64,000 bases of DNA, taken from positions 124,001-188,000 of the forward strand of contig NZ_ATXK01000004.1 of the NCBI RefSeq assembly GCF_000421645.1, given 5' to 3'. The stretch's first letter is position 1. Each line of letters begins with the position of its first letter. This document shows positions 1 through 64,000 of this stretch, piece after piece. Under the pieces are notes generated by a model. It searched no databases. It was given only the letters and a program-made list of their open reading frames with translations, and was not told where the DNA came from. The position numbers and the translations under genes are program-made. The stretch is from Aurantimonas coralicida DSM 14790 (GTDB lineage: Bacteria; Pseudomonadota; Alphaproteobacteria; Rhizobiales; Rhizobiaceae).

Positions 1-1
1 G

Positions 2-640
2 TCGCTGGCCTTCCGCGAGGGCGACGGGCTGCAGCTCGCCTTCCACGCCATGACCACCGACAAGCTGCTGTTCCTGTCGACCGGCGGTCGCGCCTTCACC
101 CATGGCGCCGACAAGCTGCCGGGCGGGCGCGGGCAGGGCGAGCCGATCCGGCTGGCCTTCGAGCTCGAGGACGATCAGGACATCGCGCTGGCCTTCGTCG
201 CCGATCCCGAGCGCCGCCGGTTGCTGGTCTCCTCCGACGGCAATGGCTTCGTCGCCAGCGAGGCCGACATGCTGGCCAACACCCGCAAGGGCAAGCAGCT
301 GATGAATGTCGCCGGCAAGACCAAGCTCGCGCTGGCCGCGCCGGTGGGGACAGGCGACCACGTGGCCATCGTCGGCGAGAACCGCAAGCTGCTGGTCTTC
401 CCGCTGGTACAGGTGCCGCAGATGACCCGCGGCAAGGGCGTGCGGCTGCAGCGCTACAAGGATGGCGGCCTGTCGGATGCCCGCGTCTTCGCCATGGCGG
501 ACGGGCTGACCTGGACCGATTCCGCCGGCCGCAGCTTTACCCGCTCGGAGACTGAGCTCCTGGAATGGCGCGGCGACCGCGCCCAGGCCGGCCGGCTGGT
601 GCCGAAGGGCTTCCCCAAGACCAACCGCTTCGACGGCTAG
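2..640 (+). CDS. parC: DNA topoisomerase IV subunit A, C-terminal fragment
   Basis: This is the carboxy-terminal end of the ParC subunit of topoisomerase IV, which decatenates daughter chromosomes with ParE. The gene enters from the left edge, so the catalytic Tyr and winged-helix domain are outside the window. The visible part is beta-pinwheel-type sequence (for example [20 protein letters not shown] near the middle), with blades carrying alternating small and hydrophobic residues. It ends [10 protein letters not shown], as in other alphaproteobacterial ParC proteins. The in-frame ATG at 50 is internal, not a start. Identification rests on the recognisable [16 protein letters not shown] segment; GyrA is the main alternative but its C-terminal repeats differ. 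Confidence 0.85.
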
Positions 641-693
641 TCACCGGCCTTGCCCGGCATGCGGGCGAGGCGATGCGCGAAGCTCCCCGCGCC

Positions 694-1620
694 TCAGTCG
701 ACGCGGTTCTGCCCGGCAAGGCGCCGCTGACCGCGCACCCGCCGCAACTCGGCGACCGAATGGGCGACCAGCGTCGCGATCACCACCCCGCCGCCCGCCA
801 TCGCCAGATCGACCGGGCGCTCGCCGAAGATCAGCCAGACCCAGACCGGGGCCAGCACGGTTTCGATCAGGAAGGCCATGGAGACGACCGGGGCGGGTAC
901 GAACATCGGCCCGATCGCCAGGCAGATCATGGCGACGGGGATCAGCACGCCGCCATTCAGGATGAGCCAGATGATCGCCTCGGAATGAAGCCCCTCGCCG
1001 GCGACGAAGGGCAGGGCGATGATGGCCGGCAGCAGACCGCCGAGCGCTGCGGTGTAGCGCATGTCGGTGCGCGAGCGCCGTGACAGGGTCAGCGCGAGGG
1101 CTATCAGGAAGGCGGTCGCCAGCGCGGAGAGGTCGCCCGTCCAGTTGCCTGTCTCGAAGCCCGCGCCGATGATCAGGAGCACGCCGAAGAGCGTCGCCGG
1201 GATCGCCAGCACCGTGGCCAGGGGCGGACGCTCGCCGATCAGCCACCAGGACAGGATCGCCGCGAACATCGGGTTGAAGGCGAGGATGAAGACGACATTC
1301 GCCGCGCTGGTGTTGAAGACGGCGAAGACGAAGGTGGTGGCCGCCACCGAGAAGACGGCGACGATCAAAAGGCCGGTCCAGCCGGCGATCAGCTTCTGGC
1401 CGCGCGGATTGCGGATCCGGTCGACCTGCCAGATCAGGAGGACGGCGAGGCCGGTCAGCAGGCCACGGACCGCCAGCACGGTCCAGAAGGCGCTCTCCGA
1501 CATGCGGATCAGCGGAATGTCGAAGGACAGGACCAGACCGCCGATGCCGACGATGGCAAGGCCCTGGCCATAGGACTGGGCCGAAGCGGCGGCTTCGGTC
1601 TGCGACGAAACGGCGGACAT
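694..1620 (-). CDS. DMT-family (EamA) permease
   Basis: A 308-residue integral membrane protein of the drug/metabolite transporter superfamily. It has about ten hydrophobic segments arranged as two repeated EamA halves of five helices each. The second half contains the typical P-V-x-x-x-x-F-L-I-E-T-V-L-x-P-V-W-x-W-x-x-F-G-E-R pattern near residues 255-285. Such proteins export metabolites or drugs; nothing in the sequence fixes the substrate. It starts at an ATG at 1620 and is transcribed convergently to parC, with the two stops about 53 bp apart. The next gene on the same strand starts upstream at 1698. Confidence 0.85.
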   Translation of the reverse strand: MSAVSSQTEAAASAQSYGQGLAIVGIGGLVLSFDIPLIRMSESAFWTVLAVRGLLTGLAVLLIWQVDRIRNPRGQKLIAGWTGLLIVAVFSVAATTFVFAVFNTSAANVVFILAFNPMFAAILSWWLIGERPPLATVLAIPATLFGVLLIIGAGFETGNWTGDLSALATAFLIALALTLSRRSRTDMRYTAALGGLLPAIIALPFVAGEGLHSEAIIWLILNGGVLIPVAMICLAIGPMFVPAPVVSMAFLIETVLAPVWVWLIFGERPVDLAMAGGGVVIATLVAHSVAELRRVRGQRRLAGQNRVD

Positions 1621-1697
1621 GGGAACCTGCGAATGGTAAGTTACCCTGACCGGCTATCGTGCCGGGCGCGGCATGGCAACCGGCGCGACGTCCGGCG

Positions 1698-2447
1698 TCA
1701 GCCCTCGTAGCGTTCCCAGCCCTTGGGCAGCAGGTGTTCCTGCGGGCGGAAGCGGATCTTGTAGTCCATCTTGCGCGAGCCGTTCACCCAGTAGCCGAGA
1801 TAGAGATAGGGCAGGCCGAGCTTCCGGGCGCGCTCGATATGGTCGAGGATCATGAAGGTGCCGAGGCTTCGCTCGCTCTCGTCGGGCTCGAAGAACGAAT
1901 AGACCATCGACACCCCGTCGGCCATGACGTCGCTGAGCGCGACCGCGACGAGTTCGCCGTCGGAATGCGGGCTGAAGGCCGAATCCGCGCCGCGTCGGCG
2001 GTACTGCACCAGCCGCGTATCGACCTGGCTGTCCTCGACCATCATGGCGTAGTCGAGAACGCTCATCTCGGCCATGCCGCCCTCGGCGTGGCGGTGGTCG
2101 AGATAGCGCCGGAACAGCGAATATTGCTCGCTCGACGGTTCGGCCTGGTCCATCCGGCCGATCAGGTCGCGGTTGCGCGTCGCCACACGGCGCATGGAGC
2201 GCGTCGGCTGGAACTCGTCCACCAGGATGCGCACCGACACGCAGGCGCGGCAGCGCTCGCAGGCGGGCCGGTAGGCGATGTTCTGGCTGCGGCGGAAACC
2301 GCCCTGGCTGAGGAGGTCGAGCAGCGAGGGCGCGCGCTCGCCGGTCAGATGGGTGAACACCTTCCGCTCGGACTGCCCCGGCAGATAGGGGCAGGGCGAG
2401 GGCGACGTGAGGAAGAATTGCGGCGTCTGCGGATGATGAACCGTCAA
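1698..2447 (-). CDS. bpt: Aspartate/glutamate leucyltransferase (Ate/Bpt family)
   Basis: A 249-residue aminoacyl-tRNA-protein transferase of the bacterial Bpt/Ate family, which adds an amino acid to N-terminal Asp/Glu (or Arg/Lys in other branches) to create an N-degron for ClpS/ClpAP. Visible hallmarks are [16 protein letters not shown] at residues 18-33, [21 protein letters not shown] around 51-71 with clustered cysteines, and the C-terminal [17 protein letters not shown]. The start is a TTG at 2447, chosen because GGGAGG sits seven bases upstream and no ATG lies nearby. Whether it transfers Leu or Arg cannot be decided from sequence by eye. It lies just downstream of the SLC13 permease on the same strand, 16 bp apart. 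Confidence 0.92.
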
Positions 2448-2463
2448 GGCCGAGCCTCCCGTC

Positions 2464-4284
2464 TCACAACGAATAATACCATGGGCCCACGATCGAAAAT
2501 GTTAACCACACCAGAATCACGAGGGGAACACCGGCCTTGGCGAAGTCGACGAAACGATAGCGTCCCGGGCCCATGACCATGAGATTCGTCTGGTAGCCGA
2601 TCGGTGTGGCGAAGGATGCGTTGGCGGCGAAGATGACGCAGGCGAGAAAGGCCTGCGGCGGCGCGCCCAGCCGGTTGGCGATGTCGAGCGCGATGGGCGT
2701 GAACAGCACGGCGGTGGCGTTGTTCGACAGGAAGTTCGTCATGATCGCGATGACGAGGAACAGGGCCGAGAGGATGATCGTCGGCGACTGGCCGTCGAGC
2801 GCGGCGACCGTGCCTTCGGCGATCATCGCGGCGCCGCCGGTGCGCTCCAGCGCCGTCGCCGCAGCGATCGCTGCGCCCACCAGCATGAAGATCGAGCGAT
2901 CGACCGAACGCGCCGCCTCGCCGACGGTGAGGCAGCCGGTGGCGACCATCAGCACCGCGCCGGTCACCGCGAGGACATCGATGGGCAAGAGGCCGGTGGC
3001 CGAGCCGGCGATGATGCCGAGGAAGATCGCGACGGCGAGCTTGGCCTTGGTGCTCTGCGGGATCGCCTGGGCGCTGTATTCCAGGAGCAGCAGATCGTGG
3101 TTGCCCTTGAGCGACGAGATCGCCGCCTCGCGGCCGCACAGGAGCAGCGTGTCGCCGGGCTCGAGCCGAATTTCCGACAGCGCCGAGCGGGCCATGCGGC
3201 TCTTGCGCTGCAGGCCGAAGAGGGTGATCCCGAACTGGGTGCGCAGGCCGGAGAACTGCATCGTGCGGCCGGCATAGCGCGAGCCCGGCGCCACCACTGC
3301 CTCGGCCATCACCATGTCGGGCCCGATCTTGCGCTGTTCGGCCGAGTAGCCGGACGGGTCGAGCGTCTTGATGGTCAGATTGCCGGCTGCGAGCGCCTTT
3401 GAGAAGGCCCGGCGCGTTGCCGTGACGATCAGCCGGTCGCCGGGCTGCAGCGAGACCCCGTCGAAGGGCGGCAGGAAGGTCTCGTCGTCGCGCAGGATCA
3501 TTCGCGGCATCAGATCGCCGAGATCGGTGAACAGGCCGGCCCGCGCCGTGCTGCCGACGAAGGCGTGCTCCTCGGTGATGTCGATCTCGCCGAGGAACTG
3601 CTTGCCGCCCGCATCGACGACGCGGCCTTGCGGGCCTTCGCGCGGGGTGAGGATGCGCGGCATCACCTTGATCACGTAGATGCCGCCGACCACCGCGATG
3701 GCGAGGCCCGGAATGGTGAAGTCGAAGAAGTCGAGGGTGATGCCCGAGCGGGCTGCGACGCCTGCCACGAGGAGGTTGGTGGACGAGCCGATCAGCGTCG
3801 TGACGCCGCCGAGGATCGACAGGAAGGACAGGGGCATGAACACCCGCGAGGGCGAGATGCCGCGCTGGGTCGCCAGCATGGTGAGGATGGGGATGAAGAT
3901 CACCACCACCGGCGTGTTGTTCAGGAAGGCCGACAGGACGGCGGCCGTGAGCAGGACCACGGCGATCGCACCGGCGCCGGCCGTGCCGCCGATCCGCGAC
4001 AGCAATTGCGTCGGCTGCGCCATGGCATCGGTTGCGAAGAGGCCCTGGCCGACGATCAGCAGCGCCAGAACGGTGATCAGCGCCGGATTGGCGAAGCCGG
4101 CGAGCAGGTCGCCGCTGGTGACCGCGAAGCCGGCCGCGTCCCGGTAGGGGAACAGGGCGAAGAACAGCAGGAATGCACTGAGAGATGCCGCGGCGACGGC
4201 CTCGATCGGCCAGCGTTCCAGCGAATACCCGATCACACTCACCAGGATGAAAAGGTAAGTGACCCAGACGTGTAGCGAATCCAT
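2464..4284 (-). CDS. SLC13/DASS-family permease with two RCK_C domains
   Basis: A 606-residue divalent-anion:sodium symporter-like membrane protein. N-terminal and C-terminal membrane halves each carry the family's asparagine hairpin motif: [10 protein letters not shown] near residue 120 and [16 protein letters not shown] near 525. Between them lies a cytosolic insert (about residues 210-390) with two TrkA-C/RCK_C-like domains, recognisable from [14 protein letters not shown] and [18 protein letters not shown]13 relatives move sulfate, phosphate or dicarboxylates; those with RCK_C inserts are often annotated as sulfate or citrate permeases, but the substrate is not determined here. It starts with ATG at 4284. 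A longer reading frame on the same strand, in another frame, is a shadow. Confidence 0.88.
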
Positions 4285-4445
4285 AAACCGCCGCGTTCCG
4301 TTGTCCGCCTGACCTTATCCGTGTCGTGGCGGCGAATGGCAACCCGTGGGGTCGATCGAACAGGATCGGCCGAAGCGGAGTTCGGCGCGATCAGCAGCGG
4401 AGAGAGGGCGAACGGCGAGGGCGTCCGGCTGGGAGGCCGCCGGGT

Positions 4446-4919
4446 TCAGCGGTCGCGGACGACCGCGGTTCCCAGCAACAGGTCGTGCAACAGCTGCTTG
4501 CGGCGCGTGAACAGGGCAACCAGCAGGACGAAGGGTGTCAGGACCGAGACGGAGGCCCAGAACAGGACGCCGTGCAGGACCGCCAGCGTCGGGTCGACCC
4601 TTGCGCCATCGAGCCGGGCGACACGCAGGCCGGCCACCCGCATGCCCGGCGTGGCCTGCTTGGCGCCGCCCATGGTGAAGGCGATGTAGACGATGGCGAT
4701 CACCGGCAGGAGGATCGCGTAGAGGCCCCAGGCGAGGCCGAAGGAGACGATGCCGAGGATGAAGACGACGATGGCCGCCGGCACCGACAGAAGCAGCACC
4801 AGCGCGTAATCAACCACGAAGGACATCATCCGCCGGGTGCGCACGCCATCATAGAGCCGCGGCGCGTCGAGATCCGTCGCGCGCGTTTCGGCCGTCCGGG
4901 TCATGGTGTCGTCGTACAC
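4446..4919 (-). CDS. RDD-family membrane protein
   Basis: A small RDD-domain protein of about 157 residues. The family is named for conserved Arg and Asp residues: here R-x-R-R-M-M-S-F-V-V-D-Y in the first helix and LLHDLLLGTAVV at the end. Three to four hydrophobic segments are visible, including AAIVVFILGIVSFGLAWGLY. Function is uncertain; some RDD proteins are Na+(K+)/H+ antiporter-like. I start it at GTG 4919 because AAGGA lies about eight bases upstream; a TTG at 4982 and an ATG at 4904 are alternatives. It lies just downstream of hemB on the same strand, a neighbourhood common in rhizobia. Confidence 0.85.
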   Translation of the reverse strand: MYDDTMTRTAETRATDLDAPRLYDGVRTRRMMSFVVDYALVLLLSVPAAIVVFILGIVSFGLAWGLYAILLPVIAIVYIAFTMGGAKQATPGMRVAGLRVARLDGARVDPTLAVLHGVLFWASVSVLTPFVLLVALFTRRKQLLHDLLLGTAVVRDR

Positions 4920-5024
4920 GGGCTGTCCTTCGTCGCGGTTTGCTGTCGTCCTCCAGATGGTGACGATCACGGCCGCGTGCAACTTCGGTGCAGCAGCGGC
5001 GCCCGTCGCGCGGGACGCTTCCAG

Positions 5025-6059
5025 TCAGCGGCGGGGCATGCGCGCGGCGATGGTCGGCGAGAAGTAGCTGAGGATGCCGGACGCACCGGCCCGCTTGAAC
5101 GCGGTCAGGCTCTCGATCATCGCCCGCTCGCCATCGAGCCAGCCATTGCCGGCCGCCGCCATGATCATCGCGTACTCGCCGGAGGTCTGGTAGGCGAAGG
5201 TCGGAACGCCGAATTCGCGCGACAGGCGCGAGACGATGTCGAGATAGGGCATGCCGGGCTTGACCATGATCATGTCGGCGCCCTCGGCGATGTCCTGCGC
5301 GGCCTCGCGCACGGCCTCGTCGCTGTTGCCGTAGTCCATCTGGTAGGTGCGCTTGTCGCCCTTGAGCATACCGCCGGAGCCGACCGCGTCGCGGAACGGG
5401 CCGTAGAAGGCCGATGCGTATTTCGCCGCATAGGACATGATCAGCGTGTCGCGATGGCCGACCTCGTCGAGCGCCTGGCGGATGCAGGCGACCCGCCCGT
5501 CCATCATGTCGGAGGGGCCGATGATGTCGCAGCCGGCCTCGGCCTGCACGACGGCCTGTCGGCACAGCGCCTCGACGGTCTCGTCGTTGAGGATCCGGTC
5601 GCCCTCCATGATGCCGTCGTGGCCGTGGGAGGTATAGGGATCGAGCGCGACGTCGCAGAGGATGCCGACCTCCGGCACGGCGGCCTTGATCGCCCGGCTT
5701 GCCCGGCAGACGAGATTGCCCTCGTTGAAGGCCTCGCTGCCAAGTTCGTCGCGCTTGTCGGCATCGGTATAGGGAAACAGCGCGACGACCGGGATGCCCA
5801 GATCCCGCGCCCGCCTGGCGGCTTCCACGCAGCCCTCGACCGAGAGGCGGAAGACCTCCGGCATGGAGGGCACCGGTTCCGGCGCGCCGCCGCCTTCGCG
5901 CACGAAGATTGGCCAGATCAGATCGTCGGCGGTCAGGTTGGTCTCGCGCACCAGCCGGCGCGACCAGTCGGACTGGCGCAGCCGCCGCATCCGCAGGCCT
6001 GCCGTCGCCGCATCGATCCGCGTGGTGATCGAAACTCCAGAATCGCCGGTCCGTGTCAT
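5025..6059 (-). CDS. hemB: Porphobilinogen synthase (delta-aminolevulinic acid dehydratase)
   Basis: A 344-residue TIM-barrel enzyme that condenses two 5-aminolevulinate molecules into porphobilinogen in cytosolic heme/tetrapyrrole synthesis. Both Schiff-base lysines are visible in SYAAKYASAFYGPFRDAVGS and IMVKPGMPYLDI. The metal-site stretch reads DVALDPYTSHGHDG: aspartates replace the cysteines of zinc enzymes, so this should be the non-zinc, Mg/K-responsive type usual in alphaproteobacteria. The N-terminal RMRRLRQSDWSRRLVRE is also typical. It starts with ATG at 6059. RDD-family gene follows about 105 bp downstream. Confidence 0.96.
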   Translation of the reverse strand: MTRTGDSGVSITTRIDAATAGLRMRRLRQSDWSRRLVRETNLTADDLIWPIFVREGGGAPEPVPSMPEVFRLSVEGCVEAARRARDLGIPVVALFPYTDADKRDELGSEAFNEGNLVCRASRAIKAAVPEVGILCDVALDPYTSHGHDGIMEGDRILNDETVEALCRQAVVQAEAGCDIIGPSDMMDGRVACIRQALDEVGHRDTLIMSYAAKYASAFYGPFRDAVGSGGMLKGDKRTYQMDYGNSDEAVREAAQDIAEGADMIMVKPGMPYLDIVSRLSREFGVPTFAYQTSGEYAMIMAAAGNGWLDGERAMIESLTAFKRAGASGILSYFSPTIAARMPRR

Positions 6060-6340
6060 GCGGCAGCATCCTATCTGTCTGTCGGGCGCCTCCGTCCCGC
6101 GCCTTTCATGGAGAGGCGAGAACGGCGTCCATCATGCGCGGGGCCGATCGCCGCGCGGTCGGCTTCTGCGTATGCCCTCGGCGCCGCGACTTCAAGATTG
6201 ACGCGCTCTTCGCGTCCACCGTAGGTTCCGGCGCGTCGGGCGCTCGCCCGGCCCGCATGCGGTCATCCGCACGCCATGTCTCCCCGCGCGACCGCATGCA
6301 AGGCGGCAAGGGCGCCGAACGGTCCGGAAGGTGGAGCCTC

Positions 6341-6763
6341 GTGATCAAGGGATTTGCCCAGCGCGCCAAGGCCGAAGCGTTCAATCGCGCGCTGGCGGTC
6401 TGGCTCTACCGGCTGGCGGCCATCGTGATGTTCGTCGCCGGCGTCGGCTACTGGATCCGTCTCGTCGGCATCGACGAGGGGCCGCTCAACCGCTTCGACC
6501 TGATGCCCTTGTGGTGGAAGATCGCCGCGCCGGCGCTGGCGGTGCTCTATCCGGTCGCCGGGATCGGCCTGTGGCTCACGGTCGGCTGGGGCGCTGTCGT
6601 CTGGGTGCTGATCGCCCTGATCGAAGCGGTGATGCATCTCGGCTTTCCGGAACTGTTCGGCCCCAACCTCCTGTGGCTCGGCTTCCATCTGTGGGGGCTC
6701 GGCATGCTGGCGGTGATCCGCGCGGTGGGGCTCTACGAACGGCGGCGCCTGCGCGGCTATTGA
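6341..6763 (+). CDS. DUF6163-like small membrane protein
   Basis: A roughly 140-residue membrane protein with four predicted helices: AVWLYRLAAIVMFVAGVGYW, the WKIAAPALAVLYPVAGIGLW segment, AVVWVLIALIEAVMHLGF, and LLWLGFHLWGLGMLAVIRAV. Its position between hemB and the LdtR-type regulator matches a conserved rhizobial gene of unknown function (DUF6163). The start is a GTG at 6341 with GGAAGGTGGAG just upstream; the same frame is open back to 6053 but that extension has no protein-like character. Family assignment is by recall of context and hydrophobic pattern, so it is moderate. Confidence 0.75.
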   Translation: MIKGFAQRAKAEAFNRALAVWLYRLAAIVMFVAGVGYWIRLVGIDEGPLNRFDLMPLWWKIAAPALAVLYPVAGIGLWLTVGWGAVVWVLIALIEAVMHLGFPELFGPNLLWLGFHLWGLGMLAVIRAVGLYERRRLRGY

Positions 6764-6975
6764 GGTGGCCTCCATACCCCGCCTCCGCGGCCTGCCGGGA
6801 GGCCGAAAGGAATTGTTCAGATCGGGGATAGGTCTTGTTAATCAAGACTTTGAATGCGCAAGTGTAAGGGCGCATTAAGCCTGCGGTTTAAGTCGAATTT
6901 TAGATGCGCTGCCTATGTTGGGTCTCAAGATGGGGTCGATAGAGAACATCCATCAGCTCAACAGCGGAGACTACT

Positions 6976-7485
6976 ATGAACGCTCAGATGAAGGCAGACG
7001 CCGCCCCGCAGGTCGGTCCGAAGGATGAACTGAAGTCGCTCTACCTGGAGACGCTGCAGCTGGTCGAGCGGCTGCACCGCCGCCTGCTGGACGTCATCAA
7101 GGACGAGTTCGACCGCAACAGCCGCACCGACATCAACGCGGTCCAGGCGCTGCTGCTCTTCAACATCGGCGACTCGGTGCTGACCGCCGGCGAGCTGCGC
7201 ACCCGCGGCTTCTATCTCGGCTCCAACGTCTCCTACAATCTGAAGAAGCTGGTCGATCTGGGCTTCATCAACCACCAGAAGTCGCGGGTCGACCGCCGCG
7301 CGGTGAAGGTGTCGCTGACCGACACGGGCCGCGAAGTCGCCGCGATCGTCGCCGAGCTCTATGACCGTCATATCGGCTCGATCGACAAGGTCGGCGGCCT
7401 CGACGAGCAGGAATTCCAGAAGATGAACCGTTCGCTGCAGCGGCTGGACCGCTTCTGGAACGACCAGATCCTGTACCGCCTCTAG
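6976..7485 (+). CDS. ldtR: MarR-family regulator LdtR
   Basis: A 169-residue winged-helix regulator matching LdtR, which in Liberibacter and Sinorhizobium controls an L,D-transpeptidase gene and osmotic stress tolerance. The core reads TDINAVQALLLFNIGDSVLTAGELRTRG followed by the recognition helix and wing LGSNVSYNLKKLVDLGFINH and KSRVDRRAVKVSLTDTG (residues about 50-115). The C-terminal helix (LDEQEFQKMNRSLQRLDRFW) forms the dimer interface in MarR proteins. It starts at ATG 6976 behind GCGGAGA. The 200 bp upstream are AT-rich for this genome, as expected for its promoter. Stop is at 7485 and no operon partner follows. Confidence 0.9.
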   Translation: MNAQMKADAAPQVGPKDELKSLYLETLQLVERLHRRLLDVIKDEFDRNSRTDINAVQALLLFNIGDSVLTAGELRTRGFYLGSNVSYNLKKLVDLGFINHQKSRVDRRAVKVSLTDTGREVAAIVAELYDRHIGSIDKVGGLDEQEFQKMNRSLQRLDRFWNDQILYRL

Positions 7486-8099
7486 ACCCAGTCCTGCAGA
7501 CCTCCGCGCATTTGCCTCGCGACCCTCGGGTCAGCGGGGCCTTTGCCGTTCGGCCACCGCGAGACGAGGTGTTCGGGATCGCGCAGGGCAGGGGATCGCC
7601 GTGTCGGCGACAGCCCGGCGCCCGCGTTCGCAGCCGGTTCCGGAGCCGGGTCGCCGATTCTCTCGTTGTGCGAACCGGTGAAGAGTGGTCAGGATGGGCG
7701 GCAGGAACTCGGATCGTGAGACATGCCGGTGTATCTGGACCGCCTCGGGACCACGCTGGACGCCGCCGCCATGGCGGGCTGCGGTCGGGCGCCCATCCGG
7801 GTTCAGGCAGCGAAGCGTCCGCCACGCGCCGCGCTCTTCCGGCTGTCGCAGATTTCCCCGGATTGTCGATGGCTCCTTGAGCCCGCCCCAGACGCACATC
7901 GCCTGACCGGCGCGCGTCCCATCCGCGTTTTCCGGCATCGCAGGCCCCTCGGCCACGTCCCGAACGCGCTTTTACCGAAGGACAGGCCCGCAGTTTGGTG
8001 CGGCAACATAATCCATTGGCGGGATTGGAAGCTCCCGTTCTCTAATCGGACGCAAGCATAGGGACACGCATCACCACGACAGAGCCAAGGGAGGAAGTC
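7486..8099. other. Intergenic region, 614 bp, no supported gene
   Basis: Open frames here translate to Arg/Pro-rich sequence with no recognisable motif and no convincing ribosome binding site. The last 130 bp are less GC-rich and probably hold the promoter of the methanethiol-oxidase gene; AGGGAGGAAG just before 8100 is that gene's ribosome binding site. Confidence 0.6.
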
Positions 8100-9464
8100 A
8101 TGTCCAAGACCAATGGGAGCTGCTGTGCAGGTCCGGGCTATGCATCGCCGCAGGAGGCGATGAAGGCGCCGCGGGAGACGGTCGTCTACACGATCTGCAT
8201 CTACACCGGGACCGGGATCGAGAAGCCCGACTACCTGGCCACCATCGACGTCGATCCGGACAGTGCGACCTATGGCGAGGTGATCCACCGGACCGAAATG
8301 CCGAATGTCGGGGACGAACTCCACCACATGGGCTGGAACGCCTGCTCGTCCTGCAACACCGACGGCAGCATGGAGCGCAAGTACCTGATCATTCCGGGCG
8401 TGCGCACGACGAATTTCTACATCGTCGACACCGCCACCGATCCGCGCCGGCCGACGCTGTTCAAGACGATCGACGGAAGCGAGATCAAGGCGAAGACGAA
8501 CCTCTCGGCGCCGCACACGGTGCATTGCCTCGGCGCCGACATCATCGTGTCGATGCTCGGCGACGCCGAAGGCAACGGGCCCGGCGGCTTCCTGCATCTG
8601 GACAAGGATTTCAACATCATCGGGCGCTGGGAGGAGGATCTCGGCGCGATGCGGTACAATTACGACTTCTGGTACCAGCCGCGCCACAACATGATGATCT
8701 CGACGGAATGGGCGTCGCCCAACACCTTCATGCCGGGATTCGATCTGGAGGACGTGGCGCGCGGCAAATACGGCCAGCACGTGCATTTCTGGGATTTCGC
8801 GAATCGTAGGGTCGAGCAGAGCATCGATCTGGGCGCGGAGGGCATGATCCCGCTGGAGGCCCGGTTCCACCACAACCCCGACAGCACGCATGGCTTCGTA
8901 GGGGCGGCCCTGGCCTCGAATATCTTCCACTACCACAAGGACAACGGGACGATCGAGATCGAGAAAATCATCGACGTGCCCACCGTGGATGTCGACGGCT
9001 TCCCGGTTCCCATGCCCAGCCTGATCACCGACATCCTGGTGTCGATGGACGACCGCTTCCTCTATTTTTCGAACTGGCTGCATGGCGATCTCCGGCAGTA
9101 CGACGTGTCCGACCCGGCGAACCCGAAGCTGACCGGGCAGGTCTGGATCGGCGGGATGCTGGGCAAGGCGCCGGAGGTGAACGGCCGTACGGTCGACGGC
9201 GCGCCGCAGATGATCCAGCTGTCGCTGGACGGCAAGCGGCTCTACGTGACGACGTCGCTCTTCTCGACCTGGGACAACCAGTTCTACCCGTCGATGAAGG
9301 AGAAGGGCGGGATCATGCTGATCGTGGATTGCGACACCGAAAAGGGCGGCATGACGATCCGCGACGATTTCATCATCGATTTCAACGACGAACCGCATGG
9401 ACCGGCCCGCGCCCACGAAACCCGCTATCCCGGCGGCGACTGCTCGTCGGATATCTGGGTCTGA
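8100..9464 (+). CDS. mtoX: Selenium-binding protein / methanethiol oxidase (SBP56 family)
   Basis: A 454-residue SBP56 beta-propeller enzyme. Family members (bacterial MtoX, human SELENBP1) oxidise methanethiol to formaldehyde, H2S and H2O2. Visible hallmarks include GPGYASPQEAMKAPRE at 12-27, GWNACSSCNTDG around 79-90 with the conserved Cys pair, YDFWYQPRHNMMISTEWASP around 191-210, FLYFSNWLHGDLRQYDVSDP, PQMIQLSLDGKRLYVTTSL, and the end RYPGGDCSSDIWV. Several of these are nearly identical to the animal protein. No signal peptide is seen, so it is probably cytoplasmic, unlike the periplasmic Hyphomicrobium MtoX. It is followed 56 bp downstream by a 2Fe-2S ferredoxin. Full family length and strong RBS support the start. 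Confidence 0.93.
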   Translation: MSKTNGSCCAGPGYASPQEAMKAPRETVVYTICIYTGTGIEKPDYLATIDVDPDSATYGEVIHRTEMPNVGDELHHMGWNACSSCNTDGSMERKYLIIPGVRTTNFYIVDTATDPRRPTLFKTIDGSEIKAKTNLSAPHTVHCLGADIIVSMLGDAEGNGPGGFLHLDKDFNIIGRWEEDLGAMRYNYDFWYQPRHNMMISTEWASPNTFMPGFDLEDVARGKYGQHVHFWDFANRRVEQSIDLGAEGMIPLEARFHHNPDSTHGFVGAALASNIFHYHKDNGTIEIEKIIDVPTVDVDGFPVPMPSLITDILVSMDDRFLYFSNWLHGDLRQYDVSDPANPKLTGQVWIGGMLGKAPEVNGRTVDGAPQMIQLSLDGKRLYVTTSLFSTWDNQFYPSMKEKGGIMLIVDCDTEKGGMTIRDDFIIDFNDEPHGPARAHETRYPGGDCSSDIWV

Positions 9465-9520
9465 CGGGCGGCGGTCATCCGCGTCCGGCTGGACCGGATG
9501 CGGTTTTTGGGAGCGCCGGC

Positions 9521-9874
9521 ATGCGCAGGCACATGGTCACGTTGCGCAACCGCGGCGGGCTGGTCTTTTCGGTGGGCGAGGACGAGCCGATCATCGACGC
9601 CGTCGAGGCGGCCGGCCATGTCCTGCCGATCGGCTGCCGCTATGGCGGCTGCATCACCTGCGCCGCCCGGCTGGTATCCGGCTCTGTCCGCCAGCCGAAT
9701 GGCACGGCGCTCAACCGGCGCCAGTCGGAGGCCGGCTACGTGCTGCTCTGCGTGGCGCGGCCGAAGGAGGATTGTGTCCTCGATGTCGGCGTCGAGAGCC
9801 ATGACCGGCTCTACGTCAATCCGTTCGCCAGCGCCGCGGCGACGGACCAGTTGGCGCGCGCGAAGGGCAGATGA
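9521..9874 (+). CDS. Plant-type [2Fe-2S] ferredoxin
   Basis: A 117-residue ferredoxin with the exact plant-type cluster spacing C-x4-C-x2-C-x29-C: GCRYGGCITCAARL supplies three ligands and YVLLCVARP the fourth. It should act as a low-potential electron carrier in the cytoplasm. I start at ATG 9521 (MRRHMVTLRN), preceded by GGGAGCG; the frame is open further upstream but overlaps the 3' end of the methanethiol-oxidase gene and has no domain. Placement 56 bp behind that gene on the same strand suggests co-transcription and perhaps a redox link, which is inference. Confidence 0.88.
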   Translation: MRRHMVTLRNRGGLVFSVGEDEPIIDAVEAAGHVLPIGCRYGGCITCAARLVSGSVRQPNGTALNRRQSEAGYVLLCVARPKEDCVLDVGVESHDRLYVNPFASAAATDQLARAKGR

Positions 9875-10133
9875 GTGTGTGAGTGGGGATTCGGAATGCG
9901 GGGCGCCGGTCGCGCTGAGTGATATGGGAGCGTTGAGGGCACTGATCGGTCGCTGGCCGCCATGCGCTCGTCAGGTCGCTTGCGCTAGGCTAACGGCATC
10001 CGGGTGACGGCCGGACGCGGCACGTTCGTTGCGATGCGCACGGCATCTGTCAGCGCCCTGACATAGCGGTCGCGTAGACACGCCGGAGGCGCTGGATAGG
10101 TCCTGCCATGTGGCAGGCGATTCAAAGGGGGAA

Positions 10134-10208
10134 TGGTACGCCCAAGGGGAATCGAACCCCTCTCTCCACCGTGAAAGGGTGGCGTCCTAACCGATAGACG
10201 ATGGGCGC
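10134..10208 (-). tRNA. tRNA-Glu (TTC)
   Basis: On the minus strand the sequence folds as a full cloverleaf. The acceptor stem is GCGCCCA with TGGGCGT, the anticodon arm is CCACC-CTTTCAC-GGTGG with anticodon TTC, the T arm is AGGGG-TTCGATT-CCCCT, and the CCA end is encoded. The 3' end faces the methanethiol-oxidase/ferredoxin genes. Confidence 0.95.
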
Positions 10209-10390
10209 AGCGACGGCGTGTATACGGTGAGTCTCCGGCGACCGCAAGAGCCGGAAAAGGGGTTTTTCGCTGTTGCGAGAAGTTTTTGCGACAGGCCGGA
10301 ATTCCGCGCTTTGCCGGTCGGGGAGCTTTAAAAAGCTGGCCACGCCGGCCTTGGCCGGGCGCCCATCCGCCTATGGAACCAGAGGGTTGG

Positions 10391-11422
10391 CTATTTGCGA
10401 CCGCGGCAGGACCAGTTCCAGTCGCGCTTGTGCCCGACATCGACGTGGATCGCCTTGGTGTGACAATAGGTGCCGACGCCACCGCGGCCCGGCAGCGAGC
10501 GCACATAGGCGGCAACGGCCATGTTGTCGGCGCCGGGGATGATGATGTCGGCGGCCTTGCAGCCCATGTGCTGGGAGCGGCGCGCACCGTTGACCCGCTT
10601 GTTGTGGGTCGGGCTGCGATAGCCGGAGGTGACGATCACCTTGGTGCCGTAGCGCCGCTCGACACTGCGCAGGATGCGCACGAGGTTCGACGGGAAGCAG
10701 GAGGTCTCGACGCTCTCCCGCTGAACCATCAGGCCGTTCGGCGCGAGCCGGGCCATGCCGGTCGACAGGGAGGCAACCCGGTAGGAGGTCTCGACGTCCT
10801 CGATCATGTCCTCGTCGGCCGAGGCGCGCTGGCCGATCTCGAACAGCGAGGAGGGGTCCACGCCGGGCAGTGCGTCGGTGCCGGCCGCCGCGCCCTCTCG
10901 CTGCAGGACGACGCGCCGCGACTTGCCCTTGTCGACATTGGCGATGGGTGTGCGGGCCTCCGAGCGGGCGAAGAGCGAGGAAAACAGCGAACGGTCGGAG
11001 GAACGGCCTGCCGCGCCACTGGTGGACGCCTCGGTCGCATAGGCGACCATGGCCTTATTCTCGCTGCCGGTCGGAATCAGCGGGGTGGCGGCCGGCATGT
11101 CGGCGATGGCGGGCGGCGGCGTCTGTGCTTCGGCCGTCTCGGTCGCCGGCGCATTGGTCTCGGCCGCTGCGCTCGCAGCCTCGGTGCCCTGCGCTTCGCC
11201 GCTCGCTGACGTCCCGGCGTCGGCTTCGGATGCAGCCGCGACATCGACGGCAGCCGCGTCTTCGGTTTCGGGCGCCGTAGCGGTCCCGGCAAATCCGAAG
11301 GCCGAGGTATCGTCGATGGCGGAGACGCATCCTGACAGGATCGGCGCGGTCGACAGAAGCGCCAGCATCAGGAGATGCGGCGTCATCGCAAGGCGGCGGT
11401 GGCCCGGGCGGTCAGTTTTCAA
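10391..11422 (-). CDS. YcbK/M15A-like peptidase domain lipoprotein
   Basis: A secreted lipoprotein of about 343 residues whose last 110 residues are a peptidase M15A/YcbK-type fold. SGYRSPTHNKRVNGARRSQH and KAADIIIPG carry the His/Asp zinc ligands, and THVDVG-like IHVDVGHKRDWNW the last His. Such domains cleave or bind peptidoglycan. The N terminus ends its hydrophobic stretch with ILSGC, a lipobox. A long Ala/Thr/Glu-rich linker (about residues 45-110) follows and probably spans the periplasm. I start at TTG 11422 because GAGGGG lies six bases upstream; ATG 11386 is the alternative with no such site. tRNA-Glu lies downstream on the same strand. Confidence 0.85.
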   Translation of the reverse strand: MKTDRPGHRRLAMTPHLLMLALLSTAPILSGCVSAIDDTSAFGFAGTATAPETEDAAAVDVAAASEADAGTSASGEAQGTEAASAAAETNAPATETAEAQTPPPAIADMPAATPLIPTGSENKAMVAYATEASTSGAAGRSSDRSLFSSLFARSEARTPIANVDKGKSRRVVLQREGAAAGTDALPGVDPSSLFEIGQRASADEDMIEDVETSYRVASLSTGMARLAPNGLMVQRESVETSCFPSNLVRILRSVERRYGTKVIVTSGYRSPTHNKRVNGARRSQHMGCKAADIIIPGADNMAVAAYVRSLPGRGGVGTYCHTKAIHVDVGHKRDWNWSCRGRK

Positions 11423-11650
11423 TCGTTTCCCCTCTCGGCGGCGTGTTCGCGAACCCGCCACGTCAGTCCTGCAACGACCCGGCCATCCTGCCGCGTCTCC
11501 ATGGTCCCCACCATGTGTCGCCACTGACAGTCTCGATGATCTTACCAAGCGTCAGGTCGTGCACGGCGAAAGCATTGTCTCTCAATAACGCTCTGCCGTC
11601 TATGGTGGGAATGCGGCGGCACGATGGTCGCCGCATGTCCCGGTGGAAGC

Positions 11651-12091
11651 TTACCAGCTTCCGGTGTTCTGCATCGAGGCCCAGGGCTCCGCGGGCTCCT
11701 TGGCCTCGCCCTTCTGCAGCAACTCGATCGAGATGTTGTCGGGCGACTTGATGAAGGCCATGTAACCGTCGCGGGGCGGGCGGTTGATGGTGACGCCCTT
11801 GTCCATCAGGTCCTGGCAGGTGGCGTAGATGTCGTCGACCTCATAGGCGAGGTGGCCGAAATTGCGCCCGCCGGAATATTCCTCGGGGTCCCAGTTGTGG
11901 GTGAGCTCCAGAAGCGGCGCACGGGTCTCCTTGGCGCCCGGCATGTCTTCCTGCCCGGCGAGGAAGATCAGGGTGAAGCGACCCTTTTCGCTCTCGACAC
12001 GGCGGGTTTCCACCATTCCCAGCTTGTTGCAGTAGAAGTCGAGCGACGCGTCCACGTCGCTGACGCGAACCATCGTGTGCAGATAGCGCAT
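11651..12091 (-). CDS. gloA: Lactoylglutathione lyase (glyoxalase I)
   Basis: A 146-residue vicinal-oxygen-chelate enzyme that isomerises the methylglyoxal-glutathione hemithioacetal to S-lactoylglutathione. It begins MRYLHTMVRVSDVDASLDFY, with the metal-binding His at residue 5. The expected later features are LLELTHNWDPEEYSGGRNFG (Glu ligand), HLAYEVDDIY and a C-terminal SPDNISIELLQ (Glu ligand). Length equals the small monomeric-domain GloA family. The frame is open upstream of 12091 but that extension is not protein-like. A Gly/Ala-rich tail of about 20 residues ends the protein. Confidence 0.95.
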   Translation of the reverse strand: MRYLHTMVRVSDVDASLDFYCNKLGMVETRRVESEKGRFTLIFLAGQEDMPGAKETRAPLLELTHNWDPEEYSGGRNFGHLAYEVDDIYATCQDLMDKGVTINRPPRDGYMAFIKSPDNISIELLQKGEAKEPAEPWASMQNTGSW

Positions 12092-12448
12092 TCGGTCTTG
12101 CCTCTCTTGTGGTGATGGCGCCGATGGTAGCGTGTTTGACCGGTGAGCCAACCCTTGCGGCGCAGAAAAAGCGACGACGGGAGACGGGTTCGGCCCCGGA
12201 TCGGGCAGGGCGCTGCCGGCAGCCTGTGGCGCTGATATGTCTGTCGGAGCGGCATTGCAGACGGCGTCAGTTGGTGGCTGCAGCCGGCGCCGTTGTTGCT
12301 GTCGTCGCGGCAATAGAACGCCGCCATGTCTGGGCGACAACCGGCATATCCTTGGAAAAGCCCGCCGGTGGCCTTGCCCCGATCGGGCTCATTGATGCTA
12401 AGTTCGGCCATTGCGATTCGGATGGTGGAAGTACAGGCGGAACCCCGA
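12092..12448. other. Divergent intergenic region, gloA / cold-shock gene
   Basis: These 357 bp separate two divergently transcribed genes and should hold both promoters. Frames on either strand are low-complexity and I do not support a gene here. No clear hairpin was seen. Confidence 0.5.
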
Positions 12449-13027
12449 ATGCCGGACAGAATATCTGAAAACGCCGAGGACCGGGCCGGTCGGTCCGACA
12501 GCGCGGATGTCGGCCTGTCCGTCGTCTCGGGCCATATCAAATGGTTCGACGTCTCGAAGGGCTTCGGCTTCATCGTGCCCGACGACGGCGGCGCGGATAT
12601 TCTCCTTCATGTCACCTGCCTGCGGCGCGACGGCCATGCGACGGCGCTCGAGGGCGCCCGCGTCGTCTGCGAGGTGCAGCAGGGCGAGCGCGGCCTGCAG
12701 GCGTTCCGGGTCCTGTCGATGGACCAGTCCACCGCCGTCCATCCCTCGCAGCTTCCGGCCCCGCGCACCCATTCGGTCGTCACCGCCAGCAGCGACCTCG
12801 TCTCGGCCGTGGTAAAATGGTTCAACCGCACCAAGGGCTACGGATTCCTGACGACCGGCGAGGGGACCGAGGACATCTTCATTCACATGGAAACCCTGCG
12901 CCGGTTCGGCATGACCGAGCTGCGGCCCGGCCAGGACGTGCTGGTGCGTTTCGGGCAGGGCGACAAGGGACGCATGGCGGCGGAGATCCATCCCGGGACG
13001 GGTCCCGTCCAGCCGCCGTCCCACTGA
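12449..13027 (+). CDS. Double cold-shock-domain protein
   Basis: A protein of about 192 residues with two cold-shock domains in tandem. The first has [16 protein letters not shown] and DILLHV; the second has [18 protein letters not shown] and DIFIHM, so both RNP1 and RNP2 motifs are intact in each. Two-domain CSPs of this sort are typical of rhizobia and bind single-stranded nucleic acid. Start is chosen at ATG 12449 ([11 protein letters not shown]) behind GGCGGA; ATG 12422 is in frame. The DUF192 gene begins 15 bp after the stop, so the two are probably co-transcribed. Confidence 0.9.
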
Positions 13028-13042
13028 GTTGAGGCAGATCCG

Positions 13043-13510
13043 ATGGCAATGAGACGCGCGATCCTGGCGGCCGGCTTTGCGGCGGCGGCCGTCGTCGTCG
13101 GGGCGGCCTATTACGCGGTGGCGGGCAACGGCCTGTCGACGGCGACGCTGGAGACGGCGACCGGGAGCCATGCCATCAAGGTCGAACTGGCGCAGACACC
13201 GGAGACGCGTGCCACCGGACTGATGAACCGCGAATCGATGCCGGCGGACCAGGGCATGCTGTTCGAGTTCGACGAGACCCGCCCGGTTGCCATGTGGATG
13301 AAGAACACGCTGATTCCCCTCGACATGCTGTTCATCGATTCGGACGGGGTGGTGAAGCGGGTGAAGACCAACGCCCAGCCGCTGTCGCTGGAGACGATCC
13401 CGTCCGGGGCGCCGGTGAAATACGTTCTGGAGCTGAATGGCGGCGCCGCGGCCCGCTTCGGCGTGGCCGCCGGGGACCGACTTCGTCACCCGATCATTCC
13501 GCAGCCTTGA
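13043..13510 (+). CDS. DUF192-family exported protein
   Basis: A 155-residue protein with an N-terminal membrane anchor or signal sequence (about residues 5-27) and a single DUF192 domain. Diagnostic segments are KVELAQTPETRATGLMNRES, GMLFEFDETRPVAMWMKNT and IPLDMLFID, then APVKYVLELNGG. The function of DUF192 is not established. It follows the cold-shock gene with 15 bp spacing and is followed by tRNA-Pro. Confidence 0.92.
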   Translation: MAMRRAILAAGFAAAAVVVGAAYYAVAGNGLSTATLETATGSHAIKVELAQTPETRATGLMNRESMPADQGMLFEFDETRPVAMWMKNTLIPLDMLFIDSDGVVKRVKTNAQPLSLETIPSGAPVKYVLELNGGAAARFGVAAGDRLRHPIIPQP

Positions 13511-13563
13511 CTTCCCGACCATTGCCCGCCAAACCCCGCATCGACAGGCACGTCACCAGTGTC

Positions 13564-13640
<77 letters not shown>

Positions 13641-13706
13641 ATGGTCGACGGACACCGGTTTTTGACACGGGCGTGGCGAAGCCGCGCCGCCGCCGACGAG
13701 GCCCAG

Positions 13707-14012
13707 ATGGTTGCGAGAATCTATCGTCCGACCCGTACCGCCATGCAGTCGGGCAAGGCGAAGACGCGCGATTGGATGCTGGTCTACGAACCCGAGCAGC
13801 CCAAGCGCGTCGAGCCCCTGATGGGCTATACCTCGTCCGGCGACATGCTCTCCCAGCTCAGACTCTCCTTCGAGACCCGCGAGCAGGCCGTCGAATACGC
13901 CGAGCGCAACGACATTCCGTACCGGGTCGAGGAGCCGAAGGAAACGCGGCGCCCGAAGATCGCCTATGCGGACAATTTCCGCTATGACCGGCGCCAGCCC
14001 TGGACACACTGA
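13707..14012 (+). CDS. ETC complex I subunit, NDUFS4-like
   Basis: A 101-residue homologue of the mitochondrial complex I accessory subunit NDUFS4 (18 kDa). It begins MVARIYRPTRTAMQSGKAKT and continues with the family core PLMGYTSSGDMLSQLRLSF, an ETREQAVEYAERNDIPYRV stretch, and a final RRQPWTH. In alphaproteobacteria these subunits attach to the peripheral arm of NADH dehydrogenase. The start at 13707 aligns with the family; the frame is open to the tRNA-Pro end but not protein-like there. It sits between tRNA-Pro and tRNA-Arg. Confidence 0.9.
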   Translation: MVARIYRPTRTAMQSGKAKTRDWMLVYEPEQPKRVEPLMGYTSSGDMLSQLRLSFETREQAVEYAERNDIPYRVEEPKETRRPKIAYADNFRYDRRQPWTH

Positions 14013-14048
14013 CGGTCGAACCGTCCGTCCCGGCGCCAGGTCGCCTAC

Positions 14049-14124
14049 GGCCCCGTAGCTCAGAGGATAGAGCACCGGCCTTCTAAGCCGATGGTCGCAG
14101 GTTCGAATCCTGCCGGGGTCGCCA
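14049..14124 (+). tRNA. tRNA-Arg (TCT)
   Basis: A 76-nt cloverleaf. Acceptor GGCCCCG pairs with CGGGGTC, the anticodon loop CTTCTAA holds TCT, the T arm is GCAGG-TTCGAAT-CCTGC, and CCA is encoded. Its 3' end lies only 20 bp from the stop codon of the sulfotransferase fusion gene, a typical position for an integration site. Confidence 0.95.
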
Positions 14125-14143
14125 GAACCACCGACAATACGCC

Positions 14144-16723
14144 TTACTGTTTCAATGCTTCGTCGCCAAAAGCGTGGATGAAGCCGTTGACGATGGCTGA
14201 AACCGCGCGCTCGGACACGTGCCGCGTCGTGCCGTCCTCTTCTCCGAAGAGATTTGGGTGGTATGCGCCGACCCATCGCACCATCTCGAAAGCCGGCCAG
14301 TAGTTCACGCCTGCATGCGCCCGCTTCAAAACGACATCGATTGCAGCCCGCAGCACAGACTTGGACACGCAGTCGGCAATAATCGCTGAATCGTACTCGA
14401 AAGTCGAGTAGAGCGGCACCGGCGATACGGTGAAAACGATGTTGATGTTGGGATTGCACCGACGCAAGCCTGCGATCACCGCTTCGATGTTGTCGGCGTT
14501 CTCTTCCACGGTCGTGGTTCTGAAATCGTTCGTTTTGAGCAGGTGCAGCGTGTTCTTGCCAGCCTGGGTGAGGTGGAAAAGGCCGGTGCGCTTGTCGAAG
14601 AAACCCGGTGCCACGCCGAGTGTGTAGATGATGGTGTTCGCACTCGTCAGTGTGGCGCGGAGCGTGTCCGGGGATGCGCCGAAATAGACTTTCAGCGTCT
14701 CTATGGTTTCCGGGCTGTAGCGATCGAGCGGATCATTGTTCACCCATTCGATCAAGGCGCGGTTCGCGAACGTGCTGTTGATCAGTTCGCCGAGGCCGAG
14801 TGCAGTCGTCTCGACCCCTCGATCCTTCAATGCAATGGCAATGTTGCCGGCAAAGCATGAACCCAAGGTCACGACTCTCGTGTCGCGGCCGATCGGGCGG
14901 GTGCCCGCAGCCTTCGTATTGTCCGCAAACTGCCGTGCGACCTCATCGAGGTCCTGGAATGCGGCATTCTGTACGGGCCACCGCGCGATTTTGCGCTTCG
15001 GCGCCGATGAATCCAGCCGTGTGAGTCCGTCGAGCATGTAGGCGGCACCGTTCAGGCGGTGGCTCTCGGCTTCCGTCACCGGCGCAAGCCTGACTGACTC
15101 GGTCAGATAGGCGCGGGCATCGTCCAGGCGCATCTCGGCAAGGATCAGCCCTTCACCGAGTCGCTCAAGCAGATGCGCCCGTGTCCGCTCGTCGAGCTGA
15201 ACCGTCGCCGACGCCTTTTCAAGCGCCAACGCCGTCTCGAAGATCCCGACTGCTTCTGGCGAGCGTCCCTGGTAGCACAATGCCTCACCGAGCCAGACGT
15301 GAGCGGTCACGGACTCCGGATCGTCCTCGACGGCGGAACGGAACAGCCGTTCCGCAGCGACGATCTTGGAAACCTTGCCAGCGGCCCCGTGCAGCAGCGA
15401 GACACCTTTGGCGATAACATCGTCGGATACGGTCGCGGACGTCTGATCCTGACCGCTGGCGAGTGCCGTTGCTTCTGCTTCGGAAACAGCGGAAATCTTG
15501 ACGCAGCTTACGGCGACCGATGCGGTCAGATCATGGGTGCTCTCGACGCCATGATCGGAGAGGCGTCCCGTGCGCAGCGCGTTGATATCCAGTTCCAGCA
15601 AGGGGCCGGCCTTGGCATTGTCCGCCGCCCGCAATCGCCAACGCTTGACAGCACGCATGTCCTCCATCGACACATGATAGCTTGTCTCTTCGCAATCCCA
15701 GCCGGTCATAGCCACGGTGAGGCTGTCGAGCGTTTCCCTGTCGATCCAGCCGACGAGATGAATCTCGACGTCGTAGCATGGCGATGCGGCGATCGCGGTG
15801 AAGAGCCGCGTCTGTGTGGCAGGGCCTAGCCAGCGTGCATAGCTGCCGTTCTGGATCTGGCGGACATGCCAGTTGTCCCCCTCGACGGTCTGACTGGCGT
15901 AGAGTTCGACAGCCGTGGGCAACGCCATCTCCGGAGCCTGCCCGACAGCTTCCCGGTGTTTGCGCCAGGCCTGCCTCGCCATCGTACGCAGCAAGTTGCT
16001 GCGTTTTGCGCAGAAGCGGCGATGGACTTCCTGATACAGAGCGACGTCGAACCGGTTGAGCTCCTCCAGTTGCCTCCTGACCGCCGGACTGAGGGCGTCC
16101 GTCGCCACGCGGCTCGCTGTCGTGTTGAAGCGGTTGTCACTTGGCCACGGAAGCCAGTCCAGCATCGTGCAGAGCATCTGCATCGAATCGTCGTAGGCGG
16201 CATGCACGCCGATCAGGTCGAAATCGTCGAGATGTGCCATCGCCAGACTGAAGTCCTGTTCGGTCACAGGATCGCTATGGCGCCAGTCATGCGCGAAGAA
16301 GCAGGTTTGATGATTGTCCGCGACCTGCCGGACGGCGGGGTCATCGATCCGGACGAACTCCTCGATAGGCCATCGGCGTGCAAGGTCGATCATCTGCTGC
16401 GCGCGCGTGTCCTCCACGTCTGCGTGGGCGCGCAGAAACCAGTAGTTGGACAATACCCGGTCGACCGGTTCGCGAACAATCGAGAACAGGAACCGGCTCG
16501 GAGGAAGCAGGAGCGTGTGATTGTATGCGTAGTGGCCGATCACCAGACGTTTGCCGGCAAAAGTCTCGGGCGTGAAATTGTCGAACTGTTCGGGGGACGC
16601 ATTGACCGCCTCCGACAGGTCAAACCGGCTCAGAAGCTCCTGCGATATGGAATGGCCACCCACTTTGCCGATATGCATGAAACAAACGGGGGAGTTGGGA
16701 GTGTTTCCCGGTTCTGTCGTCAT
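14144..16723 (-). CDS. Sulfotransferase-TPR-GSCFA fusion protein
   Basis: An 859-residue multidomain protein. Residues about 12-250 form a Sulfotransfer_2-type domain: the 5'-phosphosulfate loop is FMHIGKVGGHS at 15-25 and the 3'-phosphate motif SIVREPVDRVLSNYWF at 81-96. A middle region of beta character (about 290-420) and TPR-like helices (about 440-560, AERLFRSAVEDDPESVTAHV, then a second copy) follow. From about 614 to the end is a GSCFA domain (VVTLGSCFAGNIA, TIIYTLGV, FTVSPVPL), an SGNH-like family linked to surface-glycan modification. The likely reaction is PAPS-dependent sulfation of a glycan, with GSCFA acting as esterase or acyltransferase; this is inference. cysC lies just upstream on the same strand. 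Base composition looks poorer in GC than the neighbours. The N terminus may be frameshifted (see the 16724-16902 entry). Confidence 0.8.
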   Translation of the reverse strand: MTTEPGNTPNSPVCFMHIGKVGGHSISQELLSRFDLSEAVNASPEQFDNFTPETFAGKRLVIGHYAYNHTLLLPPSRFLFSIVREPVDRVLSNYWFLRAHADVEDTRAQQMIDLARRWPIEEFVRIDDPAVRQVADNHQTCFFAHDWRHSDPVTEQDFSLAMAHLDDFDLIGVHAAYDDSMQMLCTMLDWLPWPSDNRFNTTASRVATDALSPAVRRQLEELNRFDVALYQEVHRRFCAKRSNLLRTMARQAWRKHREAVGQAPEMALPTAVELYASQTVEGDNWHVRQIQNGSYARWLGPATQTRLFTAIAASPCYDVEIHLVGWIDRETLDSLTVAMTGWDCEETSYHVSMEDMRAVKRWRLRAADNAKAGPLLELDINALRTGRLSDHGVESTHDLTASVAVSCVKISAVSEAEATALASGQDQTSATVSDDVIAKGVSLLHGAAGKVSKIVAAERLFRSAVEDDPESVTAHVWLGEALCYQGRSPEAVGIFETALALEKASATVQLDERTRAHLLERLGEGLILAEMRLDDARAYLTESVRLAPVTEAESHRLNGAAYMLDGLTRLDSSAPKRKIARWPVQNAAFQDLDEVARQFADNTKAAGTRPIGRDTRVVTLGSCFAGNIAIALKDRGVETTALGLGELINSTFANRALIEWVNNDPLDRYSPETIETLKVYFGASPDTLRATLTSANTIIYTLGVAPGFFDKRTGLFHLTQAGKNTLHLLKTNDFRTTTVEENADNIEAVIAGLRRCNPNINIVFTVSPVPLYSTFEYDSAIIADCVSKSVLRAAIDVVLKRAHAGVNYWPAFEMVRWVGAYHPNLFGEEDGTTRHVSERAVSAIVNGFIHAFGDEALKQ

Positions 16724-16902
16724 GCGATTCTTCGATCCGCTCTGAGGCCACCAGTGGCAGGCCAGGGTGACGTATTCACCGGGCGCGAATAGATGTGCCC
16801 GTATTTCGACGTGTCCACGAACCGCGACCTTGCCCGACACCTCGCGGTGACTTCAACCTTCAGATCGTGGATTGTCCGGTCCTTGAATGACCTCCGCATC
16901 AC
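16724..16902 (-). pseudogene. Probable frameshifted 5' end of the sulfotransferase fusion gene
   Basis: A frame opens at GTG 16902/ATG 16899, only 8 to 11 bases after the cysC stop and behind GAGGCGAG, giving MRRSFKDRTIHDLKVEVTAR. In the next frame, starting about 16850, the main gene's reading frame extends upstream of its ATG and reads as a smooth hydrophobic/charged beta pattern (VAVRGHVEIRAHLFAPGEYV, then TLACHWWPQSG) that runs straight into the sulfotransferase. Joined by a one-base shift near 16840-16855 the two give a continuous N terminus. Alternatives are a genuine start at GTG 16840 or ATG 16723 with no frameshift. Confidence 0.45.
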
Positions 16903-16910
16903 TCGCCTCG

Positions 16911-17534
16911 TTAGCGGGGGGCGAGATATCCGTGGGTTTCAAGATAGCGCATGATCTGGTCGGCCAGAACGTCCGGATCTCGTGTTCCTGCCTCCAGCCG
17001 GATCTCCGCCTGCTCGGGTGCCTCATAGGGGCTGTCGATGCCGGTGAAATCCTTGATCAGCCCGGCGCGGGCGCGCTTGTAGAGGCCTTTCGGGTCCCGC
17101 TGCTCGGCGATCTCCAGCGGGGTGTCGACGAAGACCTCGATGAATTCGCCGTCCTCGAACAGGCTGCGCGCCATCCTGCGGTCTGACCGATAGGGCGAGA
17201 TGAAGGAGGCGAGGACGATCAGGCCGGCATCGACGAACAGGCGTGCCGCTTCCGCCACGCGGCGAATGTTCTCGACACGATCGGCTTCGGAGAAGCCCAG
17301 GTCGCGGTTGAGGCCGTGGCGCAGATTGTCGCCGTCGAGAAGATAGGTGTGCCGGCCGCGCGCAAAGAGGCTCTTCTCCACGAGATTGGCGATCGTTGAC
17401 TTGCCGGCGCCGGAGAGCCCCGTGAACCAGATCACCGCCGGCTTTTGCCCCATGGCGGCCGCACGGCGCTGCTTGTCGAGATCGAAGGTCTGCCATCGCA
17501 CATTGGGCGCATGGGAACGTTCGGTTTCGGCCAT
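16911..17534 (-). CDS. cysC: Adenylylsulfate (APS) kinase
   Basis: A 207-residue stand-alone APS kinase that phosphorylates APS to PAPS in the cytoplasm. It has the Walker [10 protein letters not shown], then [20 protein letters not shown] (the DGDN substrate loop), [24 protein letters not shown] and [13 protein letters not shown], all family signatures. It is not fused to CysN, and no sulfurylase gene is in the window. The sulfotransferase fusion follows on the same strand, so this enzyme most likely supplies that protein with its PAPS donor. Start is ATG 17534. Confidence 0.95.
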
Positions 17535-17898
17535 GTCGGCACCATCAATGTCGGCAGGCCGTGACCCGCTGGAAGGGCGATGCAGAACGCGCGGTCTGCA
17601 AGCCGGTTTTTTCCGTTCGCCGGCAGTGCCCGTTTCGAACGTCGTCGTGGCATCACCGCGTGCCGGATGGTTGCCGTCCGGTCAAGGAGATGCGGGACGC
17701 CAATCGCCCGGACAGCGGCGTTCGCCCGCTTCTCGGGACCGTTTCCGCGCCGGTTGCGGCGGGAAGGGCACAGCCGCAAAGCGGATCCGGGCGTATGATT
17801 GTTTTCGCACCCTTCACACTCCAGCCACCAACAATCTTCATCGGCTAGTGAGGCGGGTGTGGGCATCATCGACAGGCAGACACGCTTGGAGGCAGACG
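17535..17898. other. Divergent intergenic region, cysC / small protein gene
   Basis: These 364 bp lie between the divergent cysC and 67-residue small-protein genes. No gene, tRNA or terminator is supported. A copy of the tRNA-Arg 3' end, which would mark the far border of an integrated element, was searched for by eye and not found. Confidence 0.5.
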
Positions 17899-18102
17899 AT
17901 GTTACAGGCACGCTCGACGATCCTGGTGGATCATTGCAAGGCGGCCATGGCGGGCGACTTTCGCCATCCGGCCAGTGTGATGAACATGCTGGGGATCGAC
18001 TACGAATACGCGCAGGACGATCCGCGCGTGGACGTCCGCGTCTTCCATGGATGCACGAACGTCCCGCGGGGACTGCCGTCCTACGTCCGCGCCATCGGCT
18101 GA
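17899..18102 (+). CDS. Small protein of 67 residues, unknown
   Basis: Unrecognised. The open frame MLQARSTILVDHCKAAMAGD... has an ideal ribosome binding site (GGAGG, eight bases before ATG 17899) and is followed by a GC-rich hairpin. The protein is soluble-looking, has two cysteines, a Met-rich centre (VMNMLGIDYEYAQ) and an acidic segment DDPRVDV, and ends in PSYVRAIG. It lies between the cysC cassette and metC, reading toward metC. The RBS and terminator make it a real gene in my view, but function cannot be stated. Confidence 0.6.
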   Translation: MLQARSTILVDHCKAAMAGDFRHPASVMNMLGIDYEYAQDDPRVDVRVFHGCTNVPRGLPSYVRAIG

Positions 18103-18145
18103 GCCGCGCCGCGGCCAGCCCGCAGGCCGGGTATTCAGCCAGGCC

Positions 18146-18175
18146 GGCCCCGCATCGGCATAGCGACGCGGGGCC
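18146..18175. terminator. Intergenic hairpin between convergent genes
   Basis: GGCCCCGC and its exact complement GCGGGGCC form an 8-bp stem with a 14-nt loop. It lies after the small-protein stop and eight bases beyond the metC stop, so it could end both transcripts. There is no U tract. Confidence 0.5.
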
Positions 18176-18182
18176 TTGACGA

Positions 18183-19367
18183 TCAGCGGCCGTGAACGGC
18201 GGCGAAGCCCGCTTCCATGTCCGCCTGCAGGTCGGCCACATCCTCGAGCCCGATCTGCAACCGGATCAGGCTGCCCGCGGCCGGTCCCTTCGCGATAGTC
18301 CGGTCGCCCAGCGACGCCGGCACGGCGAGACTCTCGTGCCCGCCCCATGAATAGCCGAGGCCGAAGACGCGCAGCGCGTCGAGAAAGCGCTCGGCCGCAT
18401 CCGTATCCCCGTCGAGAACGAAGCCGAACAGGCCGCTCGCGCCGCTGAACTGACGCTGCCACAGGGCATGGTTGGGGAAGGAGGGCAGGGCCGGGTGCAG
18501 CACGTCGAGGACGTCGTCGCGACCTTCCAGCCATTGCGCCAGCGCCAAAGCGGACGACTGGTGCCGCTCCAGCCGAACGCCCATGGTCTTCAGGCCGCGC
18601 AGGACGAGATAGGTGTCGTCGGGCGCGCCGTTGACGCCGAGCTGCATCTGCGTGTCGCGGAGCTGGGCGAGGGTCGCCGCGTTCGCCGATACGCTGCCCA
18701 TCATCAGGTCGGAATGGCCGCCCGGATATTTGGTCAGCGCATGGATCGACAGATCGACGCCATGCTCGAGCGGCCGGAAGAACAGCGGCGTCGCCCAGGT
18801 ATTGTCCAGCATCGTCACGGCGCCGCCGGCATGGGCCGCCTCGCAGACCGCGGCGACGTCCATGATCTCGAAAGTGTTGGAGCCGGGTGCCTCGAGGAAG
18901 ACGACCTTCGTTTCGGGACGCATCAGCCCGGCGATGTCCGCGCCGATATGCGGATCGTAATATTCGACGTCGACGCCCATCCGCCGCAGCGTGCCGTCGC
19001 AGAAGCGGCGGGTGGGGAAATAGACCGAATCGACCACCAGGCAGTGATCGCCGGCGGACAGGAACGCCAGCAACGGCACGGTGACGGCGGCCAGCCCTGA
19101 CGGCACAAGGATCGTGCCCGCGGCGCCCTCAAGTTCGCTCAGCGCATCTTCGAGAACCTTGGTCGTGGGGGTGCCGGACAAGGCATAGCTGAACGGTGCC
19201 TTGGCTCGGTTCTTCAACTCCTTGGCGGTGGGAAACAGCACGGTGGAGCCGTGCACGACGGCCGGATTGACGAAACCATGCTGCGTGGATGGGTCGAACG
19301 GGCCGTGCGCGAGCTGCGTATTCACCCCCAGACGCGTGTTGCCGGGCTGCGCGGATCGAGTGCTCAA
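18183..19367 (-). CDS. metC: Cystathionine beta-lyase
   Basis: A 394-residue Cys/Met-metabolism PLP enzyme of the MetC type, splitting cystathionine to homocysteine, pyruvate and ammonia in methionine synthesis. The PLP lysine is in SIHALTKYPGGHSDLMMG; other motifs are SYALSGTPTTKVLEDALSEL, VPSGLAAVTVPLLAFL, DNTWATPLFFRPL and LGYSWGGHESL. The start is a TTG at 19367 with GGAAG about eight bases upstream. It is divergent from aapJ, an arrangement also known from Rhizobium and Sinorhizobium, where metC is adjacent to the aap operon. Confidence 0.93.
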   Translation of the reverse strand: MSTRSAQPGNTRLGVNTQLAHGPFDPSTQHGFVNPAVVHGSTVLFPTAKELKNRAKAPFSYALSGTPTTKVLEDALSELEGAAGTILVPSGLAAVTVPLLAFLSAGDHCLVVDSVYFPTRRFCDGTLRRMGVDVEYYDPHIGADIAGLMRPETKVVFLEAPGSNTFEIMDVAAVCEAAHAGGAVTMLDNTWATPLFFRPLEHGVDLSIHALTKYPGGHSDLMMGSVSANAATLAQLRDTQMQLGVNGAPDDTYLVLRGLKTMGVRLERHQSSALALAQWLEGRDDVLDVLHPALPSFPNHALWQRQFSGASGLFGFVLDGDTDAAERFLDALRVFGLGYSWGGHESLAVPASLGDRTIAKGPAAGSLIRLQIGLEDVADLQADMEAGFAAVHGR

Positions 19368-19583
19368 TTGTTGGGCTTCCTGATTGTTTGCGAGACGTGG
19401 ATTGCCGTAATCGTCAAAATCGGCGGGAGAAAAGCGTCACATGCTTGACCTGCACAAATTTATGACATGAGATCAAGCCGCCTCGTGAAGATGCGTTTGC
19501 GATGCGGCCTTGGCTGCATGGGTGCGTCTCTCAACGACAAAGAAAAGAATTGAACTGAAAACCATGCCTGGAAAGGTTTCCTG

Positions 19584-20603
19584 ATGAAATTGAGACTTTT
19601 GACTGCCGTGCTGGGTCTGACCGTCGCCGGAGTGGCCGTCAGCGGTGCGTCCGCCCAGACGCTGCAGACGGTCAAGGATCGCGGCGTCCTGCGCTGCGGC
19701 GTCAACACCGGTCTGCCGGGCTTCGCCTCGCAGAACGATCAGGGTGCCTGGCAGGGTCTCGACATCGACTACTGCAAGGCAATCGCCGCCGCCGTCTTCG
19801 GCGACCCGTCCAAGGTCGAATATTCGCCGCTGTCGGCCGTTCAGCGCTTCCCGGCGCTGCAGAACAACGAAGTCGACGTTCTGGCCCGCAACACCACCTG
19901 GACGATGGACCGCGACACCACGCTGGGCCTGACCTTCGCCGGCGTGAACTACTATGACGGCCAGGGCTTCATGGTGAAGAAGGACCTCGGCGTGAACTCC
20001 GCGCTCGAACTGTCCGGCGCGACGGTCTGCGTGCAGAGCGGCACGACCACCGAGCTGAACCTGGCGGATTATTTCCGCACCAACAACATGGAATACAACC
20101 CGGTCGTCATCGAGTCCCAGTCGGACGTGAACTCGGCCTATGACAGCGGTCGTTGCGACGTGCTGACCACCGATGCGTCGGGCTTGGCGGCCTCGCGCCT
20201 CGAAATGGGCAATGCCGACGAGCACACCATCCTGCCGGAGATCATCTCCAAGGAGCCGCTCGGACCTGCCGTGCGCCAGGGCGACACCGAATGGTTCAAC
20301 GTCGTCAAGTGGACGCACAACGCGCTGCTGAACGCCGAAGAGCTGGGCGTCACCCAGGAGAACGTCGAAGACATGAAGACCTCGGAGAATCCCGAGATCC
20401 GGCGTCTGCTCGGCGAAGACAAGAACTTCGGCGAGTCCATCGGCCTGTCGCAGGACTGGGCCGTGAACATCATCAACGCCGTCGGCAATTACGGCGAGAT
20501 CTTCGAGCGCAACATCGGTGTCGATACGCCGCTGGAAATCGCCCGTGGCCAGAACGCCCTGTGGACCAAGGGCGGCCTGCAGTACGGCATGCCGATCCGC
20601 TGA
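19584..20603 (+). CDS. aapJ: General L-amino acid ABC transporter, periplasmic binding protein
   Basis: A 339-residue solute-binding protein of SBP family 3, the first gene of an aapJQMP operon. A signal peptide (KLRLLTAVLGLTVAGVAVSG) ends near ASA-QT at residue 23. The mature start TLQTVKDRGVLRCGVNTGLPGF and LDIDYCKAIAAAVFGDPSKV are typical of AapJ, as is the end GLQYGMPIR. In Rhizobium, AapJ binds a wide range of L-amino acids. Start ATG 19584 has GGAAAGG upstream. The gap of 111 bp to aapQ is the longest in the operon. Confidence 0.96.
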   Translation: MKLRLLTAVLGLTVAGVAVSGASAQTLQTVKDRGVLRCGVNTGLPGFASQNDQGAWQGLDIDYCKAIAAAVFGDPSKVEYSPLSAVQRFPALQNNEVDVLARNTTWTMDRDTTLGLTFAGVNYYDGQGFMVKKDLGVNSALELSGATVCVQSGTTTELNLADYFRTNNMEYNPVVIESQSDVNSAYDSGRCDVLTTDASGLAASRLEMGNADEHTILPEIISKEPLGPAVRQGDTEWFNVVKWTHNALLNAEELGVTQENVEDMKTSENPEIRRLLGEDKNFGESIGLSQDWAVNIINAVGNYGEIFERNIGVDTPLEIARGQNALWTKGGLQYGMPIR

Positions 20604-20714
20604 GCTGATCAAGCCGGGCCGGGCGCGTCTTTCGCGTCCGGCTCGCCCGGCGTGGCCCGTTTGCCCCTTGCGGCCGCCGGGGATCGTCAACTTCCGCAAC
20701 GCCCGGGAGCGTAG

Positions 20715-21905
20715 ATGACCGTCGAAACCCATTCCGTGCCGCGTCAGGGCGGCGGGGCCAGTTTCCTGAACAATCCGACCGTCCGCAGCATCGTCATCCA
20801 GGTCGCCCTGGTGGTCGGTATCGCGCTCTTCACGTGGTGGATCGTCGACAACACGGCGCGGAATCTCGCAGCCGCCAACATCGCGTCCGGCTTCGGCTTC
20901 CTCGCCGAGCGGTCTGGCTTCGACATCGCCATCACGCCCTTCACCTATTCGAGCAATGCCACCTATGGGGACGCGATCCTCATCGGTATCGCGAACACGC
21001 TGGTCGTGGCGATCAGCGGCATCATCCTGGCGACCATCGTCGGCTTTCTCGTCGGCATCGGGCGCCTGTCGCGCAATTTCCTCGTCCGCTCGATCTCGAC
21101 CGTCTATGTCGAGACCTTCCGCAACATCCCGCCGCTGCTGGTCATCCTGTTCTGGTACTTCGGCGTGCTGTCGGTTCTGAGCGGTCCGCGCGGCATCGAC
21201 GAGAGTCCGGTCGGCGTCTATCTGACCAATCGCGGCCTGCAGATTCCGGCCATCCTGTTCGAACCGGTCGCCTGGGCCACCCTTGCGGCCTTCGCCGTCG
21301 GGACCGCGGCCACGATCCTCTATGCGCGGCGCAGCAAGAAGCATCAGATGGCCACGGGCGAGCGCCGGCCGGTGCTGTGGCCGGCCATCGGCATGATCGT
21401 CGGCCTGCCGCTGCTGGTCTTCGTGGCCACCGGTATCCCGGCGACGCTGGAGTTTCCGACCGCGACGCGCTTCAACCTCGCCGGCGGCATCCAGATCCGG
21501 CCGGAATTCATCGCCCTGTGGCTGGCCTTGTCGATCTACACCGCGGCCTTCGTGGCGGAGATCGTGCGTGCCGGCATCCTGTCCGTCTCCAAGGGACAGA
21601 CCGAGGCCGCCTCGGCGCTCGGGCTGACGCGCGGCAAGCTGCTGCGGCTGGTCGTCGTGCCCCAGGCATTCCGGGTGATCATTCCGCCGCTGACCAGCCA
21701 GTATCTCAACCTGACCAAGAACTCGTCCCTCGGACTGGCGATCGGCTATCCCGAACTCGTCGCCGTCGGCTCGACCGTCCTCAACCAGTCCGGCCAGTCC
21801 ATCGAGGTCGTGGTGATCTGGATGACGGTGTATCTCGGCCTCTCCATCACGGTGTCGCTCATCATGAACTGGTTCAACGCCAAAATGGCGCTCGTCGAGC
21901 GATGA
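20715..21905 (+). CDS. aapQ: General L-amino acid ABC transporter permease
   Basis: A 396-residue inner-membrane permease. It has an N-terminal helix and a HisM-type BPD_transp_1 domain in which the first segment (IGIANTLVVAISGIILATIV) and the EAA-loop helix KGQTEAASALGLTRGKLLRL are separated by a long insert, as in AapQ/BztB. The C-terminal region (PPLTSQYLNLTKNSSLGLAI) is also diagnostic. It pairs with AapM to form the membrane channel. aapM follows 17 bp later. Confidence 0.95.
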   Translation: MTVETHSVPRQGGGASFLNNPTVRSIVIQVALVVGIALFTWWIVDNTARNLAAANIASGFGFLAERSGFDIAITPFTYSSNATYGDAILIGIANTLVVAISGIILATIVGFLVGIGRLSRNFLVRSISTVYVETFRNIPPLLVILFWYFGVLSVLSGPRGIDESPVGVYLTNRGLQIPAILFEPVAWATLAAFAVGTAATILYARRSKKHQMATGERRPVLWPAIGMIVGLPLLVFVATGIPATLEFPTATRFNLAGGIQIRPEFIALWLALSIYTAAFVAEIVRAGILSVSKGQTEAASALGLTRGKLLRLVVVPQAFRVIIPPLTSQYLNLTKNSSLGLAIGYPELVAVGSTVLNQSGQSIEVVVIWMTVYLGLSITVSLIMNWFNAKMALVER

Positions 21906-21922
21906 TCGGGGGCGAATAGATC

Positions 21923-23422
21923 ATGGAAGAACAAGTCGCCCGTTTCGTTTCCACCGAGGAAAAGCTGCCGCTGCCGCCCCCGCCGAGCGAGGTCGGGTTC
22001 ATCGGCAATGTCCGCCGCAACCTCTTCGCGACGCCGCTCGACAGCGTCCTCAGCGTGATCGCCGGCGCGTTCATCGTCTGGGCCGCGATGAACATCTTCA
22101 ACTGGGCCTGGCTCGACGCCGTCTTCACCGGCAGCGATCGCACTGCGTGCCTGGTCGAGGGCGGTGGCCATGGCGGCGCCTGCTGGGCCTTCGTCAGCGC
22201 CAAGTTCGGCCAGTTCATGTACGGCGTCTATCCGTTCGGCGAACGCTGGCGCATCGACGTCACGGTGGTGCTCCTGGCACTGCTGGTGGCAGGGCTGGCG
22301 ATCCCGCGGGTGCCCCACAAGCGCCTGAACGCGATCCTGCTGTTCGCGGTGTTCCCGTTCGTGGCGCTGGTGCTCCTGACCGGCGGCGAGTTCCGCTTCG
22401 CCGGCGGCACGGTGGCGCTGGTCTTCCTGGTCGCGGCCGTTGCCACGCTGAGCAGTGTCCTCGCCAAGCCCGACGTCGACATCTCGCAGATGCCGGTCAA
22501 GATCGCCGCCGGCCTCGCAGGTCTGGCTCTTCTTTTGCTGCTGGTTTCGGCGGCGTTGGATCCGGATCTGTTCCGCTTCCTCGGCTACCGGTTCTCGATC
22601 CTCTCGGTCGCCGCGTTCTTCGCGTCGCTGGCGGCGATCGCGCTGGCGGTCTGGGCCGGCTTCCGTGCCGGGTCCGAGGGGGCGGGCGTCTTCGGGCTCC
22701 TGGTTCCGACCCTTGCGGCGCTGGCCTTCATGGTGCTGATGACCGGCGACTTCGGGCTCCGGCCGGTCCCCACCAATCTGTGGGGCGGCCTGATGGTGAC
22801 CCTGGTCGTGGCGGTCAGCGGCATTGCCGCGTCACTGCCGCTGGGTATCCTGCTGGCGCTCGGCCGGCGGTCGTCGATGCCGGCGGTGCGGCTGTTCTGC
22901 ATCGTGTTCATCGAGTTCTGGCGCGGTGTGCCGCTGATCACCGTCTTGTTCATGGCGAACTTCATGCTGCCGCTGTTCCTGCCGGAGGGCGTGACCTTCA
23001 ACCAGCTCCTGCGGGCGCTGGTCGGCGTGGCGCTGTTCTCGGCGGCCTACATGGCCGAGGTCATCCGCGGTGGCCTGCAGGCCATCCCGAAGGGACAGTA
23101 TGAGGGCGCCGATGCCATGGCGCTCACCTATTGGCAGAAGATGCGGATGATCATCCTGCCGCAGGCGCTGACGCTGGTGATCCCGGGGATCGTCAACACC
23201 TTCATCGGCCTCTTCAAGGACACCAGCCTCGTCTACATCATCGGCCTGGCCGACCTTCTGGGCACGGTCCGGCGCGGCTTCAACGATCCCGACTGGATCA
23301 CCCCCACCACACCGGCGACCGGCCTGGTCTTCGCCGCGTTCATCTACTGGCTGTTCTGCTTCTCCATGTCGCGCTACTCGATCTACACCGAGCGGCGACT
23401 GGATACCGGACACAAAAGCTGA
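21923..23422 (+). CDS. aapM: General L-amino acid ABC transporter permease
   Basis: A 499-residue permease, longer than AapQ because of about six additional hydrophobic segments in the N-terminal two thirds. The C-terminal BPD_transp_1 core carries the motif [19 protein letters not shown], preceded by [20 protein letters not shown]. It forms the heterodimeric channel with AapQ. The stop is 11 bases before the aapP start, and AAGGA serves as ribosome binding site for the next gene. Confidence 0.95.
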
Positions 23423-23433
23423 AGGAATCTCCC

Positions 23434-24222
<789 letters not shown>

Positions 24223-24238
24223 CACACACCCTGACACA

Positions 24239-24260
24239 GCGCGGCCGGCATCGGCCGCGC
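24239..24260 (+). terminator. Terminator hairpin after aapP
   Basis: GCGCGGCCG and CGGCCGCGC form a perfect 9-bp stem around a GCAT loop, 17 bp after the aapP stop. There is no U tract, so it may slow rather than fully stop transcription; it marks the end of the aap operon. Confidence 0.55.
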
Positions 24261-24380
24261 AGCGGGCCGATGGAGCAGGGCGGACGGCGCCGGCCTGCCC
24301 GGCGCCGTTCCTCCGTCACGGCAAGGGAACCTGATTGTGATCAGTCCGTTGGTGCATATCTGACCCGAGGGGATGCGCCA

Positions 24381-25547
24381 TTGTCTGAACGATCGAGCGA
24401 GGGGCGTGAAGACAAGCGTTCCACCACCCTGTCCCCGACGATCGGCCTCGTCACCAACCAGCATATCGAAGCCGGCCCGCGCTGGGCGGTGATCGGCATC
24501 TTCTTCATCCTGTTGTTCGGGGCGCTGTATCTGACGGCGAGCTTCGTCCTGCCGGTGATCATCGCGCTGCTCTTCGCGCTGGTGATGAGCCCGGTGGTGC
24601 GGTTCATGAGGAGGCGGCTGAAGATCTGGGAGCCGATCTCGGCCTTCTTCCTCGTCGTCGGCGCACTGGTGACGATGGTGCTCGGCTTCTACATGCTGAG
24701 CGACCCCATCACGAACATCGTCAACGACGCGCCGCGCTACGCCGCCGCCGTGGACCAGGAACTGCGCTCGGTGCAGGAGCGGTTCGCCCGGCTGGAGGCG
24801 GCACAGCAGAATGTCGAGCAGGCCGCGGGGCGGAATGCCCCCAATGACGGCCAGCCCGACGAGGTCGTCGTCAAGAACCCCGGGCTCCTGGACAATGTGA
24901 CCACCGCCGCGCCGCAGATCGTCGCCTCGGTGGGCTTCTCGCTGGTCTTCCTGTTCTTCCTGCTGGCGTCGGGCGACCTCTTCTACCAGAAGCTCGTCCG
25001 CGCCATGCCGACCCTGTCGGACAAGAAGCGGGCGCTCAACATCGCCCACGAGATCGAGCGCGAGCTGTCGCGCTACCTGTTCACGATCACGCTGATCAAC
25101 GTCACTCTCGGCCTCACCATCGGCACGCTGCTCTGGTGGGTCGGCATGCCGACGCCGATCATCTTCGGCGCGCTGGCGACGTTGTTGAACTTCATCCCCT
25201 ATATCGGCGCGCTGATCGGCATGTTCCTCGTCGGCGTCATCGCGCTGGCCGAGTTCGGCAGCCTGTCCAACGCGCTGGCGCCGGTGCTGGTCTATCTCGC
25301 CTGCACGACGGTGGAGGGGCAGCTCGTGACGCCGATGATCGTCGGCCGCCGGCTGGAGATGAACGCAGCCGCGGTCTTCCTCTCCGTGGCGTTCTGGGGC
25401 TGGATCTGGGGCGTCGTCGGCATGTTCCTGGCGGTGCCGGTGATGGTCGCTCTCAAGGTGCTGGCGAGCTATGTCGAGCCGCTCGGACCCTTCGGCGATT
25501 TCCTGTCGGTCGGTTCGAAACGACCGACGAACGACGACGACGACTGA
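24381..25547 (+). CDS. AI-2E family transporter
   Basis: A 388-residue membrane protein of the PF01594 family, with an N-terminal helix pair, a periplasmic or cytosolic segment (about 95-170), and a C-terminal group of helices. Family residues include IALLFALVMSPVVRFM, RALNIAHEIERELSRYL and the VEGQLVTPMIVGRRLEM stretch. Members export small molecules or act as Na+/H+ antiporters; the autoinducer-2 role does not extend to all of them. I start at TTG 24381 (SERSSEGRED) because GAGGGG lies eight bases upstream and no ATG exists in the frame before the first helix. It ends in DDDD. Confidence 0.87.
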   Translation: MSERSSEGREDKRSTTLSPTIGLVTNQHIEAGPRWAVIGIFFILLFGALYLTASFVLPVIIALLFALVMSPVVRFMRRRLKIWEPISAFFLVVGALVTMVLGFYMLSDPITNIVNDAPRYAAAVDQELRSVQERFARLEAAQQNVEQAAGRNAPNDGQPDEVVVKNPGLLDNVTTAAPQIVASVGFSLVFLFFLLASGDLFYQKLVRAMPTLSDKKRALNIAHEIERELSRYLFTITLINVTLGLTIGTLLWWVGMPTPIIFGALATLLNFIPYIGALIGMFLVGVIALAEFGSLSNALAPVLVYLACTTVEGQLVTPMIVGRRLEMNAAAVFLSVAFWGWIWGVVGMFLAVPVMVALKVLASYVEPLGPFGDFLSVGSKRPTNDDDD

Positions 25548-25598
25548 CGGGCTTCGCGGCGGGGCGGTCCGTCCCCATCCCATCATTGCGGATACGAA

Positions 25599-25628
25599 AA
25601 AGGGCGGCCCGAGGGCCGCCCTTTCTTT
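25599..25628. terminator. Bidirectional rho-independent terminator
   Basis: AAAGGGCGGCC and GGCCGCCCTTT form an 11-bp stem with a CGAG loop, with A-rich and T-rich flanks on either side. It separates the convergent AI-2E transporter and OmpA-family genes. Confidence 0.85.
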
Positions 25629-25649
25629 GTTCGGGTGTGACCGTTCAGC

Positions 25650-27701
25650 CTAGCGCTGGGCGGTGTTGACCGGCTTGACCAGCGGAGTGATGCGCCGGAC
25701 GGTGACCCGCCGGTTCTCGCGGTTCTCCGCCTGCGTATCGACCTTCAGGTCCTGCTCGCCATAGCCCTGGGTGACGAGGTTCTCCGGCGGCACGTCGAAA
25801 TACTGGGTCAGTGCCGTGGCGACGCCGTCGGCGCGCCGGTCGGAGAGGGCGAGATTGGCCCGCTCGCTGCCCACCGCGTCGGTATGGCCTTCGATCAGGA
25901 AGGTCTCGTCCGGGTTCTCGGCAATGACCCGTGCGATGGCATCGGCCAGGGCCTGCAGGTCGCCGACTTCCTCCTGGGTGATCTCCGCCGACCCGAAGTT
26001 GAAGTTGATCGTGCTGAGATCGATGCGGCGCACCTTGTCCCGCACGCGCTCCGACCGGCGGACCTCGTTGAGGGAGTAGATGCGGTCGACGGTCTCGACC
26101 GGCGGGGCGACGATGGTCCGGTAGTAGAGCTCCTCGTCGGGATCAGTCACGTCGACGATATAGTCCTCGCGCGGGATGCGCAGATCGAGCGGCGGCAGGT
26201 CGGCGCCGACGTCGCTGTAGTAATAGTCGTCCTGACGCTCGTCATCCTGATACGGATCGTAGAACAGGACGACTTCGCTGCCGTCCGGCATGATGCGCGA
26301 GCGGCGCACGACGTCGCCGTAGCGGTTTGTGATCGTGACCACCTGGACGCCGTTCGGGCGGACCACCGTCTCGCGGGTGCGATCGCCGCGCAGGCGGTCA
26401 TAGTAACGCTCCTGCGCATCGACCGCGATGCGGTCGTCGTCATTGCCGCGGATGAAATAGGCCGCAGCTCCGCCGGCGAGCGCCCCGACGGCACCGGCGC
26501 CGACGATCGACAGGATGTCGCGATTGCCGACGCGGTCGACGACTTCGACGCCTGGCGGCAGCGGCGCCTGCTGGTTGACGGTGGTGTTGTTCACGACGGT
26601 GTTGTTGGTGGTCGTGCTGTTGTTGATCACCGTATTGTTCGTCGTGGTGCTGCCGGCACTGCCGTCCGCCGCCGCGGCGTTCGGCGCCTCGATCCGTTCG
26701 CCTTCCTCGGCGGTGATCGGGGTCACCTCGACCGGCTCGGCGAGCTGCTGGACGCGGGCATCGCTCGCGGCGACGCCGCCTTCCGGCACGGCCTCGGTCT
26801 GGACGGATTCGTCCACCGCTTCCGGCTGCGATTCCGGAGCGGTCGGCTCGGGTTGCGCGGCGGTCTCGGCGGCGGGCTGTTCTTCGGCAGCGGGCTGCTG
26901 GTCGGCCGCAGGCTGCTCCCCGGTTGCCGCATCGGCCGGCTGGTCAGGCGACGTTTCCGCCGGCTGTCCGGCGGTGTCGGCCGCGGGCGCAGCGTCATCG
27001 GTCGGCGCAATGGTGTCGCCGTCCGTGGTCTCCGGCTCCGCTGCCTCGGCAGGTGCCTCGGCGGCCGGCTCGGCCGACGTGGCGTCGGTATTCTCCGCCG
27101 CTGGCGCTTCGGGCGCGACGTCCTGAGGCGCGGCTTCCGCCGCAGGCTCGGACGGGGCTTCGGGTTCGGCGGCGGGCTCCTCTACCGGCGTCTCGGCGGT
27201 CGGTTCGCTGGCCTGCGGCTCGGCTGCAGGAGCCGCTTCCTCGACGGGTTCCGCCGGGACTTCGGCCTCGACCGGGGCCGCTTCCTCGACAGCCGGCTCA
27301 GGCTCGGCCTCCGGTGCTTCGGCCTGGGGCTCTTCAGCCTGAGGTTCATCGGCGGGGGCTTCGGCTGCCGGCTCCGGTGCCGGCGCGACGGGGTCTGCCG
27401 GCGCTTCGGCCGGCGGTGCCTCGGGTTCCGGTGCCGGCTCGGCCGGCGGCTCCTCGACGGGAGCGGGCTGCGGCTCGGCGGCGGGTTCCTCGACCGGCGC
27501 GGCTTCCTCTACCGGGGCGGGTTCCTGTGCAGCCGGAGCTTCGGCCTCAGGGGCCGCGTCCTGCGGCAGCAATTCCTCGGCCTGCGCGACGCGGATAGTC
27601 GCCGCCTCCTGCGCGTAAGCGGCGATGGGCCCTGAGAGGGCTGTCGAGGCCGCCAGCGCGGCGACACCGACGAACCTGCCGGTCCTGTTACTTTTCGGCA
27701 T
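25650..27701 (-). CDS. OmpA-family outer-membrane protein with Pro/Ala/Glu-rich domain
   Basis: An envelope protein of about 683 residues. It has a signal peptide (RFVGVAALAASTALSG, cleaved near AYA-QE), then a long Pro/Ala/Glu-rich low-complexity region (roughly 30-290). Next come a short Asn/Thr/Val repeat (TTTNNTVINNSTTTNNTVV), a glycine-rich hydrophobic stretch, and a C-terminal OmpA peptidoglycan-binding domain (about 565-665): NFNFGSAEITQEEV, FLIEGHTDAVGSERANLALS, LSDRRADGVATAL and QAENRENRRVTV. This architecture fits a protein that spans the periplasm and anchors to peptidoglycan. I start at ATG 27701 (MPKSNRTGRF) rather than the upstream in-frame start at 27749, because the signal peptide begins there. 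Confidence 0.88.
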   Translation of the reverse strand: MPKSNRTGRFVGVAALAASTALSGPIAAYAQEAATIRVAQAEELLPQDAAPEAEAPAAQEPAPVEEAAPVEEPAAEPQPAPVEEPPAEPAPEPEAPPAEAPADPVAPAPEPAAEAPADEPQAEEPQAEAPEAEPEPAVEEAAPVEAEVPAEPVEEAAPAAEPQASEPTAETPVEEPAAEPEAPSEPAAEAAPQDVAPEAPAAENTDATSAEPAAEAPAEAAEPETTDGDTIAPTDDAAPAADTAGQPAETSPDQPADAATGEQPAADQQPAAEEQPAAETAAQPEPTAPESQPEAVDESVQTEAVPEGGVAASDARVQQLAEPVEVTPITAEEGERIEAPNAAAADGSAGSTTTNNTVINNSTTTNNTVVNNTTVNQQAPLPPGVEVVDRVGNRDILSIVGAGAVGALAGGAAAYFIRGNDDDRIAVDAQERYYDRLRGDRTRETVVRPNGVQVVTITNRYGDVVRRSRIMPDGSEVVLFYDPYQDDERQDDYYYSDVGADLPPLDLRIPREDYIVDVTDPDEELYYRTIVAPPVETVDRIYSLNEVRRSERVRDKVRRIDLSTINFNFGSAEITQEEVGDLQALADAIARVIAENPDETFLIEGHTDAVGSERANLALSDRRADGVATALTQYFDVPPENLVTQGYGEQDLKVDTQAENRENRRVTVRRITPLVKPVNTAQR

Positions 27702-27883
27702 GTAAATGACCTTTTCGAAACCGTCCCTTGCAGCATTGAGAGGTCGCACGGCCGGTTTCGCGGTCCGGTGCCAGTCCTCCCGCCCGCCATGGCTACCGGC
27801 CTGCTGGCCGGTGCACCCATGTCGAGGCGAGGCAGGAACGTTCCACCGGTGCCGCTGTTCCGCGACGGGCGCTGTCCGGCTGA

Positions 27884-29044
27884 TTAATCCCTGGGCGGGC
27901 GCCAGTCGTAGAGCCAGGCGAGATCGCCGGCGAGGCTGGCCGCCGAGCGCGATGCCAGCACCGCATTGCGGCCGAGGCTGAGCGGAAACGGCAGGTGATA
28001 GACGAAGCGGTGAAAGTCGACCCGCGACCGTACCTTGTCGATCCGTGGCCGCCGCTCTGTCTCGTAGCCGCGAAGCGCGATGCTCAAGTCCGTGGCGCGG
28101 TCGAGATGGGCGGCCAGCACCGCCGCATCCTCGATGGCCATGGCCGCGCCCTGCGCCGCATAGGGCAGCATGGCGTGCCCCGCATCGCCGATCAGGACCA
28201 GGCGGTCATCGAGATGGCGCCAGGGCCGTGCGCCGGGCACCGCTTTCAGCGGCCAGGCGGTGAAACCGTCCACTGACGCGATCAGGCCGCCGAGCCGCCG
28301 GTCCCATTTCGAGAAGCGTGCCGGAAGGTCTGCCGGGTCCGCCGAAGCGCCCGCAGGCTCGATGAGGACGAGATTCGTCTCCCTGCCGCCTGCGATGGGG
28401 TAGGCCACCGCATGACGCCGTGGCCCCAGCCAGGCTTCGATACCGGCAGGCGGCATGGTTGCGCCGTCGGCAACACGGCCGCGCCAGGCGAGGGCGCCCG
28501 TCGTCGTCGATCCGCCCAGGCCAAGCCGCAGGGCCGTGGGCGAGTTCACGCCGTCCGCGGCGATGACCAGCGGCGCCTGCAGGATTTCGGTGCCGCCCGA
28601 GCTGATGGCTTCGACGCGTAGATCGGCGCCGTCCCGTGCGATGGCGCCTATGTCTAGGCCGAGTCGTAGATCGATCCGGCTCGAGGCTGCAGCGGCGCGT
28701 ACGAGCCACGCCTGGAGATCGGCGCGGTGAATGGAGAGGTAGGGCGTTCCGTCGGCCGAACTGACCGGCACCGACGCAATTGAAAGTCCGGTCCGGGCGG
28801 CATGCAGGGTGACGGTTTCGGCCACCGTGCCGCGCGCCTTCAGATCGTCCAGATCGCCGAGACGGGCGAGAACCCGGAGCGCATTGGGCGATAATTGCAG
28901 GCCAGCCCCGACCTCTTCCAGCCGGGGGGCACGCTCGACGACGATGGAGGGGCGATCGCGGCGCGCCAGTTCCAGCGCCATCGTCAGGCCGGCCATGCCG
29001 GCACCGATGATGACGACCGGCCGCGTCCGGTCGATGGCGCCTAT
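27884..29044 (-). CDS. FAD-dependent monooxygenase, start codon lost or non-canonical
   Basis: A class A flavin monooxygenase of the salicylate-hydroxylase/UbiH type, about 386 residues. The dinucleotide motif VVIIGAGMAGL is present, as are the second motif VIAADGVNS and the flavin-binding RLVLIGDAGHAMLPYAAQGA. The first ATG (28996) lies inside GAGMAGL, after the glycines, so it cannot be the true start. Reading upstream, the only start-like codon in the right place is ATA at 29044, giving IGAIDRTRPVVII, with AGAGAAGG ten bases before it. The reaction is not predictable. It overlaps the upstream zinc-protein stop by one base pattern (TGACATA), which suggests translational coupling in an ancestor. 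Confidence 0.8.
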   Translation of the reverse strand: MGAIDRTRPVVIIGAGMAGLTMALELARRDRPSIVVERAPRLEEVGAGLQLSPNALRVLARLGDLDDLKARGTVAETVTLHAARTGLSIASVPVSSADGTPYLSIHRADLQAWLVRAAAASSRIDLRLGLDIGAIARDGADLRVEAISSGGTEILQAPLVIAADGVNSPTALRLGLGGSTTTGALAWRGRVADGATMPPAGIEAWLGPRRHAVAYPIAGGRETNLVLIEPAGASADPADLPARFSKWDRRLGGLIASVDGFTAWPLKAVPGARPWRHLDDRLVLIGDAGHAMLPYAAQGAAMAIEDAAVLAAHLDRATDLSIALRGYETERRPRIDKVRSRVDFHRFVYHLPFPLSLGRNAVLASRSAASLAGDLAWLYDWRPPRD

Positions 29045-29045
29045 G

Positions 29046-29291
29046 TCAGGCGGCCTTCTCTTCGAACTGGCAGCCGGGGGGAATCGTGTCCCAGCCCTTC
29101 AGCGAGGAATTGTAGCGGTAGAGGGTCGAGCAGTAGCTGCAGACCATCTCACCCTCGTCGCCCATGTCGAGATAGACATGCGGATGGTCGTGCGGCGGGT
29201 TGGCGCCGCAGCACATGAATTCGTTGACGCCGACCTCGATCAGATCATGTCCGGCATCGTTCTGGAAATGGGGGATCGTGTGCCCGGCCAT
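29046..29291 (-). CDS. NDUFS6-like zinc-finger protein
   Basis: An 81-residue protein of the CHCC zinc-finger family (PF10276), homologous to the mitochondrial complex I subunit NDUFS6. The ligand pattern is visible: FMCCGANPPHDHPHVYLDMG followed by EMVCSYCSTLY. In alphaproteobacteria such proteins are accessory to NADH dehydrogenase or act as small zinc proteins. The start at 29291 (MAGHTIPHFQNDAG) is the family start; the frame is open to 29333. The monooxygenase gene lies directly downstream on the same strand. Confidence 0.9.
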   Translation of the reverse strand: MAGHTIPHFQNDAGHDLIEVGVNEFMCCGANPPHDHPHVYLDMGDEGEMVCSYCSTLYRYNSSLKGWDTIPPGCQFEEKAA

Positions 29292-29422
29292 TGCGGCTCG
29301 CCCTCGGCTCGGTTGCGCTATGGCGCGGACCATAATGGCGCCGGTCGCGAATGAACAGGGGGTGGCGAAACCTCCGTCATGGCTCTAATGCGCCTGTGAC
29401 GTCCGATCGGAAAAACACGAGA

Positions 29423-30190
29423 ATGGCAGCCATGGACACCTTCACCAGCGACGGTCTGCAACTGGCCTTCACCGATACCGGCGAGCGCGACCGGCCCGCC
29501 GTGCTGCTCGTCCACGGCTTCGCCTCGTCGATGCGGGTGAACTGGATCGACACGGGCTGGGTGAAGACCCTGAACGAGGCCGGCTACCGCGTCGTCGCCT
29601 TCGACCATCGCGGCCATGGCCAGAGCGCCAAGCCGCAGGACGAGGCGGCCTACACGCCGCAGAAGATGGCCGGCGACGTGGTCAAGCTGCTCGATCATCT
29701 CGAGATCGGCGAGACCGTGATCTTCGGCTATTCCATGGGGGCGCGCGTGTCGGCCTTCACCGCGCTGGCGGCGCCGGAGCGGATCTCGAGGATCGTTTTC
29801 GGCGGTCTCGGCATCGGCCTCGTCGAGGGTGTCGGCGACTGGGATCCGATCGCCGCGGCGCTGCTGGCACCGTCCCTCGACGACGTCACCGATCCGCGCG
29901 GGCGCATGTTCCGGGCCTTTGCCGACCGCACCCGCAGCGACCGGCACGCGCTGGCCGCCTGCATCTCCACCTCGCGGCAGGAACTGACCGAGGCCGAGGT
30001 CGGGCAGATCGCCCAGCCGACATTGATCGGTGTCGGCACCACCGACGACATTGCCGGTTCGCCCGACGCGCTCGCCGCGCTGATGCCGAACGCCCGGGTC
30101 TTCGCGATCGAAGGCCGGGACCACATGCTCTCGGTTGGCGACCGCACCTTCAAGGCGGAGGTCCTGCGCTTCCTGGGCGCAGCCGCGTGA
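29423..30190 (+). CDS. Alpha/beta hydrolase
   Basis: A 255-residue alpha/beta hydrolase. The oxyanion-hole stretch is LLVHGFASSMRVNW, the second strand VVAFDHRGHGQS, the nucleophile elbow GYSMGA and the catalytic His lies in EGRDHMLSV. It most resembles esterase/haloperoxidase-like enzymes of unknown substrate. Start is ATG 29423 (MAAMDTFTSDG); ATG 29432 is possible. Its stop overlaps the GTG start of the next hydrolase, so the pair is translationally coupled. Confidence 0.88.
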   Translation: MAAMDTFTSDGLQLAFTDTGERDRPAVLLVHGFASSMRVNWIDTGWVKTLNEAGYRVVAFDHRGHGQSAKPQDEAAYTPQKMAGDVVKLLDHLEIGETVIFGYSMGARVSAFTALAAPERISRIVFGGLGIGLVEGVGDWDPIAAALLAPSLDDVTDPRGRMFRAFADRTRSDRHALAACISTSRQELTEAEVGQIAQPTLIGVGTTDDIAGSPDALAALMPNARVFAIEGRDHMLSVGDRTFKAEVLRFLGAAA

Positions 30191-31062
30191 CCACACGGCG
30201 TATGGAATGGGCGGGGGCCGGCGGCCATCGTCTCGTCGCCGACCGTCCGGTGGCGGACGGCCATCCGGTGCTGCTGCTGCATGGCGGCGGGCAGACCCGG
30301 CAGGCCTGGTCGCATGTCGCGGGCCTTATGGCCGGACGCGGCCTGTCGCCGATCGCCGTCGATCAGCGCGGCCATGGCGACAGCGAATGGATCGCCGGTG
30401 GCGGCTACAGCTTCTTCGATTTCGGCGCGGATGCCGGCACGCTTGCCGATGCCATTGCTCGTGAGACGGGGGCCAAGCCCGTGGCGGTCGGCGCGTCGCT
30501 GGGTGGCATCGCCAGCCTGCTAGCGCAGGGCGAGGCTGACCGCTTCGCCGCGCTGATCCTCGTCGACGTGACGCCGAGCCTCAACGAGGACGGCGTTGCC
30601 CGCGTCCACCGCTTCATGACCGAGCGGCTGGCCGACGGCTTCGCCAGCCTCGAGGAAGCGGCGGAGGCGGTCGCCGCCTATCTGCCGAACCGGCGGCCCT
30701 CGGGATCGTCGAAGGGACTGGCCAAGAACCTGCGGCGCTCTGCGGATGGTCGCTATCGCTGGCACTGGGACCCGGCGTTCATCGACGGCCCGAACAGCGT
30801 CGCCATGCGCCGGGACGCGGCGCGCACGGCAATGATCGCCGCGGCGCAGGCCCTGACCATTCCAACGCTTCTGGTGCGCGGCGGCCGTTCGGACATGGTC
30901 ACGAGTGCCGAGATCGACGAATTCCGGGCCCTCGTCCCCGCGGCCGAGTTCGTCGACATCGCCGGTGCGGGGCATATGGTGGCGGGCGACCGCAACGACG
31001 TTTTCGGCGACGCGATCCTCGACTTTCTCACCCGGCACGGCTTTGCAACGCCGGCTGGCTGA
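30187..31062 (+). CDS. Alpha/beta hydrolase (second of pair)
   Basis: A 291-residue alpha/beta hydrolase, start GTG 30187 overlapping the preceding stop by four bases (GTGA). Key segments are LLLHGGGQTRQAW, IAVDQRGHGDSEW, the nucleophile elbow GASLGG, the HRFMTERLADGFASLEEAAE cap helix and the catalytic His in GAGHMVAGD. A WHWDPAF segment in the cap is common in peroxiphosphonic/peroxidase-like hydrolases. It is related to its neighbour but clearly diverged. Substrate unknown; the tight overlap suggests joint action. Confidence 0.88.
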   Translation: MTTRRMEWAGAGGHRLVADRPVADGHPVLLLHGGGQTRQAWSHVAGLMAGRGLSPIAVDQRGHGDSEWIAGGGYSFFDFGADAGTLADAIARETGAKPVAVGASLGGIASLLAQGEADRFAALILVDVTPSLNEDGVARVHRFMTERLADGFASLEEAAEAVAAYLPNRRPSGSSKGLAKNLRRSADGRYRWHWDPAFIDGPNSVAMRRDAARTAMIAAAQALTIPTLLVRGGRSDMVTSAEIDEFRALVPAAEFVDIAGAGHMVAGDRNDVFGDAILDFLTRHGFATPAG

Positions 31063-31204
31063 TGCGCGCACCGAGCCCCCGCAAGGGCCGATCGCGCCGC
31101 CGGAACGCAGCGTTCCGCCGCCGCGGCTTCCCCTGACGGCCTCGCGCGCCTATCTTTGACACTGACCAGGCGCCGTTTCGGCGCATCCCGACCGGGAGAC
31201 TTCC

Positions 31205-32029
31205 ATGAGCAGCATGAGCTCGCATTCCCACGAGACCCTCCAGGCCGTCGATCCGATCTGGGCCCAGGTCCGGCTGGAGGCGGAGGACGTCGCGGCGCGT
31301 GAACCGGTTCTGTCCGGCTTCGTCTATCCGACGATCATCAATCAGCGCAGCCTGGAAGCGGCGCTGATTCACCGCGTCTCGCAGCGGTTGGACCATCCGG
31401 ATCTGCCGGCGGTGACCATCGCCCAGGCCTTCGCCGACATGCTGGATGCCGACGACAGCTTCCGCGCGACGCTCCGGACCGACATCCAGGCGGTCTACGA
31501 CCGCGATCCGGCATGCGAGCGCTATCTGGAGCCGCTGCTCTACTTCAAGGGCTTCCACGCCATCCAGACGCACCGGCTGGCCCACTGGCTGTGGAACGCC
31601 GGGCGGCGCGACTTCGCGCTCTATCTGCAGGCGCGCTCCTCGGCGGTGTTCCAGACCGACATCCATCCGGCCTCGCGCATGGGCCGCGGGATCTTCCTCG
31701 ATCACGCGACGGGGCTGGTCGTCGGCTTCACCGCCGTGATAGGCGACAACGTCTCGATTCTTCAGGACGTCACGCTCGGTGGCACCGGCAAGGAATTCGG
31801 CGACCGCCATCCGAAGATCGGCAGCGGCGTCCTGATCGGGGCAGGTGCGAAGATCCTCGGCAATATCCGCGTCGGCGAGTGCTCGAAGATCGCGTCGGGT
31901 TCGGTGGTGCTGAAGGAAGTGCCGCCGCACACCACCGTGGCCGGCATTCCCGCGCGGGTCATCGGATCGGCCGGCGATTGCGACGAGCCGGCCCGGGCGA
32001 TGGACCAGTGCTTCGAACGGAACGACTGA
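31205..32029 (+). CDS. cysE: Serine O-acetyltransferase
   Basis: A 274-residue CysE that acetylates serine with acetyl-CoA to give O-acetylserine for cysteine synthesis. The N-terminal helical domain (DPIWAQVRLEAEDVAAREP) is followed by the left-handed beta-helix with hexapeptide repeats from about 165. Catalytic residues sit in AIQTHRLAHWLW, FQTDIHPASRMGRGIFLDHA and GGTGKEFGDRHPKIG. Start ATG 31205 follows GGGAGAC. A DUF3126 gene follows, as in many rhizobial genomes. Confidence 0.96.
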   Translation: MSSMSSHSHETLQAVDPIWAQVRLEAEDVAAREPVLSGFVYPTIINQRSLEAALIHRVSQRLDHPDLPAVTIAQAFADMLDADDSFRATLRTDIQAVYDRDPACERYLEPLLYFKGFHAIQTHRLAHWLWNAGRRDFALYLQARSSAVFQTDIHPASRMGRGIFLDHATGLVVGFTAVIGDNVSILQDVTLGGTGKEFGDRHPKIGSGVLIGAGAKILGNIRVGECSKIASGSVVLKEVPPHTTVAGIPARVIGSAGDCDEPARAMDQCFERND

Positions 32030-32100
32030 GCGGCGTCCGAGGATTGAAACGAGTGACCGGCGCCTAGCTACAGGCGTCCCAGACGATCCAGGAGAATGCT

Positions 32101-32310
32101 GTGAAGCCCGACGAAATCCGCAAGCTCGAAGCCTACCTCAGGAGCAGCTTCAAGACCGCCGACATCAAGGTCCGCGCGCTGCCGAAGAGTGCCGACTCGG
32201 CGGAAGTCTATCTCAACGACGAATTCGTCGGACTGCTCGCGAAGGATACCGAGGAGGGCGAATTGTCCTACCACCTCACCATGACGATCCTGGACATCGA
32301 CCTCGAGTAG
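32101..32310 (+). CDS. DUF3126-family small protein
   Basis: A 69-residue protein beginning VKPDEIRKLEAYLRSSFK with a GTG start at 32101, with AGGAGA eight bases before it. The family has no assigned function but is conserved next to cysE in rhizobia. The sequence shows a two-strand, one-helix pattern with EVYLNDEFVGLL in the middle and ends MTILDIDLE. A strong terminator follows. Confidence 0.88.
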   Translation: MKPDEIRKLEAYLRSSFKTADIKVRALPKSADSAEVYLNDEFVGLLAKDTEEGELSYHLTMTILDIDLE

Positions 32311-32338
32311 ACGTCCCGACGAATCGACCCGGCAAACG

Positions 32339-32372
32339 AAAGAGCCGGCCGTGAAAACGGCCGGCTCTTTTG
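32339..32372. terminator. Bidirectional rho-independent terminator
   Basis: AAAGAGCCGGCCGT with its complement ACGGCCGGCTCTTT and a GAAA tetraloop form a 14-bp stem followed by T residues. It ends the cysE-DUF3126 unit and, in the other direction, the transglutaminase-like gene. Confidence 0.92.
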
Positions 32373-32401
32373 TGTCTGTCAGGCCCCGCGCCGGGCTCGC
32401 C

Positions 32402-33004
32402 TCAGCGAACGCTGCCGACCAGGAGGTTGCGGTCGTCGGCGATGGCCACCCATTTGCCGGCGTTCCGCTCGGACTGGCGCTTGAGATACTGGTAGTCGGT
32501 GTCGGTCCACGCCAGAACGCGGTCGTCGAGATTGTCGAGAACGTAGTCGCCCTGGTCGGTGCGCACGGTCAGCACGGCATGGCCTTCGCCGTTGGGCTGG
32601 CGCACCACGGTGATCAGCACCGCCGAGGTCGGAATGCCGGCCCGCTCCAGCATGTACTGCTTGAGCAGAACGAAGTCTTCGCAATCGCCCTGGACGGTCG
32701 GATAGGACCAGAGCTCCGGCACGCCGTGCATTTCCGCATCGGTGCGCGGGAAGATGTTGGTGTTGACCGCCGTGTTGATCTCGACGATCTGCGCCCAGAC
32801 TTCGCGGGTCAGCTTGACCACGGCAACAGAGGCGTTGCGGGTACAGGTGCTGGGGTAGCTCTTGCAGAACTCGTAATGGCCGACCGGCTGGGAGGTCTGG
32901 CTGGTCGTGGCCATGGCGGGGGCCGCTGCGGCGCTCGTCGTCCCCGCGCCCATGGCGAGGAGGAGCCCTGCTGCGATCGCAACCTGCTTGATGACGTTCT
33001 GCAT
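32402..33004 (-). CDS. Transglutaminase-like cysteine peptidase (BTLCP)
   Basis: A 200-residue secreted protein of the bacterial transglutaminase-like cysteine proteinase family (PF06035). A signal peptide (VAIAAGLLLAMGAGTTSA) precedes the mature start near AAAAP. The catalytic Cys is in VQGDCEDFVLLKQYML, the His in EGHAVLTVRTD and the Asp in YVLDNLDDRVLAW. Homologues in Pseudomonas (LapG) cleave surface adhesins, but this single-domain form is not proven to do so. Start ATG 33004 follows GAGGAGA, which sits in a hairpin (see 33011-33030). Confidence 0.9.
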   Translation of the reverse strand: MQNVIKQVAIAAGLLLAMGAGTTSAAAAPAMATTSQTSQPVGHYEFCKSYPSTCTRNASVAVVKLTREVWAQIVEINTAVNTNIFPRTDAEMHGVPELWSYPTVQGDCEDFVLLKQYMLERAGIPTSAVLITVVRQPNGEGHAVLTVRTDQGDYVLDNLDDRVLAWTDTDYQYLKRQSERNAGKWVAIADDRNLLVGSVR

Positions 33005-33524
33005 GTGCTTTCTCCTCGTTCGTGAGGAGACAATGCGCGTTCCATTTTACTTTGAAGCGAAATGTAGTCACCGCATTTGCATCGAATTTTAGGCGGTTTG
33101 TTACCGGGTATACTTTCGTGATGCTGAAGCTGTCAGGCCAAATTGCAGCGTCGTCGTTTGCCTTTCGGCAACCACGCTGGCGGGGCCGGAAACTTGCGCA
33201 GACGCGTCAGGGTGGCGGACAGCGGGGTGGCTGCGCCCGGGACGGGTCGCCAGGCGCCGGGCCCGTCGGAGCTTTCGATCGTGGGATCTGGACGGGAAAG
33301 CCGGAATCCGAGGGGATTGCAAGCGGGACAGCACTGGCTCCGGGCCGCATGGGAGACGCCGCACTGGGGATGCCGGCAGGGTCGTCGGTCTTAGGAACCG
33401 CGTCGGTGCGTGCATGTTCGCCAGGACCCTGCGACGGGTGCAGCCGGCCGCTTGCAGGCGCGTCAGCGCCTTCGAGAGTGTCCTCGGCTGTTAACGGAGC
33501 GCGGCACAGCGCTTTCCGCCCGCC
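33005..33524. other. Intergenic region, about 520 bp, no gene seen
   Basis: Frames on both strands give low-complexity Arg/Gly-rich translations without ribosome binding sites. The first 100 bp are AT-rich and probably contain the promoter of the transglutaminase-like protease. The right end is the terminator of the giant gene. Confidence 0.5.
33011..33030 (-). promoter_or_regulatory. Hairpin sequestering a ribosome binding site
   Basis: In the minus-strand transcript TCTCCTC pairs perfectly with GAGGAGA across an ACGAAC loop. The right arm is the Shine-Dalgarno sequence of the transglutaminase-like gene, six bases before its ATG. Confidence 0.4.
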
Positions 33525-33568
33525 AAAAAAACTTCGGCCACGGACGAAAAAATCGTCCGTGGCCGAAG
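33525..33568 (-). terminator. Rho-independent terminator of the giant gene
   Basis: A perfect 16-bp stem (CTTCGGCCACGGACGA with its complement) around an A5 loop on the plus strand; on the minus strand it is followed by seven T residues. It lies 47 bp beyond the stop of the 2675-residue gene. Confidence 0.95.
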
Positions 33569-33614
33569 ATGTGCCGGGAGCAGCCGCCGGATGGCGGCCG
33601 CCTGTTCGTCTGGA

Positions 33615-36600
33615 TCAGGCGTCGAAGCGGCCCGAAGCGTGGGCCAGCATCGTGTAGACCTTGCCGGTGTCCGAGGTGAGGTAGGTCCGGCTGCGGGCAT
33701 TGTCCGGGTCGCTCTTGGCGATGTCGGCCAGAAGCGTCTCGAAGTCGCCAATATAGCGATCGACCGCGGCACGGAACTCGGTGTCCCGCTGATATTTGCG
33801 CCGGATCTCGTCGAAGGTCTGCTGCCCCTTCATCGTGTAGAGGCGGCGGGTGAAGACGTTGCGCTCACCCTTGCGATAGCGCTCCCACAATTCGATCGAC
33901 GCCTTGTGGTCGATCGCCCGGGCGATATCCACCGACAGCGAGTTCAGGGATTCCACCACATGGTCGGGCGAACGGCCTTCCGGCGCCGTCGGGTTGCGGT
34001 CCTGGCCCGCGGCAGGTGCCGCCGGCTGGACGGGAGCGTTGTCGTCCTCATCCTGCGACGCGCGGCGCAGAAGGTCGGAGACCCAACCGCCGGGCTCACT
34101 TGTTCCGCGATCGGCGGCTGGTTCGCTGCGCGCAGCGCTCGGTGCCGGTGCGGCAGGACGGGCCGGAGCACGCAGCGGTGCCGCGGGGGTGCGTTGCTGG
34201 GCCGGTGCCGGTGCGGGACGGGCCGGGGCCTCGCTCCGCGGCTCGGCGGCCGGCGCCTGCGCACGCGGCGGCGTGTCGTAGTTCGAGCCACGCAGATCAT
34301 GCGCCAGATTGCCGTCGGTCATGAAGGACGCAGCGATCTGGTCTTCCACATCCTGCTCTTCCTCGGCGGTGAACACCGGAGCCTCGGGCTGGCGTGCCAC
34401 GGCGGCCGCTGCCGACTGCCGCGGTGCGGACTGGCTGTAGCTCGGCGCCGCGGTCCTGGCCCGCGGCTCGGCGGGTGCCTGGCTCCGCTCGGGGCCACGG
34501 CTCGACACGTCGAAGGCACGGCCCGAATGTGAGACGACATCCGACAGGTCCCGCAGGGCGCGGATCTGGTCGGCGACAGCACGGCGCATGGCCTCGGAGC
34601 TCTCGCGCGCCTCGTCCGGCAGCTCGAACACGCCGCGCTTGATGTCGGCGCGCGCCGTTTCCAGCTCCTGGCGGATTTCCTCGGCAGTGCGACGGATCTC
34701 CGCGGTCGCGCCGTCGAAGCGCGCGCTGGCGTCCTCGATGACCGACTGGATTGCCTGACGCATGGCCTCGGCGGTGGCGCGGGAGCGCTCCTCGGTGGTC
34801 TGCAGCTGACGGTCCGCCTCGACCAGCGTTTCGCCCATCTCGGTCGACAGACGCGAGGAGATGAGGCGCGAACGCTGCTCGGTGCGATCGAACAGGCCGC
34901 CCATCAGTTCCTCGAAGGAATGGAGCAGCGAGCCGATCTCCTCGGAGCGCTTGACGAGACCTGCCGACAATTCCTCGATGCCGCCATGGCCGGCTTCGAG
35001 GGTCGCGCGGAGGTTGGCTTCGCCGGTCTCGATGAGGCGGACTGCCTCGCCGAGAACCGTTCCGTGATCCTGGAAGCGGTCGGCGATCGCCGAGACCTTG
35101 GAGAAGGCCGTCATGGACAGCTTGTCGAGACGTTCGACGTTGCTCTCCAGAAGGCGCGACGACAGCGAGATCGAGTTGGACGCTTCCTCCGTCTCCTGGC
35201 TGAAGCGGGCGCCGGATTCGCGCAGCGTTTGATCGATCGCGCCGAGGTTCTCGACGGCCTCGTCGACCAGCCCGCGCAGCGAGCCGCTGGTCTGGGACAG
35301 CCGGCCGACCAGCGAACCGATCTCCTGCTGCAGGCTGTCGCGGATGTCCGACACGGCGCCGACGGCGCTGGCGGTCTTCTCCTCGAAGCTGCCGATGATG
35401 TCGCCGGACGAGCGATTGAGGGTTTCCACCACTTCGCTCGCACGGCGGCCGAGGGCCGAGACCAGCGCCGCATTTTCGCTACGCAGCTTGTCGGACGCGT
35501 CGCGCGTCGTCGTCTCGATCATCCGGGCGAGTTCGGTGCCATTCTCGCCGAGGCGCTCGAATACCGGCCGAGCTTCCTCGTCGAGGATGCGGCTGATTTC
35601 GGCGCTGCGCGAGCTGAGCAGGGTCGCCAGGGTGCGGGTCCGCTCGTCGATATCCTCGCCCATGACACGGGCCCGGGCTGCGATGATGCGGTCGGCTTCG
35701 CCCATGCGGGTCGACAGGTCCTGGCCCAGCGAGCCGGCACTGTCGAGAAGCTCCTGGCGGGCCCGCTCGGTCTCGAGCTGGATCGCGGCGGAGATCGACG
35801 CGAACTGGGTGGCCAGTTCACCGCCCTGGGCGAGCATCAGCTCGCGGGCGCTCTCGGCATCGCGGCTGAGGGTCTGGGAGGCGTTGTCGACATCGCCGCG
35901 CAGCTGCGTTGCCACGGCGTAGACGCCGTCACGCATCGACTGCGAGGCATTGGCCAGCTCGTCGCGGATGAGGCGGGTCGCCTCTTCGAGTTCGCCGCGC
36001 AGGGCGTTGCTGGCCAGCATCTCCGAGAGCTGCGTCGTGACGCCGCCAAGCTCCTCGCTGAAGCGCTCGGCACGCTCTTCCAGGGTCGCGGCGACCCGTT
36101 CGGTTTCGCCGCGGATCTGGTAGGAGGCGCCCGAGAGGCGGCGGGTGAAGCCTTCGGTGTTCTCGCGCAGCGCCACTTCGGCCGCTTCGGTCATCTCGCG
36201 CATGCGCGCCGTGGCCGCCTCGACCTGCTCGGCGATCGCGCCGGCATCGGAGACGAAGCGCTGGCGGCTTTCGTCGCCGGCCGAGCGGATCTGCTCGCTG
36301 GCCTCGCCGAACTGGGCGGCGAAGTCGCGGGTGTTGCGCTCGAACTCGCTGGCGATGGTGGTGGTGATGCCGGAGAGGCTGTCGGCGAGCGCGACGCGCT
36401 GCCCGGCAAGGCTCTCGCGGACTTCTTCGGTCTCGCTGCGCAGGGTGCCCGAGATCTCGGTGATCGAGCGGGCCAGTTCCTCGGCTTCGGTAGCGAAGCG
36501 CGAACGCGACTGCTCCGACAGGGAACGGATGACCTCGGCGGCGCCGCTGATGTTCTCGGCGATCCGGCCACCTTCGCCGACCAGCGTGCTGCTGGCTTCG

Positions 36601-39600
36601 GCCGCGCGGCCCGCCAGATCGTCGGCGAGGGATGCCAGCCGTTCGGCCAGGCGATCGGCCTCGCCGGCAATGCGCAGACGGGCTTCCTCGCCGGAGGCCT
36701 GGAACAGACGGTCGATGCCGGAGACGCTCTCGGCGATCTTCGCGGTTTCGCCTTCGAGGCCTTCGCGGGCCTGCCTGGCTTCGAGACTCATGGCCGTTGT
36801 CGCCTCGGCAATCGCGTGACGCAGCGAGTCGGCGATCTTGGCCGTCGAGGTGTTGAGGGTGCGCTCGACATTGCCGAGGCCGCGCTCCAGTGCCGACGAG
36901 ATGGCGTCGGAGCGCTGGTCGATGGCGCCGGTCAGGTTGCTGGAACCCGATTCGAGCGCGCTGAGCAGGTCGTCGCGGCGCGCTTCCAGCGAGGTCGAGA
37001 CGTCGCCGACGCTCTGCTCGATGGCCCGGCGCACGTCGTCGGCCCGGTCGCCCAGGGTCGCCGAGGCCGAGCGTGCGGCCTCCTCGACGATCGAGGCGAG
37101 GCTGTCGCGCCGTTCCTCGAGGGCTGCCGACAGCCGCATGTCGGCTTCGAACAACGCTTCGGTCATTCCGTTGACGCGCTCTTCGATCGCCGCGGCGATC
37201 GAGGTGCGGCCGGCTTCAAATTCCTGGCTGATCCGCGCGGTGCGCTCGTCGAGGCCGTCGAGGATCGAGTTCTGCGAACCGTCGACCATGCCGTGGATGG
37301 CGGCCATCCGCTCATCGAGCCCGTCGATGAGGACGGTGCGGGCTTCCTCCAGCAATCCGCGCATGGCGGCGGTGCGGGCATCGAGGCCCTCGGTGACGCG
37401 CATGACGCGCTCGTTGACTTCCTCGTTCAGCGTGGAGGTGCGGCCGTCGAGTTCGCCGATCAGGCTGTCGCGGCCTTGCTCCATGACGGTGCGGATCCGG
37501 TCGAAGCGGCCGTCCAGGCTCTGGCCCAGCGACGCCTCGACGGATTCGGCTGCGCTGCGCAGATGGCTGGTGCGCTCTTCGAGCCCTTCCACGACCATCG
37601 ACAGGGCATTCTCGATCGCGACGAGCTGCGCGCCGGCATTGATGGCGATGTCGTCGCCGAAGGACTGGGTCCGATCGGCCATTTCCTGGCGCAGGCGCTC
37701 GGTCTGGCTGTCGACGTCGCCGACGATCGCGGTGCGCGATTCCTCGACCACGTTGCGTAGGGCCTGAACTCGCTCGGACAGGTCGTCTGCCACCTGACGG
37801 ACGGCGTCGTCGAACCCGCCGGTGATGCCGGCAATGCGCTCGTCCAGCGCCGAGAGAAGGGCGCCGTGGGTTTCCTCCGACAGCGAGCGCAGGACGCTGG
37901 TGCGCTCGTCGAGCGTGGTGCGGATGGCGGCATGACGGTCGTCGAGACCGGCGAGCAGGGCATCCTGCGCGCTTGCCATCTGGGTCTGGTTGGCAGCGAT
38001 GCGATCGGCGAGGCCGGCGGTCAAATTGCCGGTCCGGGCGTCGATGTCGCCGATCAGGCGGCCGCCCTGTTCCTCCAGCCCGCTGATGAAGCGGACGGAT
38101 TCCGACTGCAGCGACTGGTGGAAGCGGCCGACCCGGTCGGCCAGAAGGCTGGCGATGGCGTCGATCCGCTGGTCGAGCCCGTTGACCAGGCCGTCACGGC
38201 TGTCGGCGACGAGGCTTTCGATGGCCTCGCGGCGCTCGTCGAGAAGACGGGCCATTTCGCGGGTCTTCTCGTCGACGCCCTCGGCCATGGCGCCCTGGGC
38301 GCTGCCGACGAGGCTTTCCATCTTGGCGACGGTCGCCTCGATGGCCTGGGTGAGCGAGGCGCCGCGATCGTCCAGGCTGCCGATAAGGCTCTGCTGGGAG
38401 AAGGCGAAGGCGGCTTCGATGTCCTCGCTGTGGTCGGCAATGCTTTTCTCGATGGCGCCGACGCGCCCGTCGAGGGCGGCCCGCAAGCCTTCGGCGCTGC
38501 GTTCGACCATGGCCTCGATCTCCTCGCGGCGCTGCCCGAGCAGTTCCTCGAGGCGCGCGGCGGTCCGCTCGAGCGCGGCATCCATTTCGCCGGCGCGGGT
38601 CGCGATATTCTCGACGCGGCTGTCGCTGGCGAGATCGAAGGCGAGAAGGCGATCGTCGAGCGTTCCGGCAAGCATGCCGGCGCGTTCGTCCATGATGGCG
38701 TTGAGGCCCGCAATGCGCTCGTCGAAGAGAGTCCGGAGCTGGCCGGTGCGCTCCTCCAGCGCCGACTGGCTCAGCGTCACGGCGTCGCCGGCGCGCATCG
38801 TCAGTTCGGTATGGCCGCGCTCGAAGGCGTCCATGATCTCGCGCGAGCGCTCGGCGAGGGCGCCGGCAAACTCCTGCGAGCGTTCGGCCAGCACCTGCGA
38901 AACCCGGTCGGTCGACCGGTCGACGGCCTCGGCCCGCGCCTCGATGGTGGCGACCAGCGAGCCGCCGGTCTCGGTCAGCGTGTGATCGATCGCCGCGAGG
39001 CGGCTGTCGAGATCGCCGAGGGTGCGGCTGGACGTGTCGGACAGCATCCGCGCGGCCTGTTCCGTGCGCTCGCCGAGGCTCGATTCCAGCGTCTGCAGGA
39101 AGCGGCCGGATTCCTCCTCCAGCCGGTTGCGGCGGCTGTCGATGTCGTCGGTCAGGCTGGACAGGAAGAGACCGTTCTTCTCGCCGATCTCGCGCATGCG
39201 GGTCTCGAACGCCTCGTCGAGGCTCGCCAGGAAGGTCTGGCTGTCCATCGCGAGACCGAGCGAACGGTCGTCGAGAACGCTGGTGAGGTCGGCGAGGAAC
39301 TTCTCGCTCTCGCCGGCGACCACTTCGCCGCGCGCCTTGAGCAGGCCGGTGACCGCATCGCCCGATGCGGACAGGCGGGCGGTGATGTCGTTGCCGACGT
39401 CGGACAGACGGCCGACGAAGCCGTTCGAGCGCTCGTCGATCTCGCGCAGGCGTTCCTCGAACGCGCCGTCGAGGCTGGACAGGAAGGTCTCGCCGTTCAT
39501 GGCGATGCCGATGGCGCGGTCGTCGAGAACACCGGTGAGGTCGGCGAGGAACTTCTCGCTCTCGCCGGCGACCGCGTCGCCCTGCGCCTTGAGAAGGCCG

Positions 39601-41642
39601 GTGACCGCGTCGCCGGATGCGGAGAGGCGGGCGGTGATGTCGTTGCCGACGTCGGAGAGGCGGCCGACGAAGCCGTTGGAGCGTTCGTCGATCTCGCGCA
39701 GGCGTTCCTCGAACGCGCCGTCGAGGCTGGACAGGAAGGTCTCGCCATTCATGGCGATGCCGATGGCGCGGTCGTCGAGAACACCGGTGAGGTCGGCGAG
39801 GAACTTCTCGCTCTCGCCGGCGACCGCTTCGCCGCGGGCCTTGAGGAGACCAGTGACCGCGTCGCCCGATGCGGAGAGGCGGGCGGTGATGTCGTTGCCG
39901 ACGTCGGACAGGCGACCGACGAAGCCGTTGGAGCGTTCGTCGATCTCGCGCAGGCGTTCCTCGAAGGCGCCGTCGAGGCTGGACAGGAAGGTCTCGCCAT
40001 TCATGGCGATGCCGATGGCGCGGTCGTCGAGAACGCCGGTCAGATCGGTGAGGAATTTCTCGCTGTCACCCGCCAGCGTGTCGCCGCGCGTCTGCAGCAG
40101 GCCGGAGATCGCTTCGCCGGCGGCGGAGATACGCTCGATCAGATTGCGGCTGCGGTCGTCGAGATCGGCCGTGCGCAGTTCGATCAGCCGGGCAACCTCG
40201 TCGCCGCTCTCGCTCAGACGGCCGGTCGCGTCGTCGGCGCTCTTGGTGATACGCGCGATCAGGCTGTCGCTGTCCTTCGCCAGGCTTTCCCGTGCATTGC
40301 GGGTGTGCTCGTCCACCAGGCTGACGAACTCGTCGCTGCGCCGGGTGTAGTCGCGGGCGAGGGCGTCGCCGCGCTCGTCGAGCAGCGTGGTGAAGCGGCG
40401 GGAGGCGTCCTCGATCCGCGACAGGATATGGTCGGAGGCGCCATCGACATCCTCGACGAGACGCTGATGCGAACCGACGACGGCCGAGCGCAGGCGCTCG
40501 GCGTGGGACAGCATCGCGTCGCGCTCGGCGCCGAGATCGTTGACGAGGCCGCGGATCTTGGCCTCGTTGTCGGCATAGGCGCGCTCCAGCGAGCTCACCT
40601 CGTTGTGGACGACATTCTCCAGTTCGGCGGTGCGCGCCAGGGCGCGCTCAACGCCTTCGCCGAGGGCGGCGACCTCGCGGCGCACGGCCTGGCCGACGCT
40701 CATGACGCGCTCGGTGGCGATGGATTCCGGCTCGGCCAGTCGCAGGGCGACTTCCGCCATGGACCGGCTCATCAGGCGCATGTCGGCCGACCGGCGGACC
40801 ATCACGGCGAAGGCCATGATCAGCAGCACCGGAATGACCAGCACGGCGGCCATGACCGCCAGTTCCGACTGGCGGAACGGGTCGGCAATGCCATTCGACA
40901 GGGTCGCGATGTCCGAGCCGTAGAGGTCGTAGCTGATATAGCCGACGATGCCGACCCAGGCGGCCGAGACGGCGGCACCGATCCAGATTGGCAGCATCGA
41001 CGCGCGACGGCTGAGAAGGGCGTCGGCCATCACCGAGGTGCGGCGCTCCTCGTCATTGGCCGCGGGCTGGGAATAGGCGCGGGGCGCTTCGCTCGGCTCG
41101 GGGCGGCGCTCGGCGGTTTCGGGGCGTGGCGCGGCCTGCGCGGCCGGATGTTCGCGCGCCGGAGCGGCGGCCGGGCTTGGCTGCGGCGACGGCGCTGCCT
41201 TCTGGCGCGGCACGTCGGCGGCAGGCTGGCGGGCCGGGCGCGATGCGGCCGGCGGTGCCTGGCGGGGCGTCGGGGCAGGGCTGCGCCGGGGCGCCGTGCG
41301 GGCCGTATGCGGCTCGTACTCGGTAGCGGTGCGCGGAGCCTGCTCCTCGGTCGGTGTGTCGAACGCGACGAAATCGGCCAGCGAGGCGCGGCGCACACCC
41401 GTCGCGGGCCTGGCCTCGGCGCTCTCGGTCCTCAGCTCGCCCGCGGTCTCGCTGATCTGCCGTTCGAAATCATCGAAGGAGAACTCGACATCGGTGCGGT
41501 CGGCGGCGGAGGGTTGGTCGAGCTGTCCCGAAGCGACTGTCGCGCCATCGTCGGAGCCGGCCTCGAAATCCTCACGCAGCGCTTCCTCGATCTCGTTGAC
41601 CGTATCGTCTGAAAGCTGGTCGATGGATTTGGTCTGGGACAT
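33615..41642 (-). CDS. Giant coiled-coil membrane protein, GPR/RgsE-like
   Basis: A 2675-residue protein. After a Pro/Ala-rich region there are two transmembrane helices (about 217-238 and 261-282). About 2000 residues of alpha-helical, apolipoprotein-like repeats follow, each with DxRxxxxxxxLDER-type periodicity. A disordered Pro/Ala-rich linker (about 2330-2540) and a conserved C-terminal helical domain (IELWERYRKGERNVFTRRLY, then DEIRRKYQRDTEFR) complete it. This is the layout of the Agrobacterium Growth Pole Ring protein and Sinorhizobium RgsE, which organise polar growth; assignment is by architecture and my recall of the family. Residues 526-777 hold three near-identical 84-residue tandem copies. 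The ATG start at 41642 is the first. A strong terminator follows, so the gene is probably monocistronic. Confidence 0.8.
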   Translation of the reverse strand: MSQTKSIDQLSDDTVNEIEEALREDFEAGSDDGATVASGQLDQPSAADRTDVEFSFDDFERQISETAGELRTESAEARPATGVRRASLADFVAFDTPTEEQAPRTATEYEPHTARTAPRRSPAPTPRQAPPAASRPARQPAADVPRQKAAPSPQPSPAAAPAREHPAAQAAPRPETAERRPEPSEAPRAYSQPAANDEERRTSVMADALLSRRASMLPIWIGAAVSAAWVGIVGYISYDLYGSDIATLSNGIADPFRQSELAVMAAVLVIPVLLIMAFAVMVRRSADMRLMSRSMAEVALRLAEPESIATERVMSVGQAVRREVAALGEGVERALARTAELENVVHNEVSSLERAYADNEAKIRGLVNDLGAERDAMLSHAERLRSAVVGSHQRLVEDVDGASDHILSRIEDASRRFTTLLDERGDALARDYTRRSDEFVSLVDEHTRNARESLAKDSDSLIARITKSADDATGRLSESGDEVARLIELRTADLDDRSRNLIERISAAGEAISGLLQTRGDTLAGDSEKFLTDLTGVLDDRAIGIAMNGETFLSSLDGAFEERLREIDERSNGFVGRLSDVGNDITARLSASGDAVTGLLKARGEAVAGESEKFLADLTGVLDDRAIGIAMNGETFLSSLDGAFEERLREIDERSNGFVGRLSDVGNDITARLSASGDAVTGLLKAQGDAVAGESEKFLADLTGVLDDRAIGIAMNGETFLSSLDGAFEERLREIDERSNGFVGRLSDVGNDITARLSASGDAVTGLLKARGEVVAGESEKFLADLTSVLDDRSLGLAMDSQTFLASLDEAFETRMREIGEKNGLFLSSLTDDIDSRRNRLEEESGRFLQTLESSLGERTEQAARMLSDTSSRTLGDLDSRLAAIDHTLTETGGSLVATIEARAEAVDRSTDRVSQVLAERSQEFAGALAERSREIMDAFERGHTELTMRAGDAVTLSQSALEERTGQLRTLFDERIAGLNAIMDERAGMLAGTLDDRLLAFDLASDSRVENIATRAGEMDAALERTAARLEELLGQRREEIEAMVERSAEGLRAALDGRVGAIEKSIADHSEDIEAAFAFSQQSLIGSLDDRGASLTQAIEATVAKMESLVGSAQGAMAEGVDEKTREMARLLDERREAIESLVADSRDGLVNGLDQRIDAIASLLADRVGRFHQSLQSESVRFISGLEEQGGRLIGDIDARTGNLTAGLADRIAANQTQMASAQDALLAGLDDRHAAIRTTLDERTSVLRSLSEETHGALLSALDERIAGITGGFDDAVRQVADDLSERVQALRNVVEESRTAIVGDVDSQTERLRQEMADRTQSFGDDIAINAGAQLVAIENALSMVVEGLEERTSHLRSAAESVEASLGQSLDGRFDRIRTVMEQGRDSLIGELDGRTSTLNEEVNERVMRVTEGLDARTAAMRGLLEEARTVLIDGLDERMAAIHGMVDGSQNSILDGLDERTARISQEFEAGRTSIAAAIEERVNGMTEALFEADMRLSAALEERRDSLASIVEEAARSASATLGDRADDVRRAIEQSVGDVSTSLEARRDDLLSALESGSSNLTGAIDQRSDAISSALERGLGNVERTLNTSTAKIADSLRHAIAEATTAMSLEARQAREGLEGETAKIAESVSGIDRLFQASGEEARLRIAGEADRLAERLASLADDLAGRAAEASSTLVGEGGRIAENISGAAEVIRSLSEQSRSRFATEAEELARSITEISGTLRSETEEVRESLAGQRVALADSLSGITTTIASEFERNTRDFAAQFGEASEQIRSAGDESRQRFVSDAGAIAEQVEAATARMREMTEAAEVALRENTEGFTRRLSGASYQIRGETERVAATLEERAERFSEELGGVTTQLSEMLASNALRGELEEATRLIRDELANASQSMRDGVYAVATQLRGDVDNASQTLSRDAESARELMLAQGGELATQFASISAAIQLETERARQELLDSAGSLGQDLSTRMGEADRIIAARARVMGEDIDERTRTLATLLSSRSAEISRILDEEARPVFERLGENGTELARMIETTTRDASDKLRSENAALVSALGRRASEVVETLNRSSGDIIGSFEEKTASAVGAVSDIRDSLQQEIGSLVGRLSQTSGSLRGLVDEAVENLGAIDQTLRESGARFSQETEEASNSISLSSRLLESNVERLDKLSMTAFSKVSAIADRFQDHGTVLGEAVRLIETGEANLRATLEAGHGGIEELSAGLVKRSEEIGSLLHSFEELMGGLFDRTEQRSRLISSRLSTEMGETLVEADRQLQTTEERSRATAEAMRQAIQSVIEDASARFDGATAEIRRTAEEIRQELETARADIKRGVFELPDEARESSEAMRRAVADQIRALRDLSDVVSHSGRAFDVSSRGPERSQAPAEPRARTAAPSYSQSAPRQSAAAAVARQPEAPVFTAEEEQDVEDQIAASFMTDGNLAHDLRGSNYDTPPRAQAPAAEPRSEAPARPAPAPAQQRTPAAPLRAPARPAAPAPSAARSEPAADRGTSEPGGWVSDLLRRASQDEDDNAPVQPAAPAAGQDRNPTAPEGRSPDHVVESLNSLSVDIARAIDHKASIELWERYRKGERNVFTRRLYTMKGQQTFDEIRRKYQRDTEFRAAVDRYIGDFETLLADIAKSDPDNARSRTYLTSDTGKVYTMLAHASGRFDA
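39312..40067 (-). repeat. Three 252-bp tandem repeats inside the giant gene
   Basis: Three head-to-tail copies (39312-39563, 39564-39815, 39816-40067) encode the same 84-residue unit, including DLTGVLDDRAIGIAMNGETF and RLREIDERSNGFVGRLSDVG, differing at only a few bases. A degenerate fourth unit follows toward the C terminus and a diverged fragment precedes. Recent duplication or recombination is likely. Copy number may vary between strains and is prone to misassembly. Confidence 0.9.
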
Positions 41643-42058
41643 TTCCGTCGCGCCTCAATACTCGTTACTCTGGACCCGCTCGGCATATGGGCCACCGAAG
41701 CGGCGACAGGTTTTCAGGCCTCGCCGAATTCGGACGCAGTCAACCGTCAACGCCCGGCCAGAGGCCATCGGACAGTTTCGCACGATTGATGCTAGTTAGC
41801 GACCGCGTCGAAAGAAACCGTAAAAGGGCCCGATCCCTACAAGTTTAAACATAAGGTTAACGATAAACCGAAATTCGCGCCGGGCCCGCTGGAGTCCAAT
41901 TCTAGGCCGACATGGCACATCTGCAACGCTTTGGGGCAGGTTCCGGTCAGCGCGCTTAACGCTTCCTCCATTCCGGCGGCGGATGATCGAAGCTGCGTCC
42001 AGGACGGAGCTCTATATATGAGCTCCGGACCGCATCGCTCGATTGTTCGGATGGTCCC
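41643..42058. other. Divergent intergenic region, giant gene / Hpt gene
   Basis: A 416-bp AT-richer region carrying both promoters. GTTTAAACATAAGGTTAAC at about 41843-41861 looks CtrA-like but the two TTAA halves are eight, not seven, bases apart, so I do not call it a site. Confidence 0.5.
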
Positions 42059-42442
42059 ATGGTCTCGCTTGCGCATTCACTTCCCGACGACGCCTTCACC
42101 CCGGCAGGCGAGGGCGCACTGCGCTCCCCCTCCGGTCAGCGGCCCATCGATCTGGTGCATCTCGCCCGGCAGACGGCCGGCGATCGCAGCCTGGAGCAGG
42201 AGGTGCTCGGGCTGTTCGTGCGGCACCTGCAGCTGGTCGGTGTCCGGCTGGAGACCGCCGGCGGGCTGGAGCTGCGGCAGATCGCCCATACGCTGAAGGG
42301 AGCGTGCCGCAATGTCGGGGCGTTTCCGCTGGCCGACGCCGCCGAGGCGAGCGAGCGATCGGGCTTCGACGCGGCCAGTCTGGCGGCGCTTCGGGCCGAA
42401 GTGGACGAGACGCTCGGCTTCGTCACGGGCCTCGCACGATAG
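42059..42442 (+). CDS. Hpt-domain phosphotransfer protein
   Basis: A 127-residue protein with a single histidine-phosphotransfer domain. The phospho-accepting His is in IAHTLKGACRNVGAFPLAD (residue about 77). The rest is helical: QEVLGLFVRHLQLVG before and ASLAALRAEVDETLGFVTGL after. Such orphan Hpt proteins relay phosphate between hybrid kinases and response regulators. It starts at ATG 42059 and is divergent from the giant polar protein gene. No kinase lies nearby; DivK, a single-domain response regulator, is 6.7 kb away. Confidence 0.85.
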   Translation: MVSLAHSLPDDAFTPAGEGALRSPSGQRPIDLVHLARQTAGDRSLEQEVLGLFVRHLQLVGVRLETAGGLELRQIAHTLKGACRNVGAFPLADAAEASERSGFDAASLAALRAEVDETLGFVTGLAR

Positions 42443-42609
42443 GTCGGCGGCGTCTCTTCGAGAGGCGCCGCGGCACCGCGACCGGTTGACTTCCGACCCG
42501 TGCGAACTCTAACCAAGCGCGACCATCAGCGGCGGCGCGGGCCATGCCGTTGGCCCTTGCCACGACGCGCCCGCCGCCGACCCGACCCCGCAAGCCGAAA
42601 GCCTCATTC

Positions 42610-42930
42610 ATGCCCAAGCTCGTTTTCCTCACCCCGGAGGGTGAACGCTTCGAGATCGATGCGCCGAACGGCACCACCGCCATGGAGAACGCGGTCAAGC
42701 ACGACGTGCCCGGCATCGAGGCCGAATGCGGCGGTGCCTGCGCCTGTGCCACCTGCCATGTCTATGTCGACGAGGCCTGGACGGCGAAGACCGGCGAGCC
42801 GGAGCCGATGGAAGAAGACATGCTGGACTTCGCCTACGAACCGCAGCCGAATTCCCGTCTCTCCTGCCAGATCAAGATGCGCGACGAACTGGACGGTCTC
42901 GTCCTGACGGTCCCGGCACAGCAGGCCTGA
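42610..42930 (+). CDS. Adrenodoxin-type [2Fe-2S] ferredoxin
   Basis: A 106-residue ferredoxin with the adrenodoxin-type spacing C-x5-C-x2-C, visible as [19 protein letters not shown], and a distant fourth Cys in [28 protein letters not shown] is typical of this class, which supplies electrons to cytochromes P450 or iron-sulfur assembly. Start ATG 42610 ([11 protein letters not shown]). It is monocistronic; a hairpin separates it from the convergent DUF922 gene. Confidence 0.93.
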
Positions 42931-42985
42931 TCACGATTTTTTACGGCATTGCGGCCGGTGCGCCGGACGCGGCCGCATGTTCAGA

Positions 42986-43029
42986 CACGATAAGGGCTCG
43001 CGGCTTCGTGGTCGCGGGCCCTTATCGTG
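42986..43029. terminator. Inverted repeat between convergent genes
   Basis: CACGATAAGGGC and GCCCTTATCGTG form a 12-bp perfect stem, with a second inner pairing (TCGCG with CGCGG) around the loop. It lies between the ferredoxin and DUF922 stops. There is no U tract on either strand. Confidence 0.6.
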
Positions 43030-43069
43030 ATCGCTTGTCCGAACCTGGTTGAGCCGGTCCGGCGTGCGA

Positions 43070-43675
43070 TCAGCGCCGGTAGTCCGACACGGCCCGGCTC
43101 AGCGCGCGGCGCAGGCGGAAATTGACCTCGCGCCCCTCGATGGTGTCGAACTCGACCTGGGCCCGCTCGTGGCCGGCGAGATAGCGCTGGGTCACCTGGT
43201 TCACCAAGGCTTCCATCCGGGCGCAACTCGGCTCTGGCCGCAAATTGCGCAGCGCCATCTCCATGCGTTTCAGCCAGCTCTTGGCGATGTCCGCATGATG
43301 CTTCTCATGGCGCTCGATATCCGATTCCAGCGTTCGCCAGATCAGGATCGTCTCCGGCGCGACACCGCGGGGCGGCGCCCATTTCGGCAGAAGCATGTTG
43401 AGCGTCAGCTTCACATTGGCCATGTCGACGGCGCAGCCTTCCGCGACGCGCTTGTAGGTGACGTGCCCATCGAACTTCACCTCCGTTGCGCCGGGATGGC
43501 GTAGCCCGGTTTCGGCGACGAAGGGACCGCGGCGATTGAGATCGCGGTCGAGCTCCGCCAACGTCGTACCGCGGATGGCGAAGTAGCGAGTTGTCTCGTC
43601 CAGCGTCTCAGCCGTTGCCGACGCGCCCGCAAGGACGGCAAGGCCGGCCAGCAGCAAGATTGCCCTACGCGTCAT
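43070..43675 (-). CDS. DUF922-family secreted putative protease
   Basis: A 201-residue protein with a signal peptide (RAILLLAGLAVLAGASATA, cut near ATA-ET). The DUF922 domain has the metal-binding-like motif RHEKHHADIAKSWLKRM. TTRYFAIRGTTLAELDRDLN and CAVDMANVKLTLNMLLPKW are characteristic segments. The family is thought to be zinc-dependent peptidases on the basis of the HExxH-like EKHH; activity is not shown. The start at ATG 43675 has GAGGAAGAG upstream; the frame is open to 43870 but lacks a signal peptide. Confidence 0.87.
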   Translation of the reverse strand: MTRRAILLLAGLAVLAGASATAETLDETTRYFAIRGTTLAELDRDLNRRGPFVAETGLRHPGATEVKFDGHVTYKRVAEGCAVDMANVKLTLNMLLPKWAPPRGVAPETILIWRTLESDIERHEKHHADIAKSWLKRMEMALRNLRPEPSCARMEALVNQVTQRYLAGHERAQVEFDTIEGREVNFRLRRALSRAVSDYRR

Positions 43676-43853
43676 CTCTTCCTCACCATGTCGAAGGTCG
43701 CCGTCCGTCCACGCTAACCGTTTGGCGCGGCGACACAAGTCTCTTGCCTGCGGGAGGTGCCGCGACGGATGCACGCCGGTCGTTCCGTCCGGGAGGTTGA
43801 CAATCTGGAACAAACGAGAACATATCAGGAACACAGAACATAGGAGGAACATC

Positions 43854-43940
43854 ATGCTCGATATCGCCAAGGACCTGTTGTCGCTCGCCGTCGTGTCCGG
43901 TTTCGTGTTCAGTCTCAGCCTTCTCGTTCATGTGGTGTAG
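43854..43940 (+). CDS. 28-residue single-helix membrane peptide
   Basis: A very short frame, MLDIAKDLLSLAVVSG..., with an almost perfect ribosome binding site (AGGAGG, six bases before ATG). Residues 8-27 are a single hydrophobic helix ending in LVHVV. Two charged residues, D3 and D7, lie before it. Such tiny membrane proteins are often missed. It is not recognised. It lies divergent to DUF922 and 158 bp before dnaE. The near-optimal RBS makes translation likely. Confidence 0.55.
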   Translation: MLDIAKDLLSLAVVSGFVFSLSLLVHVV

Positions 43941-44098
43941 CCGCCGCTTTCCTGTGCACCGTTGCGGGTCGGCGGTTCCCTCCGGCGGCCACTCGGCCTA
44001 GTCGTTGGGTTGCCTTGATGGATGATGGCCGGCGGCCAGCGCCGGGAGGCGGAGCCGGCCGCGGCGGATGGCCGGCTCGGGAATGATGGAGCAACAGC

Positions 44099-47000
44099 AT
44101 GGCGTCGGATACCAAACCCAAATTCGTCCATCTGCGGGTCCACAGCGCCTTCTCACTGCTCGAAGGCGCGCTGAAGCTCGACCAGATCATCAAGTTCGCG
44201 AAGGGTGACGACGCGCCGGCGATCGGCATCTGCGACACCAACAATCTGTTCGGCGCCCTGGAGTTTTCCGAGAAGGCGTCGAAGGCCGGCATCCAGCCGA
44301 TCACCGGCTGCCAGATCGACGTCGAGTTCTCCGATTGCGAGGAGAGCCGGGGCGGGCGCCGCGAACGGAGCCTGTCCTCGATCGCGCCGCTGGTGCTGAT
44401 CGCGGCGACGGAAGCCGGCTACGCCAATCTCGTGGAGATCGTCTCGCTCGCCTATCTCGGGCATGCCGACAATCCGCGCCCGCATGTGCTGTTCGAATGG
44501 CTGGAAACGCGGTCCGAGGGAATCATCGCCCTGACCGGTGGCCCGCTCGGCCCGATCGGCTCGGCGATCGCGGCGGACCGGTCCGATCTCGCCCGCAGCC
44601 GCATGGAGCGGATGGTGCCGGTCTTCGGCGACCGGCTCTATGTCGAGCTGCAACGCCACGAGGGGCGCAGCCGCAAGGTCGAGGCCGACACGCTGCAACT
44701 CGCCTACGACATGGCGCTGCCGCTGGTGGCGACGAACGAACCCTTCTTCCTGAAGGCCGACGATTTCGAAGCCCATGACGCCCTGATCGCCGTCGCCAGC
44801 AACCGTCTGGTCAGCCAGGAGGACCGGCGCCGCCTGTCGCGCGATCACAGCCTGAAGTCCCAGAACGAGATGTCGGTGCTGTTCGCCGACCTGCCGGAAG
44901 CCCTGCACAACACGGTCGAGATCGCCCAGCGCTGCAGCTACCGGCCACGGACCCGTGCGCCGATCCTGCCGCGCTTTGCCGGCGCCGATGCCGACGCGGC
45001 CGAGGCCGAGGCGGCCGAGGTTGCCGAATTGCGGCGCCAGGCCATCGAGGGGCTGGAGGCGCGGCTTGCCGCGCACGGGCTGGCACCCGGAGAGACCGCC
45101 GAGAGCTACCGTGAGCGGCTGGAATTCGAGCTGTCGATCATCGAGCGGATGAAGTTCCCGGGCTACTTCCTGATCGTTGCCGACTTCATCAAATGGGCCA
45201 AGGCGCAGGGCATTCCCGTCGGCCCCGGCCGTGGTTCGGGCGCCGGCTCGCTGGTCGCCTATGCGCTGACGGTCACCGACCTCGATCCGCTGCGCTTCTC
45301 ACTGCTGTTCGAGCGCTTCCTCAATCCCGAACGCGTGTCGATGCCCGACTTCGACATCGACTTCTGCCAGGACCGGCGCGAGGAGGTGATCCGATACGTC
45401 CAGGAGAAATACGGGCGCGAGCAGGTCGGCCAGATCATCACCTTCGGAACGCTGCAGGCGCGCGCCGTGCTGCGCGACGTCGGCCGCGTTCTCGAAATGT
45501 CCTACGGCCAGGTCGACAAGCTCTGCAAGCTGGTGCCGCAGAACCCGGCCAATCCGGTGACGCTGGCGCAGGCCCTGGTCGAAGAGCCCCGCCTGCAGGA
45601 GGCGCGCGAGAAGGAAGAGATCGTCGACCGGCTGATCTCGATCGCGCTGAAGCTCGAAGGGCTCTACCGCCACGCCTCGACCCATGCGGCGGGTATCGTG
45701 ATCGGCGACCGGCCACTGTCGCAGCTCGTGCCGATGTACCGCGATCCGCGCTCGGACATGCCGGTCACCCAGTTCAACATGAAATGGGTCGAGCCGGCCG
45801 GTCTGGTGAAATTCGACTTCCTCGGCCTGAAAACCCTGACGGTGCTGCAGAAGGCGGTCGAGCTGATCGCCCGCACCGGGCCGACCATCGATCTGTCGGC
45901 CATCCCGCTGGACGACGCCAGGACCTACGAGATGATGACCCGCGGCGAGACCGTGGGCGTGTTCCAGGTGGAATCGGTCGGCATGCGCAAGGCGCTGATC
46001 GGCATGCGCCCGGACCGGTTCGAGGACATCATCGCGCTGGTGGCGCTCTATCGGCCAGGTCCGATGGAGAACATTCCGACCTACAATGCGCGCAAGCACG
46101 GCGAGGAAGAGCCGGACTTCATCCACGACAAGATCGCGCCGATCCTGAAGGAGACCCAGGGCGTCATCATCTACCAGGAACAGGTGATGCAGATCGCCCA
46201 GGTCCTGTCAGGATACTCGCTCGGCGAAGCCGATCTCCTGCGCCGCGCAATGGGCAAGAAGATCCGCGCCGAGATGGACAAGCAGCGCGTCCGCTTCGTC
46301 GAGGGCGCGGTCGCCAACGGCCTCGACAAGGCCCAGTCGAACATGATCTTCGACCTTCTGGCGAAGTTCGCCGACTACGGCTTCAACAAGAGCCACGCCG
46401 CCGCCTACGCGCTGGTCGCCTACCAGACGGCCTATTTGAAGGCGAACCACCCGGTCGAGTTCCTCGCCGCGTCGATGACGCTGGACGCCGGTAATACGGA
46501 AAAGCTCAACGATTTCCGCATGGACGCCATGCGGCTGGGCATCAAGATCGTGCCGCCGTCGGTGCAGACCTCGTTCCGGCAGTTCGAGGTGGGCGAGAAC
46601 AAGATTTTCTACGCGCTGGCCGCCATCAAGGGCGTCGGCGAGCAGGCGGTCGACCACATCGTGGCGACGCGCGGCGACGGCAGCTTCCAGTCGCTCGAGG
46701 ACTTCTGCGCCCGCATCGACCCGAAGATCGTCAACAAGCGGACGCTCGAATTCCTCATCGCCGCCGGCGCGCTGGATTGTTTCGGCCACGAGCGGGCGCT
46801 GCTGTGCGCCAATATTGACCTGATGGCGTCCTATGCCCTGCGCGTGCACGAAGGCCGCACATCCGGCCAGCACGACATGTTCGGCGGCGCCGGCAGCGAG
46901 CCCGAGCCGCTGCATCTCAATCCCGCGCAGCTCTGGACCTCGTCGGAAAAGCTGCTGCGCGAATTCCAGGCGATCGGCTTCTATCTCTCGGCGCATCCGC

Positions 47001-47560
47001 TGGACGAGTACAAGACGACGCTGAAGCGTCTGCGGGTGCAGACCCATGCGGAGGTGATCCATGCGGTCAAGCGCGGCGCCACGGCCGGCAAGCTGGCCGG
47101 CACGGTGACCTCCCGCCAGGAGCGCAAGACCCGGAGCGGCGGCAAGCTCGGCATTATCCAGTTGTCCGATCCGAGCGGCCAGTACGAGGTCGTCCTGTTC
47201 TCCGAAGCGCTCTATGCCTTTCGCGACCAGCTCGAGCCGGGGTCTTCGGTGATCGTCGGCGTGTCGGCCGAGGAGCGGCCGGAGGGGGTCTCGTTCCGCG
47301 TCCAGTCGGTGCAGTCGCTGGAGGACGAGGCCGTGCGCATGCAGAAGGCGCTGCGCGTGTTCATGCGGGACGCCAACCCGCTGCAGGCCTTCAGGAGCCA
47401 GTTGCGCGCCGACGGCGACAGCGAGATTTCGCTGGTTCTGGTCCGCGACGGCGGCGAGCGGGAGGTGGAGATCACGCTGCCGGGCCGCTACCGGGTATCG
47501 CCGCAGATGGCGAGTGTGGTGAAGGCGGCGCCCGGCGTCCTCGACGTCGAGCTTCTGTAG
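44099..47560 (+). CDS. dnaE: DNA polymerase III alpha subunit
   Basis: The 1153-residue replicative polymerase subunit (DnaE1 type). The N-terminal PHP domain starts FVHLRVHSAFSLLEGALKLD. Catalytic aspartates are in MPDFDIDFCQDRREEVIRYV near residue 413. Other features include GPGRGSGAGSLVAYAL, HASTHAAGIVIGD, YRPGPMENIPTYNARK and the fingers stretch YNARKHGEEEPDF. The C terminus has the OB-fold (GTVTSRQERKTRSGGKLG). It starts at ATG 44099 and is followed by a weak hairpin. Length is as expected. Confidence 0.98.
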   Translation: MASDTKPKFVHLRVHSAFSLLEGALKLDQIIKFAKGDDAPAIGICDTNNLFGALEFSEKASKAGIQPITGCQIDVEFSDCEESRGGRRERSLSSIAPLVLIAATEAGYANLVEIVSLAYLGHADNPRPHVLFEWLETRSEGIIALTGGPLGPIGSAIAADRSDLARSRMERMVPVFGDRLYVELQRHEGRSRKVEADTLQLAYDMALPLVATNEPFFLKADDFEAHDALIAVASNRLVSQEDRRRLSRDHSLKSQNEMSVLFADLPEALHNTVEIAQRCSYRPRTRAPILPRFAGADADAAEAEAAEVAELRRQAIEGLEARLAAHGLAPGETAESYRERLEFELSIIERMKFPGYFLIVADFIKWAKAQGIPVGPGRGSGAGSLVAYALTVTDLDPLRFSLLFERFLNPERVSMPDFDIDFCQDRREEVIRYVQEKYGREQVGQIITFGTLQARAVLRDVGRVLEMSYGQVDKLCKLVPQNPANPVTLAQALVEEPRLQEAREKEEIVDRLISIALKLEGLYRHASTHAAGIVIGDRPLSQLVPMYRDPRSDMPVTQFNMKWVEPAGLVKFDFLGLKTLTVLQKAVELIARTGPTIDLSAIPLDDARTYEMMTRGETVGVFQVESVGMRKALIGMRPDRFEDIIALVALYRPGPMENIPTYNARKHGEEEPDFIHDKIAPILKETQGVIIYQEQVMQIAQVLSGYSLGEADLLRRAMGKKIRAEMDKQRVRFVEGAVANGLDKAQSNMIFDLLAKFADYGFNKSHAAAYALVAYQTAYLKANHPVEFLAASMTLDAGNTEKLNDFRMDAMRLGIKIVPPSVQTSFRQFEVGENKIFYALAAIKGVGEQAVDHIVATRGDGSFQSLEDFCARIDPKIVNKRTLEFLIAAGALDCFGHERALLCANIDLMASYALRVHEGRTSGQHDMFGGAGSEPEPLHLNPAQLWTSSEKLLREFQAIGFYLSAHPLDEYKTTLKRLRVQTHAEVIHAVKRGATAGKLAGTVTSRQERKTRSGGKLGIIQLSDPSGQYEVVLFSEALYAFRDQLEPGSSVIVGVSAEERPEGVSFRVQSVQSLEDEAVRMQKALRVFMRDANPLQAFRSQLRADGDSEISLVLVRDGGEREVEITLPGRYRVSPQMASVVKAAPGVLDVELL

Positions 47561-47629
47561 GCGAGGGCGGATACGGGCCCCGCCCGCCGCGGCCTTGGCG
47601 GCCGGAACTGGTGGGGTAATGACGCGGAT

Positions 47630-47649
47630 CGCGATCGTCGGGGATCGCG
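47630..47649 (+). terminator. Weak hairpin after dnaE
   Basis: CGCGATC and GATCGCG form a 7-bp stem with a GTCGGG loop, 70 bp after the dnaE stop and before the convergent HAD gene. No U tract. Confidence 0.3.
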
Positions 47650-47709
47650 ACGGTCAGTACGCGCAGTGGCGTTTCGCCGCTGCGCGGTGGACGAAGCCGG
47701 GCGGACCCC

Positions 47710-48372
47710 TCAGGCGACGGCGCCGAGAATCTCGTCGATGATGATGCTCGCCTCCTGCCAGTTGGTCGCGGCGCGGGCGCCGGTCGGCAGGGCCGGCAGA
47801 TACTGGCGGAAGACGTCGTTGGCCATGAGGTGGAGGAGATGGGTATCGGGTGCGCTCTTGCGGACCAAGGCGAGATTGGGCGGCAGATCATCGACGAAGA
47901 TGCTGGTGCCGCGCCAGCGCTCGCGCAGTTCGGTAACGACGGCGCCCTTGGAGCGCTCGGTGGCGATCATCGGATAGGCGAGGCCCTCCCGGTCGAGAAG
48001 GGCGCGGCGGACATCGTAGTAGCTCGGCGTCATGGCCGTGAGGAACAGGATGTCGGTGCGGCGGGCCAGTTGGTGCAGCGTGTCGGACACGCCGGCGACG
48101 GGACGCTGGCGGGTTTCCTGCTCTTCGTAGAGTCGGACGGTCAGCTGGTCGAGTTCGTGGCCGGTGAGCGCGGTCCCGGTCGAGATCGAGCGTACATTGC
48201 CGGTCAGCTTGAAGCTTTCCGGGTGGAGGCGCGCGCCGTGTTCCTCCAGCAGGGCCCCGAAGGGCGCGATGAACTCCAGCACCACCTCGTCGATGTCGAG
48301 GATCAACAGCGAATCGCTTCGCTGCTCGAGACTGGCGATGGCCGGGCCTGCGGTAACGAGCGGACGGCTCAT
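47710..48372 (-). CDS. HAD-superfamily hydrolase-like protein
   Basis: A 220-residue protein with HAD features: motif I LLILDIDEVVLEFIAPF near residues 22-38 (DxD), a TDILFLTAMTPSYYDVRRAL motif II region, a Lys in ERSKGAVV, and motif III-like SIFVDDLPPNLALVRKSAP. It is a small, cap-poor HAD of the DUF2608/haloacid-dehalogenase type. Substrate unknown. It overlaps the upstream DUF3572 gene by four bases (ATGA), so the two are co-translated. Confidence 0.78.
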   Translation of the reverse strand: MSRPLVTAGPAIASLEQRSDSLLILDIDEVVLEFIAPFGALLEEHGARLHPESFKLTGNVRSISTGTALTGHELDQLTVRLYEEQETRQRPVAGVSDTLHQLARRTDILFLTAMTPSYYDVRRALLDREGLAYPMIATERSKGAVVTELRERWRGTSIFVDDLPPNLALVRKSAPDTHLLHLMANDVFRQYLPALPTGARAATNWQEASIIIDEILGAVA

Positions 48373-48644
48373 TCGGTCGACTCGCCCGGACCGGCGAGCG
48401 CCTGCCGCGCGGCCACGACGCGGGCCGGATCGATCTTGGCATCCTCAGCGAAGGCGATCAGCGTCGGCTCGTGGCCGAGAATGAAGTCGAAGACGCCGAG
48501 CAGAAAGCCGGACGAGGCGGCCACCTGGCGAATCGCGCCGATCTCTATGCCGGTCAGGGCGAGGAACCGGTCGAAGAGCTTCGGGTCGGCGGCAAGGAAG
48601 GAGAGGGCCGTGACCGCGAGTGTCTCGGCCGCGGCCCGGTCCAT
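48369..48644 (-). CDS. DUF3572-family protein
   Basis: A 91-residue protein of unknown function that starts MDRAAAETLAVTALSFLAAD, as the DUF3572 family does. It continues with FDRFLALTGIEIGAIRQVAA and FLLGVFDFILGHEPTLIAFA. An in-frame GTG at 48713 would extend it by 23 residues; the ATG at 48644 fits the family better. It is divergent from divK and overlaps the HAD gene start by four bases. Confidence 0.82.
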   Translation of the reverse strand: MDRAAAETLAVTALSFLAADPKLFDRFLALTGIEIGAIRQVAASSGFLLGVFDFILGHEPTLIAFAEDAKIDPARVVAARQALAGPGESTE

Positions 48645-48790
48645 TGCAGGCGCTCGCGCGCCGTTCCGCAACCTTTTGTTATCGTTAAGAGATGGCAACC
48701 TGTCCATTCCCACTTCTTAAATCAAATCCGAGTAGAAGAGGCCATCGATAGCCGAAGCATGAGGGCTGGTCGAGGCAAGGAGTGCCGTCA

Positions 48791-49162
48791 ATGGCGAAAA
48801 CCGTGATGATCGTCGAGGACAACGAGCTGAACATGAAGCTCTTCCGCGACCTGGTCGAGGCGCACGGCTATCGGACGGTCCAGACCCGCAGCGGGCTGAC
48901 CGCCACGGAGCTGGCCCGCGAACATCGACCCGACCTGATCCTGATGGACATCCAGCTGCCGGAGATCTCCGGGCTGGACGTGACTCGTCAGCTCAAGGAG
49001 GACCCCGAGCTGTTCCGCATCCCCGTGATCGCCGTCACCGCCTTCGCGATGAAGGGCGACGAGGAACGGATCCGCCAGGGGGGCTGCGAAGCCTATATTT
49101 CCAAGCCGATCTCCGTGACCAAGTTCATCGAGACGATCCGCTCGTTTCTCGGCGACGCCTGA
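48791..49162 (+). CDS. divK: Single-domain response regulator DivK
   Basis: A 123-residue receiver-only protein, the alphaproteobacterial cell-cycle regulator DivK that couples DivJ/PleC to DivL-CckA-CtrA. The phosphorylation Asp is in [20 protein letters not shown], acidic pocket [20 protein letters not shown], and the Lys in [14 protein letters not shown]. The ATG at 48791 has AAGGAG upstream; in-frame GTG 48782 is less likely. pleD follows 9 bp downstream, a conserved pair. Confidence 0.95.
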
Positions 49163-49171
49163 GGAGTTGTC

Positions 49172-50536
49172 ATGACCGCACGGATCCTGATCGTCGACGA
49201 CCTCGAGATCAATCTCCGGGTCCTGGAAGCGCGCCTGACGGCCGAATATTACGACGTGGTGACCGCCACCAGCGGGGCCGCCGCGCTGGAGATCTGCCGC
49301 AACCAGAGCATCGACCTCGTTCTTCTCGATGTGATGATGCCAGAGATGGACGGTTTCGAGGTGTGCCGGCTGATGAAAAACGATCCGGAGATGATGCATC
49401 TTCCGATCGTCCTGATCACGGCGCTGGACCAGCCCTCCGATCGTGTGGCGGGGCTGGAGGCCGGCGCCGACGATTTTCTGACCAAGCCTGTGCGTGACCT
49501 GCCGCTGTTTTCGCGCGTGCGCAGCCTGACGCGGCTGAAGCTGACCACCGACGAACTGCGCCGGCGCGCCGAGACCGCGGCCAGCCTGGTGAGCCAGGAC
49601 GATGCGCGCGGCGGCGGCTTTCCGCCATCGACGCGGCTGGCCCTGTTCGCCGACAACGCCGACGAGGTGCGTCGCCTGCAGAAGCACCTCAAGGGAATCG
49701 CGACCGTCGAGGTCACCGACGATCCGGCGGCGATCCTGGCAGCGGCCACCGCCGGCCAGGTGGACGTCGTCCTCGTCGATCTGGCGGCCAGCGCGGGCGA
49801 TCCGTTGCGGCTCGTCTCGCAGTTCCGATCCAATGCGGCGACCCGGCATCTGCCGGTCATCGGCATTGCGGCCGCCGGCGACGATGTCGGTGCGGCCAAG
49901 GCGCTGGAGCTCGGCGCCAACGACTATCTGCAGCGGCCGCTCGACCGCAACGAGCTGGTCGCGCGCATTCGCACGCAGCTGCGCCGTCGCCGCTATGACG
50001 ATTGCCTGCGCCGCTCCGTCGAGGAAACCCTCGCCATGGCGCTGTCCGATCCGCTGACAGGGCTGCACAACCGGCGCTTCATGGAGACGCATCTGGACAA
50101 GGCGGTCGTGCGGGCGCGGGAGACCGGGATCAGCTTTTCCGTGCTGATGGCGGATATCGACCATTTCAAGCGCATCAATGACGGCTGGGGCCATGCGGCC
50201 GGAGACCTCGTGCTCAAGGACTTTGCCCGGCGGCTCAGCGGCTGCCTGCGGGCCAGCGATCTCGCCTGCCGGTTCGGTGGCGAAGAATTCGCCGTGCTGA
50301 TGATCGGCGCCGACGAGACCACCGCAATGGCGGTGGCCGACCGCATCCGCCGGAGCGTGTGCGACATGCCGTTCCAGATAGCCGGTGAACTTCTCACGGT
50401 GACGGTCAGCGAAGGACTCGCGGTCTTCGACGCAGGGCGGGACAATGCCGCCACGCTGATCGAGCGGGCCGACCAGGCGCTGTACGAAGCCAAGCGCGAC
50501 GGGCGAAACCGGGTCGGGCTGGCGAAAGCCGCCTGA
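49172..50536 (+). CDS. pleD: Response regulator / diguanylate cyclase PleD
   Basis: A 454-residue REC-REC-GGDEF protein that makes cyclic di-GMP at the pole. The first receiver holds LVLLDVMMPEMDGFEVCRLM with the phospho-Asp; the second receiver is degenerate. The catalytic GGDEF reads FGGEEF, preceded at the correct distance by an I-site RASD, so product inhibition is likely. ADIDHFKRINDGWGHAAGD is the substrate-binding region. It starts at ATG 49172, nine bases after divK. A hairpin follows at the stop. Confidence 0.96.
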   Translation: MTARILIVDDLEINLRVLEARLTAEYYDVVTATSGAAALEICRNQSIDLVLLDVMMPEMDGFEVCRLMKNDPEMMHLPIVLITALDQPSDRVAGLEAGADDFLTKPVRDLPLFSRVRSLTRLKLTTDELRRRAETAASLVSQDDARGGGFPPSTRLALFADNADEVRRLQKHLKGIATVEVTDDPAAILAAATAGQVDVVLVDLAASAGDPLRLVSQFRSNAATRHLPVIGIAAAGDDVGAAKALELGANDYLQRPLDRNELVARIRTQLRRRRYDDCLRRSVEETLAMALSDPLTGLHNRRFMETHLDKAVVRARETGISFSVLMADIDHFKRINDGWGHAAGDLVLKDFARRLSGCLRASDLACRFGGEEFAVLMIGADETTAMAVADRIRRSVCDMPFQIAGELLTVTVSEGLAVFDAGRDNAATLIERADQALYEAKRDGRNRVGLAKAA

Positions 50537-50572
50537 GTCGGGCCTCCGCAGCGCTTTGCGGCGAGGCCTGAC
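50537..50572 (+). terminator. Hairpin immediately after pleD
   Basis: GTCGGGCCTC and GAGGCCTGAC form a 10-bp stem with one G-U wobble, beginning right at the pleD stop. There is no U tract. Confidence 0.5.
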
Positions 50573-50939
50573 GCTCCACGAAGCGCCGCGTACGCACGCA
50601 TCTTAACCATTGTTTAAAACTTCATGCGCGGTGAGCACGTGACATCGTTGCATTTGGCGAGGTTCTGCGCGAACCTGCCTTTACACCGAAGGTCAAGGGG
50701 TTAACCCGGCATCTTCGCAGTTACCCCATGGAATGCTCAGGTCCGCCGCATCTCCTGGGTCCCGTGGGGCGGTCGGTCGGTCTAGTGCAATGGCGGTTTC
50801 CTCGTACCGTCGCACGAAGACCGGCCGGCCACTTTCGTGTCCGACCAGGGACCGTCTCTCTTCATCTGAAAAATCTTGCGTCGTGCGCTGCGCGCGACCG
50901 GGTCGCGCGGGTCGATGATGTTCGCAGACTGTCTCGGAC
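50573..50939. other. Intergenic region with an orphan CtrA box
   Basis: About 370 bp between the pleD hairpin and the convergent cyclase gene. No coding frame is convincing. It contains the CtrA box (50603-50617) and a small hairpin (AGGTTC-TGCGC-GAACCT at 50660-50676), so a non-coding RNA is possible. The rpmG gene that often follows pleD is absent. Confidence 0.45.
50603..50617 (+). promoter_or_regulatory. Perfect CtrA-binding box
   Basis: TTAACCATTGTTTAA matches the TTAA-N7-TTAA consensus including the CCAT core, in a genome where AT-rich words are rare. No gene start lies within 300 bp on the correct side, so it could drive an unannotated transcript. Confidence 0.6.
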
Positions 50940-51890
50940 TCAGGCGGCGATCTCGGTTTCGCCGATGATGATCCGGTCGCGGCCGAGCTGCTTGGCGCGG
51001 TAGAGCGAGGCGTCGGCGGCGGCGATGAGCGCGTCGGGCGTGACGGAGCGATCGCTGCGGCACGCCGCGCCGATGCTCAGCGAGACCCAGGGCGGGCAGG
51101 CCGGGCAGGGATGCTCGATCGCTGCCCGCTTCAGCGCCGCGAGGATTCGCCGGGCAACCGCAAGGGCGATCTGCATGTCGGCATGGGGCAGGATCACGGC
51201 GAATTCCTCGCCGCCGTAACGGGCCACGAGATCGCATTCCTGCCGGGTCTCCGAGACGATGAGATCGGCGATGCGCCGCAGGCATTCGTCGCCGCGCTGA
51301 TGGCCGAGGGCATCGTTGTAGGGCTTGAAGTGATCGATATCGATCATCAGCAGCGACAGATGCGCCGGGTGCTGCCATTCGGCGGCCAGCCGCTGGTCGA
51401 ACATGCGGCGATTGGCGACGCCGGTCAGCCCGTCCTGGCTGGCGAGGGTCTCGAGCGCCGTCTGGGCTTCCTTCTGGGAGGTGATGTCGCGCAGGGTTTC
51501 GACGACGGCGATCAGCGAGCCGCTGGGCGAATAGATCGGACCGGCGTCGATCGCCAGATAGCGGCGGGCGCCGCATTGCGGCAGGACGCACCAGTTCTCC
51601 GCGGACAGCGCGCCGTGCTGGTAGGTCTCGCTGCGATTGGCCAAATAGAGTTCGTCGACCAGATCGTCCTCGCCATTGAGGACCAGATCGGCGAGGCACG
51701 GGCGAGCGCTCTCGTAGAAGCCGCTCCAGTGCAGTTTGGTCCCGATCACCTCCGCGGCGCGCACGCCGGTCAGCCGCTCACAGGCGCGATTCCAGATCGT
51801 GACATGTCCGCTGGCATCCAGGACGAAGGTGGGAACAACTAGGTGTTCCATCAACTGGACGGCGAACCCTTGCTCGCGATACTCCAACAT
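50940..51890 (-). CDS. PAS-GGDEF diguanylate cyclase
   Basis: A 316-residue protein with an N-terminal PAS domain (PTFVLDASGHVTIWNRACER, residues about 20-140) and a C-terminal GGDEF domain with the active motif YGGEEFAVIL. The I-site position before it reads QECD, with Gln in place of Arg, so inhibition by c-di-GMP is probably lost. IDIDHFKPYNDALGHQRGDE is the substrate site. A C-terminal RDIIIG-like tail ends the protein. Start ATG 51890. It lies convergent to pleD. Confidence 0.93.
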   Translation of the reverse strand: MLEYREQGFAVQLMEHLVVPTFVLDASGHVTIWNRACERLTGVRAAEVIGTKLHWSGFYESARPCLADLVLNGEDDLVDELYLANRSETYQHGALSAENWCVLPQCGARRYLAIDAGPIYSPSGSLIAVVETLRDITSQKEAQTALETLASQDGLTGVANRRMFDQRLAAEWQHPAHLSLLMIDIDHFKPYNDALGHQRGDECLRRIADLIVSETRQECDLVARYGGEEFAVILPHADMQIALAVARRILAALKRAAIEHPCPACPPWVSLSIGAACRSDRSVTPDALIAAADASLYRAKQLGRDRIIIGETEIAA

Positions 51891-52235
51891 AATGATCTAC
51901 ACCGATTTTTCGTGCCCCTGAAACTTCCGTAAAGGGAAGATAGTGGCCCTTTCCTAACGACCGGTAACCAACTTGGTCGAATATAAAGATTCCTGACGAA
52001 TTAATTGTTCTGCACAATACTTTTGCAATGCAGCAAGTCTGCGGTCTGCCATGTTGCAGGCAAAATGCTGCCCTTGTCTCGCCATCCGCTTGAATTTGAA
52101 GCAAAATTGAAAGAAACGCCGCCGGTTTTCGTGGCTGTTCTCTTTGCCGGGCTGGGGATGGTTGGCGTTGTCGCAACCCATTGACAGGGCAGGCGGTTCG
52201 CACGCGGTACTTGCAGCCGCGATTGTTGCTCCGTG
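51891..52235. other. AT-rich intergenic region
   Basis: 345 bp, the most AT-rich stretch I noticed in the window. It probably holds the promoter of the PAS-GGDEF gene. No reading frame, tRNA or terminator is supported. Confidence 0.5.
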
Positions 52236-52688
52236 TCAGTTGCGGGCCGGCGGCCGTCGCAGGATCTGGTCGAGGCTTTGCAGAAAGCGGGAGCGGTCGG
52301 CATTGGTGAAGGAGGCGTTGTAGCCCTTGCTCTCGCCGGTCTCCCGCAGATGCTGCTTGAAGGCGCGCATCGACAGCGCCGTGCCGATCGACTCGGGCGT
52401 GAATTCGCGGCCGGTCGGCCCGAGGGCCGCGGCGTTCTTCTCCAAAGCCCGCGCCGCAAGCGGAATGTCGGCGGTGACGACGACGTCGCCGGCCTCGATC
52501 GCCTCTACGATCCAGTCGTCCGCCGCGTCGGGGCCCTCGGGCACCGTCACGATCCGCGCGTCGGGATAGCGGGACGGGCGCATGCCGCCATTCGACACCA
52601 GCACGGCTTCGGCGCCGTAGCGCCCGGCGACCTCGATGGCTTCGTCCTTGACCGGACAGGCGTCGGCGTCGATCAGAACCTTGATCAT
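52236..52688 (-). CDS. YaiI/YqxD (DUF188) family protein
   Basis: A 150-residue PIN-like fold protein of the UPF0178 family. Core segments are IKVLIDADACPVKDEAIEVA at the N terminus, PDAADDWIVEAIEAGDVVVT, DIPLAARALEKNAAALGPTG and IGTALSMRAFKQHLRETGES. Function unknown. The start at ATG 52688 is the family start; the frame is open further upstream, overlapping the HTH gene, without protein-like sequence. It is downstream of the HTH gene on the same strand. Confidence 0.92.
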   Translation of the reverse strand: MIKVLIDADACPVKDEAIEVAGRYGAEAVLVSNGGMRPSRYPDARIVTVPEGPDAADDWIVEAIEAGDVVVTADIPLAARALEKNAAALGPTGREFTPESIGTALSMRAFKQHLRETGESKGYNASFTNADRSRFLQSLDQILRRPPARN

Positions 52689-52764
52689 CGGGACAGGGAT
52701 CCGCGGGAGGACATGGGCGCCGCGTGGCAGAGACTCGGTCGGCGCATCGAAGTAGCGAGTATCG

Positions 52765-53121
52765 TCATGCGGATGCGCTTGCCATGGCGGTTTCCAGCCG
52801 GGCGATCTCGCGGTCCAGCACATCGCGCCGGGCGCGCAGATTGTCGAGCCGGGCGGCCACGCCGTTCTCGTCGAGATCGACGGTGTCGGGAACCTCGCCA
52901 TAGCCGCCGAGCAGCCAGGCCGGGCTGACGCCGAGAATGCCGGACAGGGTGATCAGGCGGTTGGCCCGCGGCTCGGACCGGTCGCGCTCCCAACCGCGCA
53001 TGGTCTCCGGCTTCACGCCGAGGCGCGCCGCGAGTTCGGCGGTGGTGATGCCCAGCGATTCGCGGCCGCGCTGAATGCGCCCGCCCATCGTATCGCCATC
53101 CATCTGCATGATATCCGTCAT
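52765..53121 (-). CDS. XRE-type helix-turn-helix protein
   Basis: A 118-residue protein with one Cro/CI-type HTH (residues about 18-75): IQRGRESLGITTAELAARLG, KPETMRGWERDRSEPRANRL, LITLSGILGVSPAWLLGG. The rest is a predicted coiled coil (LDNLRARRDVLDREIARLET), so it probably dimerises. Start ATG 53121 with AAGGG upstream; it is divergent from pccA, which it may regulate, though this is inference. Confidence 0.88.
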   Translation of the reverse strand: MTDIMQMDGDTMGGRIQRGRESLGITTAELAARLGVKPETMRGWERDRSEPRANRLITLSGILGVSPAWLLGGYGEVPDTVDLDENGVAARLDNLRARRDVLDREIARLETAMASASA

Positions 53122-53293
53122 CGGGCCCTTGCTTCCTTCCTGGCGCGGTTCGCATCCGGACCCGTCGCGGCGCTGCCGGCCGCAGGCGAGGTCCGCGGCG
53201 CGGACGGGGCATGCGGCTTGCAGTCGGACGGCCCAGAGGTCAAAACGGACGCGATTGCAGGATGCACGATCTGTTCCGGAGTAGCACCCCATC

Positions 53294-55309
53294 ATGTTCA
53301 AGAAGATTCTGGTCGCCAATCGCGGTGAGATCGCCTGCCGGGTCATCAAGACGGCAAGGGCGATGAACATCGCCACCGTGGCGGTCTATTCCGATGCGGA
53401 CCGCCGTGCCGTCCATGTGGCGATGGCCGACGAGGCCGTGCATGTGGGCCCGTCGCCTGCCGGCGAGAGCTATCTCGTCGCCGAGAAGATCCTGGAGGCC
53501 TGCCGCGCCACCGGCGCCGAAGCGGTGCATCCGGGCTACGGCTTCCTGTCGGAGCGGGCCAGCTTCTGCGAACTCCTCGAGGAGAACGGCATCGTCTTCA
53601 TCGGCCCCAAGCCGAGGGCGATCCGGGCGATGGGCGACAAGATCGAATCGAAGCTCTTCGCCGAGAAGGCCGGCGTGAACATCGTCCCCGGCCATCTGGG
53701 GATCATCGAGGACCCGGCTGAGGCGGTGCGGATTGCCGGCGAGATCGGCTACCCGGTGATGATCAAGGCGTCTGCCGGTGGCGGCGGCAAGGGCATGCGG
53801 ATTGCCTGGAACGACGCGGAATGCCGCGATGGATTCGACCGGGCACGATCGGAGGCGAGTTCCTCCTTCGGCGACGACCGGGTGTTCATCGAGAAGTTCA
53901 TCGTCGATCCGCGCCATATCGAAATCCAGGTGCTGGCGGATTCGCACGGCAACGCGATCCATCTGGGTGAGCGGGAATGCTCGATCCAGCGGCGCAACCA
54001 GAAGGTCGTGGAGGAGGCGCCGTCGCCCTATCTCGACGCCGAGACGCGGCGCGCCATGGGCGAACAGGCGGTCGCACTGGCCCAGGCCGTCGATTACCAG
54101 AGCGCCGGCACGGTGGAGTTCATCGTCGATGCCGAGCGCAATTTCTACTTCCTCGAGATGAACACCCGGCTGCAGGTCGAGCATCCGGTGACCGAGCTCG
54201 TCACCGGCATCGACCTCGTCGAGCAGATGATCCGCGTTGCGGCGGGCGAGACGCTGCAGATCGCGCAGGACGCGGTGCGGCTTGAGGGCTGGGCCGTCGA
54301 GAGCCGGATCTACGCCGAAGACCCGTTCCGCGGCTTCCTGCCGTCGATCGGGCGTCTGGCCCGCTACCGGCCGCCGCAGGAGGGGCCGCTCGGCGACGCC
54401 ACCGTGCGCAACGATACCGGCGTCACCGAGGGCTCGGAGATCGCCATGTTCTACGACCCGATGATCGCCAAGCTCTGTACCCACGCGGCGACGCGCGAGG
54501 CGGCGATCGACGCGATGAGCGTCGCGCTGTCGCGTTTCGAGATCGAGGGTATCGAACACAACATTCCGTTTCTCGCGGCGCTGATGGAGCATCCGCGCTG
54601 GCGCGAGGGCCGGCTGTCGACGGCCTTCATCGCCGAGGAATATCCCGATGGCTTCGCGCGGCCGACCCCTTCAGCGGAAACGCTTCGCCGGGCCGCGCTG
54701 GTGGCCACCACCATCGAGATGGCCCGCAAGGCCCGGCTCGACCGGCATATCGACCGCCTGCGCGTCCATTCCGGCGCAATCCAGCGGGACTGGGTCGCCA
54801 AGATCGACGGCAAGTATCTGGCGGTGACCGTCGTGCCGGAGGCCGGCACCGCGGGCGGCCCGGTGCAGTACCGCATGAGCGTCGATGGCGCCGAATGCGT
54901 GCTCGCGACCGGCTACGAGCCGGGCCAGTCGCCCTGGTTCGGGACGCTCGACGGCGAGGAACTCGCCGCACAGGTGCGTTCGCGCGAGAACGTGACGGCG
55001 ATCTTCGTCGACGGCTTGTGGGTCGAGGCCAAGGTTCTGTCCCCGGCCATTGCCGAGCTCGACCGGCTGATGCCGGAGAAGACGCCGCCGGACACCTCGA
55101 AGATGCTGCTCTGCCCGATGCCGGGCCTCGTCGTCTCGATCGCGGTTTCAGAGGGGCAGGAGGTCAAGGCCGGTGAGACGCTGGCCGTCGTCGAGGCGAT
55201 GAAGATGGAGAACATCCTGCGGGCCGAGCGCGACGCGACGGTGACCAAGCTCAACGCCAAGCCGGGCGACAGCCTCGCCGTCGACGCGGTGATCATGGAG
55301 TTCGAATAG
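53294..55309 (+). CDS. pccA: Propionyl/acetyl-CoA carboxylase biotin-containing subunit
   Basis: A 671-residue alpha subunit with biotin carboxylase, BT and BCCP domains; with PccB it carboxylates propionyl-CoA to methylmalonyl-CoA. The N terminus FKKILVANRGEIACRVIKTA, the ATP-grasp KASAGGGGKGMRI, EMNTRLQVEHPVTELVTGID and the biotin motif EAMKMENIL near residue 637 are all present. The BT/linker region distinguishes it from AccC. No beta-subunit gene is in the window. Start ATG 53294; acyP follows 44 bp after the stop. Confidence 0.95.
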   Translation: MFKKILVANRGEIACRVIKTARAMNIATVAVYSDADRRAVHVAMADEAVHVGPSPAGESYLVAEKILEACRATGAEAVHPGYGFLSERASFCELLEENGIVFIGPKPRAIRAMGDKIESKLFAEKAGVNIVPGHLGIIEDPAEAVRIAGEIGYPVMIKASAGGGGKGMRIAWNDAECRDGFDRARSEASSSFGDDRVFIEKFIVDPRHIEIQVLADSHGNAIHLGERECSIQRRNQKVVEEAPSPYLDAETRRAMGEQAVALAQAVDYQSAGTVEFIVDAERNFYFLEMNTRLQVEHPVTELVTGIDLVEQMIRVAAGETLQIAQDAVRLEGWAVESRIYAEDPFRGFLPSIGRLARYRPPQEGPLGDATVRNDTGVTEGSEIAMFYDPMIAKLCTHAATREAAIDAMSVALSRFEIEGIEHNIPFLAALMEHPRWREGRLSTAFIAEEYPDGFARPTPSAETLRRAALVATTIEMARKARLDRHIDRLRVHSGAIQRDWVAKIDGKYLAVTVVPEAGTAGGPVQYRMSVDGAECVLATGYEPGQSPWFGTLDGEELAAQVRSRENVTAIFVDGLWVEAKVLSPAIAELDRLMPEKTPPDTSKMLLCPMPGLVVSIAVSEGQEVKAGETLAVVEAMKMENILRAERDATVTKLNAKPGDSLAVDAVIMEFE

Positions 55310-55352
55310 GGCTGGCTTGCCGGCCGGATCCGCAAGCACTGACGAGGCGTCG

Positions 55353-55628
55353 ATGAAATCCGTTCACTTGACCGTCGCCGGAAGGGTTCAGGGCGTCGGC
55401 TACCGCGCCTGGTGCCGCGACGAGGCGGTGCGGCGTGGCCTGTCCGGCTGGGTGCGCAACCGTGCGTCCGGCGACGTCGAGGCCGTCATCGCTGGCGAGC
55501 CCGCGATCGTTGACGACATGCTCGCTGCGCTGTGGACGGGGCCGTCCAGCGCGTCCGTGTCGGCGGTCGATGTTGCGGAGAGCGATGAGGTGCCGGACGG
55601 AGAATTCGCTGTGCGCGCGACGGCGTAG
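55353..55628 (+). CDS. acyP: Acylphosphatase
   Basis: A 91-residue small acylphosphatase. The catalytic Arg and Asn are in VAGRVQGVGYRAWCRDEAVR and GWVRNRASGDVEAVIAG. It hydrolyses carboxyl-phosphate bonds in the cytoplasm. Start ATG 55353. Together with pccA it may form an operon. Confidence 0.93.
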   Translation: MKSVHLTVAGRVQGVGYRAWCRDEAVRRGLSGWVRNRASGDVEAVIAGEPAIVDDMLAALWTGPSSASVSAVDVAESDEVPDGEFAVRATA

Positions 55629-55713
55629 GGCGGGGGCGTACGAACGTATTCTCGTGATCCGGCAGGATGTTGTCGCTTGCTTGTATCCGTCGGTGCAGCG
55701 GGACCGGTTTGGC

Positions 55714-55744
55714 ATGGGTCCTCGGGTCAAGCCCGAGGATGACG
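55714..55744 (+). repeat. 31-nt near-palindromic repeat, copy A
   Basis: Core CCTCGGGTCAAGCCCGAGG is almost self-complementary. It is the exact reverse complement of the copy at 55990-56020. Similar palindromes (GTCATCCTCGGGCTTGACCC type) are widely dispersed in alphaproteobacterial genomes, from my memory of such sequences. Confidence 0.8.
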
Positions 55745-55989
55745 ACCTTGATATAGGGTTTCGCCAATCACCGTGCGCCGCGTTTGATCGGTCTCTTCGA
55801 AGCAGTTGGGTGCTGTAGCAGGGATCGGGCCGAAGGCATGCTCGCTCGTCGGCATGGCCACCCGGCTCGCGACACATGCGCGTGTCGGAGACGGTGTCAG
55901 TGCGGGCTCGTTCCTATCCTCTACCGCGTCCGCTCCGACGTCCCTGTCACCCGCGGCCTGTGCGTGTGGGCGATCCCCACGCCACCGCG

Positions 55990-56020
55990 CGTCATCCTCG
56001 GGCTTGACCCGAGGACCCAT
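55990..56020 (-). repeat. 31-nt near-palindromic repeat, copy B
   Basis: Inverted exact copy of the 55714-55744 element, 245 bp away. The two together could form a long stem flanking the 245-bp interval. Confidence 0.8.
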
Positions 56021-56149
56021 GCCTCGACATCGCAACGCGTGTCCGGTGGCGGTGTGCCGCACGCCTGTCCGGGGCCGACATGCCGCGACCCAAAGGCGGC
56101 CCCCCGCTTGGCAGTAAGCGGCGGAAACAGGCCCGATGCCTCGTGCCGC

Positions 56150-56902
56150 CTACAGCCGCGCGTCCGCCGTGTCCCCGAACACGGCCTCGAACTGCGCCCG
56201 CAGCATGGTGTCGACCTTGGGCATGGACACCAGGATACCGAGATCGGCGAGGCTGGTGATGCCGTGGCCGCGAATGCCGCAGGGCACGATGCCGGTGAAA
56301 TGGTCGAGGTCAGGATCGACGTTCAGCGAGATGCCGTGGAAGGTCACCCAGCGGCGCACCCGGATACCGATGGCGGCGATCTTGTCCTCGGCGATCGTGC
56401 CGTCGGCGGCCCGCGCGCGCTCGGGCCGTTGCACCCAGACGCCGACGCGGTCCTCGCGGCGCTCGCCGCGGACCTGAAAGCCGTCGAGCGTGCCAATGAT
56501 CCAGGCCTCCAGTGCGGCGACGAAAGCGCGGACGTCCTCGCGGCGGCGCTTCAGGTCGAGCAGCACATAGGCCACCCGCTGGCCGGGGCCGTGATAGGTG
56601 TATTCCCCGCCGCGCCCGGCCTTGAAAACGGGAAACCGCCGGGCATCGACGAGATCGTCGTCCCGGGCGCCGGTGCCCGCCGTATAGAGCGGCGGATGCT
56701 CGACCAGGAGCACGGTCTCGGGCGCCGTGCCGGCGGCGATCTCCGCCACCCGGCGTTCCATCATCTGCAGCGCCTCCGGATAGGGCAGAAGACCGTCGAC
56801 GACGCGCCATTCGACCGGGTCCGACCCCGCCTTGGCGGCAAATCGTTCGGTGACGGTGGCAAGGCGGGGGATCGCCGGCGCGGCTTCGGAAGACGTCGTC
56901 AT
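56150..56902 (-). CDS. lipB: Lipoyl(octanoyl) transferase
   Basis: A 250-residue LipB that moves octanoyl from acyl-carrier protein to lipoyl domains. Motifs: [32 protein letters not shown] (catalytic Gly-rich loop), [20 protein letters not shown] with the Lys, [18 protein letters not shown] with the catalytic Cys. It starts at ATG 56902. Neighbouring tRNA-Leu is on the other strand. Confidence 0.96.
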
Positions 56903-57070
56903 GGCTGCTATGTAGCGGCTCGGGGAGGGCGCGAAAAGCAGGCCCGGGGCGGCGGCGTGCGATGATCCGACAAATGCCGGCGTCGCGATTGGAAAAGCCC
57001 TTGTGCGGTTCCGCGACTCTTGTTACATGCCCGCCACCGACGGCATTACCGGCCCTCGGTTACACGGCGT

Positions 57071-57155
57071 GCGGTCGTGGCGGAATTGGTAGACGCGCAG
57101 CGTTGAGGTCGCTGTGGGGCAACCCGTGGAAGTTCGAGTCTTCTCGACCGCACCA
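57071..57155 (+). tRNA. tRNA-Leu (GAG)
   Basis: An 85-nt class II tRNA. The acceptor GCGGTCG pairs with CGACCGC, the anticodon loop holds GAG (GCGTTGAGGTCGC), a long variable arm is present, and the CCA end is encoded. Confidence 0.95.
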
Positions 57156-57361
57156 GCCTTCTTTCGACAATCGGACAGTCATGCGGCCTTGCCGCCCCGG
57201 TCTGCGGCACCCTCGGTCGCGACCTGACGACTGGCATCGATTGCGACATTCGTCGGAATGCCTGCCGCGGGCGGCTTCCGAATGACGGACATTTCCTCTA
57301 GACGCGTCTCGACCGTCCCTGCCGACGGGTTTCTCTGGTAACCCCAAGAATCGGAGGGTGC

Positions 57362-58774
57362 ATGGCTGACACACAGCTTACAAGCGATGTGCCCGAGGCC
57401 GAAGCACTGTCGGGCATCTACGATGAGGGCGGCTTCGTCGACGGTGCTTTTCTCGAGCGCATCGAAGCGGCGATCGACGGCGAGAATCCCGCCTATCTGC
57501 GCGAGGAAGTCGGTCGGCTGCACGAATCCGAGCTCGGCGACCTTCTCGAAGCGCTCGACAACGACGCCCGGCAGTCGCTCGTCCGGCTCATGGGCGACGA
57601 GTTCGACTACACCGCGCTCACCGAGGTGGACGAGGCGATCCGCCTGTCCATTGTCGACGCGATGCCGAACGCGCAGGTCGCCGAGGCGCTGCGCGAGCTG
57701 GATTCCGACGACGCCGTCTACATCCTTGAGGACCTGGACGAGGAGGACCGCAAGGAAATCCTCGACCGGCTGCCGTTTCGCGAACGCATCCGGCTGCGGC
57801 GCTCGCTCGAATATCCCGAGGAATCGGCCGGCCGGCGCATGCAGACGGAATTCGTCGCGGTGCCGCCGTTCTGGACCGTCGGCCAGACCATCGACTACAT
57901 GCGCGACGAGGAGGAGCTTCCCGAATCCTTCGCGCAGATCTTCGTCATCGATCCCAGCTTCAAGCTGCAGGGTGCCGTCGATCTCGACCGCATCCTGCGC
58001 GCCAAGCGGCCGGAGAAGATCGAAGACATCATGCACGAGACGCGGCATGCGATCCCGGCCGAGATGGACCAGGAAGAAGCCGCCCAAATCATCGAGCAGT
58101 ACGATCTTCTGTCGGCCGCGGTCGTCGACGAGAACGAGCGTCTCGTCGGCATCCTGACCATCGACGACGTCATCGACATCCTGCAACAGGAGGCCGACGA
58201 GGACATCAAGCGCCTCGGCGGTGTCGGCGACGAAGAGATTTCCGATACGGTGCTGACGGCGGCGCGGTCGCGCTTCTCCTGGCTGCTGATCAACCTGGCG
58301 ACGGCGATCCTGGCGTCCTGCGTCATCGGCCTGTTCGACGCCACGATCGAGCAGATGGTGGCGCTGGCGATCCTGATGCCCATCGTCGCCTCGATGGGCG
58401 GCAATGCCGGCACCCAGACCATGACGGTCGCGGTGCGTGCGCTCGCGGCGCGCGACATCGACCTCTACAATGCCGGCCGGATCATCCGGCGCGAGGCGCT
58501 GGTGGGGCTCCTCAACGGCGTGCTGTTCGCCCTGATCATCGGGCTCGTCGCCGCCGTCTGGTTCGAAAGCGCCGGGCTCGGCGGGGTGATCGCGGTCGCC
58601 ATGGTGGTCAACATGATGGCCGCAGCGCTCGCCGGCATCCTGATTCCGCTGATTCTCGACCGGTTCGGCGCCGATCCGGCAATCGCGTCTGGTACCTTCG
58701 TGACCACCGTCACAGACGTGGTGGGCTTTTTCGCCTTTCTTGGGCTGGCCGCCTTCTGGTTCGGCCTCGGCTGA
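57362..58774 (+). CDS. mgtE: Magnesium transporter MgtE
   Basis: A 470-residue MgtE channel. The N-terminal helical-repeat domain (residues about 30-140, ELGDLLEALDNDARQSLVRL) precedes two CBS domains (about 150-275), which sense Mg2+. Five transmembrane helices follow, starting FSWLLINLATAILASCVIGL and including the pore motif MPIVASMGGNAGTQTMTVAV. The Asp in the last TM (VTTVTDVVGFFAFLG) is the Mg2+-binding site. Start ATG 57362 with GGAGG upstream. Confidence 0.96.
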   Translation: MADTQLTSDVPEAEALSGIYDEGGFVDGAFLERIEAAIDGENPAYLREEVGRLHESELGDLLEALDNDARQSLVRLMGDEFDYTALTEVDEAIRLSIVDAMPNAQVAEALRELDSDDAVYILEDLDEEDRKEILDRLPFRERIRLRRSLEYPEESAGRRMQTEFVAVPPFWTVGQTIDYMRDEEELPESFAQIFVIDPSFKLQGAVDLDRILRAKRPEKIEDIMHETRHAIPAEMDQEEAAQIIEQYDLLSAAVVDENERLVGILTIDDVIDILQQEADEDIKRLGGVGDEEISDTVLTAARSRFSWLLINLATAILASCVIGLFDATIEQMVALAILMPIVASMGGNAGTQTMTVAVRALAARDIDLYNAGRIIRREALVGLLNGVLFALIIGLVAAVWFESAGLGGVIAVAMVVNMMAAALAGILIPLILDRFGADPAIASGTFVTTVTDVVGFFAFLGLAAFWFGLG

Positions 58775-58819
58775 CGTCAGAGATGCCCCCGGTCAGGTAA
58801 CCATGGGGCAGTTCCCGGA

Positions 58820-58835
58820 TTGACTTTTACGTAAA
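58820..58835. promoter_or_regulatory. Palindromic operator overlapping a promoter
   Basis: A -35-like TTGACT (58820-58825) abuts the perfect 10-bp palindrome TTTACGTAAA (58826-58835), 53 bp before the MerR-type gene start. MerR-family proteins often bind such palindromes in the spacer of their own promoters. Confidence 0.5.
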
Positions 58836-58888
58836 TCTGGCGGCATGCATCACCCTGAGGGCGCCGACCGAGGGATACGGAACGTCGA

Positions 58889-59290
58889 ATGCGAGACTAT
58901 TATACGATCACGGAGCTCACCCGTGAGTTCGGCATCTCGACGCGGACGATCCGCTTCTACGAGGACGAGGGGTTGCTGGCGCCGATCCGTCGCGGGCGCA
59001 CCCGGCTCTTCCGGCATTCCGACCGCCAGCTCCTGAAGAACATCCTGCGCGGCAAGCGCCTCGGTTTCTCCATCGCGGAAATCCGCGAGATCATGAGCAT
59101 GTACAAGAGCCCGCCCGGCGAGGCGGGCCAGCTCAAGGCGATCATCGGGCGGGTCAGCGACAAGCGGCGCGAACTCGAGCAGAAGCGCCGCGACATTGAG
59201 GACCTGCTGCGCGAACTCGACGCCGCCGAGGAAGCCTGTCTCACCCGCATGGCCGAGCTGGGCGTCGGCCAGAGCGTGCGAACCGGCTGA
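58889..59290 (+). CDS. MerR-family transcriptional regulator (LiuR-like)
   Basis: A 133-residue MerR regulator. The winged helix reads YYTITELTREFGISTRTIRF-YEDEGLLAP, the wing GRTRLFRHSD, followed by a long coiled-coil helix (KRRELEQKRRDIEDLLRELD) used for dimerisation. The effector region is short and has a single Cys near the end (EEACLTRM). It resembles LiuR-type regulators of branched-chain amino-acid catabolism, which is suggestion only. The upstream palindrome implies autoregulation. Confidence 0.88.
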   Translation: MRDYYTITELTREFGISTRTIRFYEDEGLLAPIRRGRTRLFRHSDRQLLKNILRGKRLGFSIAEIREIMSMYKSPPGEAGQLKAIIGRVSDKRRELEQKRRDIEDLLRELDAAEEACLTRMAELGVGQSVRTG

Positions 59291-59293
59291 CGG

Positions 59294-60256
59294 TCACTCT
59301 GACCGGAACGAACACTCGCGGGTCACGTCGCGGATGGCCGACATCTGCGTCTCGCTCGGATCGCCGCCCATCAACACGTCGAACAGGTCCCGCCGCTGCA
59401 ATTCGCGTTGCGCGCAGCCGCAATAGCGTTCGCAGAAGGCCGCATCGCGCTCGGCAATGCAGGAGCGCTGGCAGTCGGTGTGGAAGCCCGCGGTGCGATC
59501 GGCCGGCGCGATCTGGGCGAAAACAAAGACCAGTCCGTAGAGGATCGGCTGGTGCAACAGGTAGAACAGCAGCGAATGGCGGCCGATGGCGCCCAGCGGC
59601 GACAACGGCGCAAGACCGGCGTTCCACATGCGCATGCGCGCCACCCAACCGTGGTCGACGGCCAGCCGCGCGGTCGCGATGCCGGCGAGGACTGCCCCGA
59701 AGAATGGGAACAGCGGCACGAAGTCGTTGGAGAGCGGCGGGGTCTGGAACAGGCCGATCCAGTTGAGCCATTTCGGATCGAGTAGCGGCGTCGCGACGAA
59801 GCTGCGCAGGGCGACCACCGCGATCGCCAGTGCCGCCGTCACGAACCAGGGCAGCCGCAGGAAGAGCAGGCCCAGCACGCTGGCGACCGCGATGTGATGC
59901 AGGATGCCGAAATAGACGAAGCTGTTGGGCGTGGCGAAGTACGTCGCGACGGTGATGGCGAGCGCGCCGGCCACGACCTGCAGCAGACGCTTGCCGAAGG
60001 GCTGCCAGCGAATGCCGCGGCCATTGGCCAGCACCAGGCTGACGCCGACCAGGAACAGGAAGGACGACGCGATGGCGCGCGCGAAGATGCGCCAGCCGCC
60101 ATGGCCCGTCAGCCCGCGCTCGACATAGTTGAAGTACTCCAGATCCCAGGTGAAGTGGTAGATCACCATCGCGAACAGCGCGACGGCGCGCGTGATGTCG
60201 ATGATCTCGATACGCCCGCGGCTGACGGGCGGGTTGTCTATCTGGCTCACGCACAT
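59294..60256 (-). CDS. DUF1624 acyltransferase-like membrane protein
   Basis: A 320-residue membrane protein of the heparan-alpha-glucosaminide N-acetyltransferase-like DUF1624 family. About seven to eight helices are visible, starting RGRIEIIDITRAVALFAMVI-YHF (the conserved His), with LGAIGRHSLLFYLLHQPILY near residue 225. The last 60 residues are hydrophilic and contain six cysteines, including a CX3C-x8-CX3C pair (TDCQRSCIAERDAAFCERYC). Function unknown. Start ATG 60256; it is divergent from the aldo/keto reductase. Confidence 0.85.
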   Translation of the reverse strand: MCVSQIDNPPVSRGRIEIIDITRAVALFAMVIYHFTWDLEYFNYVERGLTGHGGWRIFARAIASSFLFLVGVSLVLANGRGIRWQPFGKRLLQVVAGALAITVATYFATPNSFVYFGILHHIAVASVLGLLFLRLPWFVTAALAIAVVALRSFVATPLLDPKWLNWIGLFQTPPLSNDFVPLFPFFGAVLAGIATARLAVDHGWVARMRMWNAGLAPLSPLGAIGRHSLLFYLLHQPILYGLVFVFAQIAPADRTAGFHTDCQRSCIAERDAAFCERYCGCAQRELQRRDLFDVLMGGDPSETQMSAIRDVTRECSFRSE

Positions 60257-60349
60257 TCCTTGACGCTGGACACACTTGCCGTCCGCCTATCTTTCAGGAC
60301 GGACAGCGGCCGGAGCGACCCGGCACGCCGCAATCCGGAAAGGCAGTTC

Positions 60350-61180
60350 ATGAAGATCATCGAGGCAGGCGGAGCCCGCATCCCCGCAATCGGATTTGGC
60401 ACATTCACACTCGAAGGCCAGACTTGCGTCGATATGGTGGCAAAGGCGATCGATGCCGGTTACCGCCATATCGATACCGCCCGCATGTATGGGAACGAAA
60501 AGGAAGTCGGCGCCGGCATCGCGGCCAGCGGGATCGCCCGCGAGGAGCTGTTCGTAACCACCAAGATCTGGTGGACGGATATCACCGAAGACAAGCTGAT
60601 GGACAGCGCCCGGGCGGCGGTGGACGCGATCGGGCAGGGGCCGGTCGACCTCCTGCTGATTCATTGGCCCAACACCGACGTGCCGCTGGAAGAATCGATC
60701 GATGCGCTGAACGCGACGATCGGCGAGGGGCTGACCCGCCACATCGGCGTCGCCAATTTCACCAGCGCGATGGTCGACGAGGCGGCCGCCATGTCCTCGG
60801 CCCCGCTGGTCTGCAACCAGGTCGAATACCATCCCTATCTCAGCCAGGAGAACGTCCTGGCCGCCTGCCGTCGTCACGACATGGCGATGATCGCCTATTC
60901 GCCGATCGGCAAGGGCGGTGAGCTGCTGGCCGATCCGGTGATCACCGAGGCGGCAAAGGCCCACGGCAAGAGCCCGGCGCAGATCGTCCTGCGATGGGAG
61001 GTCGAGCAGGACATCGTCGGCGCGATCCCGCGCACGAGCACGCCGGAGCGGCTCAGCGAGAATCTCGATATCTTCGACTTCGAGCTGACCGAGACCGAGC
61101 GGACGGCGCTGAACCAGCTGACCTTGCAGCGCAAACGCCTGATCGATCCGTCCTTCGCGCCCCACTGGGACCGCGCCTGA
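60350..61180 (+). CDS. Aldo/keto reductase
   Basis: A 276-residue NADPH-dependent aldo/keto reductase. The catalytic tetrad is visible: Asp and Tyr in HIDTARMYGNEKEVG, Lys in FVTTKIWWTD, His in LLIHWPNTDVPLE. VANFTSAMVDEA and GAIPRTSTPERLSENL are cofactor-binding regions. Substrate not predictable. Start ATG 60350 with GGAAAGG upstream. Its stop overlaps the MscS start (TGATG). Confidence 0.93.
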   Translation: MKIIEAGGARIPAIGFGTFTLEGQTCVDMVAKAIDAGYRHIDTARMYGNEKEVGAGIAASGIAREELFVTTKIWWTDITEDKLMDSARAAVDAIGQGPVDLLLIHWPNTDVPLEESIDALNATIGEGLTRHIGVANFTSAMVDEAAAMSSAPLVCNQVEYHPYLSQENVLAACRRHDMAMIAYSPIGKGGELLADPVITEAAKAHGKSPAQIVLRWEVEQDIVGAIPRTSTPERLSENLDIFDFELTETERTALNQLTLQRKRLIDPSFAPHWDRA

Positions 61181-62529
61181 TGGACGAGGCGACGCTGCGG
61201 CGGACAGGCGAGTCGCTCGCCAACTGGGCGGGCGATGCGCTCGGCTTCTTCTACGAGCCGTCATCGCTGTTCCAGATCGCCGTTGTCGTCGCCTGCCTCG
61301 GCCTCGCCTGGGTGCTCGATCGCCTGACCCGCGAACCGATCGAGGTCCAGGCGCGCAGGATCAAGGGCGCCCCCCGGATCCTGCGGTTGGTCGTCGCCGT
61401 ACGCCGCCGCATGGGGCTGATCTTCTTCGTGCTGCTTCTGTGGCTGGCGACCCGGATCGACCTGGCGGCCGGCGGGCCGCGCTCGCAGATCATCGGTGTC
61501 GTCTTCGACCTGGCGCTGGCCTATCTGGTGATCGCCGTCGCCTCGCGCATCGTGCGCAACCGGCTTCTGGCCCGGCTGATTACCATCGTCGCTTCGCTGC
61601 TCGCGGGCCTCTCGATCCTCGACCTCCTGGAACCGGTGGCGTCGGTGCTGGACCAGTCGGCGATCACGGTCGGCCAGAGCAGGATCTCGGCGCTTCTGGT
61701 GATCAAGGCGATCGCGGTGATCGGCATCACTTTGTGGCTCGCCTCGGTCGCCGGCAATTTCCTCGACACCCGCGTCCAGCGCAATCAGGAACTGACGCCG
61801 ACCCTCAGGGTGCTGATCGGCAAGTTCCTCAAGATCGGCCTCATCCTGGTGGCGCTGGCCATCGCGCTGGCCTCGATCGGCGTCGACCTGACGGCGCTGA
61901 CCGTCCTGTCGGGCGCCATCGGCGTCGGCCTCGGCTTCGGCCTGCAGAAGGTCGTGTCGAACTTCATCTCGGGAATTATCATTCTCCTCGACCGTTCGAT
62001 CAAGCCGGGCGACACGATCTCGCTCGACGATACCTTCGGCTGGATCCGAGAATTGCGGGCGCGCTTCGTCTCGGTGGTGACCCGCGACGGCCGCGAATAT
62101 CTGATCCCGAACGAGGACTTCATCACCAACCAGGTGATCAACTGGTCGTTCTCGAACGACTTGGTGCGGATCGATGTGGAGTTCGGCGTCGCCTATGACA
62201 GCGATCCGCATGCGGTGATCCGGATCGCCAAGGAGGCCGCGGAGAGCTGCAATCGGGTGGTCTCCCACAAGCCGGCGGTCTGCTGGATGACCGGCTTCGG
62301 GGCATCGTCGATCGACTTTGTCGTGCGGTTCTGGATCCGCGACCCGCAGGCCGGCTTGACCAATGTCAGGGGTGACGTGCTGCTGGCCCTGTGGGATGCC
62401 TTCAAGGCGAACGGCATTGCCATTCCGTTCCCGCATCGCGAGATCCTCATGCGCACGCCGGTCGTCGTACAGACGGAGCCGCGCGAGGATGCGCCGGTGG
62501 TCGCACGCCGGGACGGCGACGAGAGCTGA
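61180..62529 (+). CDS. MscS-family mechanosensitive channel
   Basis: A 449-residue small-conductance mechanosensitive channel of the larger MscS group. There are five or six N-terminal helices; the pore helix region is SGAIGVGLGFGLQKVVSNFI-SGIIILLDRSIKPGDTISL. The cytosolic beta domain (TFGWIRELRARFVSVVTRDG) and C-terminal vestibule (PFPHREILM) follow. It releases solutes on hypo-osmotic shock. The ATG at 61180 overlaps the upstream stop, so it is translationally coupled to the reductase. Confidence 0.93.
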   Translation: MDEATLRRTGESLANWAGDALGFFYEPSSLFQIAVVVACLGLAWVLDRLTREPIEVQARRIKGAPRILRLVVAVRRRMGLIFFVLLLWLATRIDLAAGGPRSQIIGVVFDLALAYLVIAVASRIVRNRLLARLITIVASLLAGLSILDLLEPVASVLDQSAITVGQSRISALLVIKAIAVIGITLWLASVAGNFLDTRVQRNQELTPTLRVLIGKFLKIGLILVALAIALASIGVDLTALTVLSGAIGVGLGFGLQKVVSNFISGIIILLDRSIKPGDTISLDDTFGWIRELRARFVSVVTRDGREYLIPNEDFITNQVINWSFSNDLVRIDVEFGVAYDSDPHAVIRIAKEAAESCNRVVSHKPAVCWMTGFGASSIDFVVRFWIRDPQAGLTNVRGDVLLALWDAFKANGIAIPFPHREILMRTPVVVQTEPREDAPVVARRDGDES

Positions 62530-62545
62530 CCGGAGAGGGCCGCCA

Positions 62546-63337
62546 TTGTTCTTCTATGCCGCCAAGATCGGCTGGTTCGTGCTGCAGCCGCTGGCCGCCA
62601 TCCTGCTCGTCGCGATTCTCGGGCTTCTGGCCGGCTGGCTCGGCCGGCCACGCATCGCGGCGGGTCTGTTCGTTGTTGCGACGGCGACACTGGCGGTGTG
62701 CAGCCTGACGCCGCTGGGCCTCGTGATGACGGCGGTGCTGGAGGACCGGTTTCCCCGTCCCGACCTGCCGCCGGCGATTGACGGTATCATCGTCCTCGGC
62801 GGGGCCTTCGACACGCGGGTGGCGCGCACGCGGGGCATGAACGAGCTGAATGACGCGGCTGACCGGGTCACCGCCGGCATGGAGCTGGCGCAGCGTTACC
62901 CGGAGGCGAAGCTGCTGTTCAGCGGCGGCGTGGCGGCGCTCCTGGAAGAGGACATTCCCGAGACCGAGGCCGCCGAGGCGCTCTACCGGGGGCTGGGCTT
63001 GGCGCCGGACCGCCTGCTTCTCGACGGGCGCGCGCGCGACACCTTCGAGAACGCCGTCTTCGCCAAGGAGCTTGCGCAGCCGAAGCCGGCCGAGACGTGG
63101 GTGCTGGTGACGTCGGCGTCGCACATGCCGCGTGCCGTCGGATGCTTTCGCGTCGCCGGCTTCGACATCGTGCCCTATCCGGTGGATTACCGCACGCCGT
63201 CGGGGCCGGCCCTGTACCGCCCCTCCAGCACGACGACCCGCAACCTGGAAAAGGTGCATTTCGCCATTCGCGAATATCTGGGGCTCGTCGCCTACCGTCT
63301 GAGCGGACGCACCGACGCGCTGTTTCCGACGCCCTGA
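62546..63337 (+). CDS. YdcF family (DUF218) protein
   Basis: A 263-residue protein with two N-terminal helices (residues about 3-50) and a DUF218 domain. Motifs are IDGIIVLGGAFDTRVA, AKLLFSGGVAALL, LLDGRARDTFENAVFAKEL and LVTSASHMPRAVGCF. The family includes ElyC and SanA and is tied to envelope integrity. I start at TTG 62546, preceded by GGAGAGGG; the frame runs further upstream through the MscS gene in a different frame. Reading 16 bp after MscS suggests an operon. Confidence 0.88.
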   Translation: MFFYAAKIGWFVLQPLAAILLVAILGLLAGWLGRPRIAAGLFVVATATLAVCSLTPLGLVMTAVLEDRFPRPDLPPAIDGIIVLGGAFDTRVARTRGMNELNDAADRVTAGMELAQRYPEAKLLFSGGVAALLEEDIPETEAAEALYRGLGLAPDRLLLDGRARDTFENAVFAKELAQPKPAETWVLVTSASHMPRAVGCFRVAGFDIVPYPVDYRTPSGPALYRPSSTTTRNLEKVHFAIREYLGLVAYRLSGRTDALFPTP

Positions 63338-63355
63338 GACAGGTAAGCGGCCGGT

Positions 63356-64000
63356 TCAGTCCAGCAGCGCCCGACGGGCATTCGACATGAACTGCCGGTG
63401 GGCGAGAATCACCACGACGAGGATCGTCGCAGCGACGAGTGCCGTCGGGCCGAGGAACCAGCCGAGATAGGCGATGGCGAAGAAGACGGCGCGCAGTCCG
63501 GAGTTGAAGTGCTTGCCGGCGAGCTGGTTCAGCCGCGTGGCCTTGGCGAGGGCTCGCTCGGCGGCGTCCGGGTCGAGATCGGCTTCCGCCCGCATGGGAA
63601 TCGCGCCGATCAGGATCGAGCAATAATTGAACAGCCGGTAGGCCCAGCCGAACTTGAAGAAGGCATAGGCGAAGATCGTCACCAGGCCGAGCAGCTTGAT
63701 CTCCACCAGCGCGCGGTCGAGCCGGGCGTGGAAGGGCAGTTCGGCGGCGATGGTGGCGATCTGGTCGGCCGAGCTGAACAGGGCGAAGCAGCCGCCGATG
63801 GCGAAGATGCAGGCGGAGGCGAAGAAGGCGGTGCCCTGCTGGAGCCCCGCCATGATCGCCGTGTCGATCATCCGCAGATCGCGCAGCAGCATCACCTGCA
63901 TCCAGCATTCGCGTTGCCGGTTCATCGCCTGGGACAGGCCACGGGCTGCCAGCGGCCCGTGCTCCGTCACGATATTGTAGACGAGCCACACCGCCAGAAA
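63356..64000 (-). CDS. DUF599-family membrane protein, 5' truncated by the window
   Basis: At least 215 residues of a DUF599 protein. Segments include VWLVYNIVTEHGPLAARGLS near the start, QGTAFFASACIFAIGGCFAL, FKFGWAYRLFNYCSILIGAI, and RAVFFAIAYLGWFLGPTALV at the end. Four to five membrane helices are visible; function unknown. The frame stays open to the window edge (reading FLAVWLVYN), so the GTG at 63991 is probably internal and the start lies outside. Confidence 0.85.
   Translation of the reverse strand, partial: FLAVWLVYNIVTEHGPLAARGLSQAMNRQRECWMQVMLLRDLRMIDTAIMAGLQQGTAFFASACIFAIGGCFALFSSADQIATIAAELPFHARLDRALVEIKLLGLVTIFAYAFFKFGWAYRLFNYCSILIGAIPMRAEADLDPDAAERALAKATRLNQLAGKHFNSGLRAVFFAIAYLGWFLGPTALVAATILVVVILAHRQFMSNARRALLD

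Follow-up and report, generated by a model that had tools for sequence, protein, structure and literature searches.

In Aurantimonas coralicida DSM 14790, a stand-alone adenylylsulfate (APS) kinase gene lies upstream of a gene for an 859-residue protein that joins a sulfotransferase to a GSCFA domain, and the pair abuts tRNA-Arg. What would such a pair make, and did it arrive as a mobile element? We analyzed it within a 64,000-nucleotide stretch of contig NZ_ATXK01000004.1 (the window), with the following features.

13641..14012 (+): NDUFS4-like gene, left flank (Pfam; present in 8/8 genus genomes searched)
14049..14124 (+): tRNA-Arg (TCT), bounding the exchanged block on the left (ARAGORN, Rfam)
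14126..16941 (no strand): exchanged block, 2,816 bp (blastn against sister genome G006)
14144..16723 (−): sulfotransferase–middle region–TPR–GSCFA fusion, 859 aa (single open frame; Pfam and AlphaFold2 model)
14180..14878 (−): GSCFA domain, residues 616–848, SGNH-like fold in the model (Pfam, model, Foldseek)
15017..15430 (−): TPR-like helices, about residues 432–569 (AlphaFold2 model, weak TPR matches)
15479..15940 (−): middle region, about residues 262–415 (weak similarity to sulfotransferases of G715 and Pannonibacter phragmitetus)
16034..16693 (−): sulfotransferase domain, residues 11–230 (Pfam, conservation, fold match 4ndz)
16911..17534 (−): cysC, stand-alone adenylylsulfate kinase, 207 aa (Pfam/NCBIfam)
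18183..19367 (−): metC, cystathionine beta-lyase, right flank (Pfam; beside the site in G001, G004 and G006 too)

A preliminary description of this DNA had read the 859-residue frame as a sulfotransferase, TPR-like helices and a C-terminal GSCFA domain, and both coordinates and domains proved right. PF03567 (Sulfotransfer_2) matched residues 11–230 with 27.1 bits (curated cut-off 22) and PF08885 (GSCFA) matched residues 616–848 with 108.6 bits (curated cut-off 25). TPR matches reached at best 26.5 bits, below the model's cut-off of 32.7; the helices are backed by the AlphaFold2 model (mean pLDDT 90.2), which has TPR proteins among its Foldseek matches. Between sulfotransferase and helices lies a region, absent from the earlier domain list, that gave no Pfam match above cut-off. 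No membrane segment was predicted and, judged by sequence, the fused protein would be cytosolic.

Residues H17, K20, G23 and S25 together with R84, P86, R89 and S92 are conserved in the sulfotransferase domain and, apart from R89, invariant in an alignment of the window protein with 12 other sequences (n = 13). We take K20 to be the lysine of the 5′ PAPS-binding loop, and R84 and S92 to be the arginine and serine of the 3′ loop. The solved fold nearest to the sulfotransferase model was 4ndz (Foldseek, E = 1.6 × 10−6), a heparan-sulfate 2-O-sulfotransferase with a heptasaccharide and PAP; the match is partial (TM 0.39 by query length), and residues 262–455 lie outside the sulfotransferase model. 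We predict that the N-terminal domain is a PAPS-dependent sulfotransferase of family 2.

The four parts of the fusion have almost the same GC3 (0.738–0.746), which gives no hint of a recent or artefactual joining. Searches found no full-length fusion in 59 other genomes, and none was found in 384 others of a class sample or 396 others of an order sample; these sets overlap, and in the class and order samples at most two candidates per genome were scored. Six exact peptides of the protein, a probe that detects close relatives only, returned no relative from genome contigs; none of 64 plasmid records covered 80% of the query, and phages gave no match. A fusion split in all close homologues had been named beforehand as evidence against the cassette; we found no other fused copy and no close whole-protein homologue either, which points to an uncommon fusion rather than to an error in gene calling.

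Although known from one case only, the fusion has halves that occur separately elsewhere. TPR–GSCFA proteins from Burkholderia, Bradyrhizobium, Rhodospirillales and others match its C-terminal half at up to 44% identity but, unlike the fusion, carried a sulfotransferase in the GSCFA frame at 0/70 loci in a GSCFA-weighted alignment scan (by our own profile). Conversely, sulfotransferases of G715 and of a Pannonibacter phragmitetus plasmid share the sulfotransferase and middle region, with 21–23% identity over fusion residues 13 to about 400, whereas TPR and GSCFA are lacking from both.

The upstream gene was confirmed as the stand-alone APS kinase first proposed: it matched PF01583 (APS_kinase) with 237.5 bits, carries the P-loop GLSGAGKS at residue 39 and has no fused CysN GTPase, its open frame of 256 aa setting it apart from CysNC/NodQ-type bifunctional proteins. 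It was the only APS kinase match found in the genome, and across the searched genomes 21/24 such matches lay in frames of at least 618 aa. In a cysC tree, the window gene fell among members of the order with weak support (0.41), from which we draw no conclusion on origin. Where might its product go? CysH passes the NCBIfam APS_reductase model (239.1 against a cut-off of 235.3), fails PAPS_reductase (141.2 against 254.2) and carries CC and CxxC cysteines; it also passes a general NCBIfam model named phosphoadenylyl-sulfate reductase (247.5 against 154), which counts against an APS-only reading. PAPS does not seem to be needed for cysteine synthesis in this genome, and an APS-reductase-type CysH together with a lone APS kinase indicates that PAPS is probably made for sulfation. 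As a side line, we considered stand-alone cysC as a marker of adjoining sulfotransferases in nine stretches, eight with an APS kinase and one with the G001 sulfotransferase, and rejected it: home-made, not very sensitive profiles detected none beside the kinases, and the short frames were mostly contig ends or split CysNC.

Comparison with G006, the closest sampled congener, placed the fusion in a replaced segment and cysC almost wholly outside it. The flanks are 96–97% identical, and blastn aligned only 11301–14125 and 16942–22813, with identity stopping at 14125. From tRNA-Arg to the end of cysC, 2,816 bp of the window give way in G006 to 1,306 bp of unrelated sequence; matches inside the block are at chance level only, and in the 11.5 kb compared only this sulfotransferase block was replaced. 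The last 10 or so cysC codons lie inside it; cysC is 95% identical to the G006 copy, about as similar as the flanks. The G006 slot holds an unrelated Sulfotransfer_1 gene, without a match among plasmid records, on the opposite strand, where it could not be co-transcribed with cysC as the fusion could. Elsewhere in the genus, queF occupies the tRNA-Arg site in G001 and G004. APS kinase occurs in G000, G006, G001, G003 and G007, with a sulfotransferase above the Pfam cut-off in G000, G006, G001 and G007 and below it in G003; in G002, G004 and G005 neither was found, in a search that covered sulfotransferases other than the Stf0 type. The sulfotransferase block has a foreign look and differs from one sister species to the next.

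Composition fits the fusion and cysC differently. The whole cassette had been described as poorer in GC than its flanks (65.1 and 65.3%); checks of GC and codon use bore this out for the fusion (60.6%) and hardly for cysC (64.3%). GC3 is 0.742 in the fusion, 0.80 in cysC and 0.83–0.90 in four neighbours, and of the window's 64 one-kb bins, those beginning at 14001 and 16001 have the lowest GC. It is thus the fusion that accounts for the dip, with little contribution from cysC. Nor did we find both genes at one locus with normal GC throughout the order, the pattern that the preliminary description had set against its own reading.

Do these features mark the pair as cargo of a mobile element integrated at tRNA-Arg? 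The tRNA ends at 14124, 19 bp from the fusion stop (about 20 bp as first described), and the left edge of the exchanged block lies one base past its 3′ end. The fusion is low in GC, and the contents after the same tRNA-Arg differ within the genus, where 3/8 contigs end within 275 bases of the tRNA. Against this, we found no second copy of the tRNA-Arg end after the tRNA and no repeat pair bounding the block; 10/11 other frames of at least 100 aa between the tRNA and metC had no Pfam match and none of these was an integrase, and cysC and the cysC–metC gap are common to the window and G006. We consider such an element quite improbable, and the earlier label "mobile", as a tRNA-integrating element, is not borne out.

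We next consider the GSCFA domain. Across 45 aligned sequences, G621-S622-C623-F624-A625 never varies and H835 hardly does. The GSCFA model matched SGNH folds moderately in Foldseek (7e16, 8ik1 and 4h08; target TM 0.55–0.56, rmsd 5.9–7.3), and a profile search against sequences of solved structures gave chance-level matches only, without an SGNH hit. By motif, a cysteine stands where SGNH enzymes have the serine of GDS, and the histidine is kept. The pages of a 2022 review that bear on the family list GSCFA without any known activity or structure, and there a block-III Asn is expected in SGNH enzymes (PMC9487903). That Asn was not recognised in the GSCFA alignments, as would suit a catalytically dead domain that only helps bind or place the glycan; the invariant motif and nearly invariant histidine are what an active site would show, and we regard a dead domain as rather doubtful. 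For an active GSCFA domain, acylation or deacylation is a guess from the modelled SGNH-like fold.

Its partners elsewhere include glycosyltransferase, TylF and WcbI domains. In a post hoc count over 60 GSCFA loci (a picked subset of GSCFA-range rows from genome searches) and 52 controls about half a contig away (8/60 loci had none), WcbI lay beside or was fused to GSCFA at 8/60 loci against 0/52, 5 of the 8 being already known from shorter flanks and one (G475) having supplied one of the two sequences behind the WcbI profile. All eight matches pass the Pfam cut-off, one as a partial frame (30.5 against 29.2), and they spread over seven genomes and five genera. A sulfotransferase lay near GSCFA at 4/60 loci against 0/52, which is not significant (p = 0.079); three of these four were likewise known beforehand, three matches exceed the Pfam cut-off and one falls below, two loci belong to one genus, and in one the genes are ~4 kb apart. 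Near the window's own subfamily, 1/70 GSCFA loci had a sulfotransferase within up to 6 kb. Sulfotransferase partners, fused in the window protein, are neighbours in G498 (CysQ-CysD-CysNC-GT61-GSCFA-ST-GT2, with GSCFA and sulfotransferase genes adjoining), G459 (CysNC-GSCFA-ST) and an Alloyangia pacifica plasmid (ST-like-WcbI-GSCFA plus cysND). WcbI is described as a CoA-binding capsule enzyme (PMC4104973). Like the fusion's sulfotransferase, it is a glycan-modification protein fused to or beside GSCFA; it was not found at the window locus. No paper naming both GSCFA and WcbI was found in the open-access collection searched, where GSCFA itself occurs in only seven papers, and the pairing lends itself to a direct and inexpensive test of how the two proteins work.

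A glycan is the likely substrate of the fusion: the modelled fold resembles a polysaccharide sulfotransferase, and relatives of its parts lie in polysaccharide-export or glycosyltransferase loci. The pair might instead sulfate a small molecule, lipid or peptide, with GSCFA trimming or loading an ester on the product. The adjoining genes run through Pfam include no glycan gene, which speaks against a glycan; TPR repeats often bind peptides and may suit such an acceptor, and the G006 slot holds a member of Sulfotransfer_1, a family that includes small-molecule enzymes. Yet the best fold match is a polysaccharide enzyme, relatives of the N-terminal half sit in an ABC-export polysaccharide locus and GSCFA keeps the company noted above, making a non-glycan product unlikely.

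We thus favour, as fairly probable, a compact glycan-sulfation module with its own APS kinase, a second activity borne by GSCFA and a sulfotransferase part that is exchangeable between relatives; of the preliminary interpretation, the sulfation module stands and tRNA integration does not. Housekeeping CysD/CysN would make APS, which CysC would phosphorylate to PAPS. The fused protein would bind PAPS through its N-terminal domain and move sulfate onto a sugar residue in a surface polysaccharide or in its precursor, with the middle region and TPR helices holding or placing the acceptor. GSCFA would modify that sugar chain once more, most likely by transferring an acyl group or taking one off. 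The block from tRNA-Arg to the end of cysC may be swapped between relatives by homologous recombination through conserved flanks, and such exchange would direct sulfate from one and the same PAPS supply to targets that differ from species to species. More tentatively, GSCFA may be a cytosolic SGNH-type acyl-transfer module serving varied sugar-modifying partners, sulfotransferases and, as the missing partner, WcbI; the tRNA-Arg slot may then be a serotype-like switch that swaps whole sulfate-plus-acyl writers while one PAPS supply is kept.

Modules of PAPS supply plus sulfotransferase are already known. In Sinorhizobium NodPQ–NodH, PAPS-making genes are linked to a dedicated sulfotransferase, a linkage shared by the window pair, which differs in that its cysC stands alone, with no CysD/CysN to go with it, and in its four-part fused sulfotransferase. 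In Vibrio sp. KMM 8419, a single sulfated-capsule locus carries sulfotransferases along with second copies of cysC/N/D, and strains compared with it differ in sulfotransferase content; that locus spans 80 genes, against a gene pair here, and the portion of the report drawn on does not mention a GSCFA fusion (PMC11641403). Beyond these systems, the window shows a base-resolution exchange between sister species, in which cysC is kept while the sulfotransferase changes in both family and strand. It also encodes an enzyme fused from four parts, through which GSCFA, a family of no listed activity, is tied to sulfation.

Comparison of the window with G006, the closest congener, revealed flanks of 96–97% identity in two matching blocks (11301–14125 and 16942–22813), and the 2,816 window bases between these blocks have no counterpart in G006. 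The slot in G006 holds 1,306 bases that encode, on the plus strand, a Sulfotransfer_1 protein of 374 residues (48.4 bits versus a cut-off of 22), and DNA and translated comparisons of the two inserts returned chance-level matches only. The relevant window genes are:

14144–16723, minus strand, fusion protein of 859 residues (898 if started at an upstream GTG)
16911–17534, minus strand, cysC, a stand-alone APS kinase gene

The left edge of the slot lies one base past tRNA-Arg and the right edge within the last cysC codons. In 200-base bins near these edges, identity is 0.97–1.00 on the left and 0.965–0.98 on the right, within cysC, placing cysC in the backbone common to both genomes; identity falls to 0.88 directly upstream of cysC (17542–17741). 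Elsewhere in the genus, queF and metC lie in that order after the tRNA in G001 and G004, with neither cysC nor a sulfotransferase there, and different genes occupy the site in G005; contigs end at most 275 bases from the tRNA in G002, G003 and G007. queF gave one match in each of the eight genus genomes, at other places in G006 and in the source genome, G000. A fragment after tRNA-Arg in G003 (L081:2560–2833) looks by eye like the start of queF, the queF match of this genome lying elsewhere, a further sign of turnover at the site.

The preliminary description had proposed a mobile module beside tRNA-Arg; mobility in the sense of a tRNA-integrating element is not supported, as neither a repeat of the tRNA end downstream of the tRNA nor a repeat pair bounding the slot was seen. 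Pfam was run on 10 of the 11 further frames of 100 or more amino acids between the tRNA and metC, all except 14736–15041, and matched none of them. The sulfotransferase is exchanged at a sharply bounded slot, with cysC kept by two sister species. The window also encodes an EcpR1 (Atu_C6) small RNA (50722–50835; 98 bits) and an SBP56 selenium-binding protein (8100–9464; 728.9 bits, Pfam) well under the NCBIfam methanethiol oxidase cut-off (155.6 versus 650).

The combination of sulfotransferase, TPR-like helices and C-terminal GSCFA domain originally described for the 859-residue protein is supported by Pfam and by structure models. Pfam assigned the following regions:

residues 11–230, Sulfotransfer_2
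residues about 455–504, TPR (weak)
residues 616–848, GSCFA

AlphaFold2, with 44 relatives included in the input, modeled residues 430–859 as TPR-like helices followed by an alpha/beta domain (mean pLDDT 90.2). Foldseek matched this model to TPR proteins and to the SGNH-type esterases 7e16, 8ik1 and 4h08 (target TM 0.55–0.56), with 4dev at lower TM. Block pLDDT in the N-terminal domain model was mostly 80–94, with dips to 54, and residues 262–455 lay outside the model. The solved structure closest to the N-terminal domain was 4ndz (E 1.6e-6; TM 0.39 by query length), a heparan sulfate 2-O-sulfotransferase structure that includes a heptasaccharide and PAP, and the PAPS-site residues H17, K20, G23, S25, R84, P86 and S92 were invariant across 13 aligned sequences. 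No membrane segment was found in the fusion (top 19-residue hydropathy 1.52); given the cytosolic location of PAPS, the GSCFA half is expected to act in the cytosol too.

Residues 13 to about 400 aligned with two tandem sulfotransferases of another genome, G715 (21–22% identity), and with a Pannonibacter phragmitetus plasmid sulfotransferase (23%) whose locus also encodes ABC permease and ATPase components, an FkbM methyltransferase and glycosyltransferases. A sulfotransferase followed by the middle region, and TPR followed by GSCFA, are thus two existing architectures that are joined in the window protein. Tandem sulfotransferases at L140:5140–7709 and L148:7986–10546 differ in their catalytic domains and are near-identical over their C-terminal 170 residues, as if gene conversion keeps these ends alike.

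The window cysC is the only APS kinase match in G000. Two adjacent PF01507 matches were read as CysD and CysH, the latter containing CC and CxxC cysteines, which are of significance for APS reductases. CysH passes NCBIfam APS_reductase (239.1 bits versus 235.3) and also the general phosphoadenylyl-sulfate reductase model (247.5 versus 154), and fails PAPS_reductase (141.2 versus 254.2) and cysH (151.2 versus 165.1). Judging from these cysteines and scores, cysteine synthesis in G000 probably does not need PAPS, which leaves sulfation as its probable use. APS kinase occurs in five of the eight genus genomes (G000, G006, G001, G003 and G007), four of which have a sulfotransferase above the Pfam cut-off, the G003 match being below it; the three others have no sulfotransferase of PF00685, PF13469 or PF03567, the families searched (Stf0 not included). 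This co-occurrence is suggestive only (4/5 versus 0/3, p = 0.07; p = 0.018 if 5/5). At least 324 of 397 genomes in the order sample have an APS kinase. In the separate search that included the genus, 21 of 24 APS kinase matches lie in frames of at least 618 residues, as expected of CysNC, the exceptions being the window, G006 and another genome, G049.

A 2022 review (PMC9487903) describes GSCFA as being without known activity or structure. Its fusion partners included glycosyltransferase 2 with TPR (L163), a TylF methyltransferase (L195) and WcbI (L324, L327 and L328, the last being the same gene as L138); WcbI is a neighbor at L284, L302, L322, L323 and L338. All eight WcbI matches exceed the Pfam cut-off. 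Among 60 chosen GSCFA loci and 52 control stretches, WcbI was present at 8 versus 0 (Fisher p = 0.005), Sulfotransfer_2 at 4 versus 0 (p = 0.079), APS kinase at 2 versus 0 (p = 0.28) and Sulfotransfer_1/3, by a home-made profile, at none of either; these counts are post hoc because most matches had already been seen in shorter flanks. WcbI, according to PMC4104973, binds CoA and by itself showed no activity, and a partner was proposed to be required. GSCFA is a candidate for this partner, a lead and not a result on the window protein; no paper naming both was found in the open-access literature searched. GSCFA-type genes also occur on 34 IMG/VR contigs annotated as viral (L220–L253).

Within up to 6 kb, Sulfotransfer_2 was found at one of the 70 loci nearest the window's GSCFA subfamily, which speaks against a link between GSCFA and sulfation. 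In a relative, G498 (L316), the order is CysQ (274.1 bits; cut-off 228.8), CysD, CysNC, glycosyltransferase 61 (minus strand), GSCFA (152.9 bits), Sulfotransfer_2 (92.6 bits), then glycosyltransferase 2 and an epimerase, with 11 bases between the GSCFA and sulfotransferase genes; in G459, from the same genus as G498, GSCFA and sulfotransferase likewise sit with an APS kinase. On an Alloyangia pacifica plasmid, a sulfotransferase-like gene (16.5 bits, lower than Pfam's threshold of 22), WcbI and GSCFA overlap in that order, with cysND nearby. The region from repA to cysND differs in its sulfotransferase/WcbI/GSCFA content between two plasmids of this species with the same replicon type (L146 and L149), another example of exchanged content beside PAPS genes.

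The four-part fusion was not found elsewhere in the genomes and plasmids searched. A PAPS maker paired with a sulfotransferase is an ordinary principle. Its form here is unusual: cysC stands alone and the sulfotransferase is exchangeable, one version of it being this fusion.
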